Positions 1 to 64,000 of a stretch of DNA of 64,000 bases are shown piece after piece (within the stretch, counting starts at the first letter, position 1; each line of letters starts with the position of its first letter). Made by a program: the position numbers and the translations under genes. Where the stretch lies: contig NZ_CP126446.1 in assembly GCF_030166655.1 (NCBI RefSeq), positions 744,001 through 808,000 on the forward strand. Reading direction: 5' to 3'. Source of the DNA: Pontibacillus chungwhensis. Its GTDB lineage: Bacteria > Bacillota > Bacilli > Bacillales > BH030062. The notes beneath the pieces are model-generated. The model searched no databases. It was not told the DNA's origin and saw nothing but the letters and a program-made list of their open reading frames with translations.

Positions 1-645
1 GTAGGTCATACAGGTTCAGGGAAGAGCTCGATTATGAATCTACTATTTCGTTTCTATGATCCGCAAAAAGGTAAGATTACCATTGATGAAATGGAAACAA
101 GAGAACTCTCAAGGCAACAGGTGCGCAGCCATATGGGGATTGTCTTACAGGATCCTTTCTTGTTTACAGGCACCCTTCTGTCCAACGTAACGATGGGGGA
201 TCCTTCTATTACAAGAGAGAAAGCTATTGAAGCTTTGAAAGCTGTAGGGGCAGATGCCTTCATTGAGAAGTTACCCCACCAATATGATGAGCCTGTCAAA
301 GAGAAGGGAAGTACACTTTCTGCCGGAGAGCGTCAGCTGATTTCGTTTGCGAGAGCCCTCGCATTTGATCCGGCCATTCTTATTCTCGATGAGGCGACAG
401 CCAATATTGATACGGAAACGGAGAGTATGATCCAACGTGCGCTTCAAGTATTAAAGAAAGGTCGAACAACACTCGTGATTGCTCATCGTTTGTCGACCAT
501 TCAGCAAGCTGATCAGATTCTCGTTTTAGATCACGGACGAATTGTAGAACGAGGGAATCACGACTCTCTGCTACAACAAAACGGAATCTATCAACAAATG
601 TATCAAATGCAACAGGGCAGACTGGAACAAGCGATCATTTCATAG
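1..645 (+). CDS. ABC exporter, ATP-binding C-terminal part (cut by window edge)
   Basis: The reading frame is open from base 1, so only the C-terminal nucleotide-binding domain of a longer protein is present. The window begins at the Walker A motif (GHTGSGKSS, bases 4-30). A Q-loop (VLQDPF), an ABC signature (LSAGE), a Walker B (AILILDEATA) and an H-loop (IAHRLS) follow in order. The arrangement is that of a fused membrane/ATPase half-exporter. The wording around the signature resembles the BmrD/YheH type of heterodimeric multidrug exporter, but the membrane domain is outside the window, so substrate and partner are unknown. A strong terminator follows at once. Confidence 0.9.
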   Translation, partial: VGHTGSGKSSIMNLLFRFYDPQKGKITIDEMETRELSRQQVRSHMGIVLQDPFLFTGTLLSNVTMGDPSITREKAIEALKAVGADAFIEKLPHQYDEPVKEKGSTLSAGERQLISFARALAFDPAILILDEATANIDTETESMIQRALQVLKKGRTTLVIAHRLSTIQQADQILVLDHGRIVERGNHDSLLQQNGIYQQMYQMQQGRLEQAIIS

Positions 646-651
646 CATAAT

Positions 652-687
652 AAGAAGTAGGCGCCCTGATGCGCCTGCTTCTTTTTT
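652..687 (+). terminator. Rho-independent terminator after ABC exporter
   Basis: The arms GAAGTAGGCGC and GCGCCTGCTTC pair with one G-T wobble and are followed by seven T residues. It lies directly after the ABC gene stop. Confidence 0.85.
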
Positions 688-690
688 TAA

Positions 691-758
691 GGGACAGACA
701 CACTTTAATGCTGTAAAGTAATGCACGGTGTCTGGCACCCTTTAGTTTGCTAAAGGGG
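691..758. repeat. Palindromic GGACAGACAC/GTGTCTGGCAC element, copy 1
   Basis: CAGACAC (left) pairs with GTGTCTG (right), with a smaller CTTTA/TAAAG stem inside. To the right a second stem follows, CCCTTTAG-TTTG-CTAAAGGG. The words GTGTCTGGCAC and CCCTTTAG...CTAAAGGG recur at 46340-46381, and a related GGACAG palindrome lies at 36291-36345. It sits between the terminator and the ribosome binding site of the protease gene, so its right end is probably in that gene's leader. Confidence 0.6.
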
Positions 759-762
759 GACA

Positions 763-1632
763 ATGATGAGCGAGGATTATAAAGATAAAGAGTATTCAAA
801 AGATATAATAGATCGTGATTTATATGAAGAGATTGATGATGAAGAAATGCGAGAGATCTTGGATGAGGAACGAGCGAAGCTAAGGGAGAAGAAGGAAGAA
901 GAGGAAAAGCCGAAGCGTCCATTCCCAAAGTGGGCCTTCTGGCTGATCGCTGTTATGATGACCATTAATATTGTAGGCATCCTCCCTAAGACGTTTTCCC
1001 TCCCGGCTGTTGATTTCCTTATTAAATCAGCTGAACTGATGACAAACAAAGACATTGACGAGTATCAACAATCCGTTGTTGTAATTGAATCCGGGAATTC
1101 TAAAGGGACAGGTTTCTCCATTTCAGAAGATGGATATGTCATAACGAATGAACACGTCATTGATAATGAGATGCCAATTACCGTTGCATTTGAAGAGAGG
1201 GGCTTGTATGGCGGAGAAGTGGTTCATACATTCGAAGATATTGATCTAGCCTTATTGAAAGTGGAGCTAAAAAATCAGGAGGCCTTACCTTATCTCCCTC
1301 TTGCTGAAAAGACTACATTCACTGAACGGGAACACGTCTATTTCATAGGCAACCCCTTACGTTTTAATGGGATCGCAAATGAAGGAGAGGTCATTGGTTA
1401 CAGGGGGCTTAGTGATTGGGACAAGGAAGTATTAATGCTTGATGCTCCAATCTATCACGGCAATAGTGGAAGTCCTGTTATAACAGAAGAAGGACGCGTC
1501 ATTGCGGTCGTCTTTGCAACGATTAAAGATGAAGAACACGGAAAAGTAGGGTTATCTGTTCCCATTACGTATTTTCATGAAAAGATGAAGGGTCTCGAGC
1601 CTATGATTCAACTACCTTCTGAAGAAGACTAA
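763..1632 (+). CDS. Membrane-anchored trypsin-like serine protease (no PDZ domain)
   Basis: A strongly acidic and basic charged N-terminus (residues 1-55) precedes one membrane segment (about 57-75), then a chymotrypsin-fold protease domain. The catalytic triad is readable: His131 in TNEHV, Asp161 in DIDLALLK and Ser235 in HGNSGSP. Residues are numbered from the ATG at 763; a second ATG follows directly. The family (HtrA/DegP-like) normally carries a C-terminal PDZ domain, but this 289-residue protein stops right after the protease domain. The orientation (charged cytoplasmic N-terminus, external protease) suggests an envelope quality-control enzyme. Ribosome binding site AAAGGGGG lies upstream. 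It appears to be a single-gene unit. Confidence 0.85.
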   Translation: MMSEDYKDKEYSKDIIDRDLYEEIDDEEMREILDEERAKLREKKEEEEKPKRPFPKWAFWLIAVMMTINIVGILPKTFSLPAVDFLIKSAELMTNKDIDEYQQSVVVIESGNSKGTGFSISEDGYVITNEHVIDNEMPITVAFEERGLYGGEVVHTFEDIDLALLKVELKNQEALPYLPLAEKTTFTEREHVYFIGNPLRFNGIANEGEVIGYRGLSDWDKEVLMLDAPIYHGNSGSPVITEEGRVIAVVFATIKDEEHGKVGLSVPITYFHEKMKGLEPMIQLPSEED

Positions 1633-1698
1633 TTCGTTTGAGTCACGTTCTCTAGTGGTACATATAAACTATCGATACGACTAGAGAGGTGACAAACG

Positions 1699-2469
1699 TT
1701 GTTATTAAAAGGAAATTTACTTGAGAAATTTCACTTAGATGCAAACGATGGGGAACTAGGAAAGGTTAAAGATCTATACTTCGACGATAAGAAATGGGCA
1801 CTTCGTTATATGGTTGTCGATACCCGTAAATGGCTACCTGGGAGAAAAGTCGTCTTATCTCCTTCAGGTATTAAAGAAATCAACGTAGAAGACCAACTCG
1901 TTCATATGAATAATGATAAAGAATCCATTCGTAATTCTCCTACCATTGAAGAGGAAGCACCGGTATCTGTTCAGAAAGAACAAGAAATGGCAAACTATTA
2001 TGGTTGGCTTCCTTACTGGAAAGGTGACTCGCTATGGGGCACAACAGGCGCTCCTGAAATGGTAGGAACTGAAATGGCTCCACAAGCCCCGACCGTAACA
2101 GAAAATGAATTTAATGAAGAAGCGGACCATCACTTAAGGAGTATGAATGAGATTAAGGGAGACGAAGCCGGTTATCAATTAGAAACCGCAGATGGAAATG
2201 CAGGTTTTATCGATGACTTTATCATTGAAGATGAGAGCTGGAAAATTCGTTACGTTGTTGTCAAAACGGTAGAAAAACTTGGAGGAAAACGAATTCTCAT
2301 TTCCCCGGACTGGATGGAGACAGTCGATTGGGGTAAAAAGAGTATCCCTGTAAATCTTGACTATAAACAGATTCAGGACGCCCCAGAATACGACCCAGAC
2401 AAACCGGTTACACGTGATGATGAAGAGAAAATCTACACAGCCTTTCACAGACCAAAATATTGGCAATAA
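1699..2469 (+). CDS. Tandem PRC-barrel domain protein
   Basis: Starts at a TTG preceded by AGAGAGGTGAC. Two copies of a PRC-barrel module are visible: residues about 1-70 (GNLLEKFHLDANDGELGKVK..., then YMVVDTRKWLPGRKVVLSP) and about 145-225 (TADGNAGFIDDFIIEDESWK, then YVVVKTVEKLGGKRILISP). They are joined by an acidic linker rich in Glu and Pro. PRC-barrels bind other macromolecules or polypeptides in ribosome maturation and photosynthetic proteins; the role of the stand-alone Bacillaceae versions is not established. It has no signal peptide, so it is predicted cytosolic. Confidence 0.85.
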   Translation: MLLKGNLLEKFHLDANDGELGKVKDLYFDDKKWALRYMVVDTRKWLPGRKVVLSPSGIKEINVEDQLVHMNNDKESIRNSPTIEEEAPVSVQKEQEMANYYGWLPYWKGDSLWGTTGAPEMVGTEMAPQAPTVTENEFNEEADHHLRSMNEIKGDEAGYQLETADGNAGFIDDFIIEDESWKIRYVVVKTVEKLGGKRILISPDWMETVDWGKKSIPVNLDYKQIQDAPEYDPDKPVTRDDEEKIYTAFHRPKYWQ

Positions 2470-2470
2470 C

Positions 2471-2511
2471 AAAAAGCCTTCTTGATCCAATAGGATCGGG
2501 AAGGCTTTTTT
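2471..2511 (+). terminator. Rho-independent terminator after PRC-barrel gene
   Basis: The outer arms AAAAAGCCTTC and GAAGGCTTTTT flank an inner GATCC/GGATC stem. A T-run follows on the plus strand and an A-run precedes the stem, so it could also act on the minus strand. Confidence 0.85.
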
Positions 2512-2958
2512 AATTTGTTGAGTTTTAAAGGGGCTTTTATGGATGTAACGGATTTAAAGTAATTTGATGGTAAGGAGTTCGTTAATTTTCTAGGCGCGAA
2601 CGGTACACCAGTTTTAGAATGGCAGAGAATCTATGTTTCAGGGGGATATGGCGTGTTTCCGTTTCTCCCAATATAGAAATGGTGGTTCGGGAAAGCGAGT
2701 GATTTCCCGAATCACCTTATGCTCATGTGAGTGCTAACGGAAACTTTCTCTTATCAAAATCCCCCATTAAGCCATCCTCCCTCTCTCACTAGGGCTGAAA
2801 GAATATGGTTATAATCTACTGTAGATATAGGTCGAAATATGTTGTATGATACCCATATTGATTAAGGCTCAAACCGCGCCATGATAGGAAATTCATGGCT
2901 TGAATATGACATGTGGTGAAATCTTTTTGTAACAAAACTGCAAAAAACATCACAAAAA
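2512..2958. other. Gene-free stretch before sigI holding a palindromic repeat relic
   Basis: No supportable reading frame is present. The only structure I can identify is the palindromic element described at 2655-2755. The AT-rich part from about 2800 onward leads into the sigI promoter region. Confidence 0.6.
2655..2755. repeat. Long palindromic repeat family, shortest copy (copy 1)
   Basis: The core hairpin 2681-2717 has arms GGTGGTTCGGGAAA and TTTCCCGAATCACC around GCGAGTGA. The left flank (TTTCCGTTTCTCCCAATAT) and right flank (CACCTTATGCT...GGAAAC) match those of the copy at 26832-26955. The core keeps the GGAAAGCGAGT word found in the long copies at 51866-51988 and 56566-56691. It reads as an internally deleted member of that family. 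Confidence 0.6.
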
Positions 2959-2987
2959 ACACCCAAAAAATGATCAACTAAAGCGAA
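2959..2987 (+). promoter_or_regulatory. Candidate autoregulatory sigma-I promoter
   Basis: ACACCC (2959-2964) and CGAA (2984-2987) are separated by 19 bp and lie 28 bp before the sigI start. Sigma-I promoters of Bacillus subtilis have an ACCCCC-like -35 and a CGAA -10, and sigI is autoregulated. The match is short, so this is a prediction. Confidence 0.45.
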
Positions 2988-3014
2988 AACTATAATAGCT
3001 GGAGGTGAAGAGGG

Positions 3015-3755
3015 TTGATCAGACGTCTGTGGAAAAAGGAAAAGGATGGTTCACTTGAAGAACAAGTAGCACTTGTTCAGGAAGGTGACGAGGAAGTTCA
3101 AAACCATCTTATTAAAAAATATCAACCTTTTATCGCCAAAAGTGTATCTGAAGTTTGTAAACGATATATAGATCCAACGAAAGATGATGAATTCAGTATT
3201 GGTTTAATGGCCTTTAATGAGGCAATGCATTCGTATTCTCCTGATAAAGGCAGTTCCTTTCTTTCTTTTGCCAAACTTGTAGTGAAACGAAAGGTCATCG
3301 ATTATATTCGCTATGATCAAAATAACCCTGTTGTGGCGTCTTTAGATCAGGAATATGAAGATGATGAGCAGATGGAAAACCCTCAGGAGGTAAAAGCTGC
3401 AAAGGAACGTTACCAAACTGAAACGGAAAGCTGGTACCGTCGCATTGAGATTCAAGATTTCAGTGAAAAACTGAAAGAGTACAAATTGTCATTTCAAGAA
3501 CTAACAGAGGTGGCCCCTAAACACCGGGATGCTCGTGAATCTGCTATTCATGTAGCACGTACGGTCTACCACCATGAAGAAATGAGAGCCTTTGTGCTAG
3601 AGAAGCGAAAGCTCCCTATGAAACAACTGATCAATGAAGTGGAAGTCAGTAAGAAGACACTAGAACGGAACCGTAAGTTTGTTTTAGCCATTTTCATCAT
3701 TTTGAATGAGGATTACGTATATTTAAAAGATTATATCAAGGGGGTGGGCCTGTGA
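3015..3755 (+). CDS. sigI: RNA polymerase sigma factor SigI
   Basis: The 246-residue length and layout match SigI. There is a sigma-70 region 2-like part (about 20-110), with EFSIGLMAFNEAMHSYSPDKGSSFLSFA and a DYIRYDQ stretch, then an acidic linker and a C-terminal SigI-type domain (about 130-245). Starts at TTG preceded by GGAGGTGAAGAGG. The stop overlaps the rsgI start by 4 bp (GTGA), so the two are translationally coupled. SigI responds to heat and cell-wall stress in Bacillus and controls wall homeostasis genes. A candidate self-promoter lies upstream. Confidence 0.92.
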   Translation: MIRRLWKKEKDGSLEEQVALVQEGDEEVQNHLIKKYQPFIAKSVSEVCKRYIDPTKDDEFSIGLMAFNEAMHSYSPDKGSSFLSFAKLVVKRKVIDYIRYDQNNPVVASLDQEYEDDEQMENPQEVKAAKERYQTETESWYRRIEIQDFSEKLKEYKLSFQELTEVAPKHRDARESAIHVARTVYHHEEMRAFVLEKRKLPMKQLINEVEVSKKTLERNRKFVLAIFIILNEDYVYLKDYIKGVGL

Positions 3756-5077
3756 AAAAAGGGGTTGTCATGGAACAACACCGACGATATACCATCGTAA
3801 TGACGAGTGAAGGAACCTTTTACAAAGCCAAAGCGATTCAGTCTTCAATGCCTGGAGATGAAGTATCATTTGAACCGTTACCAGAACGGAAAGGATTCGG
3901 GTCGTTATTTCCGAATACCTTAAAGCCAAATGTCCGATTTGTCGCCATGGTTGCAGCTCTCTTGATTGCTATCCTTCCTCTTTATTCTTGGATTGATTCA
4001 AATCGAGCATATGCTTATGTCAATATTGAGATGAATCCAAGCATTGAGATGAAGGTTAACGACAAGATGAAAGTGATTGAAATGATGCCGCTTAACGATG
4101 ATGCAAGTATAATCGTTGAGAAAATCACGGACTGGAAGAACAAAGCTGTTGAAAAGGTAACGATTACCGTCATAGAAACAGGCAAAGAGATTGGTCTTAT
4201 AAATGAAAATAAGAGTGTCATGATTGGAGTCAGTCATGAAAGTACGGTTCGACAAGAGGAAGACGTTCTTCAAACGATCGATCGCTACTTACAGAGTCAT
4301 TCGGTGAGTGGGATGAATATTGCGACGTTCGCTGTTCCGAAATCTATCCGCGAAAAGGCGGAAAGTGATGGAAAATCAATGAATGAAACGCTGGCAGAGT
4401 CCTATCAATTATCACGGGCTGGTAATGTAGTAAGCGGTAAGACGAATCAGATGTCCGAGAATGAAGCAGAGGCTTTCAATAACTTTTATAATAAAGCGCA
4501 AGTAGAAGCCCCTGATTCATCATCTGATGAAGAGGCACCTCAAGAAAAGAAACCGGAACCTTCCTCAAAAGATGAAAAGCAACAAGAGAATGAACAACCA
4601 AAAGAGTCATCAGAGCCACAAACAAAAAAAGACATTCAACCATCGTCTCCATCCACGAACCCAGTAAATCCCGCGGGTAAGGAGAAAGGATGGGCGAAAC
4701 AAGGCAAAGAAAAGGAAGATCCACCGGGGCAAAGCCGGGGTCTTCCTTCTGGTCTATCTTCAAAACAACAAGAAATTATTCAACACTTACCACCTGGCTT
4801 ACAGAAAAAAGTTCAATCCTATGACAACTGGAATGAACTGCCGCCTGGTATACAGAAACAAATTCTGTCTATCTACCAGTCATTGAACGATTACGAACAA
4901 GAGCTTAAAAAGAACAAACCACAGGGGAACGGAAAAGAGAAAGAGCACCAAAAGCAAAAACATTGGAATAAAGAAAAGAATGACAAGAAATATCAAGATC
5001 ATAAACATGATAAGCATAAAGATAAGAAACATCGTGATGACAAACACAAAGAAAAGAAACACAAGCATGATGATTGA
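3752..5077 (+). CDS. rsgI: Anti-sigma-I factor RsgI, membrane-spanning
   Basis: The N-terminal RsgI_N domain (about 8-50) begins RRYTIVMTSEGTFYKAK and binds SigI in the cytosol. One membrane segment follows (about 62-80), then an external domain starting AYAYVNIEMNPSIEM. RsgI proteins are reported to self-cleave at the Asn-Pro bond in this position (here N95-P96). From about residue 245 the protein is Pro/Glu/Gln/Ser-rich and predicted disordered. The last ~55 residues are almost only Lys, His, Asp and Glu. GTG start within the sigI stop; an in-frame ATG lies 18 bp later. Confidence 0.92.
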   Translation: MKKGVVMEQHRRYTIVMTSEGTFYKAKAIQSSMPGDEVSFEPLPERKGFGSLFPNTLKPNVRFVAMVAALLIAILPLYSWIDSNRAYAYVNIEMNPSIEMKVNDKMKVIEMMPLNDDASIIVEKITDWKNKAVEKVTITVIETGKEIGLINENKSVMIGVSHESTVRQEEDVLQTIDRYLQSHSVSGMNIATFAVPKSIREKAESDGKSMNETLAESYQLSRAGNVVSGKTNQMSENEAEAFNNFYNKAQVEAPDSSSDEEAPQEKKPEPSSKDEKQQENEQPKESSEPQTKKDIQPSSPSTNPVNPAGKEKGWAKQGKEKEDPPGQSRGLPSGLSSKQQEIIQHLPPGLQKKVQSYDNWNELPPGIQKQILSIYQSLNDYEQELKKNKPQGNGKEKEHQKQKHWNKEKNDKKYQDHKHDKHKDKKHRDDKHKEKKHKHDD

Positions 5078-5083
5078 TGAAGC

Positions 5084-5137
5084 AAAAAGACTTCTTTTAA
5101 GGCGGTAAGATGGGAACGCCTTAGAAGAAGTCTTTTT
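5084..5137 (+). terminator. Rho-independent terminator after rsgI
   Basis: A long stem pairs AAAAAGACTTCTT...AAGGCG with CGCCTT...AAGAAGTCTTTTT, with a T-run on the plus strand. Confidence 0.85.
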
Positions 5138-5232
5138 TATATTATGGATAGGAATATATTGGATGGTAGCCCATTCAAAAGTAGGCAATGGGATCGAAGT
5201 TGGGTATGCTAATAAAAAAGGAGTGTTGCATC

Positions 5233-5610
5233 TTGTCTCAATCAAACCTAGGAGTAAAAGACGGAAAATTAGCAGAGTGCCCATCTTCCCCGAACTGTGT
5301 TTCAACTCAAGCCGAAGATGCTTCGAAAAAGATGGAGCCTCTGCCCTTTAAAGGAACGCGTGAAGAAACGAAAGATACATTAAAGAACATTCTAAATGAG
5401 TATGGCCGTGTTTCTATTGAAGAAGAAACAGAGGATTATATTCATGCCACATTTAAAACGAAAATTATGCGCTTTACAGATGATGTCGAGTTTTATCTTG
5501 ATGACAATGCTGAGGTTGTTCATTTTCGTTCCGCTTCTCGTGTGGGGTATTCCGACTTAGGCAAAAATCGGTCTCGCATGGAGGAAATTCGGACGTTATA
5601 TAACAAGTGA
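5233..5610 (+). CDS. DUF1499 family protein
   Basis: The conserved N-terminal signature of the family is present (CPSSPNCVST), followed by a compact alpha/beta domain ending near HFRSASRVGYSDLGKNRSRME. I place the start at TTG 5233 because AAAGGAG lies 9 bp upstream. The longer in-frame ATG at 5188 has no ribosome binding site and adds residues the family lacks, giving 125 residues here. Biochemical function of the family is unknown. It is followed by its own terminator. Confidence 0.8.
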   Translation: MSQSNLGVKDGKLAECPSSPNCVSTQAEDASKKMEPLPFKGTREETKDTLKNILNEYGRVSIEEETEDYIHATFKTKIMRFTDDVEFYLDDNAEVVHFRSASRVGYSDLGKNRSRMEEIRTLYNK

Positions 5611-5611
5611 C

Positions 5612-5641
5612 AGAAAAGTCTCTATTTTAGAGACTTTTCTC
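5612..5641 (+). terminator. Rho-independent terminator after DUF1499 gene
   Basis: AGAAAAGTCTCTA and TAGAGACTTTTCT pair perfectly around TTT. Confidence 0.85.
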
Positions 5642-5804
5642 CTATTTTATCTCTTTTTTCTGGAACGGTGTTTTCCTGGTAAATTACATAATAGTATAAT
5701 GAGTAAGGCTTTTACATTATCTACGAATCTGTGAAACTTTTTCATCATACATTCGTAGAGACAACTACTAACCATTTATCAGGAAAACAGAAAGGGAGAG
5801 ATAC

Positions 5805-7427
5805 ATGAGCAATCACCAACAAGCGAAAAAAGGCATGAACAAATGGCTTGTTACGCTCTTAACGATTGTCGTCATTGGTGCCCTTGGGGCTACGGCGTAC
5901 GGTATGTTAAAGGATTCTAATCCGATGACCATGTACATGAAAGCTCAAAAGAACACGATGGAAGATCAGTTCGAGCGTATGGAAGACTACACAGGAAGTT
6001 ATAAAGAGATTTATGACCGTCAATTAGAAGAAGCTTATGAGACAAAGGGATCTGTCACAATGGATCTTAATGTAAAGGGAGATCAGATTCAACAATCCTT
6101 CCCTCAAATGGGTATGATTCAAGGAATTATTTCTACTTTGAAAGTCGAGTATAATTCAAAAATTGACCCAGAATCAAAAGAAACGTTTGCTAGTGCAGAT
6201 TTAACGATGCAAGGAAACAGCATTGCGAACGGAAGTTTCTATCAAAATGAAAACACAGCAGCTGTACAAGCACCATTTGTCTATGATAAATATTTCGCAC
6301 TTGGAAATGACGAACTAGGTGCATTCCTAGAACGTATGGGAGAGTCAAGTGAAGGCATTAACGAACTTCCGAACTTTGCAGAGTACTCCCAGACGCAACT
6401 TTCATTCGAAGAAGTGGAAGAAATTATGCAAGATTACGTTGTGACCATAGGAAAGCAACTAAAAGAAGAACAATTCTCTCTTAACGAAGGAGCTACTTAC
6501 GAAGGAGAGAAATACGATAAAGTAACCGTAGAGATCAGTGAAGAAGAAGCTCATGAAATGCTTGTTGCTGTTCTTGAAGAGTTAAAACAAGATGAACGCA
6601 TTTGGGACATCCTTGATCAACAATCTGCTCTTCAGCAGGGTGTGAATTCTGTTTCAAATGAAGATATGAAAGCCGACATTGATGAGGCAATTGAAAACGT
6701 TGACTCGATTAAAATCCCTGGAGGGATTACAATCGAAGCTTATCTGAAAGATGATTTAGTAGCTCATCAAACATGGAACATGAGTCTTCAACCAGAGGAC
6801 GCTGAAAAAGTAGCGATGGAAATCTCAACAGATTACGTGAAAGAAGATGAAGATCGTTATACAAGCTCTGCAGATATGACGTTTACACCAGAAAATGAAG
6901 AAGGTTCCGTTTCTGTAAGCTATAAAGAAGACGGGAAACCAAATAAAGATGGTCTTCATGTGGATCATACTATTGGTGTGAATTCAGAGATCCCATCTGA
7001 AACATTCACGATGGACCTTATCTTAAATTCTGACTTTACAGAGCAAGGGTCGAAAACCGACTTTAATGTGGAGTTATCTGGTGACGCTTTAGGTGAGCAG
7101 CCTATGCCAAACATCTCTGGTTTCGTTAACATGGAAACAACAGAAGAGGACGATGATAGCTACAATCGTAAGGTCGATTATGGGTTGAACTTTAGTATGG
7201 ATGATCCGATGATGGGTGAAATGGCAGCGGATGTGGAACTGAACGTGGATCAGAATATTTCGTTCTCTGATGACCTTTCTTTCCCTGAATTAAAAGATGG
7301 CAACACTGTACGTGTGATGGACCAATCTGATCAGGAATTAGAGCAAATCGCACAAGATATTCAGCGTAACTTCCAGCAGCACATTGGATCTCTATTAGGT
7401 GGATTTGGCGGTTTAGGTGGATTCTAA
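5805..7427 (+). CDS. Membrane-anchored acidic extracytoplasmic protein of unknown function
   Basis: A short basic N-terminus and one membrane segment (about 13-33) precede a ~500-residue external domain. That domain is very rich in Asp, Glu and Gln, contains no cysteine, and appears dominated by beta strands with some helical stretches. It ends in a Gly/Phe-rich tail (LLGGFGGLGGF). I do not recognise the family. It lies 38 bp upstream of an ABC-2 permease in the same direction with no terminator between, so it is probably the extracytoplasmic partner of that transporter. The acidity suits a salt-adapted host. Good ribosome binding site (AAAGGGAGAG). Confidence 0.75.
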   Translation: MSNHQQAKKGMNKWLVTLLTIVVIGALGATAYGMLKDSNPMTMYMKAQKNTMEDQFERMEDYTGSYKEIYDRQLEEAYETKGSVTMDLNVKGDQIQQSFPQMGMIQGIISTLKVEYNSKIDPESKETFASADLTMQGNSIANGSFYQNENTAAVQAPFVYDKYFALGNDELGAFLERMGESSEGINELPNFAEYSQTQLSFEEVEEIMQDYVVTIGKQLKEEQFSLNEGATYEGEKYDKVTVEISEEEAHEMLVAVLEELKQDERIWDILDQQSALQQGVNSVSNEDMKADIDEAIENVDSIKIPGGITIEAYLKDDLVAHQTWNMSLQPEDAEKVAMEISTDYVKEDEDRYTSSADMTFTPENEEGSVSVSYKEDGKPNKDGLHVDHTIGVNSEIPSETFTMDLILNSDFTEQGSKTDFNVELSGDALGEQPMPNISGFVNMETTEEDDDSYNRKVDYGLNFSMDDPMMGEMAADVELNVDQNISFSDDLSFPELKDGNTVRVMDQSDQELEQIAQDIQRNFQQHIGSLLGGFGGLGGF

Positions 7428-7465
7428 ATCGTGAAAACCAATTATTTAAGAAGGGAGCAGACTGT

Positions 7466-8677
7466 ATGAATGGGTTCTCGTTATGGAGATATGAAATGAG
7501 GGCAACCGTTCTTCGGCCTGCCCCTCTTTTTTTATCCTTTTTTATCCCTCTGCTCATTATGCTCATCGCTGGATTAAGCTTGCAAAATTTATTCCAAGAA
7601 GAAGAGAAACAAATACAAGCTGCAATTGTCGATCATGACCAAACCTTTGAGACCAAGTCTCTAGTGAATCAGCTCTCCGAAGAAGAACGAATGAAGCGAG
7701 CTCTGCAACTGACTCCTATGAGTGAAAAGGAAGCGAAAGAAGCGTTTGAAAAAGGGGACCTAGCCGGTGTGATGACAATTCCTGAGGGGTTTACGGATAG
7801 TCTCCGGGTTGGAGATAATGAACCAATCGCTGTCATGACAAATCAGGACAAGCCGATCGATTCAACCATGCTTACGGTCTTACTCGAATCAGGTGCGAAG
7901 TATATTTCGGCTTCTCAGAGTGCAGTGAACGCAGTCTATGATTTACATATTAAGCAATTACCCAAAGACGAACGAAGTGCAAGACTCGAGGAGGCCATCG
8001 TCACCTTTACATTGTTTGCCCTCGAACGAAATGAAGCATTTGAAGAACAGCAAGTCGCGAGTGGAGCGGCAGTAGGATGGCAAGCCCATGCTTTCATTGC
8101 CATGACCTTTACGTTTGTCGTATTCTTTACCATACTTTTTCAGGCGTTGGATGGGCGAACTCATACCGCTTCAATCAATATGAGATGGAGAATGCTTAAC
8201 CTTACGTTTTTACACCAGGTCATTGTTAAACAGATAAAGTGGTGGATCATTCTGTTCGCATTAATTGAACTCCTGATGGGAATTTCCAATCTGGTGGTTC
8301 CGGTACAGTTCTCTTTAGGGCTGCATGCAGGGATGGTTTTAATTGCTTTTTGGCTTTCTGCCTTTTCTGCTTTTCTATATGGAGTGACCACTCATGCGAG
8401 CATCAGGTCTTTAACTCTTCTCATCGTTTCCCTTATTGGAATGGTCAGTGCGGGTGCTTTAATTCCTGAGATTTATTTACCCACGTGGCTAAGTCAGGAT
8501 GGAACACCTTTTTCGTTTACGTATGAGGTTTTCCGTTTAGCATTTGCGGACCAGGGTGACCCCTTGCCTTATATAGGATTATTTCTTTGGGGAGTCTTGT
8601 TTTATATAGGAGCGACCTTAGCTGGTTTTAGGAAGGAGAAACGTGATGCTTACGTATCTATATTTACATCTAAATAA
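7466..8677 (+). CDS. ABC-2 type transporter permease, first of pair
   Basis: 403 residues. The first membrane helix lies at about 19-43. A ~160-residue external loop follows that includes an IQAAIVDHDQTF segment typical of ABC-2 permeases. A block of five further helices lies between about 205 and 392. The second permease starts inside its 3' end. Gene order (exported protein, permease, permease, ATPase) resembles LnrLMN-type exporters that remove amphiphilic or polyene compounds. That function is inferred from architecture only. Confidence 0.85.
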   Translation: MNGFSLWRYEMRATVLRPAPLFLSFFIPLLIMLIAGLSLQNLFQEEEKQIQAAIVDHDQTFETKSLVNQLSEEERMKRALQLTPMSEKEAKEAFEKGDLAGVMTIPEGFTDSLRVGDNEPIAVMTNQDKPIDSTMLTVLLESGAKYISASQSAVNAVYDLHIKQLPKDERSARLEEAIVTFTLFALERNEAFEEQQVASGAAVGWQAHAFIAMTFTFVVFFTILFQALDGRTHTASINMRWRMLNLTFLHQVIVKQIKWWIILFALIELLMGISNLVVPVQFSLGLHAGMVLIAFWLSAFSAFLYGVTTHASIRSLTLLIVSLIGMVSAGALIPEIYLPTWLSQDGTPFSFTYEVFRLAFADQGDPLPYIGLFLWGVLFYIGATLAGFRKEKRDAYVSIFTSK

Positions 8678-9671
8678 GTGGAAGAAGCGTCCGTTTCTTA
8701 GTCTGTTTGTTCTTTTATTCCCACTCATTGTGACGGTTTCCCTTTTCCCTTTCTTCCAAAAAGCAATGGAGGAATCAGCCGTTCCCGTGGCTCTTGTTGA
8801 TGAAGATGAGAGTAGGTATTCGACAACTCTCACAGAAAGAGTCAAAGATGCAGATCGGCTACGCGTTTTATCTATGAGCTTTAAAGAGGCAGAACGGGCT
8901 GTTAAGAAGGGGACAATTGAGGCGGCCTTTATCCTGAAGGAAGGATTTGAGGAAACGCTCCAAAACGGAGAAATCGATGATACGATTACATGGATCCGTT
9001 CTGAGAATTCAACCCTTGATGTATTTGCGAAAGAAGCAATAGGGGCTGAGTTAATGAGACTTTCTTTAAATGCAAAGGCAGGGAATGCTCTTATGAAATG
9101 GGATTCCTCGGCTACATTTGAAGAAGGTGTCCAGTATGCGGATCAGTTCTGGAACCCTGAACCACTGTTCCAAGTGGCTTTTGAGAAAAGATCGCCTGAG
9201 AATGTAACAGAACCTTCATTCACGCTGAGCCCCTGGCAAGGTGTTATGATCAGCTTGTTCTTTCTGTATGCTTGGATCGCAGGGATTGTATTCTTAAGGA
9301 ACATGGTTTGGGACCTGAGGTCTGGACGATTGCAACGAATTAAAATGACGCAACAAACTACAAGGGCTTATTTTGCAGGTCATTGCTTTGTGCTTCTGCT
9401 CGTAGGAGCTGCAACGTTTCTCCCTGCCACCTATGCTCTATTGACATTGTCTCAAACCCCTATCCTACCGGTTCTGGAATGGTCCGGTTGGGGAGTCATC
9501 GTCTTACTGATCACGCTGGGCATAACCTGGTTTTTATTTATGGGACTCGGGCGTAAGAACGGAAGTATTCTTTTCCTGGTGCTCCTTGCTACTGGCTCAT
9601 TTGTATGGACGACTGCCCAATTGGATTGGGCATTTATATGGCCTCATCATTGGCTCATTCATAAACCTTAA
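8646..9671 (+). CDS. ABC-2 type transporter permease, second of pair
   Basis: About 341 residues with the same plan as its upstream neighbour: one N-terminal helix (about 14-37), an external loop of ~155 residues beginning PVALVDEDES, then a cluster of helices (about 196-325). The start is ATG 8646, or GTG 8643 just before it; GGAAGGAG ends 7-8 bp before the ATG. It overlaps the end of the first permease by about 32 bp, so translation is coupled. The two permeases are probably diverged duplicates forming a heterodimer. Confidence 0.83.
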   Translation: MLTYLYLHLNKWKKRPFLSLFVLLFPLIVTVSLFPFFQKAMEESAVPVALVDEDESRYSTTLTERVKDADRLRVLSMSFKEAERAVKKGTIEAAFILKEGFEETLQNGEIDDTITWIRSENSTLDVFAKEAIGAELMRLSLNAKAGNALMKWDSSATFEEGVQYADQFWNPEPLFQVAFEKRSPENVTEPSFTLSPWQGVMISLFFLYAWIAGIVFLRNMVWDLRSGRLQRIKMTQQTTRAYFAGHCFVLLLVGAATFLPATYALLTLSQTPILPVLEWSGWGVIVLLITLGITWFLFMGLGRKNGSILFLVLLATGSFVWTTAQLDWAFIWPHHWLIHKP

Positions 9672-9688
9672 GAAAAGGAGGGAATTAT

Positions 9689-10414
9689 GTGATCCGATTT
9701 GAAGACGTATCGAAGTGGTATAAGCGAAAGACTGTTCTGCACCCATTCTCCCTCACGGTAAGAGAAGGGAGTTCTGTAGGCATTATTGGACCTAACGGGG
9801 CTGGGAAGTCAACGTTCTTAAAAATGGTCGCTTCACTGGAGAGACCCTCAAAGGGGACTGTATCTTTCTATAATGAACCTTATGAGAAAGTGATCAAACA
9901 AGTTCGGGCTGATATTGGGTATGTTCCACAGGACATTGCCCTTTACGAAGAATTAACCGTCAAAGAGCAACTCTCATTCTGGAAGAAACTAGAGCCTAGA
10001 GGAGTGGATGAGGGATTCTTAGAAGAAATGATCCAAACACTACGCCTGAACGAGGTTTTTGATCAACGGATAAACCGACTTTCCGGAGGATGGAAACGAA
10101 AAGTAAACATGTGTATTGGGCTGCTAAAGAATCCGGCTATTTGCTTATTAGATGAACCAACGGCTGGGGTAGACCTGGCCGCTAAAGAAGATATTATAGG
10201 CTGGCTTCAAACCCTCCACTCTGAAGGGAAAACCCTTCTATACATTAGTCATGACTGGTACGAATTGAACCAACTGAGTGATGAGTATTTGTTATTCGCT
10301 TCAGGGGCCCCGGTCTTCCAGGGGAGTAAGGATCGTCTGTTGGTTGAGAAGAACGAATTGATGCAAACGTACAACCAGGATGCAGAGCTTTCCCGCATTC
10401 TTCAGTATGTGTAA
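9689..10414 (+). CDS. ABC transporter ATP-binding protein
   Basis: A complete ATPase of 241 residues. Walker A is GPNGAGKST (34-42), with Q-loop VPQDI, signature LSGGWKRK, Walker B ICLLDEPTAG and H-loop YISHDW. GTG start preceded by AAAAGGAGGG. It follows the two ABC-2 permeases by 17 bp and ends the operon. It is the energising subunit of the exporter encoded from 5805 onward. Confidence 0.92.
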   Translation: MIRFEDVSKWYKRKTVLHPFSLTVREGSSVGIIGPNGAGKSTFLKMVASLERPSKGTVSFYNEPYEKVIKQVRADIGYVPQDIALYEELTVKEQLSFWKKLEPRGVDEGFLEEMIQTLRLNEVFDQRINRLSGGWKRKVNMCIGLLKNPAICLLDEPTAGVDLAAKEDIIGWLQTLHSEGKTLLYISHDWYELNQLSDEYLLFASGAPVFQGSKDRLLVEKNELMQTYNQDAELSRILQYV

Positions 10415-10420
10415 ATACAG

Positions 10421-10455
10421 AAAGGCTCTCTTACCTAGGTAAGAGAGCCTTTTTT
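10421..10455 (+). terminator. Rho-independent terminator of ABC operon
   Basis: AAAGGCTCTCTTACC and GGTAAGAGAGCCTTT pair perfectly around TA, followed by a T-run. Confidence 0.9.
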
Positions 10456-10680
10456 AGAGCCGTTCCTCCGTTACTTCAATTCCGTGTAATGAGCAATCGC
10501 TTATCATCTAGAACCCTTACAGCAGGAGGGTGGCAATCAGAAAATGGGATGAAGGATGTTCCTAGTGAACGCCTTCATGGAATGGCTTCGCTTGTGTCTT
10601 TTGAAGCGTACTATTAATATGAGCCTCGGGTGCCTGCTCTATAAGTGGAAATTTTTTCGTACGAGTGAGGATGTAGGGAA

Positions 10681-11286
10681 TTAATTTAGGTTTTGCTGTC
10701 CACTGATGCCGTAAAAGAATAATTGGAGCAATTCTTCAGTGAATTGTTGAGTGCTTTCTTTATCGTGAAACATTTCACGCTGATTGCGCATCGTTTGGTG
10801 ATACATGTTGATGTAAAACATAATCATATTCGCAGATAAAGAATGATTCACAACGCCTTCTTCTTTACCTTGGTCAATTAGCTTCATGAACACAGGAATA
10901 GAGTGGTTTTGAGCAAATTCATTAGCGAATTCTTTAATTTCTGGTTGGTTTGACATCAACGTTTGCATGAAATCGAGGTCAAAGTTTAGCATGTCTGTCG
11001 TTTTCGATGTGATAATATGACGAATTTTTTCCTCAAAAGAAAGAGAGGAGTCATCGATTAAATCCTGAAATGTCTTAAGGCGTTCAAAGCCATACAGTTT
11101 AACGGCTTCGAGCAAAAGTTGGTCTTTGCTTCCAAAATAATTATAAATCGTTACTTGGGAGACTTGGGCGGCTTTTGCAATCTCCTGTATACTTACTTTC
11201 TGAACACCATATTTAGAAAACAGCTCAAAAGCTGTATGTAAGATCTTTTTCTTCTTAAGTTCGGTTCTTCGTTCAAAACCATTCAT
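10681..11286 (-). CDS. TetR family transcriptional regulator
   Basis: 201 residues from ATG at 11286, chosen because GAGGTGG sits just upstream; an upstream in-frame ATG lacks a site. The N-terminal helix-turn-helix (residues about 10-55) reads KKKILHTAFELFSKYGVQKV...VSQVTIYNYFGSKDQLL, the classic TetR pattern. The C-terminal ligand domain is of no recognised subgroup. It lies 80 bp downstream of the GMC oxidoreductase gene on the same strand. It may regulate that cluster as a trailing gene, which is inference. Confidence 0.88.
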   Translation of the reverse strand: MNGFERRTELKKKKILHTAFELFSKYGVQKVSIQEIAKAAQVSQVTIYNYFGSKDQLLLEAVKLYGFERLKTFQDLIDDSSLSFEEKIRHIITSKTTDMLNFDLDFMQTLMSNQPEIKEFANEFAQNHSIPVFMKLIDQGKEEGVVNHSLSANMIMFYINMYHQTMRNQREMFHDKESTQQFTEELLQLFFYGISGQQNLN

Positions 11287-11366
11287 AGGCTCCACCTCTT
11301 CATTCCCATCATACCGTGGGTTTTGAAGCAAATCAATTCATATCCTTCAAATCAAAATGACAGCGT

Positions 11367-12920
11367 TTAGCCCATCTCTTTGACATATCTTTCAATGTAT
11401 TCTGCTGAGCGCTTGGCTAAGCTATAAATGGTTAAGGTGGGATTAGCAGAAGGGGCGGTTACAAAGGTCGGTGCTCCAGCAATAAACAAATTGTCGATGT
11501 CATGACTCTGTCCATAACTATTGACCACAGATGATTCAGGATCATTCCCCATCCGACAACCTCCCATAAGATGGGCATGAGCTCGTAAGTGATACATCGG
11601 TTCACCACCCGCTGCTGAAGCAATTAATTTCAGCGTTTCCTTCGCTTCTTCCCGTATGCGGTGATCATTTTCGTGATAAGAGAACGTGACCTTCGGAATA
11701 GGGACACCGTATTCATCAAGCTGGTCTGTTAACGTGACTCGATTACTGGCTTGAGGAACAACTTCACCTAACATCGCAAAGCTTGCAAAGTGGTTGTAAT
11801 CGAGCATTCTCATTCTCATATTCTCACCAATGCACGTCTCATCGTTTTCTAAAAATAGGGTCGCCAATCGCATCGGACGCATGCCATACGAATTTAAAAT
11901 GAACCCACGTTTAAACCCCTTTTCCTTCCCGCTTAAATATGGGTCCATGGTTAGCGCTTGGACCGGATTTCCTCTGTACATTCTTATTTCTTCAGGGAAT
12001 TTGGCGATCAAACGGTCGTTAAGATTTGTCATCAAGTACTTGCCTACAAGACCAGAAGAATTAGCCAACCCTTGAGGGAAGTCCTCGCTCTTTGAATGAA
12101 GTAAAAGTCTCGGTGCTTCAATGGCATAACAAGCGAGCACGACGACTTTTGCGTCAATTTCGTGAGGATCTCCATCCATCTTGTAATGGACAGTCTTAAC
12201 GCGTTTGGTCTTGTCAGTGGTCAGATGAGTGACCGTGGCTTCTGGTAAAAGAGTCACACCGCCCTTTAGAGCTTCTGGTATAAACGTATTTAAAGGTGTT
12301 GTTTTCGCGTTCGGCATGCACCCTTCTTCGCAGAATCCACGATTAATACAAGGATGTCTATCTTCTAGTGGAGCAGAGAGGATCGCTAGAGGGGAGACTG
12401 CATGATTCATGCCGAGCCTCTCACACCCCTCACGAAATTTTAACGTATTATTGGAAAGGTCATGATGTGCCGGATAAGGATACTTTCCACCAAACTCGGG
12501 CCATGGAAATCGGTTTGGTCCAGAAAGAGACAAGCGGTTGGTCATGTCTTCATAGTAAGGCACTACATCTTCGTAGGAAATCGGCCAATCTTCTCCAATG
12601 CCTTCTGAATTACGTGTTTGAAAATCACTAGGATGAAATCTTAAAAGTTGAGCGGTGTAATGAACCGCACTTCCCCCAACTCCCTTACCGGAAGTGCTTC
12701 TGTACAAGTCGAGAGGATCCTGTCCTACACTGACTCGCGGCTCGTTCCAGAACAGTTTCTCCATTTCAAGTTCATCGCTTGCGAAATCTTGCTCAGGGTT
12801 CCGGTGAGGACCTGCGTCGAGCATGACAACGTTTAAATTCGTCTTAGATAAATGGGCAGCAATCACAGATCCAGCTGCTCCGGCCCCTACGATACAAATA
12901 TCATATGAAGTTTTCGCCAT
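11367..12920 (-). CDS. GMC family FAD-dependent oxidoreductase (gluconate dehydrogenase-like large subunit)
   Basis: The start at ATG 12920 (MAKTSYDICIVGAGAAG) follows a GGGAGG site and overlaps the upstream gene by 20 bp. The FAD-binding GxGxxG motif is at residues about 11-16. GMC landmarks follow: GKGVGGSAVHYTAQ, the HLMGGCRMG segment and a C-terminal SANPTLTIYSLAKRSA holding the active-site Asn region. A cysteine-bearing stretch (CINRGFCEEGC) is also present. Together with the subunit-3-like and membrane proteins upstream it probably forms a membrane-associated sugar or polyol dehydrogenase feeding the respiratory chain. The substrate is not readable. Confidence 0.87.
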   Translation of the reverse strand: MAKTSYDICIVGAGAAGSVIAAHLSKTNLNVVMLDAGPHRNPEQDFASDELEMEKLFWNEPRVSVGQDPLDLYRSTSGKGVGGSAVHYTAQLLRFHPSDFQTRNSEGIGEDWPISYEDVVPYYEDMTNRLSLSGPNRFPWPEFGGKYPYPAHHDLSNNTLKFREGCERLGMNHAVSPLAILSAPLEDRHPCINRGFCEEGCMPNAKTTPLNTFIPEALKGGVTLLPEATVTHLTTDKTKRVKTVHYKMDGDPHEIDAKVVVLACYAIEAPRLLLHSKSEDFPQGLANSSGLVGKYLMTNLNDRLIAKFPEEIRMYRGNPVQALTMDPYLSGKEKGFKRGFILNSYGMRPMRLATLFLENDETCIGENMRMRMLDYNHFASFAMLGEVVPQASNRVTLTDQLDEYGVPIPKVTFSYHENDHRIREEAKETLKLIASAAGGEPMYHLRAHAHLMGGCRMGNDPESSVVNSYGQSHDIDNLFIAGAPTFVTAPSANPTLTIYSLAKRSAEYIERYVKEMG

Positions 12921-13515
12921 GAGGCTTAGCCTCCCACTCATCAAACTGGTGAGGACCAAATGCGTAATAACCTCGTGGGAAAGCGGGACCGCCATATCCG
13001 ATATCTGACCATATAGATGGGTCAGAGTAAATGATCTTCACAATTTCAGCAGATACCGTTGAGAAGAAGAGGTCGCTATGAACTTCTGCCCAAATACTTG
13101 GGTCACCGTCGCTTTCCCTCCACTTTCTTACAAGCTTGTTCCTTATGCTCTCATCAAGCATATAAAAGGTTTTTCCATGCTCCGTTATGGACTCTTGTTC
13201 CATAAACGTTAGTCCCTTTAAGATGATTTCTTCTTTGGATAAATCGGTTCCTTTAGGGAAAGCTTTTAGCTTCCTATGAGTTAAACGCTGGTCTAATACC
13301 ATAGTCAGACTCAAGGTTTGCTCCCCGAGGTGGGAGGGAAATAATGTTTTAGCTAAAGCCTGCAAAGTCCTTTTCATATCCGGGGTTAAGATGGCCCCAT
13401 CTGATGGGTGAATGCGCGAAAACAGTACCTCCTGAGTAACAGGATCCCATTCCTTCTTCTCGCTCATCACGTCATAAGTAGGATAATACGTTCGTTTCGG
13501 ATGTTGTTGCTCCAT
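12901..13515 (-). CDS. Gluconate 2-dehydrogenase subunit 3 family protein
   Basis: 204 residues with the subunit-3 fold hallmarks: LTPDMKRTLQALAKTLFP near residue 45-62 and EIVKIIYSDPSIWSDIGYGGPAFPRGY near the C-terminus. In Gram-negative gluconate dehydrogenases this subunit carries a Tat signal. No twin-arginine signal or membrane segment is visible here, so the complex is probably assembled on the cytoplasmic face. It sits 13 bp after the membrane-protein gene and overlaps the GMC gene by 20 bp, indicating one operon. Confidence 0.82.
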   Translation of the reverse strand: MEQQHPKRTYYPTYDVMSEKKEWDPVTQEVLFSRIHPSDGAILTPDMKRTLQALAKTLFPSHLGEQTLSLTMVLDQRLTHRKLKAFPKGTDLSKEEIILKGLTFMEQESITEHGKTFYMLDESIRNKLVRKWRESDGDPSIWAEVHSDLFFSTVSAEIVKIIYSDPSIWSDIGYGGPAFPRGYYAFGPHQFDEWEAKPHGENFI

Positions 13516-13528
13516 ATCGGTCTCTCCT

Positions 13529-13924
13529 TTAATACCATAAATTAAGTAATTGAATCATCGCAAAAGCTGCTACTGTAAACGGAAGAACAAAAGGGGGGCC
13601 TGACTGAAGGTTCTCATAACGAATTCCTCCTGTTCGTTTGGCAATGGCTCCAATATGAAGGATGCCACCGTATATTCCTGCTAATAGCACGACTATACAC
13701 ATAACCGTTTGTAACCATCCTGCCCATGAAAACGGGAAGACAACCACGAGGAAGCTTGTTAATGCAAAAAACGGTAAGGCAAAAACAGGGATCCACATTT
13801 GCCATTTATGAAACTTTCCTCTGTGATGCCATACGGTGATTTGAGCCCAAATCATGAGTATACCTAGTGTGAGGAAAAGGGTGAGTACTTTTCCTAAAGT
13901 CCATGAATCCCAGTTCTCTAACAT
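13529..13924 (-). CDS. Small four-helix membrane protein of the GMC dehydrogenase operon
   Basis: 131 residues with four predicted membrane helices (about 12-31, 43-63, 66-88 and 110-128). It is the first gene of the minus-strand operon and lies 13 bp upstream of the subunit 3 gene. It has no CxxCH haem motif, so it does not replace the cytochrome c subunit of classical gluconate dehydrogenase as an electron carrier by that means. It probably acts as the membrane anchor or quinone-site partner. This role is inferred from position. Confidence 0.65.
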   Translation of the reverse strand: MLENWDSWTLGKVLTLFLTLGILMIWAQITVWHHRGKFHKWQMWIPVFALPFFALTSFLVVVFPFSWAGWLQTVMCIVVLLAGIYGGILHIGAIAKRTGGIRYENLQSGPPFVLPFTVAAFAMIQLLNLWY

Positions 13925-14062
13925 ACGTTCACCTCATCTATGTATTTACATCTATTTTTGGGCAAATATGGGGACGCTATACATCATCAACCTAGACAGA
14001 AAAGGAGATTTAGGATTACGATAGAATAGAGAGAAATTTTTGACAGAAGGGACAAGTGAGTC

Positions 14063-15625
14063 ATGTCAAAGTTAGATTTATCCCAGTTTGAGAAAAAAGT
14101 AATTGTTCGAAATATAAGGCACGAAGATATTGAGGACATCATGAAGCTTCAGGCTATTTGTTTTCAAAATATGGAGCCTTGGGAAAAAGCTCATCTAGAA
14201 AGTCATTTAGAGCACTTCCCTGAAGGGCAGTTTTGTGTAGAAGCCGATGGAGAAATTATTGGGAGCTGTTCAAGTCTCCTTGTAAACTTTGATGAATATG
14301 ACGATCAGCATACATGGGACGATATTACAGATGAAGGGTACATTACGAATCATGATCCTGAAGGGTATAACCTGTACGGGATCGAAGTGATGGTCCATCC
14401 TGAATATCGCGGGTTAAAAATTGGCCGTCGTTTATATGAAGCAAGAAAAGAATTGGCGCAGCAAATGAATCTTAAAAGTATCATTATTGGTGGACGCATT
14501 CCGAACTACCATCAATACGAAGATCAAATGTCCCCTCGTACGTATGTTAAAGAGGTGATGAATAAAAATATTTATGATCCGGTCTTAACCTTCCAAATTA
14601 TGAATGGGTTTACAGTCATGAGGGTCAATCCGAACTATTTGCCTGATGATCAGGCTTCTAGCAAGTATGCGACGTTAATGGAGTGGAATAATGTAGACTA
14701 TCGTCCGACGACGAAACGATATTTTAAGACCTCTTACCCTGTACGCATAACAGCGGTACAGTATATGATGAAGAATATCAGCACCTTCGATGAATTTGCC
14801 CGACAAGTGGAATATTACGTCGACGTTGCGAGCGATTTCGGATCAGATTTCGCGCTGTTCCCTGAGATCTTCACAACGCAGCTGATGTCGTTGTTTAATG
14901 AAAAGATTCCTTCGAAAGCTGTGCGTAAAGTAACGGAATACACAGAGGATTACATTGAACTATTTACACACTTAGCTGTTAAATATAACGTAAATATTAT
15001 CGGTGGATCTCATTTTGTCGAAGAACAGGACCAGATCTATAACATTGCTTATTTGTTCCGAAGAGACGGGACGATCGAGAAGCAATATAAAATTCATGTC
15101 ACACCAAATGAAAAGAAATGGTGGGGCATTCAAGCAGGCGATACAGTTAAAGTGTTTGATACAGACTGTGGTAAGATTGCGATTCAAATTTGCTATGACG
15201 TTCAATTCCCTGAATTATCTCGCTATGCGGTTGATCAGGGAGCGAATATTATCTTCTGCCCATTCTGTACCGATGATAGGCAAGGGTATCTCCGCGTCCG
15301 CTATTGTGCACAGGCTCGCGCTGTAGAAAACCAGGTATACACAGTTATTGCGGGTACGGTTGGGAACTTAACTCAAGTAGAGAACATGGACGTTCAATAT
15401 GCACAGTCTGGCATCTTCACGCCGTCTGATTTCGAATTTGCAAGAGACGGGATCGTAGGGGAAAGTCATCCGAACACAGAAACGGTTGTCGTTGGTGATG
15501 TCGATCTTGAAGTGTTAAGGCGTCAGAGAAAATCAGGAACAGTTCGCCAACTGAGGGACCGCCGAAGAGATTTATTTGAAACGAATTATAAGAACTTAAC
15601 AACAGAAGTTGTAGAAAACGACTAA
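14063..15625 (+). CDS. GNAT acetyltransferase fused to carbon-nitrogen hydrolase (YhcX-like)
   Basis: A bifunctional protein of 520 residues. The N-terminal GNAT domain (about 12-190) has the acetyl-CoA loop in HPEYRGLKIGRRLYEA. The C-terminal nitrilase-superfamily domain (about 227-500) has the triad Glu268 (LFPEIFT), Lys343 (QYKIHVTP) and Cys377 (QICYDVQFPE). The order and length match Bacillus subtilis YhcX. The coupling suggests acylation and deacylation or amide hydrolysis of a common metabolite, which is not established. ATG start after AGAAGGGAC. An SDR gene follows 20 bp later. Confidence 0.92.
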   Translation: MSKLDLSQFEKKVIVRNIRHEDIEDIMKLQAICFQNMEPWEKAHLESHLEHFPEGQFCVEADGEIIGSCSSLLVNFDEYDDQHTWDDITDEGYITNHDPEGYNLYGIEVMVHPEYRGLKIGRRLYEARKELAQQMNLKSIIIGGRIPNYHQYEDQMSPRTYVKEVMNKNIYDPVLTFQIMNGFTVMRVNPNYLPDDQASSKYATLMEWNNVDYRPTTKRYFKTSYPVRITAVQYMMKNISTFDEFARQVEYYVDVASDFGSDFALFPEIFTTQLMSLFNEKIPSKAVRKVTEYTEDYIELFTHLAVKYNVNIIGGSHFVEEQDQIYNIAYLFRRDGTIEKQYKIHVTPNEKKWWGIQAGDTVKVFDTDCGKIAIQICYDVQFPELSRYAVDQGANIIFCPFCTDDRQGYLRVRYCAQARAVENQVYTVIAGTVGNLTQVENMDVQYAQSGIFTPSDFEFARDGIVGESHPNTETVVVGDVDLEVLRRQRKSGTVRQLRDRRRDLFETNYKNLTTEVVEND

Positions 15626-15645
15626 TAGATCAGGGGTGATCGAGA

Positions 15646-16368
15646 ATGCTTGAAGGACAAACGGCCATCATTACAGGAGCTTCTAGAGGGATCGGGAAAG
15701 AAATAGCCAGGCAGTTTGCTGCAAAGGGCGCGAATCTCTCTATACTTGGGAGTTCCGACCACATTCACACAACGAAACAAGAGTTAGAAGAAGAGGGGTA
15801 TAGAAACATTCTCTCCTTCCAGGCTGATGTGAGTAACGAAGATGAAGTGGATCATGTAGTCGAGGCAACGAAAAATGCATACGGACAAGTGGATATATTG
15901 ATTAACAATGCCGGAATTGGCATGTTTAAGCCTGTGGAAGACGTAACCGTGGAAGAATGGAGAAAGGCGTTTGAGATTAACGTACAAGGCGTGTTTCTCT
16001 GTACAAAAGCCCTCATTCCAACTTTTAAAAAGCAAAAAGCAGGTACAATCATTACAATTTCCTCTGATGTAGGGCGTTATACAATTCCGAATGGGTCCTT
16101 GTATACCTCAACCAAATATGCCGTGCAAGGATTCATGGGTTCCGTTGCTCAAGAGGTGCGAGAGTATGGCATCCGCGTAGGGACAATTAACCCTGGGATG
16201 GTCGACTCTTACTTTGCTGAGTCCAAGCAAGGAGATCCAGAGAAACAAGATTGGCTAAAGGTCGGAGATATTGCAGAGGCTACGGTCTATATGGCAAGTG
16301 CCCCGAAGCATATGCAAATTGATGAGATGCATCTTCACCCTCTTATTCAGCAGTATCCAAGAACGTAA
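15646..16368 (+). CDS. Short-chain dehydrogenase/reductase
   Basis: 240 residues of classical SDR. The cofactor loop is TGASRGIG (residues 10-17), followed by NNAG (87-90), the catalytic Ser in TISSDVGRY, and YTSTK with Tyr and Lys of the active site. The C-terminus is slightly short, ending soon after the MASAPKHMQIDEMHLHP segment. It lies 20 bp downstream of the GNAT/nitrilase gene with its own site (CAGGGGTGATCGAG) and shares its terminator, so the two are probably co-transcribed. Confidence 0.9.
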   Translation: MLEGQTAIITGASRGIGKEIARQFAAKGANLSILGSSDHIHTTKQELEEEGYRNILSFQADVSNEDEVDHVVEATKNAYGQVDILINNAGIGMFKPVEDVTVEEWRKAFEINVQGVFLCTKALIPTFKKQKAGTIITISSDVGRYTIPNGSLYTSTKYAVQGFMGSVAQEVREYGIRVGTINPGMVDSYFAESKQGDPEKQDWLKVGDIAEATVYMASAPKHMQIDEMHLHPLIQQYPRT

Positions 16369-16372
16369 ATTC

Positions 16373-16405
16373 TAAAGCGGCCAAGCTCTTAAGCTGGCCG
16401 CTTTT
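16373..16405 (+). terminator. Rho-independent terminator after SDR gene
   Basis: AAAGCGGCCAAGCT and AGCTGGCCGCTTTT pair with a single bulged A. Confidence 0.85.
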
Positions 16406-16467
16406 AATTATTGAGAACTGTTAAACTTTTGAAAGAATGTTATGCTTTTAATACGCCCCTTCTCTGA

Positions 16468-16481
16468 CATAAACGCTTACA
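16468..16481 (+). promoter_or_regulatory. Possible catabolite-responsive (cre-like) site
   Basis: CATAAACGCTTACA matches the cre consensus TGWAANCGNTNWCA at 12 of 14 positions and lies 35 bp before the flavin reductase start. The mismatches are the first two bases. I could not identify a confident promoter to judge its position. Confidence 0.3.
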
Positions 16482-16515
16482 TAAGGACTCAAGGCACCGT
16501 CAAAGGAGGAAGAAA

Positions 16516-17034
16516 ATGAACATTGTAGTGATCAACGGCACACCAAGAAAATACGGGCGTACGCGCATTGCGGCTAAACACATAGCCGAACGCATGGATG
16601 CTCATTTAGTGGATTTAAGCACGATGAACTTACCCATGTTTAATGGTGAGAAAGACCAAGGAGATCTTGCTGAAGTTCAGTTGTTGCAAAAAACCGCGAT
16701 GGAAGCCGACGCTTTCGTTTGGCTGTCTCCGGAATATCATAGTGGCATGAGTGGAGCTTTAAAGAACGCTCTCGACTTTCTTGGAGGAGACCACTTCCGT
16801 CATAAGCCTACATTACTGTTTTCGGTAGCTGGTGGCGGTAAGGGTGGTATTAACTCCCTTAATCAAATGAGAACGATTGGACGTGGCCTTTATGCGAATG
16901 TCATCCCAAATCAACTCGTTCTGGACCCGCACTGTTTCATAAGGGACGAAGATTGTTTAACAGAAGACGCTACGGAGAAGGTTCAATTTGTTTTAGATGA
17001 ATTTCAAAGCTATTTGGATCGCTATGTAAAGTAA
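16516..17034 (+). CDS. NAD(P)H-dependent FMN reductase family protein
   Basis: 172 residues. The phosphate-binding loop INGTPRKYGRTR lies at residues 6-17, and the family signature PEYHSGMSGALKNALDFL at about 75-92. SVAGGGKGG completes the flavin pocket. Members reduce FMN, quinones, azo dyes or chromate; the exact substrate cannot be told. ATG preceded by AAAGGAGG. It is a single-gene unit closed by a terminator. Confidence 0.9.
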   Translation: MNIVVINGTPRKYGRTRIAAKHIAERMDAHLVDLSTMNLPMFNGEKDQGDLAEVQLLQKTAMEADAFVWLSPEYHSGMSGALKNALDFLGGDHFRHKPTLLFSVAGGGKGGINSLNQMRTIGRGLYANVIPNQLVLDPHCFIRDEDCLTEDATEKVQFVLDEFQSYLDRYVK

Positions 17035-17050
17035 TCATATGGAGAGGGGG

Positions 17051-17081
17051 ACCCTCGCGGTTTAAGGACTGCGAGGGTTTT
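17051..17081 (+). terminator. Rho-independent terminator after flavin reductase gene
   Basis: ACCCTCGC(G) pairs with GCGAGGGT, followed by a T-run. Confidence 0.85.
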
Positions 17082-17100
17082 TGGGATGGTTTGAAGCATA

Positions 17101-17129
17101 AAAAAGACGCCCCCTTTATGGAGCGCCTT
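17101..17129 (-). terminator. Minus-strand terminator after 17135-17443 gene
   Basis: On the minus strand AAGGCGCTCC...GGGGGCGTCTT forms an imperfect stem followed by a T-run. Confidence 0.65.
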
Positions 17130-17134
17130 GTATG

Positions 17135-17443
17135 CTAAATTTCTTCTGTATAGGAAAAGGCAGGCATATGGATCATCGCATGATCGATATAGTGCATCAG
17201 ATCTTCATGAGATGTCATCACGGCTTGCTCATCAGGAGAATAATGATACGAATGGAGAAAGGACTCGATTTTCTTAGCGAGAAAATCATCTTTCGTGCGT
17301 ACCATTAAGATAAGTAAGTCGTCCCATTGCCCCCAAAGTGTAAAATACAAAGCTTTATCATAATCAGCTATATATACTGTCACTGAGGCATTGCCCCTTT
17401 CAGAAAGGGTTACTTGTAGTTTGACCAGAATAAAGCTCTTCAC
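17135..17443 (-). CDS. Small hypothetical protein
   Basis: 102 residues from a GTG start at 17443 with only a weak AAAGAG site. The N-terminus has alternating hydrophobic strands (SFILVKLQVTL, then SVTVYIADYDKALYFTLWG). The C-terminus is helical, His-rich and acidic. No signal peptide, membrane segment or known motif is seen, and I do not recognise the family. It is supported as a gene by its isolated position, its own downstream terminator and the absence of any competing frame. Confidence 0.55.
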   Translation of the reverse strand: MKSFILVKLQVTLSERGNASVTVYIADYDKALYFTLWGQWDDLLILMVRTKDDFLAKKIESFLHSYHYSPDEQAVMTSHEDLMHYIDHAMIHMPAFSYTEEI

Positions 17444-17479
17444 TCTTTGACGTTGTTGGCGATCTTGTCAAACAATGCC

Positions 17480-17510
17480 TGAATAGTTTACCGGAGTGAT
17501 TCGGATAATA
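17480..17510 (+). promoter_or_regulatory. Candidate sigma-G-type promoter for small basic protein gene
   Basis: TGAATA (17480-17485) and GATAATA (17504-17510) are 18 bp apart. The sigma-G consensus is GHATR with CATNHTA; only the first base of the -10 differs. It lies 31 bp before the ATG at 17542. Confidence 0.5.
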
Positions 17511-17541
17511 TCCTTATTAAGAAAATAAGGAGTGACTCCAT

Positions 17542-17730
17542 ATGACAAGTCGTAATGGCAGTAAGGGCAGTCAAAATCAAAGCTCACCAAAACGAACAGG
17601 GAAATTAAAAGGCGGTAAAATGAACGAAGAATTTGGCAAAGAAATCGCTTCTGGAGATAACAACAAAGGAACAGAATACCGTTCAAAAAAAGGGGCTAAG
17701 TCCCAATTAAAGAATCCAGGAAATCATTAA
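17542..17730 (+). CDS. Small hydrophilic basic protein, possibly a spore protein
   Basis: 62 residues, rich in Lys, Gly, Ser and Asn, without hydrophobic segments (starts MTSRNGSKGSQNQSS). AATAAGGAG provides the ribosome site. I do not recognise the family. The composition and size recall minor small acid-soluble spore proteins, and the upstream sigma-G-like promoter and downstream YhcN-type gene with a similar promoter support forespore expression. That role is inference. A strong terminator follows. Confidence 0.6.
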   Translation: MTSRNGSKGSQNQSSPKRTGKLKGGKMNEEFGKEIASGDNNKGTEYRSKKGAKSQLKNPGNH

Positions 17731-17733
17731 AAG

Positions 17734-17764
17734 AAAGCACGCCCAAAATTTGGGCGTGCTTATT
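17734..17764 (+). terminator. Rho-independent terminator after small basic protein gene
   Basis: AAGCACGCCCAAA and TTTGGGCGTGCTT pair perfectly and are followed by ATTTT. Confidence 0.88.
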
Positions 17765-17767
17765 TTC

Positions 17768-17797
17768 GTATAAAGGCGGATGAACGATTCCATACTA
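17768..17797 (+). promoter_or_regulatory. Candidate sigma-G promoter for YhcN/YlaJ-type gene
   Basis: GTATA (17768-17772) and CATACTA (17791-17797) are 18 bp apart and match the sigma-G consensus GHATR/CATNHTA fully. The expected transcript start near 17804 lies upstream of the ATG at 17828 but downstream of the longer in-frame ATG at 17780. It therefore also decides the start codon. Confidence 0.6.
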
Positions 17798-17827
17798 AGG
17801 GCACAAAAACAACTAGGAGGTACTAAC

Positions 17828-18430
17828 ATGAATATGAAGTTAGTAGGTGTATCCATTCTTTCTGCAGCGGTATTATTTGGATGTTCAGCAGAGGGTGACA
17901 AGGAATCCCGCATGGGCACAAAAGGTAATGACTATGAACAGAGCGCTCATAACGAGCAGAATTACAATGCTCAAAAAGATGGCTTCAACCAAGTGAATTA
18001 TGACAACGGTCCATACGATGGTCAAATGAATAATGGCCAAGATTACGGCGAAGAAAATGTGGGCAATGAAGACACATACAAAGACGACGATCGTCGTTAC
18101 AGTGTAGCGAATAAAGTAGCTGATAAAATCACAGCAGATGTCGATCAAGTGAAACGCGCTTACGTGCTAAAAACAGACCGTAATGCTTATGTGGCTGTTG
18201 TGAAAAAAGGCGAAACGACAAAAGAATTAAATGACGATTTAAAGAAGAAAATTGCTAAAGCGGCAAAATCTGCAGACAAAGACATTAACAATGTATTCGT
18301 TTCTGCAAACCCTGACTTCTTTGACATGACAGGCGACTATGTTCAAAACGTACAAAACGGCAAACCGGTTCGTGGATTCTTTGATGAGTTTGGTCAGATG
18401 ATTAAACGTATTTTCCCGGAAGCTAAATAG
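17828..18430 (+). CDS. YhcN/YlaJ family sporulation lipoprotein
   Basis: 200 residues. The lipoprotein signal MNMKLVGVSILSAAVLFGC has its lipobox cysteine at residue 19. An Asn/Gln/Tyr/Asp-rich linker follows (about 20-85), then the YhcN/YlaJ domain (about 88-170) with VADKITADVDQVKRAYVLKTDRNAYVAV. AGGAGG lies 8 bp before this ATG. Bacillus subtilis yhcN is forespore-specific under sigma-G, and a matching promoter is present here. Family members sit in the inner spore membrane and affect germination or outgrowth. Confidence 0.85.
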   Translation: MNMKLVGVSILSAAVLFGCSAEGDKESRMGTKGNDYEQSAHNEQNYNAQKDGFNQVNYDNGPYDGQMNNGQDYGEENVGNEDTYKDDDRRYSVANKVADKITADVDQVKRAYVLKTDRNAYVAVVKKGETTKELNDDLKKKIAKAAKSADKDINNVFVSANPDFFDMTGDYVQNVQNGKPVRGFFDEFGQMIKRIFPEAK

Positions 18431-18441
18431 AGTGAGATGAG

Positions 18442-18468
18442 ACCCCCGTTGAGTGCGGGGGTTTTTTT
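18442..18468 (+). terminator. Rho-independent terminator after YhcN-type gene
   Basis: ACCCCCG and CGGGGGT pair with a short loop and a run of seven T. Array A begins 25 bp downstream. Confidence 0.85.
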
Positions 18469-18492
18469 GTTTTTTGGTTGGAGTGGGGGAGA

Positions 18493-19420
18493 GGCTCGAG
18501 TTGGGTGAGGTGGCTCAAGTATCGGGGGAGTGGCTCGAGTTCGGGCGTGGCGGCTCAAGTAGCGGGGGAGCGGCTCGAGTTTGGGCGTGGCGGCTCAAGT
18601 AGCGGGGGAGCGGCTCGAGTTTGGGCGTGGCGGCTCAAGTAGCGGGGGAGAGGCTCAAGTTCGGGCGTGGCGGCTCAAGTATCGGATGAGTGGCTCAAGC
18701 AGAGGAGAAGCGACACAAGAAAAGGACTAATTGACTCAAGCGTCGAAAAGAACGACTCGAGTGAGTACGAATGAGCTCAAGCTGGCGGGATGTGGCTCAA
18801 GTAGGGGAAAACCGGCTCGAGACAAGAGGAAAGTGGCCCAAGTATGAGAGGCGGATGAGGAATGAGCTCAAGTTGCGAAAGAGAGGATCGAGTAGCGGCG
18901 TGGCGACTCAAGCAGAGGAGAAGCGACTCAAGCAGAGGAGAAGTGACACAAGAAAAGGACTAATTGACTCGAGCGTCGAAAAGAACGACTCGAGTGAGTA
19001 CGAATGGGCTCAAGCTGGCGGGTAGTGGCTCAAGTAGGAGAAAACCGGCTCGAGACAAGAGGAAAGTGGCTCAAGTATGCGAGGCGGATGAGAAATGGGC
19101 TCAAGTTGCGAAAGAGAGGCTCGAGTAGCGGCGTGGCGGCTCAAGTAGCGTGGGAGCGACTCAAGCAAAGGAGAAGTGACACAAGAAAAGGACTAATTGA
19201 CTCGAGCGTCGAAAAGAACGACTCGAGTGAGTACGAATGAGCTCAAGCTGGTAGGTAGTGGCTCAAGTAGGAGAAAACCGGCTCGAGACAAGAGGAAAGT
19301 GGCTCAAGTATGAGAGGCGGATGAGAATGGGCTCAAGTTGGGAAGGAGAGGCTCGAGAACCGGCTCAAGCTCCGCCGCAGCGACTCAAGTTCTCTCACAC
19401 CGGCTCAAGCCAACCCCTGC
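18493..19420. repeat. Tandem array A: 20-21 bp GRCTCRAG units with 233-bp higher-order period
   Basis: About 45 consecutive units each start with GGCTCAAG, GGCTCGAG, GACTCAAG or a close variant. Nearly all are 20 or 21 bp long. The first ~200 bp is a 40-bp dimer alternating GGCTCGAGTTTGGGCGTGGC and GGCTCAAGTAGCGGGGGAGC. From about 18712 an 11-unit block repeats. The landmark GACACAAGAAAAGGAC occurs at 18712, 18945 and 19178, exactly 233 bp apart each time, and one unit in each block is 30 bp. The period is not a multiple of three and frames shift between copies, so this is not coding. The array lies between a terminator and the NERD gene. Confidence 0.93.
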
Positions 19421-19495
19421 CTTCTAGGAAAGAGGACAAATTATTTCCATTTTCTAACTAGTCTTGCTATATTAAATTTGAAAGGAAGTGATTAA

Positions 19496-20470
19496 TTGGT
19501 AAACATGAAAAAGCGAACAGTACCTCCTGTCATTAGGCAAACAGAGGCTTTGCTCAGAAGGTTGCCTGAACAGCATCCGAAGCGAGAATTGATTGAGAAG
19601 GATGTTAATAGAAGGTGGGCTGGTTACCGGGGCGAACAGGCGTTAGATTATTTTTTAAGGTTTCTGCCTTTTTCCACTTATCGAATTTTTCATGATCTTC
19701 GTTTAAATTTATATGGGAATTCATTTCAAATTGATACCCTTGTACTTACTCCGAATGTTGGTTTCTTGATTGAAGTAAAGAATTTGGCTGGGGTGATAAC
19801 GGTTGATGAGGAATTAGGGCAATTTACAGTTGTAAAACAAGGGATTACAAAGAAATATCAAAACCCTTTGGCCCAGGTTAACCGGCAACTTATCCAATTA
19901 AAGCAATGGTTCCAGGCACATGAGGTCTACACTTATCCAATAGTGCCTCTTGTATCAATTAGTAATCCTAATACCGAACTACATTTTAAAGATTCACTTT
20001 CTGTTCCAATCACTCAATTAGATGTAACCATCGAGCGAATTAAGAAGCTCTATGCTTTTTATGAAAATAAAAAGTCTTTCTCCTTGGATCCTATAGAGCG
20101 ATCTTTACTTCGAAATCATCGCCCCTTTTATTCTGATATCCTCAAAATGTATTCGATTCCTTCCTCTCTTATTCAAACTGGTATTCAATGTCCTGTCTGT
20201 AAAGAATATGGTATGGCTCGTATCAAGTTGTCTTGGGAGTGCCCTGACTGTTCAACCCGCTCTAGGCAGGCTCATCGTCTTGCGTTAGCTGATTACTTTT
20301 TGTTATACGGATCAACGCTGACTAATAAAAGATGTCAGGAGTTTCTTGGTATACGATCACGGCATGCTGTTGCCAAACTACTAAGCCGTATGCCTCTTTC
20401 CTATACAGGCTCCACGAATGCTTTAACGTATGTGACTCCCTCAAACATCGAAGAACTCATACCACAATAA
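19496..20470 (+). CDS. NERD (nuclease-related) domain protein with C-terminal zinc-ribbon-like segment
   Basis: 324 residues. The NERD domain spans about 35-165: RWAGYRGEQALDYFLRFLP, FHDLRLNLYGNSFQIDTLVLTP and VGFLIEVKNLAG carry the acidic and Glu-x-Lys pattern of a restriction-like nuclease core. Near residue 230 CPVCKEYG...CPDCS gives two CxxC pairs likely to bind zinc, followed by a helical C-terminus. TTG start 6 bp after AAAGGAAGTG; the next ATG is too far from that site. NERD proteins are scattered by transfer and their targets are unknown. It lies directly after array A. Confidence 0.85.
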   Translation: MVNMKKRTVPPVIRQTEALLRRLPEQHPKRELIEKDVNRRWAGYRGEQALDYFLRFLPFSTYRIFHDLRLNLYGNSFQIDTLVLTPNVGFLIEVKNLAGVITVDEELGQFTVVKQGITKKYQNPLAQVNRQLIQLKQWFQAHEVYTYPIVPLVSISNPNTELHFKDSLSVPITQLDVTIERIKKLYAFYENKKSFSLDPIERSLLRNHRPFYSDILKMYSIPSSLIQTGIQCPVCKEYGMARIKLSWECPDCSTRSRQAHRLALADYFLLYGSTLTNKRCQEFLGIRSRHAVAKLLSRMPLSYTGSTNALTYVTPSNIEELIPQ

Positions 20471-20471
20471 A

Positions 20472-20498
20472 AAAACACCCAGGCAACCTGAGTGTTTT
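20472..20498. terminator. Imperfect bidirectional terminator
   Basis: AAAACACCCAGG and CCTGAGTGTTTT pair with one mismatch around CAA. It lies between convergent genes, with A-runs on the left and T-runs on the right. Confidence 0.65.
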
Positions 20499-21171
20499 AA
20501 TTAGGTGGGGGATACTCACTGATATGAATAGTGTGATCCCCATCTAAGATATAAGCGAAAAAGATGGACTTCGTCGAAGTGAAGTCTTGTTTTTTAAGCT
20601 GTTCAAGTAGCCAGGCTTCATCCTTTTTTACGAGCGAGAGATTGCGGTGCTGGACCTTCCCTTCTACGATGACGGACAAGGGAATGCCTTGGTACGGTAG
20701 CTCCATCCCCATATCTGCAGGGGTGAGAGGGGCACTCTCTCGTTTTGGGATGACACTGACATCGCCGTTTGGCTCTAGAAAGGCATATTCAATGTCTTTT
20801 ACACGTGGGTGACCCGACGTTCTGAGCACTGAGAGGAGTTCGACTAAAGAGAATCGTGACTTTTTTAAGTTTTCGGGTAAAATGACGCCGTGGCGAACCA
20901 AAACGGTGGGCTGGCCGATTATAAAATGCTTGATGCCATCCATAAGGCTCATTCGGGATAGGGCATAGTGAGTAAGCCCGATCCCGATAATGCCGATAAA
21001 AGATTGAACGTATGTATCAATTTGAATCGGTTGAAAGGCTACATAAGCTAAGAAAAACAAGGCTGCAAAATCGTGGGGGGTTAATTGGGCAAGAGCTGAT
21101 TTTCCCAATAAACGAACCACTAAAATATAGAGGACAAAAATCAATAACAACGGTGGAAGAAAGTTAAGCAT
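20497..21171 (-). CDS. DUF421 (YetF-type) membrane protein
   Basis: 224 residues from ATG 21171 (GGAAGGCGGG upstream); a longer in-frame ATG at 21195 has no site. Three N-terminal helices precede a cytosolic-type domain with KHFIIGQPTVLVRHGVILPENLKKSRFSLVELLSVLR, the recognisable DUF421 core, and IEYAFLEPNGDVSVIPK. Members of this family (YetF, YkjA, YrbG and relatives) include sporulation- and germination-linked proteins, but the molecular role is unsettled. Confidence 0.88.
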   Translation of the reverse strand: MLNFLPPLLLIFVLYILVVRLLGKSALAQLTPHDFAALFFLAYVAFQPIQIDTYVQSFIGIIGIGLTHYALSRMSLMDGIKHFIIGQPTVLVRHGVILPENLKKSRFSLVELLSVLRTSGHPRVKDIEYAFLEPNGDVSVIPKRESAPLTPADMGMELPYQGIPLSVIVEGKVQHRNLSLVKKDEAWLLEQLKKQDFTSTKSIFFAYILDGDHTIHISEYPPPN

Positions 21172-21234
21172 ACGATCCCGCCTTCCCAACAACATTAACC
21201 GTTAGTCTGTGTTGGGAAGTGAAATGTATGCAAG

Positions 21235-22464
21235 CTATTTCGCGACTTTCATATTTTCACGCTCTGTCATGTCAGCAGGGCGGATCCAGGCCACTTTTTC
21301 TGAGGTTTCGGCGTGCTCCTGGAGGTGTTGCTGGATCGTCTGGATATGATCGACCATTGTGGATACGGTCATTTCGAGCTCCATTAAGTGGGATTGTTGT
21401 TCCATTGTGAGTTCTGATGATCCTTCTGTTTTAGACGTGAGGCCTTGTGTGAGCGTCATAACCTCTTGCATCATGTCGATGAGTCGTTGGTTCTCGGCTT
21501 CGACCTCGGTTGAGTCCCGCTTAATTTCGTGGGATTGGCTTGAGAGCGTTCGGATGCTTGAGATGACGTCATCAAAGATATGAATCATTTGTGTTCCTTT
21601 TTGTTTTCCTTCTTCTAAGACGTGAATGTCTCGTTCGTAGGATTTTTCTTGATCTGAGATGCTGGTGTTTACATCTTTTACGATTTTCTCAATGGTCTCG
21701 GCGCTTCCTTTAACTTGTGTGGAGAGCTTGCGGATTTCTTCTGCGACAACGCCGAATCCCGCACCGTGGCTCCCTGCTCGCGCGGCCTCGATGGAGGCAT
21801 TAAGGGCGAGAAGGTTTGTTTGATTGGAGATGTATTCAATACTGCTCAGCGCTTGAGTCACTTCTTTCATTTTGACAAGGAGCTGTTGATTATACTCTCC
21901 GAACTGTTTAGTGATGGCAATAATTTTTGAGAAGACAAGGTTGAAGTCATCTGCTTTTTGTTTTCCTTCATTTGAAAGCTCCGTGACTTCTTCTGTCGTT
22001 GAATTCGTTACTTCAATTATGGCGTCGAGATTCTGGATCATGCCGTTGATCTTTCCAAGCTGTTCTCCGAAGTACTTAATATGATCTTGCTGTTGGTGAA
22101 TGTCTTGGACCATATCCATGAGCTGATCATTGACTTGTTCTGAAGATGAACTAACCTGGCTATTCATTGCGTTCATGTGGCCGATATGAGTTTCTAAATG
22201 TCGGAGTTCTTCTAGAGAAGTCTGGATGGCGTTTGAGTTCGTTGGTGGTGTATCTTCTATAGGTTGCTTAGGTTCAGGCCCTTTAGAAGACAGGTTGTTC
22301 CTTATAAAAAGAAATGCAACTCCAACCGTTGCGATTAAAGATCCTCCTATCGCATAGTAGAGGGTGGTGCTATAGAAATTGTAAAACGATAGAGCTAAAG
22401 CGTAGAGGAAGAGCGCACTTATGATAAGAATCGTTTGTTTAGAAAGAGTTTGGATGGTCTTCAT
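21235..22464 (-). CDS. Methyl-accepting chemotaxis-like signalling protein without a large sensor domain
   Basis: 409 residues. Two closely spaced membrane helices lie at residues about 11-30 and 34-53 with almost no external loop. A long coiled-coil signalling domain follows, with the MCP hairpin core [19 protein letters not shown]...GFGVVAEEIRKLS. No HAMP or Cache domain is seen. The start codon overlaps the stop of the ECF transporter gene by 4 bp (ATGA). It may report the state of that transporter or of the membrane rather than bind a ligand outside; this is inference. Confidence 0.87.
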   Translation of the reverse strand: MKTIQTLSKQTILIISALFLYALALSFYNFYSTTLYYAIGGSLIATVGVAFLFIRNNLSSKGPEPKQPIEDTPPTNSNAIQTSLEELRHLETHIGHMNAMNSQVSSSSEQVNDQLMDMVQDIHQQQDHIKYFGEQLGKINGMIQNLDAIIEVTNSTTEEVTELSNEGKQKADDFNLVFSKIIAITKQFGEYNQQLLVKMKEVTQALSSIEYISNQTNLLALNASIEAARAGSHGAGFGVVAEEIRKLSTQVKGSAETIEKIVKDVNTSISDQEKSYERDIHVLEEGKQKGTQMIHIFDDVISSIRTLSSQSHEIKRDSTEVEAENQRLIDMMQEVMTLTQGLTSKTEGSSELTMEQQSHLMELEMTVSTMVDHIQTIQQHLQEHAETSEKVAWIRPADMTERENMKVAK

Positions 22465-23057
22465 GCGATGAGTCTCCTCTTCTGTAAGATGCGTTGAAGT
22501 TTAAAGGAAAAGGGAAGTCCTACCGCATACACAAATGAGATCTTAATCAGGTTAAATGGAATGATAACGAGTAAGACGGCGGTGCGGAAGTCCGTAACAA
22601 ATGGGTTCGCCTCTGTGAATGAGGTTAAGTATTGATCCATGTTAAGTCCCAGGAGGTTCATGATCGTAGGTAATATAAAGTAGTAATTTAAAAAGAACAT
22701 CGCTGTTAGAAAGACCGTGATGGACAGGGCGAAGCTTTTCCAATCAAGTTTCTTCTGGTAATGATAGAAGAAACCTATTAATCCGACGATTAAGGCGCCC
22801 GATAGGAAGTTTGCGATTTGGTTAATCGGTAAGCCTACATAGCTGCCGTGAGATAGGTATTCAATGCCATTCTTTAGGAATTGAACCATCACTCCCGCTA
22901 CAGGGCCCATCGTGATCGCGCCAATCAATGCCGGAACATCGCTCACATCAAGGGTTAGGAAAACTGGGAAAAATGGTAGAGGTACTTTAAAGAAATATAA
23001 AATCATACTGATGGCCGCTAGTATACCAATGGCGGTCATTTTTTGTAGTTTCGTCAT
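22461..23057 (-). CDS. ECF transporter S component, RibU-like
   Basis: 198 residues from ATG 23057, preceded by AAGGAG; an upstream in-frame ATG lacks a site. Six helices are predicted. The stretch PVFLTLDVSDVPALIGAITMGPVAGV followed by FLKNGIEYLS is the pattern of riboflavin-specific S components. No FMN riboswitch fits in the 75 bp upstream, so the vitamin assignment is moderate. The energising EcfAAT module is presumably elsewhere. It is coupled to the downstream chemoreceptor-like gene. Confidence 0.82.
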   Translation of the reverse strand: MTKLQKMTAIGILAAISMILYFFKVPLPFFPVFLTLDVSDVPALIGAITMGPVAGVMVQFLKNGIEYLSHGSYVGLPINQIANFLSGALIVGLIGFFYHYQKKLDWKSFALSITVFLTAMFFLNYYFILPTIMNLLGLNMDQYLTSFTEANPFVTDFRTAVLLVIIPFNLIKISFVYAVGLPFSFKLQRILQKRRLIA

Positions 23058-23081
23058 AGAAATCTCCTTTTGAATGAAATA

Positions 23082-23119
23082 GAAAAAAAGAAAAGGCAAT
23101 CGAATAGGTGATTGCCCTT
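23082..23119 (-). terminator. Minus-strand terminator after DICT gene
   Basis: On the minus strand AAGGGCAATCA pairs with CGATTGCCTTT and is followed by a long T-run. Confidence 0.78.
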
Positions 23120-23132
23120 CGTTTACTGGACG

Positions 23133-23684
23133 CTATGCGATTGGTGTTGCTTTCGTATGAGGTGCCAGAAGTGCTGTTGCTTTGTCGATAATGCGTGGAT
23201 TAGACGATTTCATTCCTCTAAATTTACGATCTTCTTCAATTTCATGAGTGCCGAAACCTTCCATGTCGTAAGCGACCATCATCGATTTAAATTTAGGTGA
23301 GTCAATGACTAGGAACCATTCACGCATAAGCTCGCTCTCTGGTGGGATTTCAATATAATTAATGCCATCATTTTGGTCCATAGGTGCATCATTTTCACCG
23401 AAGATGTACACGTTACTGTATTCTGTCATCGCCTGGAAGCGATCAATGACGTTTTTGGCACGGGAAAACTTTTGGAAACCAGCGTACACATTTCCTTGTA
23501 GTTTCTTGGTTAGAACCATGTTTTCCATCATAAGACACATGTACTCAAGCTGAGGGACTTTCGTTTCGTACTTCATGGAACGGGCGTTTAGTTGAGAAAG
23601 GGAAGCATCACTTAGGGCGTCGGTCGTTCCTTCCACTTCACCGAAACATTCTTTAAATAGCGATAAATTCTTTAACTCCATCAA
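23133..23684 (-). CDS. DICT-type sensory domain protein
   Basis: 183 residues. The central region, with LEYMCLMMENMVLTKKLQGNVYAGFQKFS, VYIFGEND and WFLVIDSPKFKSMMVA, matches the pattern of DICT domains, which occur with diguanylate cyclases and two-component proteins. No output domain is present. AGGAGGAAT precedes the ATG. An inverted repeat (CCTTTAG-7-CTAAAGG, 23711-23731) lies just upstream and may be an operator. Function is unknown; the family assignment is from pattern recognition. Confidence 0.65.
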   Translation of the reverse strand: MMELKNLSLFKECFGEVEGTTDALSDASLSQLNARSMKYETKVPQLEYMCLMMENMVLTKKLQGNVYAGFQKFSRAKNVIDRFQAMTEYSNVYIFGENDAPMDQNDGINYIEIPPESELMREWFLVIDSPKFKSMMVAYDMEGFGTHEIEEDRKFRGMKSSNPRIIDKATALLAPHTKATPIA

Positions 23685-23971
23685 AATTCCTCCTATAAAT
23701 GTATTGTTTTCCTTTAGTGTAAGTCTAAAGGACTAGGGAGAGACCAAAAAAAAGCAGCCGCTCGATCGGACTGTGAAATCAATTATGTATGTCTTGAAGA
23801 GTACGTACGGATTTTGTACATACGTTACCTCACTAATGTATCAAAGTTTATTTACCCCACCATAAACATGTTAAACATAGAAATAGAAAAAGTGTGAATC
23901 TTTTTTGGTTGTATGAATAGTGAGAACTCGTGAAAAGGTAAGAATATCAACTTTTTGAAGGAGATTCGCTC

Positions 23972-25207
23972 ATGAAATATATAGTGATATGTTTTCTAAT
24001 TTTTCTTATGGTGATCCCGTCAACAGGGCTCGCTCAAAAAACAGACCTGACAGCGGCCTTTGTGCGAAACGGGGACTTATGGGTGATCCACGATGGCAAG
24101 GAGAAAAAAGTCACGCACACGAAGACGGTTACAAGTAAACCCATATGGTCACATGACGGTCAGTATGTTGCCTTTTTGCAAAAAGGGGTTCTGAACGAGC
24201 AGGGTGAGCTTTCTGATGAGTTATGGACCTACCAGATTAAAGGACAAAAGAAGAAAAAAATCTATTCTGATGCATTCAATGCCAAATGGTCGCCAAAAGA
24301 GAATAAAATAGCCTTTCAACATGAAGGGGCATTAAGTGTCTCTGATCTAAAGAACTTCTTTAACGTCTCTGTAGGGGTTGGAGGGTACACATGGCTGCCT
24401 GAAGGGAATGGATTCTTGTTATCTTCAAACGCTATGCCTACGCCGCAAGGGTGGACGAATGCGGTACTGTATAAAAAGATGTTACCTGAAGAGCTAGTAG
24501 ATACTATGGATACGGAAGCGGAAGCGTTTTTCACAATTCCTAAACAGTTAAAAACCGACGATGCAGAGATTCCTGCTATAGGAGCGGAGGATTTTGGATT
24601 TTCTCCAAGTAAAAAATGGATGTCCTTTATTGTTTATCCGACAGCGTCCTGGTCGATGGATAGCAACATGCTTAGTGTGATTCGTACAGATGGGACAGAC
24701 TTTTCGGTTGTTGATGAAATCATTACAGGAGTCGGAACCCCGAAGTGGGCTCCTTCAGAGGACATTCTTGCCTATATCGGGGGGAGTGGACGGCTTGTTT
24801 TTGGTTTTAAGAACAAGGATCTGAAGACAAAAGAGTTTCCTGCATCAAATTCCTTAACGCCTGAGTCCTATGCAGAACTGGATTTTACTTGGTTAACAGA
24901 TGAGCAGCTTGTCACCTCGAGGGTGAAAGAAGCGGATTGGTCCAATGATCCTGCCAATCGTCCGAAGCCTGCCCTTTACAAAATCAATCTAGAAAGCCAA
25001 AAGCAAGATCAAATCTCTTCGCCCTCTGAACAGAAAGGAGACTACCATCCTATGTTCTTAGAGAAAGAGAAGAAGCTGGCTTGGCTGAGAGGGAATGATT
25101 TGATTGATGAGCATAAAGATGTTTGGATAGCGGAGGAATATGGTTCAAAAGCAGAAAAATGGGTCGAAAATGTGAGTGAAATCTCGTTTTACGAGCCGGA
25201 ACACTAG
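23972..25207 (+). CDS. Secreted TolB-like beta-propeller protein
   Basis: 411 residues. The signal peptide MKYIVICFLIFLMVIPSTGLA has its cleavage near residue 21. Repeated blade-like segments follow, such as DLWVIHDGKEKKVT, PIWSHDGQYVAFLQKG, AKWSPKENKIAFQHEGA and PKWAPSEDILAYIGG, typical of WD40-like/TolB propellers. No catalytic domain is attached, so it is probably a binding or scaffold protein at the cell surface. AAGGAGATTC precedes the ATG. Confidence 0.78.
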   Translation: MKYIVICFLIFLMVIPSTGLAQKTDLTAAFVRNGDLWVIHDGKEKKVTHTKTVTSKPIWSHDGQYVAFLQKGVLNEQGELSDELWTYQIKGQKKKKIYSDAFNAKWSPKENKIAFQHEGALSVSDLKNFFNVSVGVGGYTWLPEGNGFLLSSNAMPTPQGWTNAVLYKKMLPEELVDTMDTEAEAFFTIPKQLKTDDAEIPAIGAEDFGFSPSKKWMSFIVYPTASWSMDSNMLSVIRTDGTDFSVVDEIITGVGTPKWAPSEDILAYIGGSGRLVFGFKNKDLKTKEFPASNSLTPESYAELDFTWLTDEQLVTSRVKEADWSNDPANRPKPALYKINLESQKQDQISSPSEQKGDYHPMFLEKEKKLAWLRGNDLIDEHKDVWIAEEYGSKAEKWVENVSEISFYEPEH

Positions 25208-25213
25208 GAAAAC

Positions 25214-25244
25214 GTTCATTCCTAAACAACCTCCTTCATACAAT
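25214..25244 (+). promoter_or_regulatory. Candidate sigma-E promoter of spoVR
   Basis: CATACAAT (25237-25244) is an exact match to the sigma-E -10 consensus. A weak -35 (TCATT, from 25216) lies about 14-15 bp upstream. The predicted transcript start near 25250 is 27 bp before the GTG start. Bacillus subtilis spoVR is transcribed by sigma-E. Confidence 0.5.
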
Positions 25245-25270
25245 TGTTATAAGACTTGTATGAAGGGGAG
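25231..25270. repeat. Inverted repeat spanning the spoVR -10 region and ribosome binding site
   Basis: CCTTCATACAA and TTGTATGAAGG form perfect 11-bp arms separated by 12 bp. The left arm includes the sigma-E-like -10 and the right arm overlaps the AAGGGGAG ribosome site. There is no T-run, so it is unlikely to be a terminator for the upstream gene. Confidence 0.6.
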
Positions 25271-25276
25271 ATCGAT

Positions 25277-26695
25277 GTGAGTAGTGAATATAATAAACAG
25301 CTTGAATACGCAATCGATGAAATTACGGAGATCGCTGAAGGATTTGGGCTTGATTTTTATCCGATGCGTTATGAAATCTGTCCGGCTGATATTATTTATA
25401 CGTTTGGGGCATACGGGATGCCGACACGTTTCTCTCACTGGAGCTTTGGGAAACAGTACCATAAAATGAAACTCCATTACGACTTAGGATTAAGTAAGAT
25501 CTATGAACTTGTGATCAACTCCGATCCGTGCTATGCGTTCTTATTGAATACGAATAGCTTAGTGCAGAACAAGCTGATCGTCGCTCATGTACTGGCGCAT
25601 TGTGATTTCTTTAAGAATAATGTACGTTTCCAAAATACGAATCGGGACATGGTCGAGAAGATGTCGGCAACGGCTGAACGAGTGGCTTACTATGAGAAGG
25701 TTCATGGGCGTAAAAACGTCGAGGAATTCATTGATGCGGTATTGTCTATTCAGGAGCACATCGATCCGTCTCTTCTCAGACCAAAGTTAGCTTGGTCCCT
25801 TGAAGACCTGGAGGAAGAAGAGGAAGAGACACCTCGTGCCACGCCATATGATGATCTGTGGTCACTTGATGAAGCGAAGAAGAAGGAAGAGCCGATGAAG
25901 AAGAAGCGTAAGAAATTCCCGCCTCGCCCTGAGAAAGATATATTGCTGTTTATTGAGGCACATAGCCGGGAGCTTGAGCCATGGCAACGTGATATCTTAA
26001 CGATGATGCGTGAGGAAATGCTTTATTTCTGGCCACAACTCGAGACGAAGATCATGAACGAAGGCTGGGCTTCCTTCTGGCATGCGCGGATTTTACGGGA
26101 AATGGATTTAACGAGTGATGAGGCGATTGAATTTGCTAAGCTGAATGCTGGAGTTGTGCAGCCGTCCAGAACGCAAATTAATCCGTACTATTTGGGCCTT
26201 AAAGTGTTTGAAGATATAGAGGAGCGCTACAATAATCCGACAGAAGAGATGAAGCTAAATGGCGTTAAGCCAGGGTCTGGTCGGGAGAAAATGTTTGAAG
26301 TGCGCGAGATTGAGTCTGATATTTCTTTCATCCGAAACTATTTAACGAAAGATCTTTGCTTTAAAGAAGACCTGTATTTGTTCCAAAAGCAGGGGCGGGA
26401 TTATAAAATCACGGACAAAGATTATCAAGCGGTACGGGATCAGCTCGTCACCATGCGTGTAAACGGAGGTTTTCCTTACATCACCGTACAAGACGGAGAT
26501 TATTTACGAAATGGTGAATTGTATTTGAAACATCACTTTGAAGATGTAGAGCTCGACCTGACTTACCTTGAGCGCGTACTTCCATACTTATATCAATTAT
26601 GGGGCCGAACGGTTCATATGGAGACGCTTGTAGAGGGACGAAACGTGTTGTTTACGTATGAAGGGAAGAAGGTTGGCCGGAAATTTATATCTTAA
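25277..26695 (+). CDS. spoVR: Stage V sporulation protein R (SpoVR)
   Basis: 472 residues from GTG 25277, which has AAGGGGAG 6 bp upstream; a TTG at 25256 in frame lies before that site. SpoVR landmarks include [45 protein letters not shown], a middle Glu/Lys-rich linker (about 185-220), and [13 protein letters not shown]. SpoVR is made in the mother cell and is needed for normal spore cortex. It stands alone with its own terminator. Confidence 0.95.
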
Positions 26696-26702
26696 TATCT
26701 TA

Positions 26703-26729
26703 AGAGACCGTCACACACGGTCTCTTTTT
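26703..26729 (+). terminator. Rho-independent terminator after spoVR
   Basis: AGAGACCGT and ACGGTCTCT pair perfectly around CACAC and are followed by a T-run. Confidence 0.88.
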
Positions 26730-26831
26730 GTTATGTAATCATTTTTAAATCTAACCCTAATCTTTCTCTCGATCCAGTACTTAAGTGTTGTGGAAGTTAG
26801 GATTCTTCTGTGTGTATTAAAAAATGGATTG

Positions 26832-26955
26832 TCTCCGTTTCTTCCAATATGGAAAAGGTGGGCCTGGAAACTGCGAGACTCACCAGCTCCTCATAGGAAA
26901 GTGAGTGGTTTCCAGGACCACCTTACGCTTACCTAAAGCAAACAGAAACATTCCC
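26832..26955. repeat. Long palindromic repeat family, internally deleted copy (copy 2)
   Basis: The arms (about 26857-26875 and 26912-26931) GGTGGGCCTGGAAAC...GTTTCCAGGACCACC enclose a second ACTCAC/GTGAGT stem. The words CTGCGAGACTC and CAGCTCC...AGGAAAG are shared with the full-length copies at 51866 and 56566. The flanks TCCGTTTCTTCCAATAT and AACAGAAACATT match copy 1 at 2655. It fills most of the 360-bp gene-free stretch between spoVR and the ECF sigma gene. Confidence 0.72.
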
Positions 26956-27008
26956 AAAAATCCTGCCATTTTCTTGAATAACCATTTAAAATTTATTTTA
27001 TACATACG

Positions 27009-27033
27009 GGAACCTTTTTCCAATCTTTGCGTC
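27009..27033 (+). promoter_or_regulatory. Candidate autoregulatory ECF-sigma promoter
   Basis: GGAAC (27009-27013) and CGTC (27030-27033) are separated by 16 bp, the standard arrangement of extracytoplasmic-function sigma promoters. They lie 24 bp before the sigma gene start. Confidence 0.6.
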
Positions 27034-27056
27034 AAAGGTAGTGAAAAGGGAGGGGA

Positions 27057-27623
27057 ATGGTAACCTTGGAACTTACGAATGGAGAGGTCAAGGAAATGAT
27101 CCGAGATGAAGCGATGAGAGAAGAATTTATTGAAAGAATGATCGACCAATACAACCAACAGATTCTCTGGCTTGCCTATTCTTACGTAAAAGACTATTCA
27201 TTAGCCGAAGAGATTACCCAGGATGTGTTTCTTACGTGCTACCACAAAATTGATACATTTCGGCATGATTCCAGTATACGGACGTGGTTATACCGGATTA
27301 CGGTGAATAAATGTAAAGATTGCTTGAGGAAGAAGAAAATCAGAGCTTTCTTAACGTTTGAGAATCAAAAGCAAGAGAACCTTGTCATTGAAGAGGCTCA
27401 CCCAGAGTCGATCGCCTTTCAGACAATGGAAGATCAACTCTTATCAGAGCGTGTGCTGTCGCTGCCTACTAAGTTTAAGGAAGTGATCTTTATGCATTAC
27501 TTTGAAGAGATGAAGATACAAGAGATTGCTGATGTATTAGGTGCGAAGGTAAATACGGTAAAAACACGTCTGAAGCGTGGTCGCGCTATGCTTAAATCCA
27601 TGTACGAGGAGGGATCGGAATGA
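27057..27623 (+). CDS. ECF-type RNA polymerase sigma factor
   Basis: 188 residues. Region 2 (about 25-95) reads YNQQILWLAYSYVKDYSLAEEITQDVFLTCYHKIDTFR...IRTWLYRITVNKCKDCLRKKK. Region 4 (about 128-180) reads SLPTKFKEVIFMHYFEEMKIQEIADVLGAKVNTVKTRLKRGRAML. AAGGGAGGGG precedes the ATG. The gene overlaps the next by 4 bp (ATGA), as ECF sigma genes do with their anti-sigma genes. The stimulus is unknown; it is close in form to SigM/SigV/YlaC-type factors. Confidence 0.93.
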   Translation: MVTLELTNGEVKEMIRDEAMREEFIERMIDQYNQQILWLAYSYVKDYSLAEEITQDVFLTCYHKIDTFRHDSSIRTWLYRITVNKCKDCLRKKKIRAFLTFENQKQENLVIEEAHPESIAFQTMEDQLLSERVLSLPTKFKEVIFMHYFEEMKIQEIADVLGAKVNTVKTRLKRGRAMLKSMYEEGSE

Positions 27624-28906
27624 GCGTTGATGATAAGCTAAAGAACCTTAGGAAATCGATGAAGGAAACTTCCTTAAAAGATATTGATGCAGATGAAACC
27701 AAAACAAAGCAGTATGTCATGAACCGTAAGAAGAAGAGTTTCTTGATGAATGGTACAAAGCGTTTCGGGCAAATTGGGGCGAGTCTTGTGGGCTTAGCAG
27801 CTCTCATGTTGTTTGTGGTTTATATGGGTACGGGGAACTTCAATTTAACAGGGGGCGATCAGTCAGGGAGCACCCAAGAACAAGATATTGAAGAACACCG
27901 CTATGAAATGGTCGTCATCCATGACAAAGGAGAGTTAGAAAACAAAGAGTGGCAACACCTCTATAATAAGCAGCCGATGGAAACCTATATGAAGGAAACG
28001 CGCGTACTTGCGGATGAATCGATGGAGGCTAGGCGATTGCTTGCAAGCGATCCATTGCCAGAGGGAATGTATTTCCCGGTTGCTTATGTATTTGATACGG
28101 AAAACAATCAGCTTATTTATCGTACGGACCAATTAGAGGACTTGAAAGACTTTCTTCCTCGTTTGTATCAGTCGCCTGAAGTTGAAGTGACTAAGGGAGA
28201 CTATGAGCTAAGTGGTCTTTCCTTAGGGGATTCTTTTGAACATGTATTGGAAGAAAAAGGGGAGGCCCATTTTTATAGTCCAAAGTCAGCTCGAGCTATG
28301 CCGGCGGCCTACTATAAGGAGAATGGGAAGTTTGTGCTAAGTGTGATGCTGGACGAGGATAGTAGGGTCAGGGGGCTTGAATTCGAAGTTTCATACATGA
28401 GCGAAACGGATCTGCCTGAAACCATGGAAGAAGCTCATAAACTTTATGGGGAGCCTGATCATACGCAACAAGTCACCTGCAGTGAACAAGACACATGCGT
28501 AATAGATCAATTTGGTCAGATGCTTATAAAATATCAATCAGACAGTAACCAAATTAGTGTGATTGAAGTAAGTACGGATAAGCTTAAAAAGGAGATTTTA
28601 GATTCCTATAAACCTATTGAAGAGAACACCTTTAGTGCGATTTACGTAAAAGGGCCGGAGAATGGGTTAGATATTGAACGGGTCTTTAAAAATCATCGTG
28701 GGTTATCTTTATCTGAAACCTCAACAGTCGCTACTTACAAAGGCCCTGGCGATGCCGAATATTATGAGCACCTAGAAGTGTTAGTTGGTTTTGATTTGAA
28801 AACTCACGGGGAAGTCCTTCTTCTTAATGATGAAGGGGAAGTTGTTTTACGAACGAAAGATGAGAAAGAAGTAGATGAATTCCTAAAGAATTGGGAAGAA
28901 AAATAG
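27620..28906 (+). CDS. Probable membrane-anchored anti-sigma factor of the adjacent ECF sigma
   Basis: 428 residues: a charged cytosolic N-terminus of ~52 residues, one membrane helix (about 55-75), and a large acidic external domain. It has no zinc-binding HxxxCxxC anti-sigma motif, so it is not a ZAS-type protein. The external part contains two cysteines close together (VTCSEQDTCV) that may form a disulfide. Identity as anti-sigma rests on the 4-bp overlap with the sigma gene and on topology. Confidence 0.75.
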   Translation: MSVDDKLKNLRKSMKETSLKDIDADETKTKQYVMNRKKKSFLMNGTKRFGQIGASLVGLAALMLFVVYMGTGNFNLTGGDQSGSTQEQDIEEHRYEMVVIHDKGELENKEWQHLYNKQPMETYMKETRVLADESMEARRLLASDPLPEGMYFPVAYVFDTENNQLIYRTDQLEDLKDFLPRLYQSPEVEVTKGDYELSGLSLGDSFEHVLEEKGEAHFYSPKSARAMPAAYYKENGKFVLSVMLDEDSRVRGLEFEVSYMSETDLPETMEEAHKLYGEPDHTQQVTCSEQDTCVIDQFGQMLIKYQSDSNQISVIEVSTDKLKKEILDSYKPIEENTFSAIYVKGPENGLDIERVFKNHRGLSLSETSTVATYKGPGDAEYYEHLEVLVGFDLKTHGEVLLLNDEGEVVLRTKDEKEVDEFLKNWEEK

Positions 28907-28915
28907 GTAAGAAGG

Positions 28916-28950
28916 AACCACGCAAAAGCCTGTGCTTTTGCGTGGTTTTT
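28916..28950. terminator. Rho-independent terminator after anti-sigma gene
   Basis: AACCACGCAAAAGC and GCTTTTGCGTGGTT pair perfectly around CTGT, with a T-run on the plus strand. Confidence 0.9.
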
Positions 28951-28961
28951 GGTAGGAAGAG

Positions 28962-29720
28962 TCACTGGCTATTCGTTTCATAATAGGTGATAGCGGCTTC
29001 AAGAAAGGATAGAACGTCCGGGTGAACAGGGTACAAGTTTAGGGAAGAGGAGATGGTTTGGGATTTACGGGCTTCAAAGAATTTATGGGCTAACTGCTCA
29101 TCTCCATTAAATGTTTCTTCTGAGAGGAGCAAGGTATCCTGTGCGATTAATTGGCCTGATTTGGATTGAGGGGATTTCTGCTCATCCAGGCAGATCTCGA
29201 TTCGTTTGATGAGATTGATCCACTTTGTTGTGTCAGGAGAGTCGCTATTCATTTTAGGGAGTTGGTCATTGAGGGAGTCTTGTTCTTCCTCGGTGAATAA
29301 TTGGTCCATCCATTCTTTTTTTTGTTCTTCTTGCATGGCTTGATGTTCTTTGGAGAAGAGGGGGAGCAGATGATTCCATTGGACTTCTCCTTCTAATTCT
29401 AAAGTGTTCCACAGCTCATTGGTAAATTGAAGGGATTGCTGAAGGTGCTCGATCTCTGATTGAAGTTGCTTGTGATGTATGGCAAGGGTTTTCTTGATCG
29501 TCATGTGTTGAAGAATGTTCTGAATATCACTAAGCGATATCGAAGCTGTTCTTAAAAGGAGAACCTTCTCAAGCTCGACGATATCCTCTTTTGTGTAATA
29601 ACGTTTTCCGTTATCTTCTTTACGTGTCGGTGGGACCAGGTCAATTTGATCGTAATAGCGAAGGGTGCGAAGAGAGACGTTCAGTTTCTTGCTCACCTCT
29701 CCCGTTGAAAAATACTCCAT
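28962..29720 (-). CDS. MerR family transcriptional regulator
   Basis: 252 residues. The N-terminal MerR helix-turn-helix and wing are YFSTGEVSKKLNVSLRTLRYYDQIDLVPPTRKEDNGKRYYT (residues 3-44). A coiled coil follows around 90-115, then an uncharacterised helical C-terminal domain that does not match TipAS or metal-binding forms and has no cysteine. AGGAGG lies upstream of the ATG. It is divergent from a CPBP protease gene, with a MerR-type promoter between them. Confidence 0.9.
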   Translation of the reverse strand: MEYFSTGEVSKKLNVSLRTLRYYDQIDLVPPTRKEDNGKRYYTKEDIVELEKVLLLRTASISLSDIQNILQHMTIKKTLAIHHKQLQSEIEHLQQSLQFTNELWNTLELEGEVQWNHLLPLFSKEHQAMQEEQKKEWMDQLFTEEEQDSLNDQLPKMNSDSPDTTKWINLIKRIEICLDEQKSPQSKSGQLIAQDTLLLSEETFNGDEQLAHKFFEARKSQTISSSLNLYPVHPDVLSFLEAAITYYETNSQ

Positions 29721-29746
29721 AAATTCATTCCTCCTAAAAAAAGTGC

Positions 29747-29777
29747 TTGCACGTTACGTAACGTAACCCTCTACCAT
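29747..29777 (+). promoter_or_regulatory. MerR-type promoter/operator for the CPBP gene
   Basis: TTGCAC (29747-29752) and TACCAT (29772-29777) are separated by 19 bp, the overlong spacer typical of MerR-activated promoters. The spacer starts within the perfect 14-bp palindrome ACGTTACGTAACGT (29751-29764). Confidence 0.68.
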
Positions 29778-29813
29778 TAAAAGTAACATATACATAAAAT
29801 GGAGGGGTATGAA

Positions 29814-30509
29814 TTGAACGAATTCTTTCGTGAACCTGTAAAGTGGACGTATCGTGAACTGATCCAAGCATTGGTCCTTACGTTTGTTATGGTGCCTATA
29901 TTCATTGAGGGGGTATTGAAAAGTGCGCTCTATCAATGGTTTGGGAATGAGCTCTATGCTGGTACGCTGACCGGTTTGGTTATGGCCATTGTATTTTTGG
30001 GAGGCGTTTATTATATAGCTTTACGTCCATTTGGATATCAGTGGAGGGACGTAGGGGTTCGAAGGTTCTCGGTGAACTATTGGAAATGGATCGTGATGTG
30101 GACCATTGTTTATATCATAGCTAGTATTCTTTTACTTATTTTAATGGACTTTTTTCAAGTGGGAGTAGCTAATAAGAAGTCTGAATCACTGAAAGAGAAT
30201 GTCACCTGGCTTACCTTTCTGACGGGGTTTTTATCTGCTGCTGTCATTTCGCCCGTTTATGAAGAAATCTTTTACAGAGGGTTTCTGTACAAGTGGTTTC
30301 GATTGAAATGGGGAGTGGGAGCAGGTCTTGTCTTGAGTTCAGTTATCTTTATGCTTGTCCATATTCCTACTTATAACACTCTTCCTGTCACTTTTATTGG
30401 TGGGCTCTTGTTTGCTTGGGCGTATGAGAAGTCTGGATCGGTTGTTCCATCTATGATCATTCATGGAACCTTTAATGGAATCGCTGTGATTGTTACGGCA
30501 TTCGCCTAA
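29814..30509 (+). CDS. CPBP family intramembrane glutamic protease
   Basis: 231 residues from TTG 29814, with GGAGGGG 7 bp upstream; that site lies inside the longer frame starting at ATG 29799. Seven or eight membrane helices are predicted. The CPBP/Abi motifs are present: EEIFYRGFLYKWF (EExxxR), then FMLVHI and the C-terminal MIIHGTFNG. These supply the two Glu and two His residues of the active site. It is divergent from, and probably controlled by, the MerR gene. Confidence 0.88.
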   Translation: MNEFFREPVKWTYRELIQALVLTFVMVPIFIEGVLKSALYQWFGNELYAGTLTGLVMAIVFLGGVYYIALRPFGYQWRDVGVRRFSVNYWKWIVMWTIVYIIASILLLILMDFFQVGVANKKSESLKENVTWLTFLTGFLSAAVISPVYEEIFYRGFLYKWFRLKWGVGAGLVLSSVIFMLVHIPTYNTLPVTFIGGLLFAWAYEKSGSVVPSMIIHGTFNGIAVIVTAFA

Positions 30510-30569
30510 TGCTTTGAAACTTTTAACTGAATAATACGACTGATGAGGAAAGAAAGGAGGGGAGGAAAG

Positions 30570-31043
30570 GTGAAAGAACTGATCTTTTTACTAGCATGTT
30601 TATTGATGGCCGGGCTCGTTGGATGTGCTGATCGAAATGAAGAAGGACAATCAAGTGGAACATCTACCCCTGACCTCGAACCGCCCCGTTTAACTGTTGA
30701 GGTTGAGGAGAAAGAGATCCGTGCTGTAAGAGGGAGTTATAGCTGGAGTGCGGAAGGAAAGGGCGTGGATGCTTCTGGCGCGCCGCCTGAAGAATTGCTA
30801 AGAGAGCAGACGGGCGAAAGGGTACAGGAGAAAGCCCCTGTCGAGTTTCAGTTTAGCCAAGAGCCGACCTCATTTGAAGTGAACGAACGAAAAACGAGCG
30901 GGGAATCTGTCCCAGTAGAGCTTCCACTGAACGTTCCGGAACAGGGAACTGCTATAACGTATGAGGTGATTGCTGAATTTGGAGATGGGACTGTTACATA
31001 TGGGTTTAAACTGCAGCCTATAGATGAGAAAGGATCGAACTAG
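30570..31043 (+). CDS. Hypothetical lipoprotein
   Basis: 157 residues from GTG 30570, chosen for the GGAGGGGAGGAAAG site; it gives the signal MKELIFLLACLLMAGLVGC with the lipobox cysteine at 19. The mature part is acidic and strand-rich, with VRGSYSWSAEGKGVDASGAPPEEL and a repeated FEVNERKTSG-like pattern, without known catalytic motifs. It resembles small Bacillaceae surface lipoproteins of unknown function. It lies 60 bp after the CPBP gene. Confidence 0.72.
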   Translation: MKELIFLLACLLMAGLVGCADRNEEGQSSGTSTPDLEPPRLTVEVEEKEIRAVRGSYSWSAEGKGVDASGAPPEELLREQTGERVQEKAPVEFQFSQEPTSFEVNERKTSGESVPVELPLNVPEQGTAITYEVIAEFGDGTVTYGFKLQPIDEKGSN

Positions 31044-31051
31044 TTTATAAT

Positions 31052-31094
31052 TGATAACGGTTATCATTGACCTGGAACGAGAAGCGTGTATAAT
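31052..31094 (+). promoter_or_regulatory. Promoter of nitroreductase gene with Fur-like box
   Basis: TTGACC (31067-31072) and TATAAT (31089-31094) are 16 bp apart. The palindrome TGATAACGGTTATCA (31052-31066) abuts the -35 and matches the Fur consensus TGATAATNATTATCA except for one base in each half. Confidence 0.6.
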
Positions 31095-31141
31095 AAAGGA
31101 TAGATGAGAACGTTTTTCAATTAAGCTAGGGAGAGGTTACT

Positions 31142-31696
31142 ATGGAACTAAGAGAAGCCATTACAACTAGAAGGTCTGTTCGCTCTTTTACGAAAGAGGA
31201 AGTAGAGGTTTCTACAATAGAAGAGTTATTGCAATTAGCCCTTTACGCACCAAATCATAAAATGACACAGCCATGGCGTTTCGTCTTATTGGATCGTCAG
31301 GATCAGGTTCCGTTGCAACATCTGATTAAGAGTAAAAAGGCTCTTAAGAAAGGAAAACCCGTTCCGGAAAAGGAGCCTATTGCAGAAGATGCACCGTCCC
31401 ATATGCTGGCTGTTGTGATCAATGTCGACGAGAAAGAAAAAGTTTACCGGGATGACTTCGGAGCTGTCTCAAGTTTAATTCAGAACTTCTCCTTACTTCT
31501 GTGGGAGAAAGGAATTGGCGTTGTTTGGAAAACACCTGGATTCATGAAGGATCAAGAAATGATCGATCTTCTGGGTGTAGGGGAGAACGAAGAATTAGTA
31601 GGACTCCTCCACATCGGTTATCCTGCTGTTGTTCCGAAGATGAAAGAACGAGAGCCACTCCAGTCCAAGATCAGTTTTGGTTTACCGAATAAATAA
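31142..31696 (+). CDS. Nitroreductase family protein
   Basis: 184 residues. FMN-binding segments are TTRRSVRSFTKEEV (N-terminal), APNHKMTQPWRFVLL, and FSLLLWEKGIGVVWKTPG followed by LLHIGYPA. Length and layout fit the short YdjA-like nitroreductases. Substrate unknown. ATG preceded by AGGGAGAGG. The upstream Fur-like box suggests induction under iron limitation or related stress. Confidence 0.9.
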   Translation: MELREAITTRRSVRSFTKEEVEVSTIEELLQLALYAPNHKMTQPWRFVLLDRQDQVPLQHLIKSKKALKKGKPVPEKEPIAEDAPSHMLAVVINVDEKEKVYRDDFGAVSSLIQNFSLLLWEKGIGVVWKTPGFMKDQEMIDLLGVGENEELVGLLHIGYPAVVPKMKEREPLQSKISFGLPNK

Positions 31697-31711
31697 GACT
31701 AGAAACTAAAG

Positions 31712-31747
31712 AAGGCTACCCCGTTAAAGAGCGTGGTAGCCTTTTTT
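31712..31747. terminator. Rho-independent terminator after nitroreductase gene
   Basis: AAGGCTACC and GGTAGCCTT pair around a longer loop and are followed by a T-run. Confidence 0.85.
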
Positions 31748-31754
31748 TATATAA

Positions 31755-32537
31755 TTACAAATGGCGCAGGTAACGTTCTGGTTGCTCGAGAAAGTCTTTG
31801 GTTAATTTAACATGCTCACTATCCTCAAATGCGATCTTTTTGAGACTACCTTCTTCAATTTGATAGATGTCAGCGTCAGGCAGGGCCATGAGGATCGGTG
31901 AATGGGTGGCGATGATAAATTGGGCATCTTTTTTCACCATGTCTTTAATCATTGAGATCAGGGATAGTTGTTTTAATGGTGACAGCGGGGCCTCTGGCTC
32001 ATCTAATATGTAGACACCACCTGGTTTGAACCTGGCTTGAAAGAGGTCGAGAAAGCTTTCTCCGTGGGACCGAACCTCTAGGCCATCTCCGTACAACTGT
32101 TTAAGCTCATGGACAGTACGGGCGTAAGGAAGAGCTTCTAAAGAATGAGGGTCTTTTTCTTTAATATCACGAAGCTTTTCTTGTGACTCTTCTCTTGCTT
32201 CTGCTATTCGCGTGGTAAATGAAATGAAGTCTTCTGCACGGAAGAAGAGGCCTTTCTTCGTTCGGACTTTCCACGTAACGTTTAACGCATCTCCTAATGG
32301 CCTGACAGGATCAAGGGAAGGTTCGTAATCAATGGATTCCCCACCAATTAGAATACTTCCTGCATTTGTCGCCAGCGCTTCTAAGAAGGTGGATTTACCT
32401 GTTCCGTTCTCCCCAACAAGAATGGTGATGGGTTTGCTGAACGTGAGGTGGTCAAATGACTGAATGAAAGGGAGGGTAAAAGGAAACTCATTTTTCCTAT
32501 CTTTCCTTGGAAGTTCCACAGACTTTATTTGAGTCAT
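31755..32537 (-). CDS. AAA family ATPase, ABC/RecF-like single-domain
   Basis: 260 residues. Walker A is VGENGTGKST (41-50), a signature-like region follows VRSHGESFLDLFQARF, Walker B is GVYILDEPEAPLSP, and the H-switch is IATHSPIL. A short coiled stretch lies between about 110 and 135. This is the cytosolic AAA_23/ABC-type ATPase that occurs without transmembrane partner in many bacteria. Roles range from DNA repair to toxin-like systems, and no partner toxin is visible. It lies 15 bp downstream of the CPBP protease gene on the same strand. Confidence 0.83.
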   Translation of the reverse strand: MTQIKSVELPRKDRKNEFPFTLPFIQSFDHLTFSKPITILVGENGTGKSTFLEALATNAGSILIGGESIDYEPSLDPVRPLGDALNVTWKVRTKKGLFFRAEDFISFTTRIAEAREESQEKLRDIKEKDPHSLEALPYARTVHELKQLYGDGLEVRSHGESFLDLFQARFKPGGVYILDEPEAPLSPLKQLSLISMIKDMVKKDAQFIIATHSPILMALPDADIYQIEEGSLKKIAFEDSEHVKLTKDFLEQPERYLRHL

Positions 32538-32552
32538 ACGCTCACTCCTTTT

Positions 32553-33212
32553 TTATCGAATGAAGAAGAAATAGACGCAAACAATTCCTATATCAGCCAG
32601 CGAGTGGCTGACCATGGTTCCGATCATTGTGTTGTACTTGTGCCTCATCCAACCCCAGAATAACCCTGCGACGAAAACAGGGATGACAAAGAGTACGTTT
32701 ACAGGCCATTCAAAGATCGGTACGAGAGAAAGGAGATGGTAAAGAGAATAGAAAAACGCCGTAATGAAAATAGCTCGTCGAAGCCCTTTTCGCTCCACAA
32801 TCTTCGTATGCATATACCCACGCCAATACGTTTCCTCAAGTATAGGGTTGATGATAACAAGGACGAGGACCATTATGATAATACCCTTTCCTGTAATTCC
32901 CCACTCTTCTAGAAGCGGTATCGCTTTCTCTTTATTAATAATCAAATCATGAAGAACGGCCACGCCGCCTAAGATGGAAACAAAAGCGATTACGCCACTA
33001 ATGAGGCCGAGCTTTATGGAGTGGTGCGGCTTATGGAAGCAAATCCAGTTAAGCGTTTCACGCCATGTCTTTCGTTGTATGATCAGTCCATCAATCAACG
33101 GAACGAGACATAACCAACTATAAAAAAGCCAAAAGGTGAGAGGGACGCTACTAAAGACTTGTAACCCAATAAAAATCATCACCGAAGGCCCGTAATACAA
33201 AATAAACCGCAT
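32553..33212 (-). CDS. CPBP family intramembrane protease (second)
   Basis: 219 residues with about seven helices. The EExxxR motif is ILEETYWRGYMHT, and later FYSLYHLL and SHSLADIG carry the conserved His residues. It is co-directional with the AAA ATPase and presumably in the same operon. CPBP proteases are linked to bacteriocin self-immunity and membrane protein cleavage; no bacteriocin gene is seen here. Confidence 0.85.
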   Translation of the reverse strand: MRFILYYGPSVMIFIGLQVFSSVPLTFWLFYSWLCLVPLIDGLIIQRKTWRETLNWICFHKPHHSIKLGLISGVIAFVSILGGVAVLHDLIINKEKAIPLLEEWGITGKGIIIMVLVLVIINPILEETYWRGYMHTKIVERKGLRRAIFITAFFYSLYHLLSLVPIFEWPVNVLFVIPVFVAGLFWGWMRHKYNTMIGTMVSHSLADIGIVCVYFFFIR

Positions 33213-33259
33213 CCTATTCCCTCCAATCCTACGCTTTTAGTATAACAAAAAATTCCATT

Positions 33260-33829
33260 TTACTTATATGAATAAAAAACCGGGGCCCTCACTAATCGCT
33301 TGTATTCTTTCTGTTTTCTCAGTTCATCTCGACTATTGATAAATAACATATAGAAGGCCTCCCACATAAAAATCCAGCTCCCAACCGTTATGCTTTCAAG
33401 AAGGAAATGCTGAAACAAAGCAAGGCCTGTTGCGTTTCTTAAATAAAAGGAACCGAGTATAAATAAGCTTGAAATCAGGATAAACAAAAAGGCCTGACGC
33501 CGCTTAGAGGCGAGCTGTTTTTGCTCGACAAAGAGTAAGTATTCGTAATAATTATGAATGCCCTCAAGAATCGTTTCTTCTTTCTCGTGATCAGGCTCTT
33601 CCTTAGATAAATGGAAACGAAGCCCCACGTTTCGGTTTAAATCGATGTCCTGTGAACAGTCTGAGATAAAGGACTTCAGACTGCTATCGAGGTCTCTGAC
33701 GTTGTATAAAGAGGAATCCCAGTTATTAAAGATATCATCGTATTCTTTCAGCTTAATTTCAATAAGAAAATCGCCGGTTTCTTTGTCGACGGTGTAGAAC
33801 TGGTCCAGGTAATGTTTCTTTTTTCGCAT
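33260..33829 (-). CDS. Hypothetical protein with two C-terminal membrane helices
   Basis: 189 residues from ATG 33829, chosen for GGGAGATAAG just upstream. The N-terminal soluble part (about 1-105) reads TVDKETGDFLIEIKLKEYDDIFNNWDSSLYNVRDLDSSLKSFI, a globular cytosolic domain. Two helices at about 112-130 and 140-160 and a basic tail follow. I do not recognise a named family with certainty. It is divergent from the C39-like gene. Confidence 0.7.
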   Translation of the reverse strand: MRKKKHYLDQFYTVDKETGDFLIEIKLKEYDDIFNNWDSSLYNVRDLDSSLKSFISDCSQDIDLNRNVGLRFHLSKEEPDHEKEETILEGIHNYYEYLLFVEQKQLASKRRQAFLFILISSLFILGSFYLRNATGLALFQHFLLESITVGSWIFMWEAFYMLFINSRDELRKQKEYKRLVRAPVFYSYK

Positions 33830-33919
33830 CGCCTTATCTCCCTCTTGCGTGATTTCCTTCTTCATATTTTGGTTCAAAATCGGTCACAATAACCTTTGAT
33901 TCTTGAAGAAGGTGAAAGA

Positions 33920-34678
33920 ATGAAGAAATTGTTCATATTGGTTTTTATCGGTCTGTTCATCTCTTGCATGTCTCAGATGGGGAATGTGAAGGGGGCATCT
34001 CCATCTAATGCAACCAAAGCGATTCCTGATGCCTATCGAATGAATATCCCAGTTATCAGGCAGATGCCGGAACTCCCTAGGGGATGCGAAGTGACGAGTC
34101 TTGCGATGCTCCTTCAGGCTAAAGGGATACGTGTAACGAAAATGGACCTTGCAAAAGAAGTAAAAAAGAACCCTACCCCTTATGAAGTAAAAGGCGGGAA
34201 GGTCTACTTTGGTGACCCAAATGAGGGATTCGTGGGAGATATGTACTCGTACAAAAACCCAGGCTTAGGAGTTTATCATAAACCGATCCATGAACTGGCG
34301 GTTTCTTACGTGGGGGACCGAGCCATTGATTTAACAGGAGAATCGTTTGATCAAATCCTTCATGAAGTAGCGGAAGGAAACCCGGTATGGGTCATTCAGA
34401 ATTCCCATTTTAATACCCTTCCACCTAAACAGTGGGTGACGTGGCATACCTCAAGTGGGTCTATTCGAGTAACATACCGTGAGCATTCCGTCGTTATTAC
34501 GGGTTATGATGAGTTATATATATACGTAAATGACCCTTTAACAGGCGAACAGAACCGGCGCTTGCTCCGCTCTTCTTTTGAGAAAGGGTGGAAACAAATG
34601 GGGGCCCAGGCCATAACCGTAATTGATGGGAATCCAGAAGTGTTGCAGTTTTGGTTAGCGTCTTTTGGAGTTCGATAG
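33920..34678 (+). CDS. Secreted C39-like (papain-fold) peptidase domain protein
   Basis: 252 residues from ATG 33920 (GAAGGTGAAAG upstream). The signal peptide has its hydrophobic core at about 5-22. The catalytic cysteine is in ELPRGCEVTSLAMLL, and the histidine in YREHSVVITGYDE, followed by the Asp/Asn region YVNDPLTGE. This is the C39_2 arrangement common in secreted Bacillales proteins of unknown target. Confidence 0.86.
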   Translation: MKKLFILVFIGLFISCMSQMGNVKGASPSNATKAIPDAYRMNIPVIRQMPELPRGCEVTSLAMLLQAKGIRVTKMDLAKEVKKNPTPYEVKGGKVYFGDPNEGFVGDMYSYKNPGLGVYHKPIHELAVSYVGDRAIDLTGESFDQILHEVAEGNPVWVIQNSHFNTLPPKQWVTWHTSSGSIRVTYREHSVVITGYDELYIYVNDPLTGEQNRRLLRSSFEKGWKQMGAQAITVIDGNPEVLQFWLASFGVR

Positions 34679-34945
34679 ATGGTACACACTCTGTCCTTAG
34701 CGATGGGGTGTTTTTTGTTGTGTGTATAAACTTGTGTATTCATTGAACAGAAAGACTTAGGTTTGAAAATTTACTAATAAAAAAACGCTTCTCAATAACG
34801 AGTTTGAGGGAGAAAAAGGATAATCATCATGAACTATTTACCACTGCATAAATGAGGTAATACGATCAGTTTCTGGCTGTGGAAGAAAAGGTAAGTGAGA
34901 GAGTGTGAGGGAATCCTCATATCAAAATTTTTAAGGAGGAGAGAA

Positions 34946-36250
34946 ATGAAGAACTTTTTATCAATCTTGAAACGTAAAGCAGTGGTGACCACCGCCCTTA
35001 CTGCAACATTGGTAGCGGGCTCATTATCTACTACGGTCCAGGCTGAGGTGGACGAAGATACGTCCTTGTGGTCCTGGGAACAGGCAGACAAAATTGAGCG
35101 TACAAAGGACAACACGGCGCCTCAAATCTCTGAAGAGGAAATTCAGGATATTGCGCCAGATCTTTATGTATGGGATACATGGCCACTGCGTAATCGCGAT
35201 GGAAGTGTGGCACGTGTAAATGGGTATAAGGTGATCTTTTCCTTAACAGCCGAGAAGGAAGGCGTGACACCAAGCGAACGTCATGGTATTGCGAAAATTC
35301 GTTATTTCTACTCCAAAGACGGTAAGAGCTGGGAGCTAGGCGGCCTTGCTTATGACCCTGAAGAAGCGCTCGGATCTCGTCAGTGGGCCGGTTCAGCTAT
35401 GATGGATGATGGTAAGGTTAATTTATTCTACACAGCAACAGGTCGTAAATCGAACGAAACGAAAACATATGAGCAGCGATTAGCACGAGTAACCGCTGAT
35501 ATTGAAGCAGATAAAGATGGTGTTGAACTGACAAGTAATGGAGACCACGAAATCTTACTTGAAGCAGACGGTGAACACTATCAAACTTTGGAACAGTCTG
35601 AAGGAAAAGGGATTATTTATTCCTTCCGTGACCCTTGGTTCTTCCAAGATCCAAAGTCAGGTGAAGAATACTTAGTATTTGAAGGAAACTCCGCTGGTAC
35701 GGCCTCAGAACAGACGTGTCAACCAGAAAACATCGGAAGTAAATCCTTCCAAAAGAAACATGATGCGCCAGAAGATGCAGCGCTTTATAACGGTGCAGTA
35801 GGTATTGCTAAGAAAGGCGAGGACCTTTCTGATTGGAATTTACAAGAGCCGATCTTAGAAGCGGATTGTGTGAACCAACAGTTAGAGCGCCCGCACTTTA
35901 TGGTGAAAGGGAACCAATATTACCTATTCACAATTACCCATAAGTTTACCTTTGCTCCACAAGTATCTGGTCCAGATGGCTTGTATGGTTTCACAAGCAA
36001 ATCACTCCACGGAGATTATGAGCCATTAAACGACTCTGGTCTTGTAATTGCAAACCCAGAGAATGATCCATTACAAGCATACTCTTGGGTTGTTCTTCCG
36101 CATGGTGAAGTATCAAGCTTTGTGAACAAGTATAAAACTGAAGACGGAGAACAGAAATTTGGCGGCACACTAGCTCCAACACTTAAACTCTCTGTTCATA
36201 AAGACGAAACCAAAATCGTTAACGAATCCAAATTCCCTAAAATTAAATAA
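34946..36250 (+). CDS. Levansucrase (glycoside hydrolase family 68), first copy
   Basis: 434 residues from ATG 34946, with TTAAGGAGG 7 bp upstream. Signal peptide to about residue 33 (VQA). The GH68 catalytic residues are readable: nucleophile Asp77 (VWDTWPLRN), transition-state Asp229 (FRDPW) and acid/base Glu314 (LERPHF). It converts sucrose to levan and glucose outside the cell. Exactly two cysteines (258 and 308) occur and are conserved in the second copy, suggesting a disulfide absent from Bacillus subtilis SacB. It has an acidic composition, and the second paralogue follows about 120 bp later. Confidence 0.93.
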   Translation: MKNFLSILKRKAVVTTALTATLVAGSLSTTVQAEVDEDTSLWSWEQADKIERTKDNTAPQISEEEIQDIAPDLYVWDTWPLRNRDGSVARVNGYKVIFSLTAEKEGVTPSERHGIAKIRYFYSKDGKSWELGGLAYDPEEALGSRQWAGSAMMDDGKVNLFYTATGRKSNETKTYEQRLARVTADIEADKDGVELTSNGDHEILLEADGEHYQTLEQSEGKGIIYSFRDPWFFQDPKSGEEYLVFEGNSAGTASEQTCQPENIGSKSFQKKHDAPEDAALYNGAVGIAKKGEDLSDWNLQEPILEADCVNQQLERPHFMVKGNQYYLFTITHKFTFAPQVSGPDGLYGFTSKSLHGDYEPLNDSGLVIANPENDPLQAYSWVVLPHGEVSSFVNKYKTEDGEQKFGGTLAPTLKLSVHKDETKIVNESKFPKIK

Positions 36251-36290
36251 TTTCTTCTATCGCACAGATTTTGGTGATGTGAAGCAGTAA

Positions 36291-36345
36291 AGGGGGACAG
36301 GTACACGGTAGTGCTTTCATGCATAAAAGCGTACCTGTCCTTTTA
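36291..36345. repeat. GGACAGGTAC palindrome between the two levansucrase genes
   Basis: GGACAGGTAC (left) and GTACCTGTCC (right) are perfect arms enclosing GTGCTTT...AAAAGC, followed by TTTTATT. It could serve as a weak terminator, but its arms resemble the GGACAGACAC elements at 691 and 46340, so it is listed as a repeat. Confidence 0.6.
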
Positions 36346-36368
36346 TTAAAGAAGAGGAGTTGAAAAAT

Positions 36369-37679
36369 GTGAAAAAGGTGTTGATGGCTTCGGTTTTGGC
36401 TATAACAAGTGTGCTTCCGGCAACGATGTTACATGCAGAACCAAAGAGTGAAAGTCCTGCAACTTGGTCTCATCAAGAGGCAAGTCAGATTGAACGTGAC
36501 GCGAGCAATACGGCGCCGCTGATTGAGAAGGAAGAAATTGAACAAATGGCGCCGAACCATTGGGTATGGGACACATGGCCGCTGAGAAATAAAGATGGTT
36601 CGGTTGCTAAAGTGAATGGGTACAAAGTGATCTTTGCATTAACGGCCCCTGATGACGTGCTTCCTGGTAAGAGGCATGATATTGCTACAATCCGTTATTT
36701 CTACTCAAAAAATGGCAAGGACTGGGAAATGGGTGGTGAAGCCTTTGACCCAGCAGAAGCATATGGATCCAGGCAATGGGCTGGTTCAGCGATGGTTGAG
36801 AACGGAAACATTCACTTATTCTACACAGCCACAGGTCGTAAAGGTGAAGAAGGGTTAACGTATGAACAGCGTTTAGCTCTTGCAAACGGTAAAATGAACG
36901 TATCGAAAAAGGGCATCTCGTTCTCTGATTGGTCCCATGATATTATTTTAGAACCTCAAGGGGAGTATTATCAGACAGAAGAGCAGTCTGAAGGAGGTAT
37001 CTTGTACTCGTTCCGTGACCCATGGTACTTTGAGGACCCTAAAACAGGAGAAGAATACATTACCTTTGAAGGGAATTCTGCAGGAGATGCGAGCGACCAA
37101 ACATGTCAGCCCCGTAACATAGGAGATAAAGAGTATCAGTCCTCAACTGAAGTCTCTGAGGTAGCATCCGATTATAATGGAAATGTTGGTTTGGCGAAAT
37201 TAGACAGCGAGGACTACACAAGTTGGGAGATCATGCCTCCTGTCCTTGAAGCGGACTGTGTGAACCAACAGTTAGAGCGCCCTCACTTTGTGATGAAGGG
37301 AAATCAATATTATCTGTTTGTGGATAGTCATAAGTTTACCTTCACTCCCGGTATTGAAGGACCAGATGGATTATATGGCTTTACAGCAGATTCCTTATAT
37401 GGAGACTACCAACCGTTAAACGGGAGTGGTCTTGTGGTCGCTAATCCAGAAGACAACCCGTTCCAAGCTTATTCTTGGATCGTTCTTCCGAATGGAAATG
37501 TCATTAGCTTCGTTAACTATATAGACCTAGGAGATGTAAGCTTAAAAGAAGTTGGAGCCCAACCGGTTGACTTCCAATATGACCATTTCGGTGGAACCCT
37601 CGCGCCTACATTGAAACTGTCCATTCATAAGAATAAGACCCGGATTGTGAATGAGCTTCAATATGGGAAAGTGAATTAA
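36369..37679 (+). CDS. Levansucrase (glycoside hydrolase family 68), second copy
   Basis: 436 residues from GTG 36369: GAAGAGGAG ends 9 bp upstream, whereas the in-frame TTG at 36360 directly abuts that site. Signal peptide to about residue 23 (LHA). The catalytic residues are Asp68, Asp217 (FRDPW) and Glu303 (LERPHF); cysteines 246 and 297 match those of the first copy. It has an insertion near the C-terminus (YIDLGDVSLKEVGAQPVDFQ) that the first copy lacks. Tandem duplication followed by divergence is clear; whether one copy hydrolyses and the other polymerises is not readable. Confidence 0.93.
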   Translation: MKKVLMASVLAITSVLPATMLHAEPKSESPATWSHQEASQIERDASNTAPLIEKEEIEQMAPNHWVWDTWPLRNKDGSVAKVNGYKVIFALTAPDDVLPGKRHDIATIRYFYSKNGKDWEMGGEAFDPAEAYGSRQWAGSAMVENGNIHLFYTATGRKGEEGLTYEQRLALANGKMNVSKKGISFSDWSHDIILEPQGEYYQTEEQSEGGILYSFRDPWYFEDPKTGEEYITFEGNSAGDASDQTCQPRNIGDKEYQSSTEVSEVASDYNGNVGLAKLDSEDYTSWEIMPPVLEADCVNQQLERPHFVMKGNQYYLFVDSHKFTFTPGIEGPDGLYGFTADSLYGDYQPLNGSGLVVANPEDNPFQAYSWIVLPNGNVISFVNYIDLGDVSLKEVGAQPVDFQYDHFGGTLAPTLKLSIHKNKTRIVNELQYGKVN

Positions 37680-37695
37680 CATTTTATAAGTGAAG

Positions 37696-37727
37696 GAACC
37701 ACGAAGCTTCGGCTTCGTGGTTTTTTT
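37696..37727 (+). terminator. Rho-independent terminator after levansucrase pair
   Basis: AACCACGAAGC and GCTTCGTGGTT pair perfectly, followed by a T-run. Array B begins about 15 bp later. Confidence 0.9.
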
Positions 37728-37741
37728 GGTGGGGGTGGTGT

Positions 37742-38310
37742 GGATCAAGAGGCGGTGGAGCGGGGCGACGGCCCAAGAAGAGGGAGGACGGCTCAAGATG
37801 CAGGGCAGCGGCTCAAGCTTAAGCTTAACGGCTGAAGAGAAACAGAGAATGGCTCAAAAAAATGAAATAACGGCTCAAGAGGTTAAAATAACGGCTCGAG
37901 TTAAGAGATAATGGCCTAAGTGGGGGGAGAGTGACTTAAGTAGAGGTTTAATGGCTTAAGTCAGGTAGAAAGTGACTCAGGTTGAGGACGACGGCTCAAG
38001 ATGCAGGGCAGTGGCTCAAGCTGATGCTTAACGGCTCAAGAGCAACAGGAAATGGCTCATAAAAATGAAATAACGGCTCAGTAGGTTAAAATAACGGCTC
38101 GTGTTAAGAGAAAATGGCCCAAGTGGGGGGAGAGTGACTTAAGTAGAGGTTTAATGGCTTAAGTGAGGTAGAAAGTGACGCAGGTTGAGGACGCCGGCTC
38201 AAGATGCAGAGCAGCGGCTCAAGCTTAAGCTTAACGGCTCAAGTTGTGAAATAACGGCTCGAGTTAGCGAGAAAGCAACTCAAGATCAGAGCGCCTCCTC
38301 AAACGCCCCC
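37742..38310. repeat. Tandem array B: 19-21 bp GGCTCAAG units with 203-bp higher-order period
   Basis: About 28 units share the start GGCTCAAG or variants (GGCTCGAG, GACTTAAG, GGCTTAAG). A ten-unit block repeats: the unit GGCTCAAGATGCAGGGCAG begins at 37790 and 37993, and its variant at 38196, exactly 203 bp apart both times. The unit start motif is the same as in array A, but the unit interiors and the block differ, so each array was amplified separately. As with A, the period is not a multiple of three. It lies between a terminator and the next plus-strand gene. Confidence 0.92.
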
Positions 38311-38510
38311 CCCCTCTCCCTTCGCCACTTTTCTAGCCCCTAAAATTCATAAGCATTCAAACATTACAGAAGCCTAACAATTAAAGCATAACTATACACA
38401 ATGTTGCGACAATTTGATACACTATATCGAACCGGAAATTTATTAGAGGGACAGGTCGGTTTCGTCATGTCCCGTTAGATACGCAACTTAACGAGATGAG
38501 GTGGTTCAAG
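38311..38510. other. Gene-free stretch between array B and the transaminase gene
   Basis: A C-rich tail of the array (a run of Cs near 38307-38316) is followed by AT-rich sequence that presumably holds the transaminase promoter. A weak GGGACA/TGTCCC inverted repeat (38448-38473) is present. I see no reading frame or RNA motif. Confidence 0.5.
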
Positions 38511-39413
38511 ATGAGTATAAAGCCATACATGTTAACGGATCAGGGATTTGTGAATCAAGATGAGCTTCGTTATCCCTTTGAAGAAAGAGGTCTGCAGTTT
38601 GGGGATGGAGTTTATGAAGTCATTCGGATATACAGTGGTCAGTATTACTTAATTAAAGAGCACGTAGAGCGATTGTTCCGTTCAGCAGAGGCGATTAAGA
38701 TTAAAATGCCTTTCTCGAAAGAAGAGACATATGAGAAATTAAATGAATTGCTTGAGAAGAATAGTGTCGATGGTGATGCGAAAGTATATTTACAACTAAC
38801 ACGAGGCTCGGCTCCACGTGATCATGCTTTTCCAAAAGATGTACCAGCGAATTTATATGCGTATGTTCAGGATCTGCCAAGAAAAATGGAGGCGCTGCAA
38901 GAAGGGGTTTCTACCATTACGCAGCCGGACGTGCGCTGGGATTATTGCTATATTAAAAGTTTAAATCTACTACCTAACGTCTTGGCTAAGCAAGAAGCGA
39001 CTGAAAAAGGTGCATTTGAAGCGATTCTGCATCGAAATAAAAAGGTTACAGAAGGTAGTTCTTCAAACGTGTATCTCGTAAAAGATGGGATTGTCTATAC
39101 GCACCCGGCTACGGAGAATATTTTACACGGGTGTGTACGCATGAGAGTAGAAGCCTTATCAAGACAGCTTGGCTTTCCGTTTATTCAGGCAGCCTTTAGC
39201 TTAGAAGATATTGCAGAGGCAGATGAGTTGTTTATTTCAAGCAGTACGGCTGAGATCATGCCCGTTGTGAAAGTGGATGATGTGACAGTAGGATCGGGTA
39301 ACCCTGGCCCTGTCACTCAAAGACTACAACAAGCGTATGAAAAAGATGCAAATATTCCTCAATCTAAATCAATCTTTCCAGAGGCAGCGCAAGAGCGACC
39401 TGTGTCAGGATAA
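38511..39413 (+). CDS. dat: D-amino-acid transaminase (fold-type IV PLP enzyme)
   Basis: 300 residues from ATG 38511, placed 8 bp after GAGGTGG; a longer ATG at 38496 overlaps that site. Fold-type IV features include YPFEERGLQFGDGVYEVIRIY, the RGSAPRDHAFP segment characteristic of D-alanine transaminases, Lys149 (YCYIKSLNLLPNV) as PLP lysine, EGSSSNVYLV and the C-terminal LFISSSTAEIMPV. It interconverts D-alanine and D-glutamate with their keto acids, supplying peptidoglycan precursors. The C-terminus is slightly extended. Confidence 0.88.
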   Translation: MSIKPYMLTDQGFVNQDELRYPFEERGLQFGDGVYEVIRIYSGQYYLIKEHVERLFRSAEAIKIKMPFSKEETYEKLNELLEKNSVDGDAKVYLQLTRGSAPRDHAFPKDVPANLYAYVQDLPRKMEALQEGVSTITQPDVRWDYCYIKSLNLLPNVLAKQEATEKGAFEAILHRNKKVTEGSSSNVYLVKDGIVYTHPATENILHGCVRMRVEALSRQLGFPFIQAAFSLEDIAEADELFISSSTAEIMPVVKVDDVTVGSGNPGPVTQRLQQAYEKDANIPQSKSIFPEAAQERPVSG

Positions 39414-39414
39414 C

Positions 39415-39452
39415 AAAAAGGATGACTCCTAACCATAGGAGTCATCCTTTTT
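39415..39452. terminator. Rho-independent terminator after dat
   Basis: AAAAAGGATGACTCCTA and TAGGAGTCATCCTTTTT pair perfectly around ACCA. Confidence 0.92.
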
Positions 39453-39552
39453 CTATCTTTATGGAGAGAAAACATGGATGCTCCACTCCTTCCATACATA
39501 CAATGTACTAGTTGTCCATTTTGTGCATCTTACTAAGAGGGAGAGGGTCATC

Positions 39553-40254
39553 ATGAATGCAATTGTGCTTAAGTTGTTTAACCTGGCTAGTTTTGTGTAT
39601 TTGATTGTGGCATCTGTTTTCATTGCGGATTTCATGGGCGGGATGACGGAAGAGGTTTATGTGATGCCGGCACCGTATGCGTTTTCCATTTGGATTCTGA
39701 TTTACGTATTGCTCTTATGGTTTATCGTTAAATCGTTTTTTGCTGATGAGGAGTTAGACAGGGTTGTAAAGGGGATCGGTTTATGGTTTCCGATTAGTAT
39801 GATCTTATCGGGGACATCAGTTGTGGTAGGGACCACGCCATCGGTTTTGTTTATTGCTTTATCCCTTCTGACACTTTGTGTGGTGTATACGATTATCCAG
39901 GGGTTAGGTTTATCATCTCCGTTGTACCGGATCCCTTTTTCCATCTATTTAGGGTGGACGTCCATTGCGACAATCGTTTCGGCCTTTGTTGCTATTAAGG
40001 GGAATGGGATAGAAGAGATTCTTTCCATTGGGGAGCTAGGCTGGGCTGTTATTATGCTGACGGCCGGGGGGCTTATTGCTCTAGCTTTTCATTTTCTGCA
40101 GAAAGATTATCTATTCCCGCTCGTTTTTGTGTGGGGCTACATCGCGATTTATCTGTATCAGGATAGTGCGGTGATTAAGTTTATAACGGGTGGTTTTGCG
40201 CTTTTAATTGTCGTTATGTTGGGTTTAGATTGGTTAAAGAAGAAGAGGAAATAG
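39553..40254 (+). CDS. TspO/MBR-related seven-helix membrane protein
   Basis: 233 residues from ATG 39553 (AGAGGGAGAGGG upstream). Seven or more helices are predicted. The segment MPAPYAFSIWILIYVLLLWFIV corresponds to the PxxxFxxVWxxxY core of TspO/MBR proteins, but overall similarity appears weak and tryptophans are few. It is probably a member of the broader Bacillaceae tryptophan-rich sensory protein group of unknown ligand. Confidence 0.65.
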   Translation: MNAIVLKLFNLASFVYLIVASVFIADFMGGMTEEVYVMPAPYAFSIWILIYVLLLWFIVKSFFADEELDRVVKGIGLWFPISMILSGTSVVVGTTPSVLFIALSLLTLCVVYTIIQGLGLSSPLYRIPFSIYLGWTSIATIVSAFVAIKGNGIEEILSIGELGWAVIMLTAGGLIALAFHFLQKDYLFPLVFVWGYIAIYLYQDSAVIKFITGGFALLIVVMLGLDWLKKKRK

Positions 40255-40262
40255 ACAATATC

Positions 40263-40291
40263 AAACCTGTTCTCAATGAGAATGGGTTTTT
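40263..40291 (+). terminator. Terminator after TspO-like gene
   Basis: AAACCTGTTCTC and GAGAATGGGTTT pair with one mismatch, followed by a T-run. Confidence 0.7.
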
Positions 40292-40417
40292 CTATGCTTC
40301 ATTAACATATTTACATCATAAAATTTAGTGCTTTACTTCACTTAAGGGTGATCTATACCGATATTACTATTATTGCAAATAGAGATAGTAAAAATAGATT
40401 ACAGGGGAGAAATTGAG

Positions 40418-42151
40418 ATGAGAAAGTCCATACGAGCTAAGTTGGTAGGGGTCACCTTATTGTTGCTTTGCATTCCGAGTTTGATTATTGGCATAGTAGG
40501 ATACGTTGATTCCAAAGAAAGCATGAATGAGTTAGGAAAGACGACCTTGAAAAATGGGGTGGAAATGGCCATTCAGACCATGAATGCCCTGCAGGAAGGC
40601 GTGGAGTCAGGAGATTTAAGTGAATCAGCAGCCAAAGAGAAAATGAAAGAGTTGCTGATTGGGGAGAAACAAAAGGATGGGGCACGTGCCATTGAAAGTC
40701 CGGTTGATCTTGGGGAGAACGGCTACTTTATGGTTTATAGTCCTGAAGGAGACGAGATTGCTCATCCCTCATTAGAAGGAGAGAATGTGTGGGATGCTGA
40801 GGATGAAGATGGGAATCTGCTCGTCCAAGAGCAAATCGATGTCGCTCAAAATGGGGGCGGGTTCACGACTTATAGTTGGGAATTCCCTAATAGCGACAAG
40901 GTTGGGGATAAGATTACATACAATCAGCTTGAACCTGATTGGGGGTGGGTCGTTGCCGCCTCTACTTATGAGAAAGATTTTAATGAAGCTTCAGATCAAT
41001 TGCTGTATATTCTTCTCGTTACATTAGGGATTTCTTTACTGATCGGAGGCGTTATCATCGTTCTTCTCTCTGCTCACTTGGCGAAGCCGCTAAAACAATT
41101 AACAAGTCAAGTTGAAGAAGTGGCAAAAGGAAATTTAGCTGGAGAAACAATTGTCTTTAACCGCAAAGATGAAATTGGTCAGTTAGGAAATGGGATTAAT
41201 CAAATGGTCGACAACTTGCGCTCCTTAATTGGAGCTGTTCACCAGTCAGCCGCTACGATTAATGCGACTTCCCAGAACTTGAGTGCTGTGTCAGAAGAGA
41301 CGAATGCCTCAGGAGAGGAAATCTCTAAAGCGGTCTCTGAAATCTCCGGTGGTGCTGGGCAACAGGCTTCTGATTTGGAGAGCACGCTTCATATGACGAA
41401 TCAGTTAATGGAGCAAATTCAGACGGTTTACAACCAAAGTGCTTTCATACTCGAAAGTTCTAATGGTGCCCAGGAAGCCAATGGAAAAGGTGTGAAAAGT
41501 GTAGAGGTCCTTCAAGAGAAATCAAAACAAACGAATGAACTCATTTCAGGCGTTCAAGTCGTTATGGGAGATCTTACGAATCATGTTAAAGAGATTGAGT
41601 CTGTTCTGGGTAGTATTAGCGCTATATCTGAGCAAACCAATCTTCTTGCATTAAATGCATCGATTGAAGCGGCTCGTGCAGGAGAACACGGGAAAGGATT
41701 TGCTGTCGTAGCTGAAGAAGTCAGGAAGCTTGCCGAGCAGAGCTCAGAGGCTACTCAGGAAGTACGTGCGACGATTTCTATGATTGTTCAGCAGACACAG
41801 CAGGCGAATGAATCAATGGATCAGGCTACTCAAGTAGTGGAGGATCAGAATATGGCCGTAACGAATACAAATGATGCGTTTTACTACATTCAAGAATCTG
41901 TCGAGAGCATAACGAAGTCGATTCATGGTGTTTCTAAAGATATGGATGAACTTATTCAATCGAAAGACACGCTCTATAATGCAGTTGAGAGTGTAACAGC
42001 CATCACTGAAGAGACAGCTGCTTCAACAGAGCAAGTGAACTCTTCTGTGGATGAACAACAGAAGGCGATTGGTATGGTGGCTTCTTCTGCTACAGAATTG
42101 AGCGAAGCGACACAAGCTCTCCAGGAAGAAGTGGATCAATTCCATTTATAA
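40418..42151 (+). CDS. Methyl-accepting chemotaxis protein with single Cache domain
   Basis: 577 residues from ATG 40418 (CAGGGGAGAAAT upstream). Helix 1 lies at about 9-31, then an external sCache_2-type domain (about 35-195) with [25 protein letters not shown] and a second half ending [15 protein letters not shown]. Helix 2 (about 200-224), HAMP (about 225-277) and the MCP signalling domain follow, with the [38 protein letters not shown] tip. sCache_2 domains usually bind small organic acids. No C-terminal CheR-tether peptide is evident. Confidence 0.93.
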
Positions 42152-42167
42152 AGTGCCGAAAGCATAC

Positions 42168-42197
42168 AAAAACGCTTAGAACATTCTAAGCGTTTTT
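42168..42197. terminator. Bidirectional terminator
   Basis: AAAAACGCTTAGAA and TTCTAAGCGTTTTT pair perfectly between convergent genes. Confidence 0.9.
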
Positions 42198-42202
42198 CTT
42201 TG

Positions 42203-42514
42203 TCAACTAAGCGTAGGGGTATATTGAACAAGATAAAGGATGATTCCGATCATGCTTAACGTAATGCCAACAAAGAATGGCCAGGGGTTATCATGTTTTC
42301 TCCGGTCAAATGTTCGAAATGTAATGATGCTATATAGAAATGCCGCAATAGGGATTGAGATATAAAAGGAGCCAAATGCAAATCCGAGGCCTCCGAAAAA
42401 CATTGCCAGAATGCCAAGGTGATTTTGCTTTGGAATGCTATTTAAGTATTCTTGTTCCTCCGGAGTAAGATCTTCTTCCATCATAGGTTTTCTGGGCCTA
42501 TAAAGCACATTCAA
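42203..42514 (-). CDS. Small two- or three-helix membrane protein
   Basis: 103 residues. The cytosolic N-terminus contains LTPEEQEYLNSIPKQN. Helices follow at about 34-50, 53-68 and 79-97, separated by a basic loop FRTFDRRKHDNP. ATG preceded by AAGGGAGGT. I recognise no named family; such proteins are common in Bacillaceae. Confidence 0.7.
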   Translation of the reverse strand: MNVLYRPRKPMMEEDLTPEEQEYLNSIPKQNHLGILAMFFGGLGFAFGSFYISIPIAAFLYSIITFRTFDRRKHDNPWPFFVGITLSMIGIILYLVQYTPTLS

Positions 42515-42698
42515 CGACCTCCCTTACCATCAGTTTTTCCCATTATATGTGAAAGACGGTAGTTTGTAAAAGAATGAAGGCTGTAAATACTACGAATTCC
42601 AGAAAACATCAAGACTTGATTTACATTATGAATTATTTTACGATATACACAAGATATATAGAATTTAAATGTCAAAAACACTACATATTGATAAATGA

Positions 42699-42865
42699 GC
42701 GAGTTGCAAGGTGCCTATTCAAGGCTTGAAAGGGAATCTGGTGAGAACCCAGAACTGTCCCCGCAACTGTAAGTGTGGACGAAATGAGAGATTCCACTGT
42801 GCTAAGAGCATGGGAAGGTCTCAGAGTAGGAGGATACACGAGTCAGGAGACCTGCCTGCCCTCGC
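42699..42865 (+). ncRNA. Cobalamin (B12) riboswitch
   Basis: Conserved elements occur in the correct order: AAGGTGCC near the start, GGGAATCTGGTGAGAACCCAG, CTGTCCCCGCAACTGTAA, a GGGAAGG segment, and the B12 box AGTCAGGAGACCTGCC (42841-42856). P1 closes with GCGAG (42699-42703) and CTCGC (42861-42865). It precedes a class I ribonucleotide reductase operon and a terminator hairpin, so adenosylcobalamin is expected to switch that operon off. Confidence 0.95.
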
Positions 42866-42898
42866 TAAAGTTTCTTTTTCTTCGGGGATTGAGAAGAT

Positions 42899-42998
42899 GA
42901 AACGATAGCCTCAGCTGGACGAGTCTTTCTCTGGTTCGTCCTGTTGTCCTGTCGTTTGATCCGCTTCTCTTCCTGAATGGAAGGGGAGCGGATTTTTT
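42899..42998 (+). terminator. Riboswitch expression platform and regulatory terminator
   Basis: A first hairpin pairs AAACGA (42899-42904) with TCGTTT (42952-42957), with GGACGA/TCGTCC inside. The terminator stem ATCCGCTTCTCTTCC/GGAAGGGGAGCGGAT (42959-42993) follows with TTTTTT. The ribosome site AGAGGAGG lies just beyond. Only the terminator is certain; how the first hairpin interacts with the aptamer is inferred. Confidence 0.8.
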
Positions 42999-43019
42999 AT
43001 TTAAAGAGGAGGCTATTCA

Positions 43020-45254
43020 ATGAATGATGTTCAAGAAAGTACGGGGGTTCTTGCTGTATTAGAACAAGTTAAGGAGGATTATCCACATCTAGATATAGAT
43101 CATTTCAGTCAGATGGTGCGTCAGTTGATTCAAGCAAAAGGTTATGATTCCTATCACCAACTCTATAACGAAGTGATCTTAAAAGGATTGGATCAAATGG
43201 ATGAGGAAGAGCCGGATTGGACATTTGTGTGTGCCCGGATTTATGCTCAATACTTGTATGAACAAGCAGCTCTTCATCGCCATTTTACTAAAGAGGAGGC
43301 GTATCCGGATTTTTATTCCCTTATTGAGACGTTACATACAAAGGGGATCTATAGCAATCATCTCGTAACCAAATATTCGCAAGAAGAGATTGAAAAGCTT
43401 GGTCGGGAACTTGTTCCGGATCGCGATGCATTTTTCACCTATATTGGATTGAAAACATTGGCAGATAGGTATCTGGCGAAAGACCATCAAGGGCGTTTAT
43501 ATGAACTTCCTCAGGAGCGATTCATGATCATCGCGATGACATTGATGGCAGATGAAAGTACGGATCATCGTCTTGAACTTGTTAAAGAAGCTTATTGGGC
43601 GCTGAGTCATTTGTATATGACTGTTGCAACACCGACGCTTGCGAATGCGGGTAAGAGTTACGGGCAGTTGTCGAGTTGCTTTATTGATACGGTGGATGAC
43701 AGCTTACAGGGGATATTTGATAGCAACACAGACATTGCCAATCTATCGAAAAGCGGAGGTGGGCTTGGCGTTTACCTTGGGAAAATTCGCTCACGAGGAA
43801 GTGATATTAAAGGCTTTAAAGGGGTAAGTTCGGGTGTTATTCCTTGGATGAAGCAACTGAATAACACAGCTGTTAGTGTTGATCAGCTTGGACAGCGGCA
43901 GGGGGCAATAGCTGTCTATTTGGATATCTGGCACCAGGACATTTTCTCATTTCTTGATGCGAAGTTGAATAACGGAGATGATCGACAGCGAACGCACGAT
44001 TTGTTTACAGGCGTTACACTGCCTGATTTGTTCATGGAAGCAGTAGAGAAGCGGGAAGACTGGTATTTGTTTGATCCTCATCAGGTGCGAACGGTCATGG
44101 GCTTTAGTTTAGAAGACTACTATGACGAGGAAGTAGGCGCTGGTAGCTTTCGAGAGAAGTATGCAGCATGTGTGAATGAGCCCCGTTTGGATAAAAAACA
44201 GGTTCCAGCCATTGAGATTATGAAGCGGATGATGGTTTCTCAGCTTGAAACCGGCACACCGTTTATGTTTTACCGTGACGAAGTGAATCGTAAAAATCCG
44301 AACAGCCATAAAGGAATGGTATATTGCACGAATCTTTGTACGGAAATAACTCAAAATCAAAGTGCAACTACAGTGAAAGAACATTACACAGAAGAGGGAC
44401 AGATTGTAACGGTGAAAGATGCTGGGGACTTTGTGGTTTGTAATCTTTCTAGTATCAACCTTGGAAAAGCTGTACCAAATGAGGCGCTAGGGCGTTTAAT
44501 TCCGATTCAGGTGCGGATGCTTGATAACGTGATCGGGCTCAATAACATCCCTGTTCTGCAGGCCCAGCTTACCAATCAGCGCTATCGTGGAATTGGGCTT
44601 GGTACATTCGGTTGGCATCATCTTCTGGCTGTTAAGGGCATTCGTTGGGAATCTGATGAGGCTGTCGAGTACGCAGATTCACTGTATGAACAAATCGCTT
44701 TCCTCACGATTCAGGCGAGCAGTGAATTAGCGCGTGAAAAGGGGGCTTATCCTTATTTTGAAGGATCGAAGTGGGAGACAGGAGAGTACTTTACGGATCG
44801 TGGATATAACAGTAAAGAGTGGACGGCTCTTAAAGAGGAAGTGGAGAAGAAAGGCGTACGAAATGGCTATTTGATGGCGGTTGCACCGAACTCATCCACC
44901 TCCTTAATTGCAGGTAGTACAGCGAGCATTGATCCGATCTTTCAGAAGTTTTATTCGGAAGAAAAGAAAGATTACAAGATTCCTGTAACAGCACCGGACT
45001 TAACCCAGGCCACTTACTGGTATTACAAATCAGCTTATGAAATTGATCAGAAATGGAGCATTCGTCAAAATGCGGCCCGTCAGCGTCATATTGATCAATC
45101 GATCTCATTTAATCTGTATGTAAAGAATACGGTTCAAGCGAAAGAGCTGTTGGACTTGCACCTCACTGCTTGGCGCGAGAAATGCAAGACGACTTATTAT
45201 ATGCGTTCGACCAGCACGGAAAATCTAGATGACTGTGAAAGTTGTTCTTCATAA
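43020..45254 (+). CDS. nrdA: Class I ribonucleoside-diphosphate reductase, alpha subunit
   Basis: 744 residues. The catalytic core includes the first redox Cys in YGQLSSCFIDT, the loop SKSGGGLGVYLGKIRSRGS, the thiyl-radical site in YCTNLCTEIT (Asn, Cys and Glu), and NLSSINLG for the second redox Cys region. The C-terminal ENLDDCESCSS carries the CxxC pair reduced by thioredoxin or glutaredoxin. No RDG-type ATP-cone is obvious at the N-terminus, unlike Escherichia coli NrdA, so the overall activity site may be missing. ATG after AAAGAGGAGG; transcription passes through the B12 riboswitch. Confidence 0.92.
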   Translation: MNDVQESTGVLAVLEQVKEDYPHLDIDHFSQMVRQLIQAKGYDSYHQLYNEVILKGLDQMDEEEPDWTFVCARIYAQYLYEQAALHRHFTKEEAYPDFYSLIETLHTKGIYSNHLVTKYSQEEIEKLGRELVPDRDAFFTYIGLKTLADRYLAKDHQGRLYELPQERFMIIAMTLMADESTDHRLELVKEAYWALSHLYMTVATPTLANAGKSYGQLSSCFIDTVDDSLQGIFDSNTDIANLSKSGGGLGVYLGKIRSRGSDIKGFKGVSSGVIPWMKQLNNTAVSVDQLGQRQGAIAVYLDIWHQDIFSFLDAKLNNGDDRQRTHDLFTGVTLPDLFMEAVEKREDWYLFDPHQVRTVMGFSLEDYYDEEVGAGSFREKYAACVNEPRLDKKQVPAIEIMKRMMVSQLETGTPFMFYRDEVNRKNPNSHKGMVYCTNLCTEITQNQSATTVKEHYTEEGQIVTVKDAGDFVVCNLSSINLGKAVPNEALGRLIPIQVRMLDNVIGLNNIPVLQAQLTNQRYRGIGLGTFGWHHLLAVKGIRWESDEAVEYADSLYEQIAFLTIQASSELAREKGAYPYFEGSKWETGEYFTDRGYNSKEWTALKEEVEKKGVRNGYLMAVAPNSSTSLIAGSTASIDPIFQKFYSEEKKDYKIPVTAPDLTQATYWYYKSAYEIDQKWSIRQNAARQRHIDQSISFNLYVKNTVQAKELLDLHLTAWREKCKTTYYMRSTSTENLDDCESCSS

Positions 45255-45266
45255 GGGGGAGTAGAC

Positions 45267-46310
45267 ATGACAAGCGAATTACAAAAAAGGAACTTGTATG
45301 ATATCTATGCGCCGAACCGATCTACGGCGATTATAAACGGAGAGAGTTCAAACGTATTGAACTGGGATGATGTGCGGTTTAGCTGGGCTTATCCGATGTA
45401 TAAAAATATGCTTGCGAACTTCTGGATTCCAAATGAGATTAATATGGCAAATGATTTACGGCAGTGGAGCGAACTGAGTGATCAAGAGCAGGATACCTTT
45501 AAGAAGATTATTGGACTTTTAGCTTTTCTGGATTCGATTCAGACGGATTATAGCGGGAAGGTAGCGGAATATCTTACGGATTCCAGTTTAACCGCTCTTA
45601 TGCAGGTGCTTTCCTTCCAGGAGGTGGTTCACAACCAGTCCTATTCCTATGTGTTATCTTCTCTTGTTGATAAACAAGAGCAAGATGCAATCTTTGAATA
45701 CTGGAAGCATGATGAGGTCTTGCTTGAGCGGAATGCCTTTATTGCAGAAGGATATAAGGACTTTGTAGAACTTGAGTCGGTTGAATCCTTCCTGAAGTCG
45801 ATTGTATATGATGTGGTGTTAGAAGGGTTGTTCTTCTATGCAGGGTTTGCTTTCTTTTATAACCTGGCCCGTAATCAAAAGATGGTATCAACGAGTACAA
45901 TGATCAATTACATTAACCGGGATGAACAGATCCATGTGAACTTGTTTGAGCATATCTTTAAGGAAGTACTTGCTGAGAATCCTGAATATAAGACCGATGA
46001 GTTCATGCAGTTTGTTACCGATACGTTTAAGGAAGCAGCCGAGCTTGAGATAAAATGGGGACGTTATATTATAGGTAATCATTTCGAAGGGTTATCGATC
46101 CAAGATGTGGAAGATTATATTAAATTTATGGCGAACAAACGATGCAAAGAACTTGGCGCTTTGAAACCATTTGAAGGTTACACTAAGAACCCTCTTAAAT
46201 GGATTAAAGCCTATCAGGACGTCAATAGCGGGAAATCAGACTTCTTTGAACAGAAATCGCGCCAATACACCAAAGTTCATTATCAGGACAACGGATTTGA
46301 CGATCTCTAA
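45267..46310 (+). CDS. nrdB: Class I ribonucleoside-diphosphate reductase, beta subunit
   Basis: 347 residues. Metal ligands follow the class I pattern: Asp in LLAFLDSIQTDY, Glu and His in FQEVVHNQSYSYV with the radical Tyr four residues after the His, Glu in VVLEGLFFYAGF, and Glu/His in NRDEQIHVNLFEH. The tyrosyl radical residue is therefore kept. The C-terminal peptide ends YQDNGFDDL, for docking to NrdA. It lies 12 bp after nrdA. Confidence 0.93.
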   Translation: MTSELQKRNLYDIYAPNRSTAIINGESSNVLNWDDVRFSWAYPMYKNMLANFWIPNEINMANDLRQWSELSDQEQDTFKKIIGLLAFLDSIQTDYSGKVAEYLTDSSLTALMQVLSFQEVVHNQSYSYVLSSLVDKQEQDAIFEYWKHDEVLLERNAFIAEGYKDFVELESVESFLKSIVYDVVLEGLFFYAGFAFFYNLARNQKMVSTSTMINYINRDEQIHVNLFEHIFKEVLAENPEYKTDEFMQFVTDTFKEAAELEIKWGRYIIGNHFEGLSIQDVEDYIKFMANKRCKELGALKPFEGYTKNPLKWIKAYQDVNSGKSDFFEQKSRQYTKVHYQDNGFDDL

Positions 46311-46339
46311 CGTGGTACACTAGAACCACCAAAACTTTT

Positions 46340-46381
46340 CGTGCCAGACACCCTTTAGCGTGCTAAAGGGTGTCTGGCACG
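46340..46381. repeat. Perfect GTGCCAGACAC palindrome, copy in nrdB-nucleotidyltransferase gap
   Basis: Two 19-bp arms (46340-46358 and 46363-46381), CGTGCCAGACACCCTTTAG and its exact complement, enclose a 4-base loop CGTG. There is no T-run. The words GTGTCTGGCAC and CTAAAGGG also occur at 727-758. To the right, AGTGCTTTATAGTGTGAAAGG resembles the loop part of the 36291 element. Confidence 0.85.
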
Positions 46382-46417
46382 TAGCAGTGCTTTATAGTGT
46401 GAAAGGGGTGGAGTGGG

Positions 46418-47182
46418 ATGATTGGTGAACAGTTGAGGGCGATTGAGGAGGAGTATGAGGTGAAGGTGCTGTATGCGTGCGAGGCAGGCAGCAGGGCCTA
46501 TGGAATCTCAAGTGAGATGAGCGATTATGACGTTCGGTTTATTTATGTACATAAAGAAGATTGGTATCTATCGATAGATGAGAAGCGTGATGTGATTGAG
46601 AAGCCACTATCTGAACAATTAGATTTGAGTGGCTGGGAGCTAAAGAAAGCGCTCAAGTTATTGCGGAAATCGAATCCTTCCATGCTTGAATGGCTCTATT
46701 CGGAACAGGTTTATATGGAACAGGAAGGTTTTATGGATCGATTAAGGCGTATTATGCCATCAGCTTTTAATCCACTTTCCGTTCTTCATCACTATCACAA
46801 AATGGCGAAACGGAATCATAAAGAGCTTGGTAAAGGGAGTCAGGTTCAAGTTAAACGGTATATCAATGTTTTTCGCCCTTTACTTATGTGTAGATGGGTT
46901 CTTTCCTATCATGAATTTCCTCCTCTTCCACTCAGCAAGCTTCTGCAAGACGAAAGCGTACCAGTAGAGATTAAAAGCCAGATGAATGATGTGCTTTCCG
47001 AGAAGATGAAAGCTCCGGACGTTTCTTACATGGAACGTATGAAAGATTTGGATCAGTACATCCAAACGGAATTCCACCAAATCGAACAGGAATTGAGTAA
47101 CATTCAACCCCCTTCTCATTCAGTCACACGTGAGTTAGATGAGCTATTCCGCTTTACGGTACGTCATATTCATACCTCTTAG
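46418..47182 (+). CDS. RlaP/YcgL-type predicted nucleotidyltransferase
   Basis: 254 residues. The nucleotidyltransferase signature is EAGSRAYGISSEMSDYDVRFIYVH (residues 22-45): GS followed by the DxD pair. SNPSMLEWLYS and HYHKMAKRNHKEL continue the family pattern found in the poorly characterised YcgL proteins and in RlaP, the RNA-ligase-associated nucleotidyltransferase. No RNA ligase gene is adjacent. The substrate is unknown. GAAAGGGGTGGAG precedes the ATG. Confidence 0.87.
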   Translation: MIGEQLRAIEEEYEVKVLYACEAGSRAYGISSEMSDYDVRFIYVHKEDWYLSIDEKRDVIEKPLSEQLDLSGWELKKALKLLRKSNPSMLEWLYSEQVYMEQEGFMDRLRRIMPSAFNPLSVLHHYHKMAKRNHKELGKGSQVQVKRYINVFRPLLMCRWVLSYHEFPPLPLSKLLQDESVPVEIKSQMNDVLSEKMKAPDVSYMERMKDLDQYIQTEFHQIEQELSNIQPPSHSVTRELDELFRFTVRHIHTS

Positions 47183-47213
47183 AAGATTTTGTTGAAAAGT
47201 TAAAAGAAACCTC

Positions 47214-47244
47214 TTTACCTTAACGTAACGTGAACGTTTACGAT
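47214..47244 (+). promoter_or_regulatory. MerR-type promoter of the MerR-methyltransferase gene
   Basis: TTTACC (47214-47219) and TACGAT (47239-47244) are 19 bp apart. The spacer holds AACGT...ACGTT inverted arms (47222-47238). It lies directly upstream of the regulator's own gene, implying autoregulation. Confidence 0.65.
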
Positions 47245-47274
47245 AGGTTTATAGCCAAAAGGGGGACTAGAATG

Positions 47275-48303
47275 ATGAAAATTAAAGAAGTAGCCACGAA
47301 GTTAAACACCACGCAGCGCACAATACGATTTTATGAGGAAAAGGGTCTCATTCAGCCTGATAAGGGTGATAATGATTACCGTTATTATACGGAACAACAC
47401 CTATGGAAACTCCAAACAATCTTATCTCTAAGAGAAGTGGGCATGTCTACAGCTCAAATCAAGAAGACCCTTATGAGCGAGGAAGAAGTGGGGCGCTATT
47501 TGAATATGCAGCGTTCGGCGCTTTATGAAGAGTGGTTAGAGATTAAAGATATGATCGGAACGATTGATCAAATGATTGAGAAGAATGAAGACCAGGAGCT
47601 CGTCAAAGAAGATATTTTTGCACTAGCTGATCAGTTAAAAACGCTAAAAGAAAAGCGCAAAGGTTGGCAAGATCAATGGAATTTTGACAGCCAGGCACGG
47701 GGATATGATGAGAGTTTAAAGATGAATGGATATCGGTTCAACGTTCATGAAAATTATGAGGATGCGCTGGCTAAAGCGATTGAATCTATCCGGCCGTTAA
47801 AAGGTGAAAAAGGCGTGGATATTGGAACGGGTACAGGGAATCTTGGTTCTAAGTGTCTACCTCTTGGGGCCCACGTCATAGGAGTGGACCAGTCTGAGGA
47901 AATGTTGAAGGTGTGTAAGGAGAAACATCCAGACATCGATGTTCGGAACGGCCATTTTCTAGCGCTGCCTGTCATGGATGGGGAGGCAGATTTTATTACG
48001 ACGAGCTATGCTCTGCACCATGTGACAGAACAAGAGAAGGAGTTAGCCTTACGAGAGATGGACCGGATCTTAAAGCCGAAGGGGCGTATTGCGATTGTGG
48101 ACTTGATGTTTGCCAATGCACATGATCGTGCCCGGGTGATCAAAGGCTTTGAAGAAGAGGGAAATCAGGAAGCTCTTTATGCGATTGAAGATGAGTTTTA
48201 TGCGGATCGGTCCAATTTAGTGGAGTGGTTTAAGCAATTAGGATACACGGTTCATACTCACTCGTTTAACGATATCCTGCATATGGTATATGCCGAGAAA
48301 TAA
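47275..48303 (+). CDS. MerR regulator fused to SAM-dependent methyltransferase
   Basis: 342 residues from ATG 47275 (or 47272), after AAAAGGGGG. A longer frame from GTG 47230 would start inside the promoter. The N-terminal MerR domain (about 1-70) reads KIKEVATKLNTTQRTIRFYEEKGLIQPDKGDNDYRYYT. A coiled coil of about 75-130 links it to a class I methyltransferase domain (about 145-342) with motif I VDIGTGTGNLGSKC, GVDQSEEML and YALHHVTEQEKELALREMDRILKPKGRIAIVDL. The fusion could sense SAM or the methyl acceptor and regulate itself; this is inference. Confidence 0.9.
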   Translation: MKIKEVATKLNTTQRTIRFYEEKGLIQPDKGDNDYRYYTEQHLWKLQTILSLREVGMSTAQIKKTLMSEEEVGRYLNMQRSALYEEWLEIKDMIGTIDQMIEKNEDQELVKEDIFALADQLKTLKEKRKGWQDQWNFDSQARGYDESLKMNGYRFNVHENYEDALAKAIESIRPLKGEKGVDIGTGTGNLGSKCLPLGAHVIGVDQSEEMLKVCKEKHPDIDVRNGHFLALPVMDGEADFITTSYALHHVTEQEKELALREMDRILKPKGRIAIVDLMFANAHDRARVIKGFEEEGNQEALYAIEDEFYADRSNLVEWFKQLGYTVHTHSFNDILHMVYAEK

Positions 48304-48314
48304 AATGAAACCTC

Positions 48315-48350
48315 AAAAAACACTCAAGTCTTGTAAACTTGAGTGTTTTT
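48315..48350. terminator. Bidirectional terminator
   Basis: AAAAACACTCAAGT and ACTTGAGTGTTTTT pair perfectly between convergent genes. Confidence 0.9.
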
Positions 48351-48357
48351 AGTCGTA

Positions 48358-48705
48358 TTACTCGCAGAAATCTTCTCCATTCTCCGTTCCCCATGTGTGC
48401 ATCGCGTGGAGGATCGGCATAAGAGTCGTTCCTTTATCTGTTAGTGTATATTCGACTTTTGGTGGGATTTCATCATACTGCCGGCGGTCGATGAAGCCAT
48501 CGGTTTCTAATTCTTTTAATTGCTGGGTTAAGACTTTGTGTGACACTCCGGGTAACAAACGCCTGAGGGCATTATATCGATACGTTCCCTCAGTACCTAG
48601 GTGCCATAGAATAACAGGCTTCCATTTTCCGCCCATTTTCTTTAATGTATATTGAATGGAACATTTTAATTTCCCTTGATCATCTACTTGAAGAGGTTCG
48701 TCCAC
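48358..48705 (-). CDS. HxlR family transcriptional regulator
   Basis: 115 residues from GTG 48705 (AAAGGAGGG upstream). The winged-helix pattern is YTLKKMGGKWKPVILWHLGTEGTYRYNALRRLLPGVSHKVLTQQLKELETDGFIDRR. A cysteine at residue 15 (KLKCSIQYTL) occupies the place used as redox sensor by YodB/HypR-type members. It is divergent from a VOC dioxygenase/glyoxalase gene, as many quinone- or electrophile-responsive HxlR regulators are. Confidence 0.9.
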   Translation of the reverse strand: MDEPLQVDDQGKLKCSIQYTLKKMGGKWKPVILWHLGTEGTYRYNALRRLLPGVSHKVLTQQLKELETDGFIDRRQYDEIPPKVEYTLTDKGTTLMPILHAMHTWGTENGEDFCE

Positions 48706-48744
48706 CGTTGGTTCCCTCCTTTACTTACTTTTAGGTTAGTCTCT

Positions 48745-48782
48745 TACGTAAAAGTGCATACTTACATACTGAACTATACTTA
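48745..48782. promoter_or_regulatory. Possible HxlR operator between divergent genes
   Basis: AGTGCATACT (48753-48762) is an interrupted palindrome, CATACT is repeated directly 9 bp downstream, and further TATACTTA follows. The region is the only structured part of the divergent gap. The exact binding site cannot be fixed by eye. Confidence 0.3.
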
Positions 48783-48826
48783 TTTACAATAACAATTGTC
48801 AAAAGAAAAACAGGAGGGAAAACGAT

Positions 48827-49321
48827 ATGCAACCATATCCACGAAATTTCTCACACATTGGACTATCTGTTCCTAATATTCAAGAAGCCATTAAATTTTA
48901 TACAGAAGTATTCGGATGGTACATCATTATGGAACCATCTAAGGTATACAATGACGATACTCCAGTAGGCCAAATGTGCCGCGATGTATTCGGAGATAAT
49001 TGGGAAGAGATTGAAATTGCCCATTTATCTACAGGCGACCGTATCGGCGTTGAGCTATTCGCATTTGGAAATAACGAAACGCCTGAAGACAACTTTGAGT
49101 TCTGGAAAACGGGGATCTTCCATTTCTGTATCCAAGATCCAAATATTGAAGAAACGGTTGAGACCATTAAATCATATGGCGGTAAACAGCGCATGCCAAT
49201 TCGTGAATACTATCCTGGCGAGAAGCCATACAAAATGGTTTATGTTGAAGATCCATTTGGTAACGTATTTGAAATTTATACGCACAGCTATGAGCTAACG
49301 TACTCTGCTGGTGAATATTAA
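48827..49321 (+). CDS. VOC family protein (glyoxalase/extradiol dioxygenase fold)
   Basis: 164 residues. Two VOC half-motifs are visible: FSHIGLSVPNIQEAIKFYTEVFGW at the N-terminus (His metal ligand) and KMVYVEDPFGNVFEIYTH near the C-terminus (Glu ligand). AFGNNETPEDNFEFWKTGIFHFCIQD lies between. ATG after CAGGAGGG. It is divergent from the HxlR regulator and probably detoxifies an electrophile or catechol sensed by it. Confidence 0.9.
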   Translation: MQPYPRNFSHIGLSVPNIQEAIKFYTEVFGWYIIMEPSKVYNDDTPVGQMCRDVFGDNWEEIEIAHLSTGDRIGVELFAFGNNETPEDNFEFWKTGIFHFCIQDPNIEETVETIKSYGGKQRMPIREYYPGEKPYKMVYVEDPFGNVFEIYTHSYELTYSAGEY

Positions 49322-49327
49322 AATCGC

Positions 49328-49363
49328 GAAAGCCCTCTGATTAAATAGATCAGAGGGCTTTCT
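49328..49363. terminator. Bidirectional terminator
   Basis: GAAAGCCCTCTGAT and ATCAGAGGGCTTTC pair perfectly between convergent genes. Confidence 0.9.
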
Positions 49364-49376
49364 TTGTGCTAGGGGA

Positions 49377-50429
49377 TTAGCTGTAGTTCGTTTGAATTGT
49401 TTTTCTCTTTTCTTTATAATTCTTCCAAGATAAAGGGAATTGTTTCATAAGCTTCTTGAAAACGATGATGGCCTCACCTAATACCACGTATTTGGCTGTA
49501 TCGGTAATGATACGTTGAGAAAGGATAGTGGCGATCGTATAGGCTAGCGGAAGAGATATACATACAAGCAGCAAGGAAAACTCACTGCCCCAGCCGTTAT
49601 GCCTCATCCATTCCATAATCGGTAGATGTAAGATATAAATAAAAGCTGTTCTTCTCCCGCCTATAGTGAAGGGTTTCGTTGTCTTAGGGATCCATGGGAG
49701 AAAGGCGACGATTCCAAGACCCATCACCACGTAATAAACACCTCTTAACCCTATCCCTTCAAGAACTCCTATATTCATTGTCTCAAAAGAGCTTCTTCCT
49801 AATAGGAAATCCCGGGTAATGTCGAGGGGGAGTAGGCTTAAAATGATGACGGATAAGCCCGCACTTAAGAGGCCCCACTTCTTTGCCTGTTCTTTTTTGA
49901 AGACGTCGAAAGCTCCTTTATTTAAATAGTAACCAAGGATAAAGAAGGGGAAAAATACAAACGTTCGGGACAGGCTAAATTCATGACCAGCCCCTTCAAC
50001 CAATCCAATTCCAATACCGGCTGCGATCGCTGTTACTACAGGCTTGTTCAATTTCGTAAATATAAATAAAAGCAAATTCCACCAGTATAAACTTAAAAGG
50101 AACCATAGACCAAAACTAGGCATCAACCAGTTAATGCTTTGCCAATGATCCAGATTGTATAGAAACTGAAAGATTAAAAAAGGAACGAAAAGCCGAATCG
50201 TTATTTTCTCAATATAACCTGTATCTAGAAATTTCTTAGAGAAAAAACCGGTTAACAAGATTAAGGCTGGCATTCGGAAAGATGTTAAGAAATTATTTAT
50301 AAAGTACACAACGTCATTTTCATATTTAAAGGGACTAATTAAGTGCCCGAATACGACTAGCAGAACTAGTACAAAACGAGCGTTATCAATATAAGGGTCT
50401 CTCTTTGATGGTTTTATAGGTTGGCTCAT
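49377..50429 (-). CDS. Acyltransferase family 3 membrane protein
   Basis: 350 residues with about ten helices. The N-terminal motif RDPYIDNARFVLVLLVVFGHLISPF has the conserved R/D and catalytic-type His of the fucose/polysaccharide O-acetyltransferase (acyltransferase 3) family. RTFVFFPFFILGYYLNK and GGRRTAFIYILHLPIMEW complete the pattern. It is predicted to acetylate a cell-envelope glycan. It is divergent from the TipA-type regulator. Confidence 0.88.
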   Translation of the reverse strand: MSQPIKPSKRDPYIDNARFVLVLLVVFGHLISPFKYENDVVYFINNFLTSFRMPALILLTGFFSKKFLDTGYIEKITIRLFVPFLIFQFLYNLDHWQSINWLMPSFGLWFLLSLYWWNLLLFIFTKLNKPVVTAIAAGIGIGLVEGAGHEFSLSRTFVFFPFFILGYYLNKGAFDVFKKEQAKKWGLLSAGLSVIILSLLPLDITRDFLLGRSSFETMNIGVLEGIGLRGVYYVVMGLGIVAFLPWIPKTTKPFTIGGRRTAFIYILHLPIMEWMRHNGWGSEFSLLLVCISLPLAYTIATILSQRIITDTAKYVVLGEAIIVFKKLMKQFPLSWKNYKEKRKTIQTNYS

Positions 50430-50538
50430 AGTTGCTCACTTCACACTACCTTTGCTCGTAATTCTTGTCACACATGCTTACCTATAGTATCAAATTTAAA
50501 TCCCTTGATGGGAAAAAATTTATTTTTGATGATTGTCG

Positions 50539-50569
50539 TTGACTCTCACGTTGCGTGATAGCTTATTGT
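50539..50569 (+). promoter_or_regulatory. MerR-type promoter of the TipA-like regulator gene
   Basis: TTGACT (50539-50544) and TATTGT (50564-50569) are 19 bp apart. The near-perfect palindrome TCACGTTGCGTGA (50546-50558) occupies the spacer. Confidence 0.7.
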
Positions 50570-50594
50570 TTAAAGTAGAAAGGGGGGATTGCTG

Positions 50595-51323
50595 ATGAAA
50601 GTAAAAGAAGTTGCTGATCTAAGTGGTGTGAGTGTGCGGACGCTTCATTACTACGATGAGATCGGGATTCTGTGTCCGGGGGAAACGACGGCTAAAGGGT
50701 ACCGGATCTATACAGATGAAGATCTTCAGGTGTTGCAGCAAATTCTATTCTTTAAAGAGATGGGATTTCCCTTAAAGAAAATCCATGAGATTATCCATTC
50801 TGCTGACTTTGATCGAATCGAAGCAATGGAGATGCACCGGAGCGCATTGCTGGAAAAGAGAAGTCGGCTAGATCGGATGTTAGAAACGGTAGAGAAGACG
50901 ATTAAAAACGCGAAAGGAGAGGGGAACATGACGAATGAAGAAAGATTTGAAGGGTTTGATTTTAGCCAAAACCCTTATGAAGAAGAGGCGAGAGAGAAAT
51001 ATGGAGACCAGGCCGTGGATGAATCTTGGCAAGCGATCAAGAAAATGGACCCGGAGAAGATAAAAGAACAGACGGGGATCATCTATACAAAACTTGCTAA
51101 GTTGAGAAAGGGTGATCCAAGTTCCCCGGAAGCGCAAGAAGCTATAGAAGAGTGGTACCATTTCCTTAACCGGATCGGCCATTATCCACCAGAAGCTTTC
51201 AGAGGGCTTGGGCAGTTATATGTCGATGATGAGCGATTCACTCAAAATATTGATCAATACGGCGAGGGGTTAGCTGCATTTATGAAAGAAGCGATGACTT
51301 CCTTTGCAGATCGGAAGAAATAA
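50595..51323 (+). CDS. MerR family regulator with TipAS-type effector domain
   Basis: 242 residues from ATG 50595 (AGGGGGGAT upstream). The MerR domain reads KVKEVADLSGVSVRTLHYYDEIGILCPGETTAKGYRIYT (2-40), a coiled coil spans about 75-112, and the TipAS domain about 115-242 contains NPYEEEAREKYGDQAVDESWQAI and HYPPEAFRGLGQLYVDDERFTQNID. TipAL and Mta bind drugs through this domain and activate efflux genes and their own promoter; the 19-bp-spacer promoter upstream fits autoregulation. Confidence 0.92.
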   Translation: MKVKEVADLSGVSVRTLHYYDEIGILCPGETTAKGYRIYTDEDLQVLQQILFFKEMGFPLKKIHEIIHSADFDRIEAMEMHRSALLEKRSRLDRMLETVEKTIKNAKGEGNMTNEERFEGFDFSQNPYEEEAREKYGDQAVDESWQAIKKMDPEKIKEQTGIIYTKLAKLRKGDPSSPEAQEAIEEWYHFLNRIGHYPPEAFRGLGQLYVDDERFTQNIDQYGEGLAAFMKEAMTSFADRKK

Positions 51324-51377
51324 TCCTCCAAGCCTCTTTTCATTCGTGATAAGGTTAACAGAAAGGGGGCGTATTCT

Positions 51378-51653
51378 TTGAGTTTATTCATAGTTATCGT
51401 ATTCGCAAGTGTTGTTACTATTTCTATTCTGTATAGCCTGATCAAAGGGAAAGATTCCAGAACGAAGGCGATTTATAATAAAGGTTTCTTTACAGTCATC
51501 GTGCTCAGTATCTTTAGCGCACTGCTTCTAACACCTTACCACAATTACAATCCAAACGTATATAGTGGTGGATATGGAATATTGTTTCTTGTGAGTATTG
51601 TTGTTGGATGCATTGCATTAGTAGGGTATTTGCTAAGCTCAAATTACGAATAA
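51378..51653 (+). CDS. Small three-helix membrane protein
   Basis: 91 residues from TTG 51378 (AAAGGGGGCG upstream). Helices at about 3-20, 34-50 and 65-87 are separated by a basic loop (GKDSRTKAIYNKG) and a Tyr/Asn-rich external loop (TPYHNYNPNVYSGGYG). It has no recognised family. It is the only gene close downstream of the TipA-like regulator and might be its target. Confidence 0.65.
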   Translation: MSLFIVIVFASVVTISILYSLIKGKDSRTKAIYNKGFFTVIVLSIFSALLLTPYHNYNPNVYSGGYGILFLVSIVVGCIALVGYLLSSNYE

Positions 51654-51690
51654 AAAAGGCGCTTAACGATCCAACGTTAAGCGCCTTTTT
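51653..51690 (+). terminator. Rho-independent terminator
   Basis: AAAAAAGGCGCTTAACG and CGTTAAGCGCCTTTTT pair perfectly around ATCCAA. Confidence 0.92.
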
Positions 51691-52099
51691 GGTTCTATTA
51701 AAGTTGAGTGTTTGTGGTATATAGGCTTTTTCTATAATAGGAGAGGAGTGTTGAACTCTCTAATTGTAGAGAATGTTCCCGTTCGCTTTAACATGAGCAT
51801 AAGGGGGCCTTGGAAACCACGTATAAGGTGCAAATCACGGGGGCCGTTCACCTTCTACGGCCAAGGCTTGCTCGGGGACTGCGAGACTCCCGCGGGATAA
51901 GGAGCCTAGGGAAGACCCCACAGAGAGCGCCAGCGAACGAGGAGGCTTCCCAGCTCCCCGCAGGAAAGCGAGTTGTCCCCGAGCAAGCCCAAGCACTCAT
52001 TAAACGTAGCGGCCCCATTTAGGTTGAAACATCTCAACTTCATGTGTTCCATATAAGGTAGTTCATATGGAACACTACCCAGTTCGCTGAGAGAGTTTA
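51691..52099. other. Gene-free stretch holding a full-length palindromic repeat
   Basis: The interval is dominated by the element at 51800-52030. Reading frames that cross it are by-products of its GC-rich palindrome and have no ribosome sites. Confidence 0.6.
51866..51988. repeat. Long palindromic repeat family, full-length copy (copy 3)
   Basis: The outer arms GCTTGCTCGGGGAC (51866-51879) and GTCCCCGAGCAAGC (51975-51988) are perfect. Inside, GCGAGACTCCCGCGGG pairs with CCCCGCAGGAAAGCGAGTT, and further stems lie around GGGAAGACC and GAGGAGGCTTCCC. Nearly the same sequence, in reverse orientation, occurs at 56566-56691. Flanks extend roughly to 51800 and 52030. Such elements are widespread in Bacillaceae intergenic DNA. 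Confidence 0.85.
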
Positions 52100-53347
52100 C
52101 TAGACTTGTCGTACCTTCTTCATAACAAATCCGCTTTTTGGAATGGATGGAATCTTCTTCAGACTATAACTGTAATCCTGACGAGGTACTTTATAGTCTA
52201 AGTGAGCAGCCATAAAGGAGAAACTTGCCTTTAAGACTTCGATAGTAGGCCATTCTCCAGGGCATCTGTGTCCAGAGTAGTGATCTCCGCCGCCTTGTGG
52301 AACGAGGTCGTACATACTTCCCTGGTAGTCTTTAAAACGACTTGGTCTGAATTCATCTGGATCACTCCATACCTTCGGATCATGGTTTGTGCCATAAAGG
52401 TCGAGCATGACAAGTTGTCCTTCTTTCACGTCATACTGCTGCCATGTGAAATCTTTCTTAGCAATCGCAGCAAGGTAAGGAAAGAACGGGTAGTATCGTC
52501 TTACTTCCTGGATAAAACAGCGCAAATGATCTTCGTTTGCTTTAATGAGCGTTCTTGATTCTGGATGCTCTTCAAACGCGTGTGCACCAAATACAATATA
52601 GCGAGAAATGGCGACAATGGGACGCAAAATATTGATTAATTCAACCGCTGCTATTTGTTCATCCAATTTGTTTCCTTCTAAATCCTCATGGAACGCCATG
52701 CGGTAAATGGCCGAATCAGGCGTTGCCTCCCGTTTCCCGTTCCGAACGTCTTGAATTAGTTTCACGATCCATTTCTCTGTTCTGGATCTGGCACGACGGC
52801 TTGCTAAATATTCAGGACCTAGTTTGGTAGCCCCTTCAATCATTTTATTAAAATCATCAGCACGTTTTGATACTTCCTTCTCAGGAAGGGGAACGTCTGC
52901 CCATTCGCATGCGACTCGTGTTAACAATTCAAGGACTTCGTCAAAGAGCGTTATTTTGCCCTTCTTCTCCCATTTTGTAGCTGCCTCAGACCACTGCTTA
53001 CGCGTGATTCCATATAAACGCTCTAGACCTTCTGGTGTCATCAAAGACATAAACAGTTGCTTGCGGTGAGCATGAGCCTGACCATCTAGGGTCTGTACGC
53101 CCCCTTCACCAAATAGCGTTTTAAGGACGCGGGAAGGCATGGCACCATTTCGTTTCATTAGCTCGCTGTCATAAAAAAGCTCAGCCGCTGACTCGCCGCT
53201 GATTAAGGCCACTTTCTCGCAGAGTACTTTCGTTTCATAAATATCAAGGTGATGGTACTGGACACGTTTTTGGATAAATTCATACCCGTCTTTCAGTATA
53301 GAAACAGTTCGATCTAATCCTTTATCCCGAGGTACTTGAACAGTCAT
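52100..53347 (-). CDS. Cytochrome P450 of the CYP152 fatty acid peroxygenase type
   Basis: 415 residues from ATG 53347 (GGAGGAGATACAT upstream). The haem-binding region QGGGDHYSGHRCPGEW carries the proximal Cys with the extended loop typical of CYP152. The I-helix ELINILRPIVAISRYIVF has Arg-Pro in place of the usual acid-alcohol pair, as in Bacillus subtilis BS-beta (CYP152A1). These enzymes use hydrogen peroxide to hydroxylate or decarboxylate fatty acids without a reductase, and none is encoded nearby. Confidence 0.93.
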   Translation of the reverse strand: MTVQVPRDKGLDRTVSILKDGYEFIQKRVQYHHLDIYETKVLCEKVALISGESAAELFYDSELMKRNGAMPSRVLKTLFGEGGVQTLDGQAHAHRKQLFMSLMTPEGLERLYGITRKQWSEAATKWEKKGKITLFDEVLELLTRVACEWADVPLPEKEVSKRADDFNKMIEGATKLGPEYLASRRARSRTEKWIVKLIQDVRNGKREATPDSAIYRMAFHEDLEGNKLDEQIAAVELINILRPIVAISRYIVFGAHAFEEHPESRTLIKANEDHLRCFIQEVRRYYPFFPYLAAIAKKDFTWQQYDVKEGQLVMLDLYGTNHDPKVWSDPDEFRPSRFKDYQGSMYDLVPQGGGDHYSGHRCPGEWPTIEVLKASFSFMAAHLDYKVPRQDYSYSLKKIPSIPKSGFVMKKVRQV

Positions 53348-53646
53348 ATGTATCTCCTCCATAATATGAAAATAATTTTGGTAATCTATACCCTTCTGTC
53401 AATGGATCAAACCGCCCTACAAAAGGAAAACTGAAACGATTCATTTAAAGAGAGAGGCACAATTGTACGACTAAAATGCCAAGGGGTTATAATGAAAGAA
53501 ATCAAACTAGAGAAAAGATGTAAGCGGGAGTTTATAGAAATTTTATATTTTGTTTATACATTTAAAATAAGCTTTCAATAATCTACTAAGAGCAGTAGGA
53601 ACACAGTAAAACAATGAAGATGTCCAAGGTAGAGGCGGGTGATGTG

Positions 53647-54339
53647 ATGAGCTATAAAGTTCTGATTGCAGAGGATGATGAGAATATCATTGATGTTTGC
53701 AAGCGATATTTAGAGCGGGAAGCCTACACGGTTTACATTGCCAGAGATGGTGAGGAAGCAACGACTAAGTGGAGAGAAATGAAGCCTGATGCAGTGATTT
53801 TAGACATCATGATGCCGGTTAAAAATGGATTAGATCTGGCGGAGGAAATCCGGTTTGAGGAAGAAACGCCAGTGATTCTATTGACCGCTCTTGGTCAGGA
53901 GAAGGATCGGCTTGTGGGCTTATCGATCGGTGTGGATGACTATATCACGAAACCCTTTAGTCCCCGTGAACTCGTATTGCGGCTCAACAATGTCATGAGA
54001 CGGTATCACTTGAATCATGGTGAAAAGAACCAGGTTCAGCAGTTTGGCACCGTCACCATTGATGCTTCAAAGAGAACCGTTTGGAAAGAAGATCAGTTGA
54101 TTGAAACGACAGTAAAAGAATTCGACTTGCTATGGTTTCTTGTTCAACATGAATCTCAAGTTTTCTCAAGATCCCACCTTATTGAGAGGCTATGGGGGTT
54201 TGATTACGAAGGGGATACAAATACGATTAATGTGCACATTCGGAAGCTCAGGGAGAAAGTAGAGGAAGATCCAGCCCACCCTGTTTATATTAAAACGGTA
54301 TGGGGCATTGGCTATAAGTTTGAGAGGGTAGCACCATGA
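53647..54339 (+). CDS. OmpR-family response regulator
   Basis: 230 residues from ATG 53647 (GTG 53644 is also possible) after GAGGCGGGTGAT. The receiver domain (about 1-115) has the acidic pair EDD, the phospho-acceptor in DAVILDIMMPVKNG, and Thr and Lys in LLTALGQ and DDYITKPFSPREL. The winged-helix output domain (about 130-228) includes SRSHLIERLWGFDYEGDTNTINVHIRKLREK. It overlaps the kinase gene by 4 bp. Confidence 0.93.
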   Translation: MSYKVLIAEDDENIIDVCKRYLEREAYTVYIARDGEEATTKWREMKPDAVILDIMMPVKNGLDLAEEIRFEEETPVILLTALGQEKDRLVGLSIGVDDYITKPFSPRELVLRLNNVMRRYHLNHGEKNQVQQFGTVTIDASKRTVWKEDQLIETTVKEFDLLWFLVQHESQVFSRSHLIERLWGFDYEGDTNTINVHIRKLREKVEEDPAHPVYIKTVWGIGYKFERVAP

Positions 54340-55388
54340 AGCTTAGAACGATCTTAATGATCTCGAACTTGTTATCGATTTCGATTATTATTATTTTCTT
54401 ACTCGTTAGCTATGTGCATATGTTCCTTTCTACAGATGTCATTTTATTGCTATCGCTCATTACTCTCGGAGCGGGATTGGTGTCTATTCTCTCTCACTTT
54501 GTTGTGACCCATCCTTTATTAAAAGGAGTAAAAGAACTTTCCGAAACGTCTCAAAGACTCGCAGAAGGGGAGTTTCGTACTCATATAGAGGAGAAGGGGC
54601 CAAAAGAGTTCAAAGAATTAGCAGCAAGCTACAACCGAATGGCTGATGATCTCGAGCAGATGTTTAGGCAAGTGAAAGAGTCAGAGGCATTTAAGCAGGA
54701 CTTAATTGATAATATGTCTCATGATCTTAAAACGCCGATTGCTTCTATTAATTCTTATGTCGAAGCTTTGCAAGATGACATTATTGAAGATAAGGATACG
54801 AGGAAAGCCTATTTAGCTACAATTCACTCAGAAACGCAGCGAGTGTCTCAACTGATCCAAGAGTTATTAGAACTTTCGCAGCTAGAGAGGAAGGAAGGTG
54901 TGTTTAAACCAGAGCAGATTCACCTTGATAGAATCGTGGTGGAAACGTTGCAAGAGTTTGACATGCTTTTACGAGAGAAATCTCTAGAGTTTGAAGTGGA
55001 TATGAAGGGCGAATTGCAACCGATTCTTGCTATGCCCAATCAGCTAAAGCGAGTACTGAGCAATTTGGTTGAAAATGCCATCAGGTATACGCAAGATGGA
55101 GATCGAATCCTGTTAGAAGTATCTCAAAATCAAAAGGAAACGTATTTTCGATTAGAAGATACAGGTCCAGGCATTCATGAAGCTGATCAAGACAAGATTT
55201 TTGAGCGTTTTTATCGTGTAGAAAAGTCCAGGAACAAAAGCTACGGCGGTTCAGGTTTGGGACTTGCGATTTGTAAAGAAATTGTGGAGCACCATGGGGG
55301 AGAAATTGGTGTGACTAGTGGTTTGGATAAGGGTGCTGTATTTTGGTTTACACTACCACGCAACATGAAGGAGGAAGCAACAGAATGA
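54336..55388 (+). CDS. Sensor histidine kinase
   Basis: 350 residues. Two helices (about 5-30 and 35-57) are separated by only a few residues, so there is almost no external sensor. HAMP is at about 58-112, the phospho-accepting His129 is in [12 protein letters not shown], and the ATPase has N-box VENAIRYT, G1 DTGPGI and G2 GGSGLGLAI. It is an intramembrane-sensing type of kinase. It overlaps both neighbours by 4 bp (ATGA), so regulator, kinase and MsrAB are one translationally coupled unit. Confidence 0.92.
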
Positions 55389-56485
55389 AATTAAAATGGA
55401 TCCTTTCTGCCGTTGTTGTAGTCGTATTAGGTGTGATTTTTATTCCAATGGGTTACAAATACATGTTTGAACGATCAACAGGGAGCGAAGCGGTCAATGC
55501 CGATGAGTACGAAGCTGTCGCCACGTTCGCTGGTGGTTGTTTCTGGTGTATGGAACCCCCTTTTGAGAAGTTAAACGGAGTGAGCGAAGTGATCTCAGGC
55601 TACACAGGAGGGGATATGGAGAACCCTTCTTATAACGATGTTTCTTCAGGGTCTACGGAGCACATTGAATCCGTTCAAGTTCACTATGATCCGGATGTCA
55701 TCAGTTATGAAACCCTCCTTAAGGTTTTCTGGAGGCAGATAGACCCAACAGATGATGGAGGACAGTTTGTGGATCGCGGGTATCAATATACGACTGCTAT
55801 CTTTTATCATAATGAAAAGCAAAAAGAAGCTGCTAAACGATCTAAAGAAGAGCTAGTGAATTCAGGTCGATTCGATAAGGAGATTGTCACCCCGATTCGT
55901 GAAGCGAAAACCTTTTATAAAGCAGAAGATTATCACCAGGATTATTATAAGGAAAACTCCATTCGCTATAAGATCTACCGAAGCAATTCTGGTCGGGATC
56001 AATATTTAGAGAAGGTATGGGGCGATGATTTAAACGTTGATATACCAGGGAACTATTCGAAAGCGGAATTAAAAGAGAAACTAACCGATATGCAGTATAA
56101 AGTGACGCAGGAAGATGACACAGAACCGGCCTTTGAGAATGCGTATTGGGATAATAAAGAAGCAGGCATTTACGTGGATATTGTATCCGGTGAGCCTCTG
56201 TTCAGCTCGAAAGATAAATATAAATCGGGCACGGGGTGGCCGAGTTTTACTAAACCGCTAGTTGAGGACAATATTGTGACAAAACCAGATCGTGGACTAT
56301 TCGGGACGCGGACTGAAGTGCGAAGCAAACAAGCCGATTCTCATTTGGGTCATGTGTTTGAAGATGGTCCTGAGCCGACGGGTCTTCGCTATTGTATGAA
56401 CTCGGCAGCCCTTGAATTTATCCCGAAAGATGAGATGAAGGAAAGAGGGTATGGGGAATTTTTGGATCAATTTGAAGAGGAATAA
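55385..56485 (+). CDS. msrAB: Membrane-anchored MsrA-MsrB fusion (methionine sulfoxide reductase)
   Basis: 366 residues from ATG 55385, which overlaps the kinase stop by 4 bp. An N-terminal membrane helix (about 5-22) or uncleaved signal precedes MsrA (about 43-200) with the catalytic Cys52 in [11 protein letters not shown]. MsrB (about 220-350) has [11 protein letters not shown] and the catalytic Cys337 in [12 protein letters not shown]. MsrA and MsrB repair S- and R-methionine sulfoxide. The anchor places both domains outside the membrane. The MsrB zinc CxxC pairs are absent. The reductant is not encoded nearby. Confidence 0.93.
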
Positions 56486-56490
56486 TGAGT

Positions 56491-56524
56491 AAGCCAAGCT
56501 GGTGTCCCGCCAGCTTGGCTTTTA
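56491..56524 (+). terminator. Rho-independent terminator after msrAB operon
   Basis: AAGCCAAGCTGG and CCAGCTTGGCTT pair perfectly, followed by TTAATTTT. Confidence 0.88.
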
Positions 56525-56565
56525 ATTTTGAATGTGGTTGAGTCCGTTACGTTAGATGAGTGCTT

Positions 56566-56691
56566 GGGTTTGCTCGGGGACAACTCGCTTTCCTACGGGG
56601 AGCTGTGAAGCCTCCTCAATCGCTACGCGCTTTCCGGGGTCTTCCCTAGTCTCTTTACCCCGTGGGAGTCTCGCAGTCCCCGAGCAAACCC
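56566..56691. repeat. Long palindromic repeat family, full-length copy in reverse orientation (copy 4)
   Basis: The arms GGGTTTGCTCGGGGAC (56566-56581) and GTCCCCGAGCAAACCC (56676-56691) are perfect. Read on the minus strand, the interior follows copy 3 (51866-51988) closely. Two base pairs differ in a compensatory way: outer C-G becomes T-A, and an inner G-C becomes A-T. It fills the middle of a 470-bp gene-free stretch. Confidence 0.85.
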
Positions 56692-56955
56692 TTACAAGAA
56701 GGGGATGAACGGATCTTGACGCTCATTTGAGAAAAACTTATTTCTTCCATATGGGATGTTACTGTTTCCCGTATATTAAGGCAAAAGCTAGCGTTAACAC
56801 TATTCTTTAATTGAAGGATAAAAAAGGTTGATTCTACATTGCTCCTCGCCAGAGACTGGTTAGAAGGGATTATTGGGGTGGATAGAGAAGAGAAGGAGGG
56901 GAGGGGGATGGATATTTTGGGAGCGAGGTCTCTCTAAAAAAGGGGTTAAACCAAC
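56692..56955. other. Gene-free stretch right of palindromic copy 4
   Basis: This contains a possible outer flank of the palindromic element (TTTCTTCCATATGGGATG near 56740, resembling flanks of copies 1 and 2) and AT-rich sequence likely to hold the promoter of the YdjM-like gene. No coding frame or RNA motif is seen. Confidence 0.45.
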
Positions 56956-57513
56956 TTGAATACAATACATCATGGATTTTGGACGTATGTTGCTTTAAGA
57001 AAGAGGAAAGAGGCTGTTCCCTATGCCTTGATTGGTAGTGTTTTTCCTGATCTTATTTACTATATTATGTTTTTTTACATCGTTATTTTTGGCGACATAT
57101 TTACGACGGATGCGATTCAGGAGATTGGTTGGTCGGGTGTCATCCATAATCTCGCCCATGCTTTATTTGCACATCCGGTAGTAGAAGTGTTGAGACAAGC
57201 GGGTCACTCGATCTTTGTGTGGGGAGTTGTGTTTGCTGTAGTAGTCTTCTTTAAAGGGTGGCGACTTAATCGATGGACGGGCTTTATGTACGGGTGGCTT
57301 GGACATGTTGTGATTGACCTGTTGACACATGTCGAGGATGCTGTGCCGATTTTTTATCCGGTAAGTAACTTGATTGTTCGAGGCCCGGTGTCTTATTGGG
57401 ATGATCGTTACTATGGCGATGTGTTCTCTTTTATTAATGGAATATTGATCGGGATCACGGTCAATATTCTGATTATAAAAAGAGTGAACGCTCGCAGAAA
57501 GCGTTCACTCTAG
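56956..57513 (+). CDS. YdjM-like membrane-bound metal-dependent hydrolase family protein
   Basis: 185 residues from TTG 56956 (AAAAAAGGGG upstream). The N-terminal IHHGFWTYVAL, GSVFPDLIYY, a central HNLAHALFAHP and GWLGHVVIDLLTHVED supply the His/Asp residues of the YdjM/DUF457-like family. Four or five helices are predicted. Its last ~9 bp overlap the convergent YczE-like gene, and its final codons form part of that gene's terminator hairpin. Confidence 0.78.
   Translation: MNTIHHGFWTYVALRKRKEAVPYALIGSVFPDLIYYIMFFYIVIFGDIFTTDAIQEIGWSGVIHNLAHALFAHPVVEVLRQAGHSIFVWGVVFAVVVFFKGWRLNRWTGFMYGWLGHVVIDLLTHVEDAVPIFYPVSNLIVRGPVSYWDDRYYGDVFSFINGILIGITVNILIIKRVNARRKRSL
57477..57512 (-). terminator. Minus-strand terminator lying inside the YdjM-like coding sequence
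   Basis: AGAGTGAACGCT and AGCGTTCACTCT pair perfectly around CGCAGAA. On the minus strand the stem is followed by TTTTTAT. It spans the last codons of the plus-strand gene and the stop codon of the minus-strand gene. Confidence 0.75.
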
Positions 57514-58194
57514 TACGGAATCTTTTTCTTTCGAGCGTTTGGATTGGCTTAGTTGCTCCACAAAGCCAGTGATCTCGAAGAAGTATTGGATGATCGGGCC
57601 TAAGAAGATAGCCGTAATGACTGTGCCGAGTCCAACTACGTCCCAGCCTCCAAGGTAAAGACCAAGGCCAGCGAGGGCGAATTCGAATAGGATACGCACC
57701 ACACGTTTGGATTGGTTGGTTTTCTCGTTCACAATCATCATAAAGTGATCGACAGGAATATGGGGGAATGGAGCTCGTAAATACATACCGATTCCAAGGC
57801 CCATGAAGACAACTCCAATCGCGAATACACCCCATTGGGCCCACAAAACGTCTAGTCTTGTATTGCCTAATACGTTATAAAGCCAAAGATTTAAGGTCCA
57901 TCCTCGTAACAAAATAGGGAAGAGGGATTCGAACCGAGGGCGCTTTCCTTCAATCTTGGCATTAACAAGTACGAGTGCAATAAAGCCAATAATGAGTAAG
58001 TAGCCAATTTTAATATCAAAACGCTTAGATAGTCCAAGCGCTACACTATCTCCGGGGGCTACGCCTACGGCTGAGATGACAAGGAGTGCCAATCCCAAAC
58101 TAGAGATAATGATCCCAAATAAGTAAAGGGCGAATTGTAACCACTTTTGTTTCGATCCTAAATAATGATGATACATTTCTGATAGTTTAGACAT
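57505..58194 (-). CDS. YczE/YitT-like integral membrane protein
   Basis: 229 residues with five helices. The pattern FALYLFGIIISSLGLALLVISAVGVAPGDSVALGLSKRFDIKIGYLLI is that of the YczE/YyaS/YitT group, and GMYLRAPFPHIPVDHFMMIV follows. Function is not established; some relatives influence lipopeptide production. AAGGAGATTCAGC precedes the ATG. It overlaps the convergent YdjM-like gene by 9 bp. Confidence 0.87.
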   Translation of the reverse strand: MSKLSEMYHHYLGSKQKWLQFALYLFGIIISSLGLALLVISAVGVAPGDSVALGLSKRFDIKIGYLLIIGFIALVLVNAKIEGKRPRFESLFPILLRGWTLNLWLYNVLGNTRLDVLWAQWGVFAIGVVFMGLGIGMYLRAPFPHIPVDHFMMIVNEKTNQSKRVVRILFEFALAGLGLYLGGWDVVGLGTVITAIFLGPIIQYFFEITGFVEQLSQSKRSKEKDSVLE

Positions 58195-58473
58195 GCTGAA
58201 TCTCCTTTTTTTAGATTCGCCTTTTGAAACGTCTATGAAAAGGGTATACCTACTTGTATGAGCAATTGATGACGCTTACTGTACTAAGGATAAAACAAAT
58301 CCAGTAAAAATTGAACTCAAACGTATAGAATATTCCTATTATACCCAATGAGTCTTTTGTTTAGATAGAGAGAATGGTTTTTCAATGTGGGGTCAGTTCT
58401 CTAAAGTCCTGCACACCTGTCTTACAGTTGGCGGAGGTTGGCGCATCACACTATTTTAAAGAGGGGGAAAAGG

Positions 58474-59463
58474 ATGTATCCTCGAAATTATCGTTTATTG
58501 GAATTGGCAAAGGAATTTGTTCAAAATGAGCTTTTATTTAGTACGTATGCTATTTTGATCGGCTCTGTTGCAAGAGGTGATGCTGATGAATATAGTGATC
58601 TTAATATCATCTGCTTTACAGGAAGAGAACGATACTTAGGAGATCAGGTTATTTTCTATAAAGGAGAATATATTCAACTCCAAACGAAGTCTATATTAGA
58701 GTTTCCAAATAAAGAACTATTAGCTTATAACCCATGGCATTATCGTTTCTTAAGTGAATCTATTATTCTTAAAGACACGAACGCTGAGTTGAGTAAATTG
58801 CAAAATTGGGCAAAATCCTATTTTTCCTCTATAAAGGGAGAAAGAGGAGCGATCCAGGATGTGGAGCGTCTCATTGAAGGACGTTTTAGATATGCGGAAG
58901 AGCAAATCGGTGCTGGCCGAGCTTTTGGCGCTACGCATGCAGCTCTTGCGACATTTACAGAAGCTATGTTGCTTCATCAATTTATCTATGAGAATAATGT
59001 GAGCTTAGCTCATATTGTGACCCATCTGAGGAAGTTAGATCGATCGGCAGAAATTATGGAAGTGTTGCCGTTTGCCCCAAATTCTACGGTCACATTTGAT
59101 GAGGTTGCAGAAGTAATGACGAAGCTTCGGCAACACCTTCGTCAGACAGGATTTGAACATGTGGCAGGGTTATCGAAACTAGAGGATGACTTGTGGGCAA
59201 GGAAGGCTAAAAGGAAATCGGAAGAAGGCGATGGCGCGAACATGTTGTGGCATGCTTATAATAAAGCTTTCTCTTTACTACTTGAGACTTCTCAAGATAA
59301 GGAGTTTGAAGAATATTACCGAACATTGCCTGCATCCTTGAAACGATCCTTAGAGAGTATTGGGTTTATTTCCTTACCTCCTCAGGATATTGAGGGATTA
59401 TTAACCTACACAAATTATGTCATCGATGATTCGAAGCATAAATTAAAGTTAGAGCAAAAATAA
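58474..59463 (+). CDS. Nucleotidyltransferase-domain protein
   Basis: 329 residues from ATG 58474 (GAGGGGGAAAAGG upstream). A minimal nucleotidyltransferase motif, LIGSVARGDADEYSDLNIICFT, lies at about residues 29-50. The second catalytic acid of the usual DxD is Asn (DLN), so activity is uncertain. A helical C-terminal region (about 100-329) resembles HEPN-type helices in FRYAEEQIGAGRAFGATHAAL. The pairing recalls antibiotic adenylyltransferases or MNT-type proteins; no separate partner gene is seen. Confidence 0.72.
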   Translation: MYPRNYRLLELAKEFVQNELLFSTYAILIGSVARGDADEYSDLNIICFTGRERYLGDQVIFYKGEYIQLQTKSILEFPNKELLAYNPWHYRFLSESIILKDTNAELSKLQNWAKSYFSSIKGERGAIQDVERLIEGRFRYAEEQIGAGRAFGATHAALATFTEAMLLHQFIYENNVSLAHIVTHLRKLDRSAEIMEVLPFAPNSTVTFDEVAEVMTKLRQHLRQTGFEHVAGLSKLEDDLWARKAKRKSEEGDGANMLWHAYNKAFSLLLETSQDKEFEEYYRTLPASLKRSLESIGFISLPPQDIEGLLTYTNYVIDDSKHKLKLEQK

Positions 59464-59489
59464 AAGTCGCTAAACAAGCGGCTTTTTTT
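59463..59489 (+). terminator. Rho-independent terminator
   Basis: AAAAGTCGCT and AGCGGCTTTT pair with one G-T wobble, followed by a T-run. Confidence 0.82.
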
Positions 59490-59647
59490 ATCTATTTAAA
59501 CTGTACATAACGGTTCTTAAATGAATGGTTTAGAGAATCGGAACGGATTTGTTACTATTATCCTTTATCCAAAACGTTGTTTGAGGGATAGATGGGTAGG
59601 GAAAACGTTATCAGTCAGAAGAAAATCTCTTGCAAAGGAGATCCATT

Positions 59648-61153
59648 ATGAAACCTCATATACAACTTATATTACTTGTTTTACTTGGAATTGCTTTTTT
59701 TGGTATCATCTTACTTCCTCTTAGTTTTATGTTCCAAATGATCTTTATCTTATTTTATATCGGAGCTATTTTAGTCATTTCCTTTTACATTATTCTTGAA
59801 CGCAGGTCATCTACCAATACGATTGTTTGGATTCTTCTTATTCTCATGCTTCCCATTATTGGGTATTTCTTTTACATTTACTCGGGACAATTATCCAGGC
59901 AAGGCATCTTGTTTCAGGATAAAAGAAAGAAAGCTCATGTAGTCTTTGATCAGGAAGAACCGGACACTAGAAAGAGTGACCTACAGCCTTTAAATGGTCC
60001 TCAGGAACGAATTCGTAAAATTGTTGAATCTTATGCTCAAACCCCGTTACGGAATCACAACAACGTAAAGATTCTAACGAATGGGCAGGAAGCCTTTCCT
60101 GAGATCATGGAAAAGCTAAAAGAAGCCAAGTCCTTTATTCACATGGAATATTACTTATTTAACAGTGATGAAACGGGACGTGAGATGAAAGAAATCCTTA
60201 AGCAAAAGGCTCAGGAAGGCGTCACCGTCAGGCTTCTATACGATTCAGCCGGGAGCTTGAAGTTAAAGAAGAAGGATGTAAAAGATATGCAGCAAGCGGG
60301 CATTGATGTGCATGTCTTCCTTCCTATTGCGAGTGGACTCGCAACTCAAACATTTAACTTCAGGAACCATCGTAAGATTATTGTAATCGACAATGAAATT
60401 GGATTTGTAGGTGGTATGAATGTTGGCGATGAGTACCACGGGATTAGCGAAGAATTTCCTGACTGGCGGGATACGCACATGGTACTGCGTGGTGCTGCTA
60501 TTAAGGATCTCCATCTGATCTTCCTTGTGGATTGGTGGTACATTACAAACGAGAACCTGGTCGAGCAATATAGTACGGAAGCCATACCAGAACCTGAGCA
60601 ATCGAATACTCATACACAAGTGGTTCCAAGTGGTCCGCACAATGAGCACCAAATTATGAGGGATGTGTATACCACACTCATTCATAGTGCTAAAAAGTCC
60701 GTTAAGATTGCGACACCTTATTTCGTACCTTCAAGAGAAATTCACACGGCCCTTCGGATTGCCGCGCAGCAAGGACTTGATGTGAAATTACTCATACCAA
60801 AACCATCTGACAATTGGTTAACGTATTATGCAGGGCATTCCTATTTCCCTGAATTGCTTGAGGACGGCATTCAAATTCACCTATATGAGAAAGATTTTAT
60901 GCACCATAAAATTATGATTATTGATGACGAGACTGCTTCGATTGGTACAGCTAATATGGACTTACGAAGCTTCTACCTCAATTTTGAGGTTAATGTCATC
61001 TTATATGGCGGGGAACCTGTTGAGAAGTTGATTGAGAATTACTATAAAGACTTAGAGGAGTCTAGTGAGGTTATCTATGAGGAATTCTCAAAGCGAAAAA
61101 CTTCAGAGAAGTGGAAAGAAGCTGTAGCACGTCTTTTTGCTCCGTTACTCTAA
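59648..61153 (+). CDS. cls: Cardiolipin synthase (phospholipase D superfamily)
   Basis: 501 residues from ATG 59648, placed 7 bp after AAAGGAG. Two N-terminal helices (about 7-30 and 34-53) plus a third near 60-80 precede two HKD motifs: NHRKIIVIDNEIGFVGGMN and HHKIMIIDDETASIGTANMD, each HxKx4D. It joins two phosphatidylglycerol molecules to make cardiolipin, a lipid raised in salt-adapted Bacillaceae. It is a single-gene unit with its own terminator. Confidence 0.94.
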   Translation: MKPHIQLILLVLLGIAFFGIILLPLSFMFQMIFILFYIGAILVISFYIILERRSSTNTIVWILLILMLPIIGYFFYIYSGQLSRQGILFQDKRKKAHVVFDQEEPDTRKSDLQPLNGPQERIRKIVESYAQTPLRNHNNVKILTNGQEAFPEIMEKLKEAKSFIHMEYYLFNSDETGREMKEILKQKAQEGVTVRLLYDSAGSLKLKKKDVKDMQQAGIDVHVFLPIASGLATQTFNFRNHRKIIVIDNEIGFVGGMNVGDEYHGISEEFPDWRDTHMVLRGAAIKDLHLIFLVDWWYITNENLVEQYSTEAIPEPEQSNTHTQVVPSGPHNEHQIMRDVYTTLIHSAKKSVKIATPYFVPSREIHTALRIAAQQGLDVKLLIPKPSDNWLTYYAGHSYFPELLEDGIQIHLYEKDFMHHKIMIIDDETASIGTANMDLRSFYLNFEVNVILYGGEPVEKLIENYYKDLEESSEVIYEEFSKRKTSEKWKEAVARLFAPLL

Positions 61154-61155
61154 AG

Positions 61156-61196
61156 AAAAAGCATCCCATTGCATGTAGCAATGGGATGCTTTTTTA
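61156..61196. terminator. Bidirectional terminator
   Basis: AAAAAGCATCCCATTGC and GCAATGGGATGCTTTTT pair perfectly around ATGTA between convergent genes. Confidence 0.92.
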
Positions 61197-61215
61197 CTGC
61201 CCGATTTCTTGTCCA

Positions 61216-61617
61216 TTAGTTTCTTTTGGCAGGTTGTACGAGAAAGGTTAAGACAAAGAACAAAGCAAAACTTACTAATAGAAGCGTTCCACCAACAATG
61301 TAAAAGACAGTGGTGAATCCTTCTGCAAGGTTAAAAGGGTTTACCATGTAAAGCCACATTCCAAGCGTTAGGCCTGTCGTACCGATAATCCCTGTCCATG
61401 CATGGGTTTTGGCAAGCTTGATAAAACGTGTTTCAAACAGCTGGTAAAAGGCAGACCAAGCAAAAAGGGATAACCAGCCAACCACTAAAATGTGGGCGTG
61501 AATAGGGCGTAGGGCATAGGCGCCCCCTTGGGAGCCGGCCATATGGGAACCGATAAAAGCTCCAATTAAACCGAACAACCCAGCGAAACGTAAGAGCAAT
61601 AGACTTATAGATTTCAT
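61216..61617 (-). CDS. Small haem-copper-oxidase-subunit-I-like membrane protein
   Basis: 133 residues from ATG 61617, with GGAGGATACG just upstream; longer in-frame starts lack a site. Four helices are predicted. The histidines RPIHAHILVVGWLSLFAWSAFY (H40, H42) resemble the haem-ligand helix of cbb3/NO-reductase subunit I, and a further His72 lies in the next loop. It is far too short for an oxidase. Such proteins are often labelled cytochrome c oxidase subunit I-like; a haem-binding or assembly role is inference. Confidence 0.72.
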   Translation of the reverse strand: MKSISLLLLRFAGLFGLIGAFIGSHMAGSQGGAYALRPIHAHILVVGWLSLFAWSAFYQLFETRFIKLAKTHAWTGIIGTTGLTLGMWLYMVNPFNLAEGFTTVFYIVGGTLLLVSFALFFVLTFLVQPAKRN

Positions 61618-61819
61618 GTACGTATCCTCCAAAAAAATCGATCTTCTTGTTTCTAACTTTATCATAGTTGTAAAGGTAGAAAATATTCGTAACAGAATGT
61701 TCAAAATATCGACAAAGGTTTACGAAATCTTCAACCTATATTTACAAAAGTATAACGTTATGCACTGTTTTTTAACAAAAAATGTGACAAATTGAGACAA
61801 AATCCACCATTATTATGTT

Positions 61820-61840
61820 ATTTTATTCTTAGAATAAAAT
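61820..61840. promoter_or_regulatory. Perfect AT-rich palindrome upstream of nucleotidase gene
   Basis: ATTTTATTCT and AGAATAAAAT are exact 10-bp arms around a single T. It lies 31-52 bp before the ATG of the surface nucleotidase, in the position expected for an operator over or just after the promoter. Confidence 0.5.
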
Positions 61841-61871
61841 TTTCCACTATTGGAAAGGGGATCTTGGGGAT

Positions 61872-64000
61872 ATGAGAAAAGGTTTAAAAAAAGGAACGGG
61901 GTTAACGTTAACGAGTTTAATCGCACTATCGGCTACGGCTGTACCTGGGCAAGTGGTTATGGCAGATGAAGGAACAGAAACACCTGATACGATTAGTGCG
62001 CAACTATTACTTGTGAATGATCTACATGGAAAGATTGACCACGAGGATGCTTTTGATGTAGATGGGGACGGTGAAGAAGATGCTGTTGGCGGTATTCAAT
62101 ATTTAGCAAGCTATATTGAAGATCGTGAAGCTGAAAATCCAAATTCACTACTTGTACATAGCGGTGACATGGTGGGAGGAAGTCCGATTGTATCCTCCTA
62201 TTTCCAAGATGAGCCGACGGTTGAGATTATGGAAGAAATGGGCTTTGATGTAGGGACGCTTGGAAACCACGAATTTGACGAAGGTGTTAAAGAAATGCTC
62301 CGTATGATTAATGGTGGAGAGCACCCTGATGGTACAGAGGATTATGATGGAATTGACTTCCCTATGGTAGCAGCAAACGTTCAATATAAAGATACGAAAG
62401 AGCTTGTCATTGATCCTTACACAATTGAAGAAGTTGCAGGCCAAAAAATCGGTTTTATTGGTGTGGTGACAAGAGAAACACCAAGCATGATTGTTAGTGA
62501 AGGAAATGAGAATGTAGAATTTACCGATGAATCAGAGGCGATTAATAAGTATGTTCCTGAATTGAAGGAACAAGGCGTGGAAGCGATTGTTGTATTGGCT
62601 CACAATCCGGGTTACCAGGAAGGGGATACTCTGACTGGTGATGCAGCAGAGATAGCGAACAAAGTTGATGATGAAGTAGATATTATTATGGCTGCACATA
62701 ACCATACGGAAAACAACGCTATTGTAGATGACAAGCTGATTGTTCAAGCTTATTCTTACGGGACAGCTTTCGCTGATGTGGATATTGAAATTGACCCTGA
62801 AACTGGCGACATTGTCGATAAAAGCGCAGAAGTCATCACAAACGTCCAAATGAATGTAGAGCCTGACCCTGAGGTTAGTGAGATCCTGAACAAGTATGAA
62901 GAATTAGTAAAGCCGATTAAAGAAGAAGTGGTTGGTCAGGCTGCTGTTGATTTAGAGGGCGGTTACGGAGTACGAGGCGAGGTAGGCGATAATGCTCTTG
63001 GGAATTTAATCGCAGATGGCATGATTGAAGCGATGGATGCTGATTTCTCCTTAATGAATGGCGGAGGAATTCGTGACGATGTTTCTGCTGGTGAAATCAC
63101 GTGGGGAGACCTCTTCGACGTTCAACCATTTGGTAACGTATTAAACAGTGTAGAGCTGACAGGGGAAGACCTTGAGAAAGTATTGAATGCTCAGCTCAGT
63201 GAGGAGTACGGTCCGGACGTAAGTGTTGGCGGCTTCGAGTACACGTGGAATGGTGCAACAAATGAGGTCGTGAATATGAAGCTTCCAGATGGTACCCCGG
63301 TGAAAAAGAATGAAACCTATACTGTTGTAGTCAATAACTATATGTACGGAAATGCGGACTATCGTATAGCGGAATTGGGCGAGAATAAGCAAGTTGGCCC
63401 AAATGATCTACAGGCAACGCTCGACTATGTGAAATCATTTGATGAACCAATCACTTATGAGGCTGAAGGACGAATCTCTGAGGTAGCGACAGATTCTAAC
63501 TCAGGTGGAAACAAGGATTCTATGAATCTACCGTTTAGCGATGTCACAGAAGGAACCAAGGCGCACGAAACGCTTCAACGACTCGCCGAAAATGGTGTTT
63601 TTGACAACGTATACGGGGAAGAGACTAAGTCAGGCGATACCCTCACGCGAGGTCAATTTGTTAAAATGCTTGCTAATGCATTCAAGCTAGAAGTGAGTGA
63701 TGATTTAGAAAATCCGTTCGAAGATACAGATGATATGATGATTGCAGCAGCTTATGAAGCAGGTATTACCAATGGAGTTGCAGAAGGGAAATTTGCTCCA
63801 GATCAAGAACTCGATCGAGGACATATGGCTGTTTTAGCCATCAATGCTTTTGAGAACATGTATGGTGAAATTACCCTAGATGATCGTACTTCTTTCAAGG
63901 ATGAGAAGAAAATGAATTGGAAGAAAGATTCGATCCTTAAAGGCAAACAAGCAGGTCTTTATCAAGGTTATAGCAACGGAAAGTTCGGAGCACGTGATGA
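61872..64000 (+). CDS. SLH-anchored 5'-nucleotidase / cyclic phosphodiesterase (cut by window edge)
   Basis: The frame is open from ATG 61872 to the window end, about 709 residues so far. Signal peptide to about residue 31 (VVMA). The metallophosphatase domain carries NDLHGKID, HSGDMVGGSP, LGNHEFDEG and AAHNHT; the usual first DxH is here NDLH, so the first metal ligand is displaced or replaced. The 5'-nucleotidase C-terminal domain (about 340-535) contains GDNALGNLIADGM and SLMNGGGIR. S-layer homology repeats follow from about residue 550. Strongly acidic. It releases phosphate and nucleosides from nucleotides at the cell surface. AAGGGG lies 11 bp before the ATG. Confidence 0.93.
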   Translation, partial: MRKGLKKGTGLTLTSLIALSATAVPGQVVMADEGTETPDTISAQLLLVNDLHGKIDHEDAFDVDGDGEEDAVGGIQYLASYIEDREAENPNSLLVHSGDMVGGSPIVSSYFQDEPTVEIMEEMGFDVGTLGNHEFDEGVKEMLRMINGGEHPDGTEDYDGIDFPMVAANVQYKDTKELVIDPYTIEEVAGQKIGFIGVVTRETPSMIVSEGNENVEFTDESEAINKYVPELKEQGVEAIVVLAHNPGYQEGDTLTGDAAEIANKVDDEVDIIMAAHNHTENNAIVDDKLIVQAYSYGTAFADVDIEIDPETGDIVDKSAEVITNVQMNVEPDPEVSEILNKYEELVKPIKEEVVGQAAVDLEGGYGVRGEVGDNALGNLIADGMIEAMDADFSLMNGGGIRDDVSAGEITWGDLFDVQPFGNVLNSVELTGEDLEKVLNAQLSEEYGPDVSVGGFEYTWNGATNEVVNMKLPDGTPVKKNETYTVVVNNYMYGNADYRIAELGENKQVGPNDLQATLDYVKSFDEPITYEAEGRISEVATDSNSGGNKDSMNLPFSDVTEGTKAHETLQRLAENGVFDNVYGEETKSGDTLTRGQFVKMLANAFKLEVSDDLENPFEDTDDMMIAAAYEAGITNGVAEGKFAPDQELDRGHMAVLAINAFENMYGEITLDDRTSFKDEKKMNWKKDSILKGKQAGLYQGYSNGKFGARD

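Follow-up and report, generated by a model that had tools for sequence, protein, structure and literature searches.

Between two genes of this Pontibacillus genome lies a run of short tandem repeats, referred to here as array A, in which the eight-base motif GRCTCRAG recurs every 20 or 21 bp while the 12–13 bases between its copies vary. The question raised by this locus is whether the constancy of the motif reflects a selected function, and if so at what level it acts, or whether it is a product of the way in which such repeats are amplified. The reading favoured here, with slightly better than even confidence, is that about 14 chromosomal arrays, array A among them, are docking sites for a putative sequence-specific DNA-binding protein.

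Structure and surroundings of array A

The window, i.e. the whole 64,000-nucleotide stretch of DNA that was analysed, contains array A, its immediate neighbours and a second array of the same motif, as follows.

17780 to 18430, forward strand: gene of the sporulation lipoprotein YhcN/YlaJ family (PF09580), the 5' neighbour, with its stop 62 bp before array A
18442 to 18476, forward strand: hairpin with a T-run, resembling an intrinsic terminator, between the yhcN-like gene and array A (hairpin search; coordinates by eye)
18485 to 18699, forward strand: sub-array in which a higher-order period of 40 bp, or two units, recurs in 5.3 copies with 91% matches (TRF)
18493 to 19409, forward strand: array A, 45 GRCTCRAG motifs, 37 exact and 8 with one mismatch, in 20/21-bp steps (motif scan)
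18632 to 19364, forward strand: 233-bp higher-order repeat of 11 steps, 3.2 copies, 90% matches (TRF and copy identities)
19496 to 20470, forward strand: gene of a NERD-domain protein (PF08378), the 3' neighbour
37790 to 38263, forward strand: second array, 11 exact copies of the same motif, 203-bp higher-order period, between levansucrase-family and aminotransferase genes

The preliminary description had counted about 45 units, almost all of 20 or 21 bp, and both statements were borne out: the 45 motifs define 44 steps which, with one mismatch allowed, are all of 20 or 21 bp except five (19, 30, 30, 29 and 12 bp). Across both strands of the window there were 55 exact motifs, compared with an expectation of 6.75 ± 2.63 from dinucleotide shuffles, none of 100 of which reached 55. 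Array A accounts for 37 of these, all on the forward strand, and the second array for 11; the 7 found elsewhere are at chance level, given the 6.75 expected for the whole window.

Other parts of the preliminary description required revision. The 233-bp period was recovered by TRF and is real, but it had been called exact, and the best adjacent pair of copies is only 94.4% identical, with identities of 74–94% across adjacent pairs of three registers; the lowest value (74%) probably reflects a register shifted there by a 1-bp length change. The motif, previously regarded as a near-palindrome, is polar in practice: among 90 non-redundant units its position 6 was A in 86–91% of unit-starting motifs and in 77–91% of following motifs, and because of this dominance GGCTCAAG is its main, polar form. 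The proposal that all motifs face the same side of the DNA holds locally only, as the first eleven steps (one of 19 bp, then ten of 20 bp) drift off a helix of 10.4–10.5 bp and the steps are uncompensated.

Array A has a GC content of 0.56, compared with 0.42 for the window, and a purine content of 0.66. A coding repeat was ruled out, in agreement with the earlier judgement that the array is non-coding, since each of the six reading frames contains 9–13 stops and none is open through the array. A known RNA family is likewise unsupported, as the Rfam search of positions 17400–20500 returned no family matching array A; its sole match, rimP at 17685–17789, lies outside the array and, at 31.7 bits, fell short of the gathering score of 47. 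The NERD-domain protein has orthologues at 80% identity in two congeners, G005 and G006, with an array upstream in both. Within the present genome (G000) there are five matches to this protein, itself included.

Arrays across the genome and in related species

At the whole-genome level, G000 contains 154 motif pairs at 19–22 bp spacing (110 forward, 44 reverse), compared with 0 for the backward-read pattern. These pairs fall in 14 loci, which as fetched contain 110 of the 110 forward and 43 of the 44 reverse pairs (153 of 154), and which share one motif while their interiors are unrelated between loci. With genes called as longest ORFs, the neighbours at 12 of the 14 loci (mostly one scanned per locus) belonged to unrelated families: the array neighbours include the YhcN/YlaJ lipoprotein, the NERD protein, levansucrase, aminotransferase, GH65, DUF711, PelG, DJ-1/PfpI and PGI, along with GntP-type, BCCT and MFS transporters, a pyridine-nucleotide oxidoreductase and a class II tRNA-synthetase-type protein. 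Twelve of the 14 loci lie within 0.37–1.56 Mb, on one side of a dnaA-like start that was placed by ORF-size gene order only, with two further loci at 3.25 and 3.96 Mb and none between 1.56 and 3.25 Mb. This distribution is suggestive of terminus avoidance or an arm bias, as a post hoc pattern in a small sample.

Among 61 genomes, the GRCTCRAG pattern was present in four: G000, G005 (74 + 91), G006 (15 + 196) and, as a single match, G049. Three of the eight genomes of the genus carry arrays and five congeners (G001–G004 and G007) lack GRCTCRAG arrays; any function of the arrays is therefore not genus-wide. Motif arrays also occurred in Pontibacillus chungwhensis contigs among the matches listed, and the G000 motif is thus known in three other species; matches outside Pontibacillus in this contig scan, mostly single pairs among those listed, were left out. 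Over 3.9 kb, the P. chungwhensis contigs share 92% identity with a G005 locus, which makes Pontibacillus the probable genus of G000 and its congeners.

For at least 10 of the 14 G000 loci, the orthologous site in G005 and/or G006 is also occupied by an array, among the arrays listed for those genomes and with the 0.782 Mb locus counted on one matched flank only; the loci at 0.37, 0.47, 1.285 and 3.25 Mb have no partner among the listed arrays, which does not make them negative cases. In the opposite direction, 14 of the 16 fetched G005/G006 arrays have a G000 partner, the exceptions being L172 and L179. In P. chungwhensis, which supplied four arrays, two have such a partner (L107, L114) and two lack one (L016, L101); the arrays without a partner count against docking. 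Orientation relative to the flanks was kept in all 15 pairs with a flank alignment, of 16 pairs given. Where both flanks matched between G000 and G005 or G006, flank identity was 76.7–84.1% and interior similarity 0.29–0.61, compared with a background of 0.45 ± 0.12 in 1038 other ordered pairs, some orthologous pairs still included. Closer pairs, with flank identity of 87.5–93%, had interior similarities of 0.63–0.88. The site downstream of the pyridine-nucleotide oxidoreductase gene carries arrays in G000, G005 and G006, and there were no instances of GRCTCRAG in the 1.5 kb downstream of this gene in G001, G002, G004 and G007 (G003, in which the orthologue matched in pieces, was left out).

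The arrays of the relatives are thus not the random, unconserved expansions that the preliminary description had set against a selected binding function, with 14 of 16 sharing a G000 site. That GRCTCRAG is a selected recognition motif is well supported, because sites are shared and the motif, step and orientation are kept while interiors are replaced.

Differences between higher-order copies were pooled over 21 arrays to compare the motif with the interior. Fixed motif positions differed in 89 of 1526 comparisons (5.8%), the two R positions in 40 of 491 (8.1%) and interior positions in 641 of 4863 (13.2%), where a position was scored as motif if either copy was exact, which slightly favours low motif rates. 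Fisher's p for motif versus interior (8e-17) overstates the contrast, since the copies are not independent. The motif rate was below the interior rate in 17 of the 21 arrays, array A counted among them. However, array A on its own shows the same rate of 10% for both (13 of 129 motif and 32 of 308 interior differences), and in L154, L164, L165 and L180 the motif changes faster than the interior, all of which runs against docking. Best higher-order periods in the 21 arrays ranged from 124 to 265 bp, with 233 bp in array A and 215 bp in the corresponding arrays of G005 and G006.

In another family of the same order (f9; genomes G061 and G016), arrays have an equal step and a GAACTCRG-type motif. 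Among the 23 f9 arrays above threshold (15 from 10 G061 stretches and 8 from 12 G016 stretches, with G125 left out), interior purine content was 0.60 where the motif runs along the local genes (n = 7, three of them with a local balance of 0.04, close to zero) and 0.36 where it runs against them (n = 16; p = 5e-4). The interior composition therefore follows gene direction while the motif does not, so that the interior acts like free sequence under strand bias. The corresponding correlation in the Pontibacillus-genus arrays was weak (r = 0.35, n = 30).

One alternative is selfish or mechanistic amplification, in which a nuclease, a recombinase or replication slippage that recognises or needs the motif copies the 20–21-bp units. 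The motif would then be kept, without benefit to the cell, through the exclusive amplification of units that contain it. The differing higher-order periods among arrays and species do show repeated re-amplification, and the patchiness of the class (three of eight genus genomes with motif arrays), the arrays lacking a partner in other species, the other motifs of other lineages and the equal motif and interior differences in array A are all consistent with such a process. However, most sites and all judged orientations have been kept over about 20% flank divergence, which would not be required of an element that moves freely or decays, and there is no motif enrichment outside the arrays in the window. 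Amplification of this kind is a possible but doubtful explanation.

Step lengths and placement relative to genes

Step lengths were assessed over 340 non-redundant steps in the genus, and in these as in the other genus-wide counts orthologous arrays are included and are not independent. Most steps (287) were of 19–21 bp (8, 138 and 141, respectively, with none of 22 bp), and the longer ones comprised 9 at 29–33 bp, 20 at 40–43 bp, 4 at 50–53 bp and 8 at 60–64 bp. Off-phase steps were five at 12–18 bp, one at 23–28 bp, two at 34–39 bp, one at 44–49 bp and singles of 9, 65 and 81 bp; the steps of 9, 12, 15, 17, 18 and 23 bp, together with one of 24 bp seen by eye in a 44-bp gap, count against phasing. 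Among the gaps of 39–42 bp, 98 of 119 hide a motif with a single mismatch. Odd-helical-turn steps of the 29–33-bp type favour action at the DNA level, because the loss of a motif from a two-turn array cannot yield them.

Of ten steps between 23 and 38 bp, counted as lineages by eye after seeing the data, eight fall at 29–33 bp (binomial p = 0.002). The absence of such steps from G061 and G016 is evidence against phasing; G125 has a single step at each of 29 and 34 bp. The minor 29–33-bp steps are a hint of DNA-helix phasing. Phase keeping over long range through alternation of 20 and 21 bp is not supported, as the two steps are equally common and successive steps are uncompensated (r = 0.13 over 212 genus step pairs). 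Twist compensation by composition is not supported either: interiors of 21-bp units are AT-richer (GC 0.43 versus 0.54), and dinucleotide twist values would not predict AT-richer 21-bp units for phase keeping. One G005 array (L177; G005:C7, 75.8–76.1 kb) alternates 20- and 31/32-bp steps for an overall period of 51–52 bp, a possible bridge between the published 52-nt repeats and the 20–21-nt class (five versus two helical turns).

Across the genus, 29 of 31 callable 5' neighbours lie on the array strand, compared with 19 of 34 on the 3' side (34 arrays, with orthologues counted separately); the corresponding numbers for G000 alone are 14 of 15 and 8 of 15. There were no instances among 31 callable genus arrays of an opposite-strand 5' neighbour with a same-strand 3' neighbour, i.e. 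the divergent case, and three among the 25 f9 arrays with both neighbours called. The gene polarity of the genus arrays is not general, since the 5' neighbour was on the array strand in only 14 of 26 callable f9 cases (9 of 15 in G061, 3 of 4 in G125 and 2 of 7 in G016), and it is inseparable here from leading-strand direction. When 27 of the gaps that separate an array from the stop of its upstream gene were examined, 16 contained a terminator-like hairpin.

These placements bear on a possible RNA-level function, in which the arrays would be transcribed with the upstream gene or antisense and the motif would act as a sponge, a protein binder or through small RNAs. The agreement in strand with the 5' neighbour, in the genus and in G000 alone, points in this direction, as does transcription of the 52-nt repeats of B. 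coagulans, reported in passages of PMC8161180 and PMC8625621; the authors of the former, in the passages drawn on here, likewise suggest a role at the RNA level. However, the agreement is lacking in nearly half of the f9 cases and confounded with leading-strand direction, terminator-like hairpins separate gene and array in many of the gaps, the 29–33-bp steps have no obvious RNA reason and no Rfam family matches array A, so that a function in RNA appears unlikely. Least tenable is a neutral minisatellite, in which slippage and unequal crossing-over act alone and motif constancy is an accident of recent common ancestry: tandem and higher-order structure are ordinary products of unequal crossing-over and the copies in array A differ equally at motif and interior, but the motif is shared across loci with unrelated interiors, its pooled rate of change over the 21 arrays is less than half the interior rate and sites are largely conserved between species while interiors are replaced, making this explanation disfavoured and very improbable.

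A known repeat class and a putative binding protein

Array A belongs to the constant-length 20–21-nt bacterial tandem repeats of Subirana and Messeguer: it consists of 20–21-nt units, is one of several arrays with a shared short sequence and variable interiors, and is non-coding, between ORF-called genes. These repeats were described in 2020–2021, and in the passages of PMC8161180 (Subirana and Messeguer, 2021) drawn on here, Bacillus carries repeats of constant length, 20–21 nt or 52 nt, in which a short sequence is specific to the species; these repeats form several intergenic non-coding arrays per genome with a variable interior and a patchy taxonomy. In the same passages the length of two helical turns is noted, partial conservation between strains is reported for the 52-nt repeats, and nucleoid proteins or small RNAs are proposed with the function left open. 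The passages of its main text mention neither Pontibacillus nor GGCTCAAG, and literature searches found no paper on the repeats of this genus. New here are the orthologous array sites across species, the rates of motif against interior change and the 29–33-bp steps.

At the order level, RRCTCRR at triple 20–21-bp spacing matched 48 of 299 genomes and the permuted control RRTCCRR 74 of 299, with multi-locus variable-interior arrays among the latter, both counts including many single, exact or coding-like repeats, unsorted. The backward control RRCCTRR matched 24 of 299 genomes, with at most 9 matches each (columns counted by eye). A CTC core shared across the order was therefore dropped, as the control RRTCCRR matches more genomes (74 versus 48); the CTC core is not special, though cores are not all equal. 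Lineage-specific words include AATCCAAA in G168 and G193 and AATCCAGCCG in G255 and G161, and the repeat class is widespread, with lineages having motifs of their own, in agreement with Subirana and Messeguer.

Several further repeats were observed in these scans. Two of the congeners without GRCTCRAG arrays gave other matches, namely a 21-bp array built on a different motif (AGCTCGAACCCGAGNGAAAGC) at G002:C4 181174–181348 and two control-pattern matches in G004. Seven-bp AACTCAA microsatellites occur at several places in G137, G162 and G212, which are of one genus. Near-exact alternation of GGTCCAG and GGTCCGA with a 42-bp period in G251:C26 and G229:C4 resembles a coding repeat, unlike the non-coding class. 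In G291, 21-bp arrays occupy the first bases of contigs C5 and C20, so draft assemblies may lose such arrays at contig ends.

The arrays share features with several known systems. REP/BIME elements of E. coli are multicopy, lie 3' of genes and are protein-bound, and consist of palindromes of about 35 nt spread by a transposase; BIMEs bind gyrase and IHF. The genus arrays are likewise multicopy and 3' of genes, but their motif is 8 bp and polar, its copies follow one another head to tail roughly every two helical turns, and there is no palindromic unit. In CRISPR and TIGR guide-RNA arrays a constant part alternates with a variable part, and the units here also pair the two; however, they are 20–21 bp long with 12–13 variable bases, at 14 loci and with interiors copied in blocks. 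Guide arrays of either type were rejected, as interiors in array A recur in blocks rather than as unique spacers, which upholds the earlier CRISPR-unlike judgement, and the neighbours are unrelated; those scanned, at 12 of the 14 loci and mostly one per locus, belong to families of metabolism, transport and other unrelated functions and include no effector gene.

Iteron-type plasmid centromeres such as parC are helix-phased direct repeats that load a protein side by side. The arrays are also direct repeats phased to the helix, and side-by-side loading is what docking proposes, but they are dispersed chromosomal loci beside unrelated genes, and at the 12 of 14 loci with scanned neighbours there was no partition operon among these. 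Of the functions suggested at the outset (nucleoid organisation, partitioning and recombination), none is singled out by the evidence, and partitioning of the usual kind is unlikely given 14 dispersed loci beside unrelated genes. The Bacillus Chi sequence is AGCGG, which is denser in the arrays than in the flanks (6.4 versus 0.97 per kb), as explained by motif context. Clusters of Chi were rejected, as AGC precedes 28 of 249 motifs, below the 38.9 expected from the columns.

With regard to the favoured reading, a trans-acting factor that reads the motif is likely, because sites and orientation are conserved with replaced interiors, pooled motif change is slower and the interior follows strand bias; a DNA-binding protein, putative in both identity and function, is the best candidate. 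In the genus, the 8-bp polar motif is kept at about two-turn steps, at intergenic sites that are for the most part conserved, adjoin unrelated genes and lie on the 3' side of a gene. The bases between motifs evolve freely and are re-amplified as new higher-order units in each species. The putative protein would read GGCTCAAG in one orientation and bind neighbouring copies side by side, such that the array rather than a single site would matter. Unequal recombination between units would lengthen and homogenise the arrays, and selection would keep the motif and the site. By analogy with BIMEs in E. coli, the arrays would probably act at the ends of genes, on the architecture or topology of the chromosome nearby.

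A broader and more speculative proposal, for which the chances appear rather low, is that Bacillales in general carry helix-phased docking arrays, often located where genes end on the 3' side and read by a rapidly diverging putative DNA-binding family, with lineage-specific 7–8-bp motifs (GGCTCAAG, GAACTCRG, AATCCAAA, AATCCAGCCG and others), vertically inherited sites and a turnover of interiors resembling that of eukaryotic satellites. If true, repeat and binder would co-evolve in bacteria much as in centromere- or PRDM9-like systems. The largely conserved sites, the pooled contrast between motif and interior and a defined polar bait sequence make the question of function experimentally approachable, and a lineage-specific binder, if it exists, would represent a new class of bacterial chromosome-organising protein.
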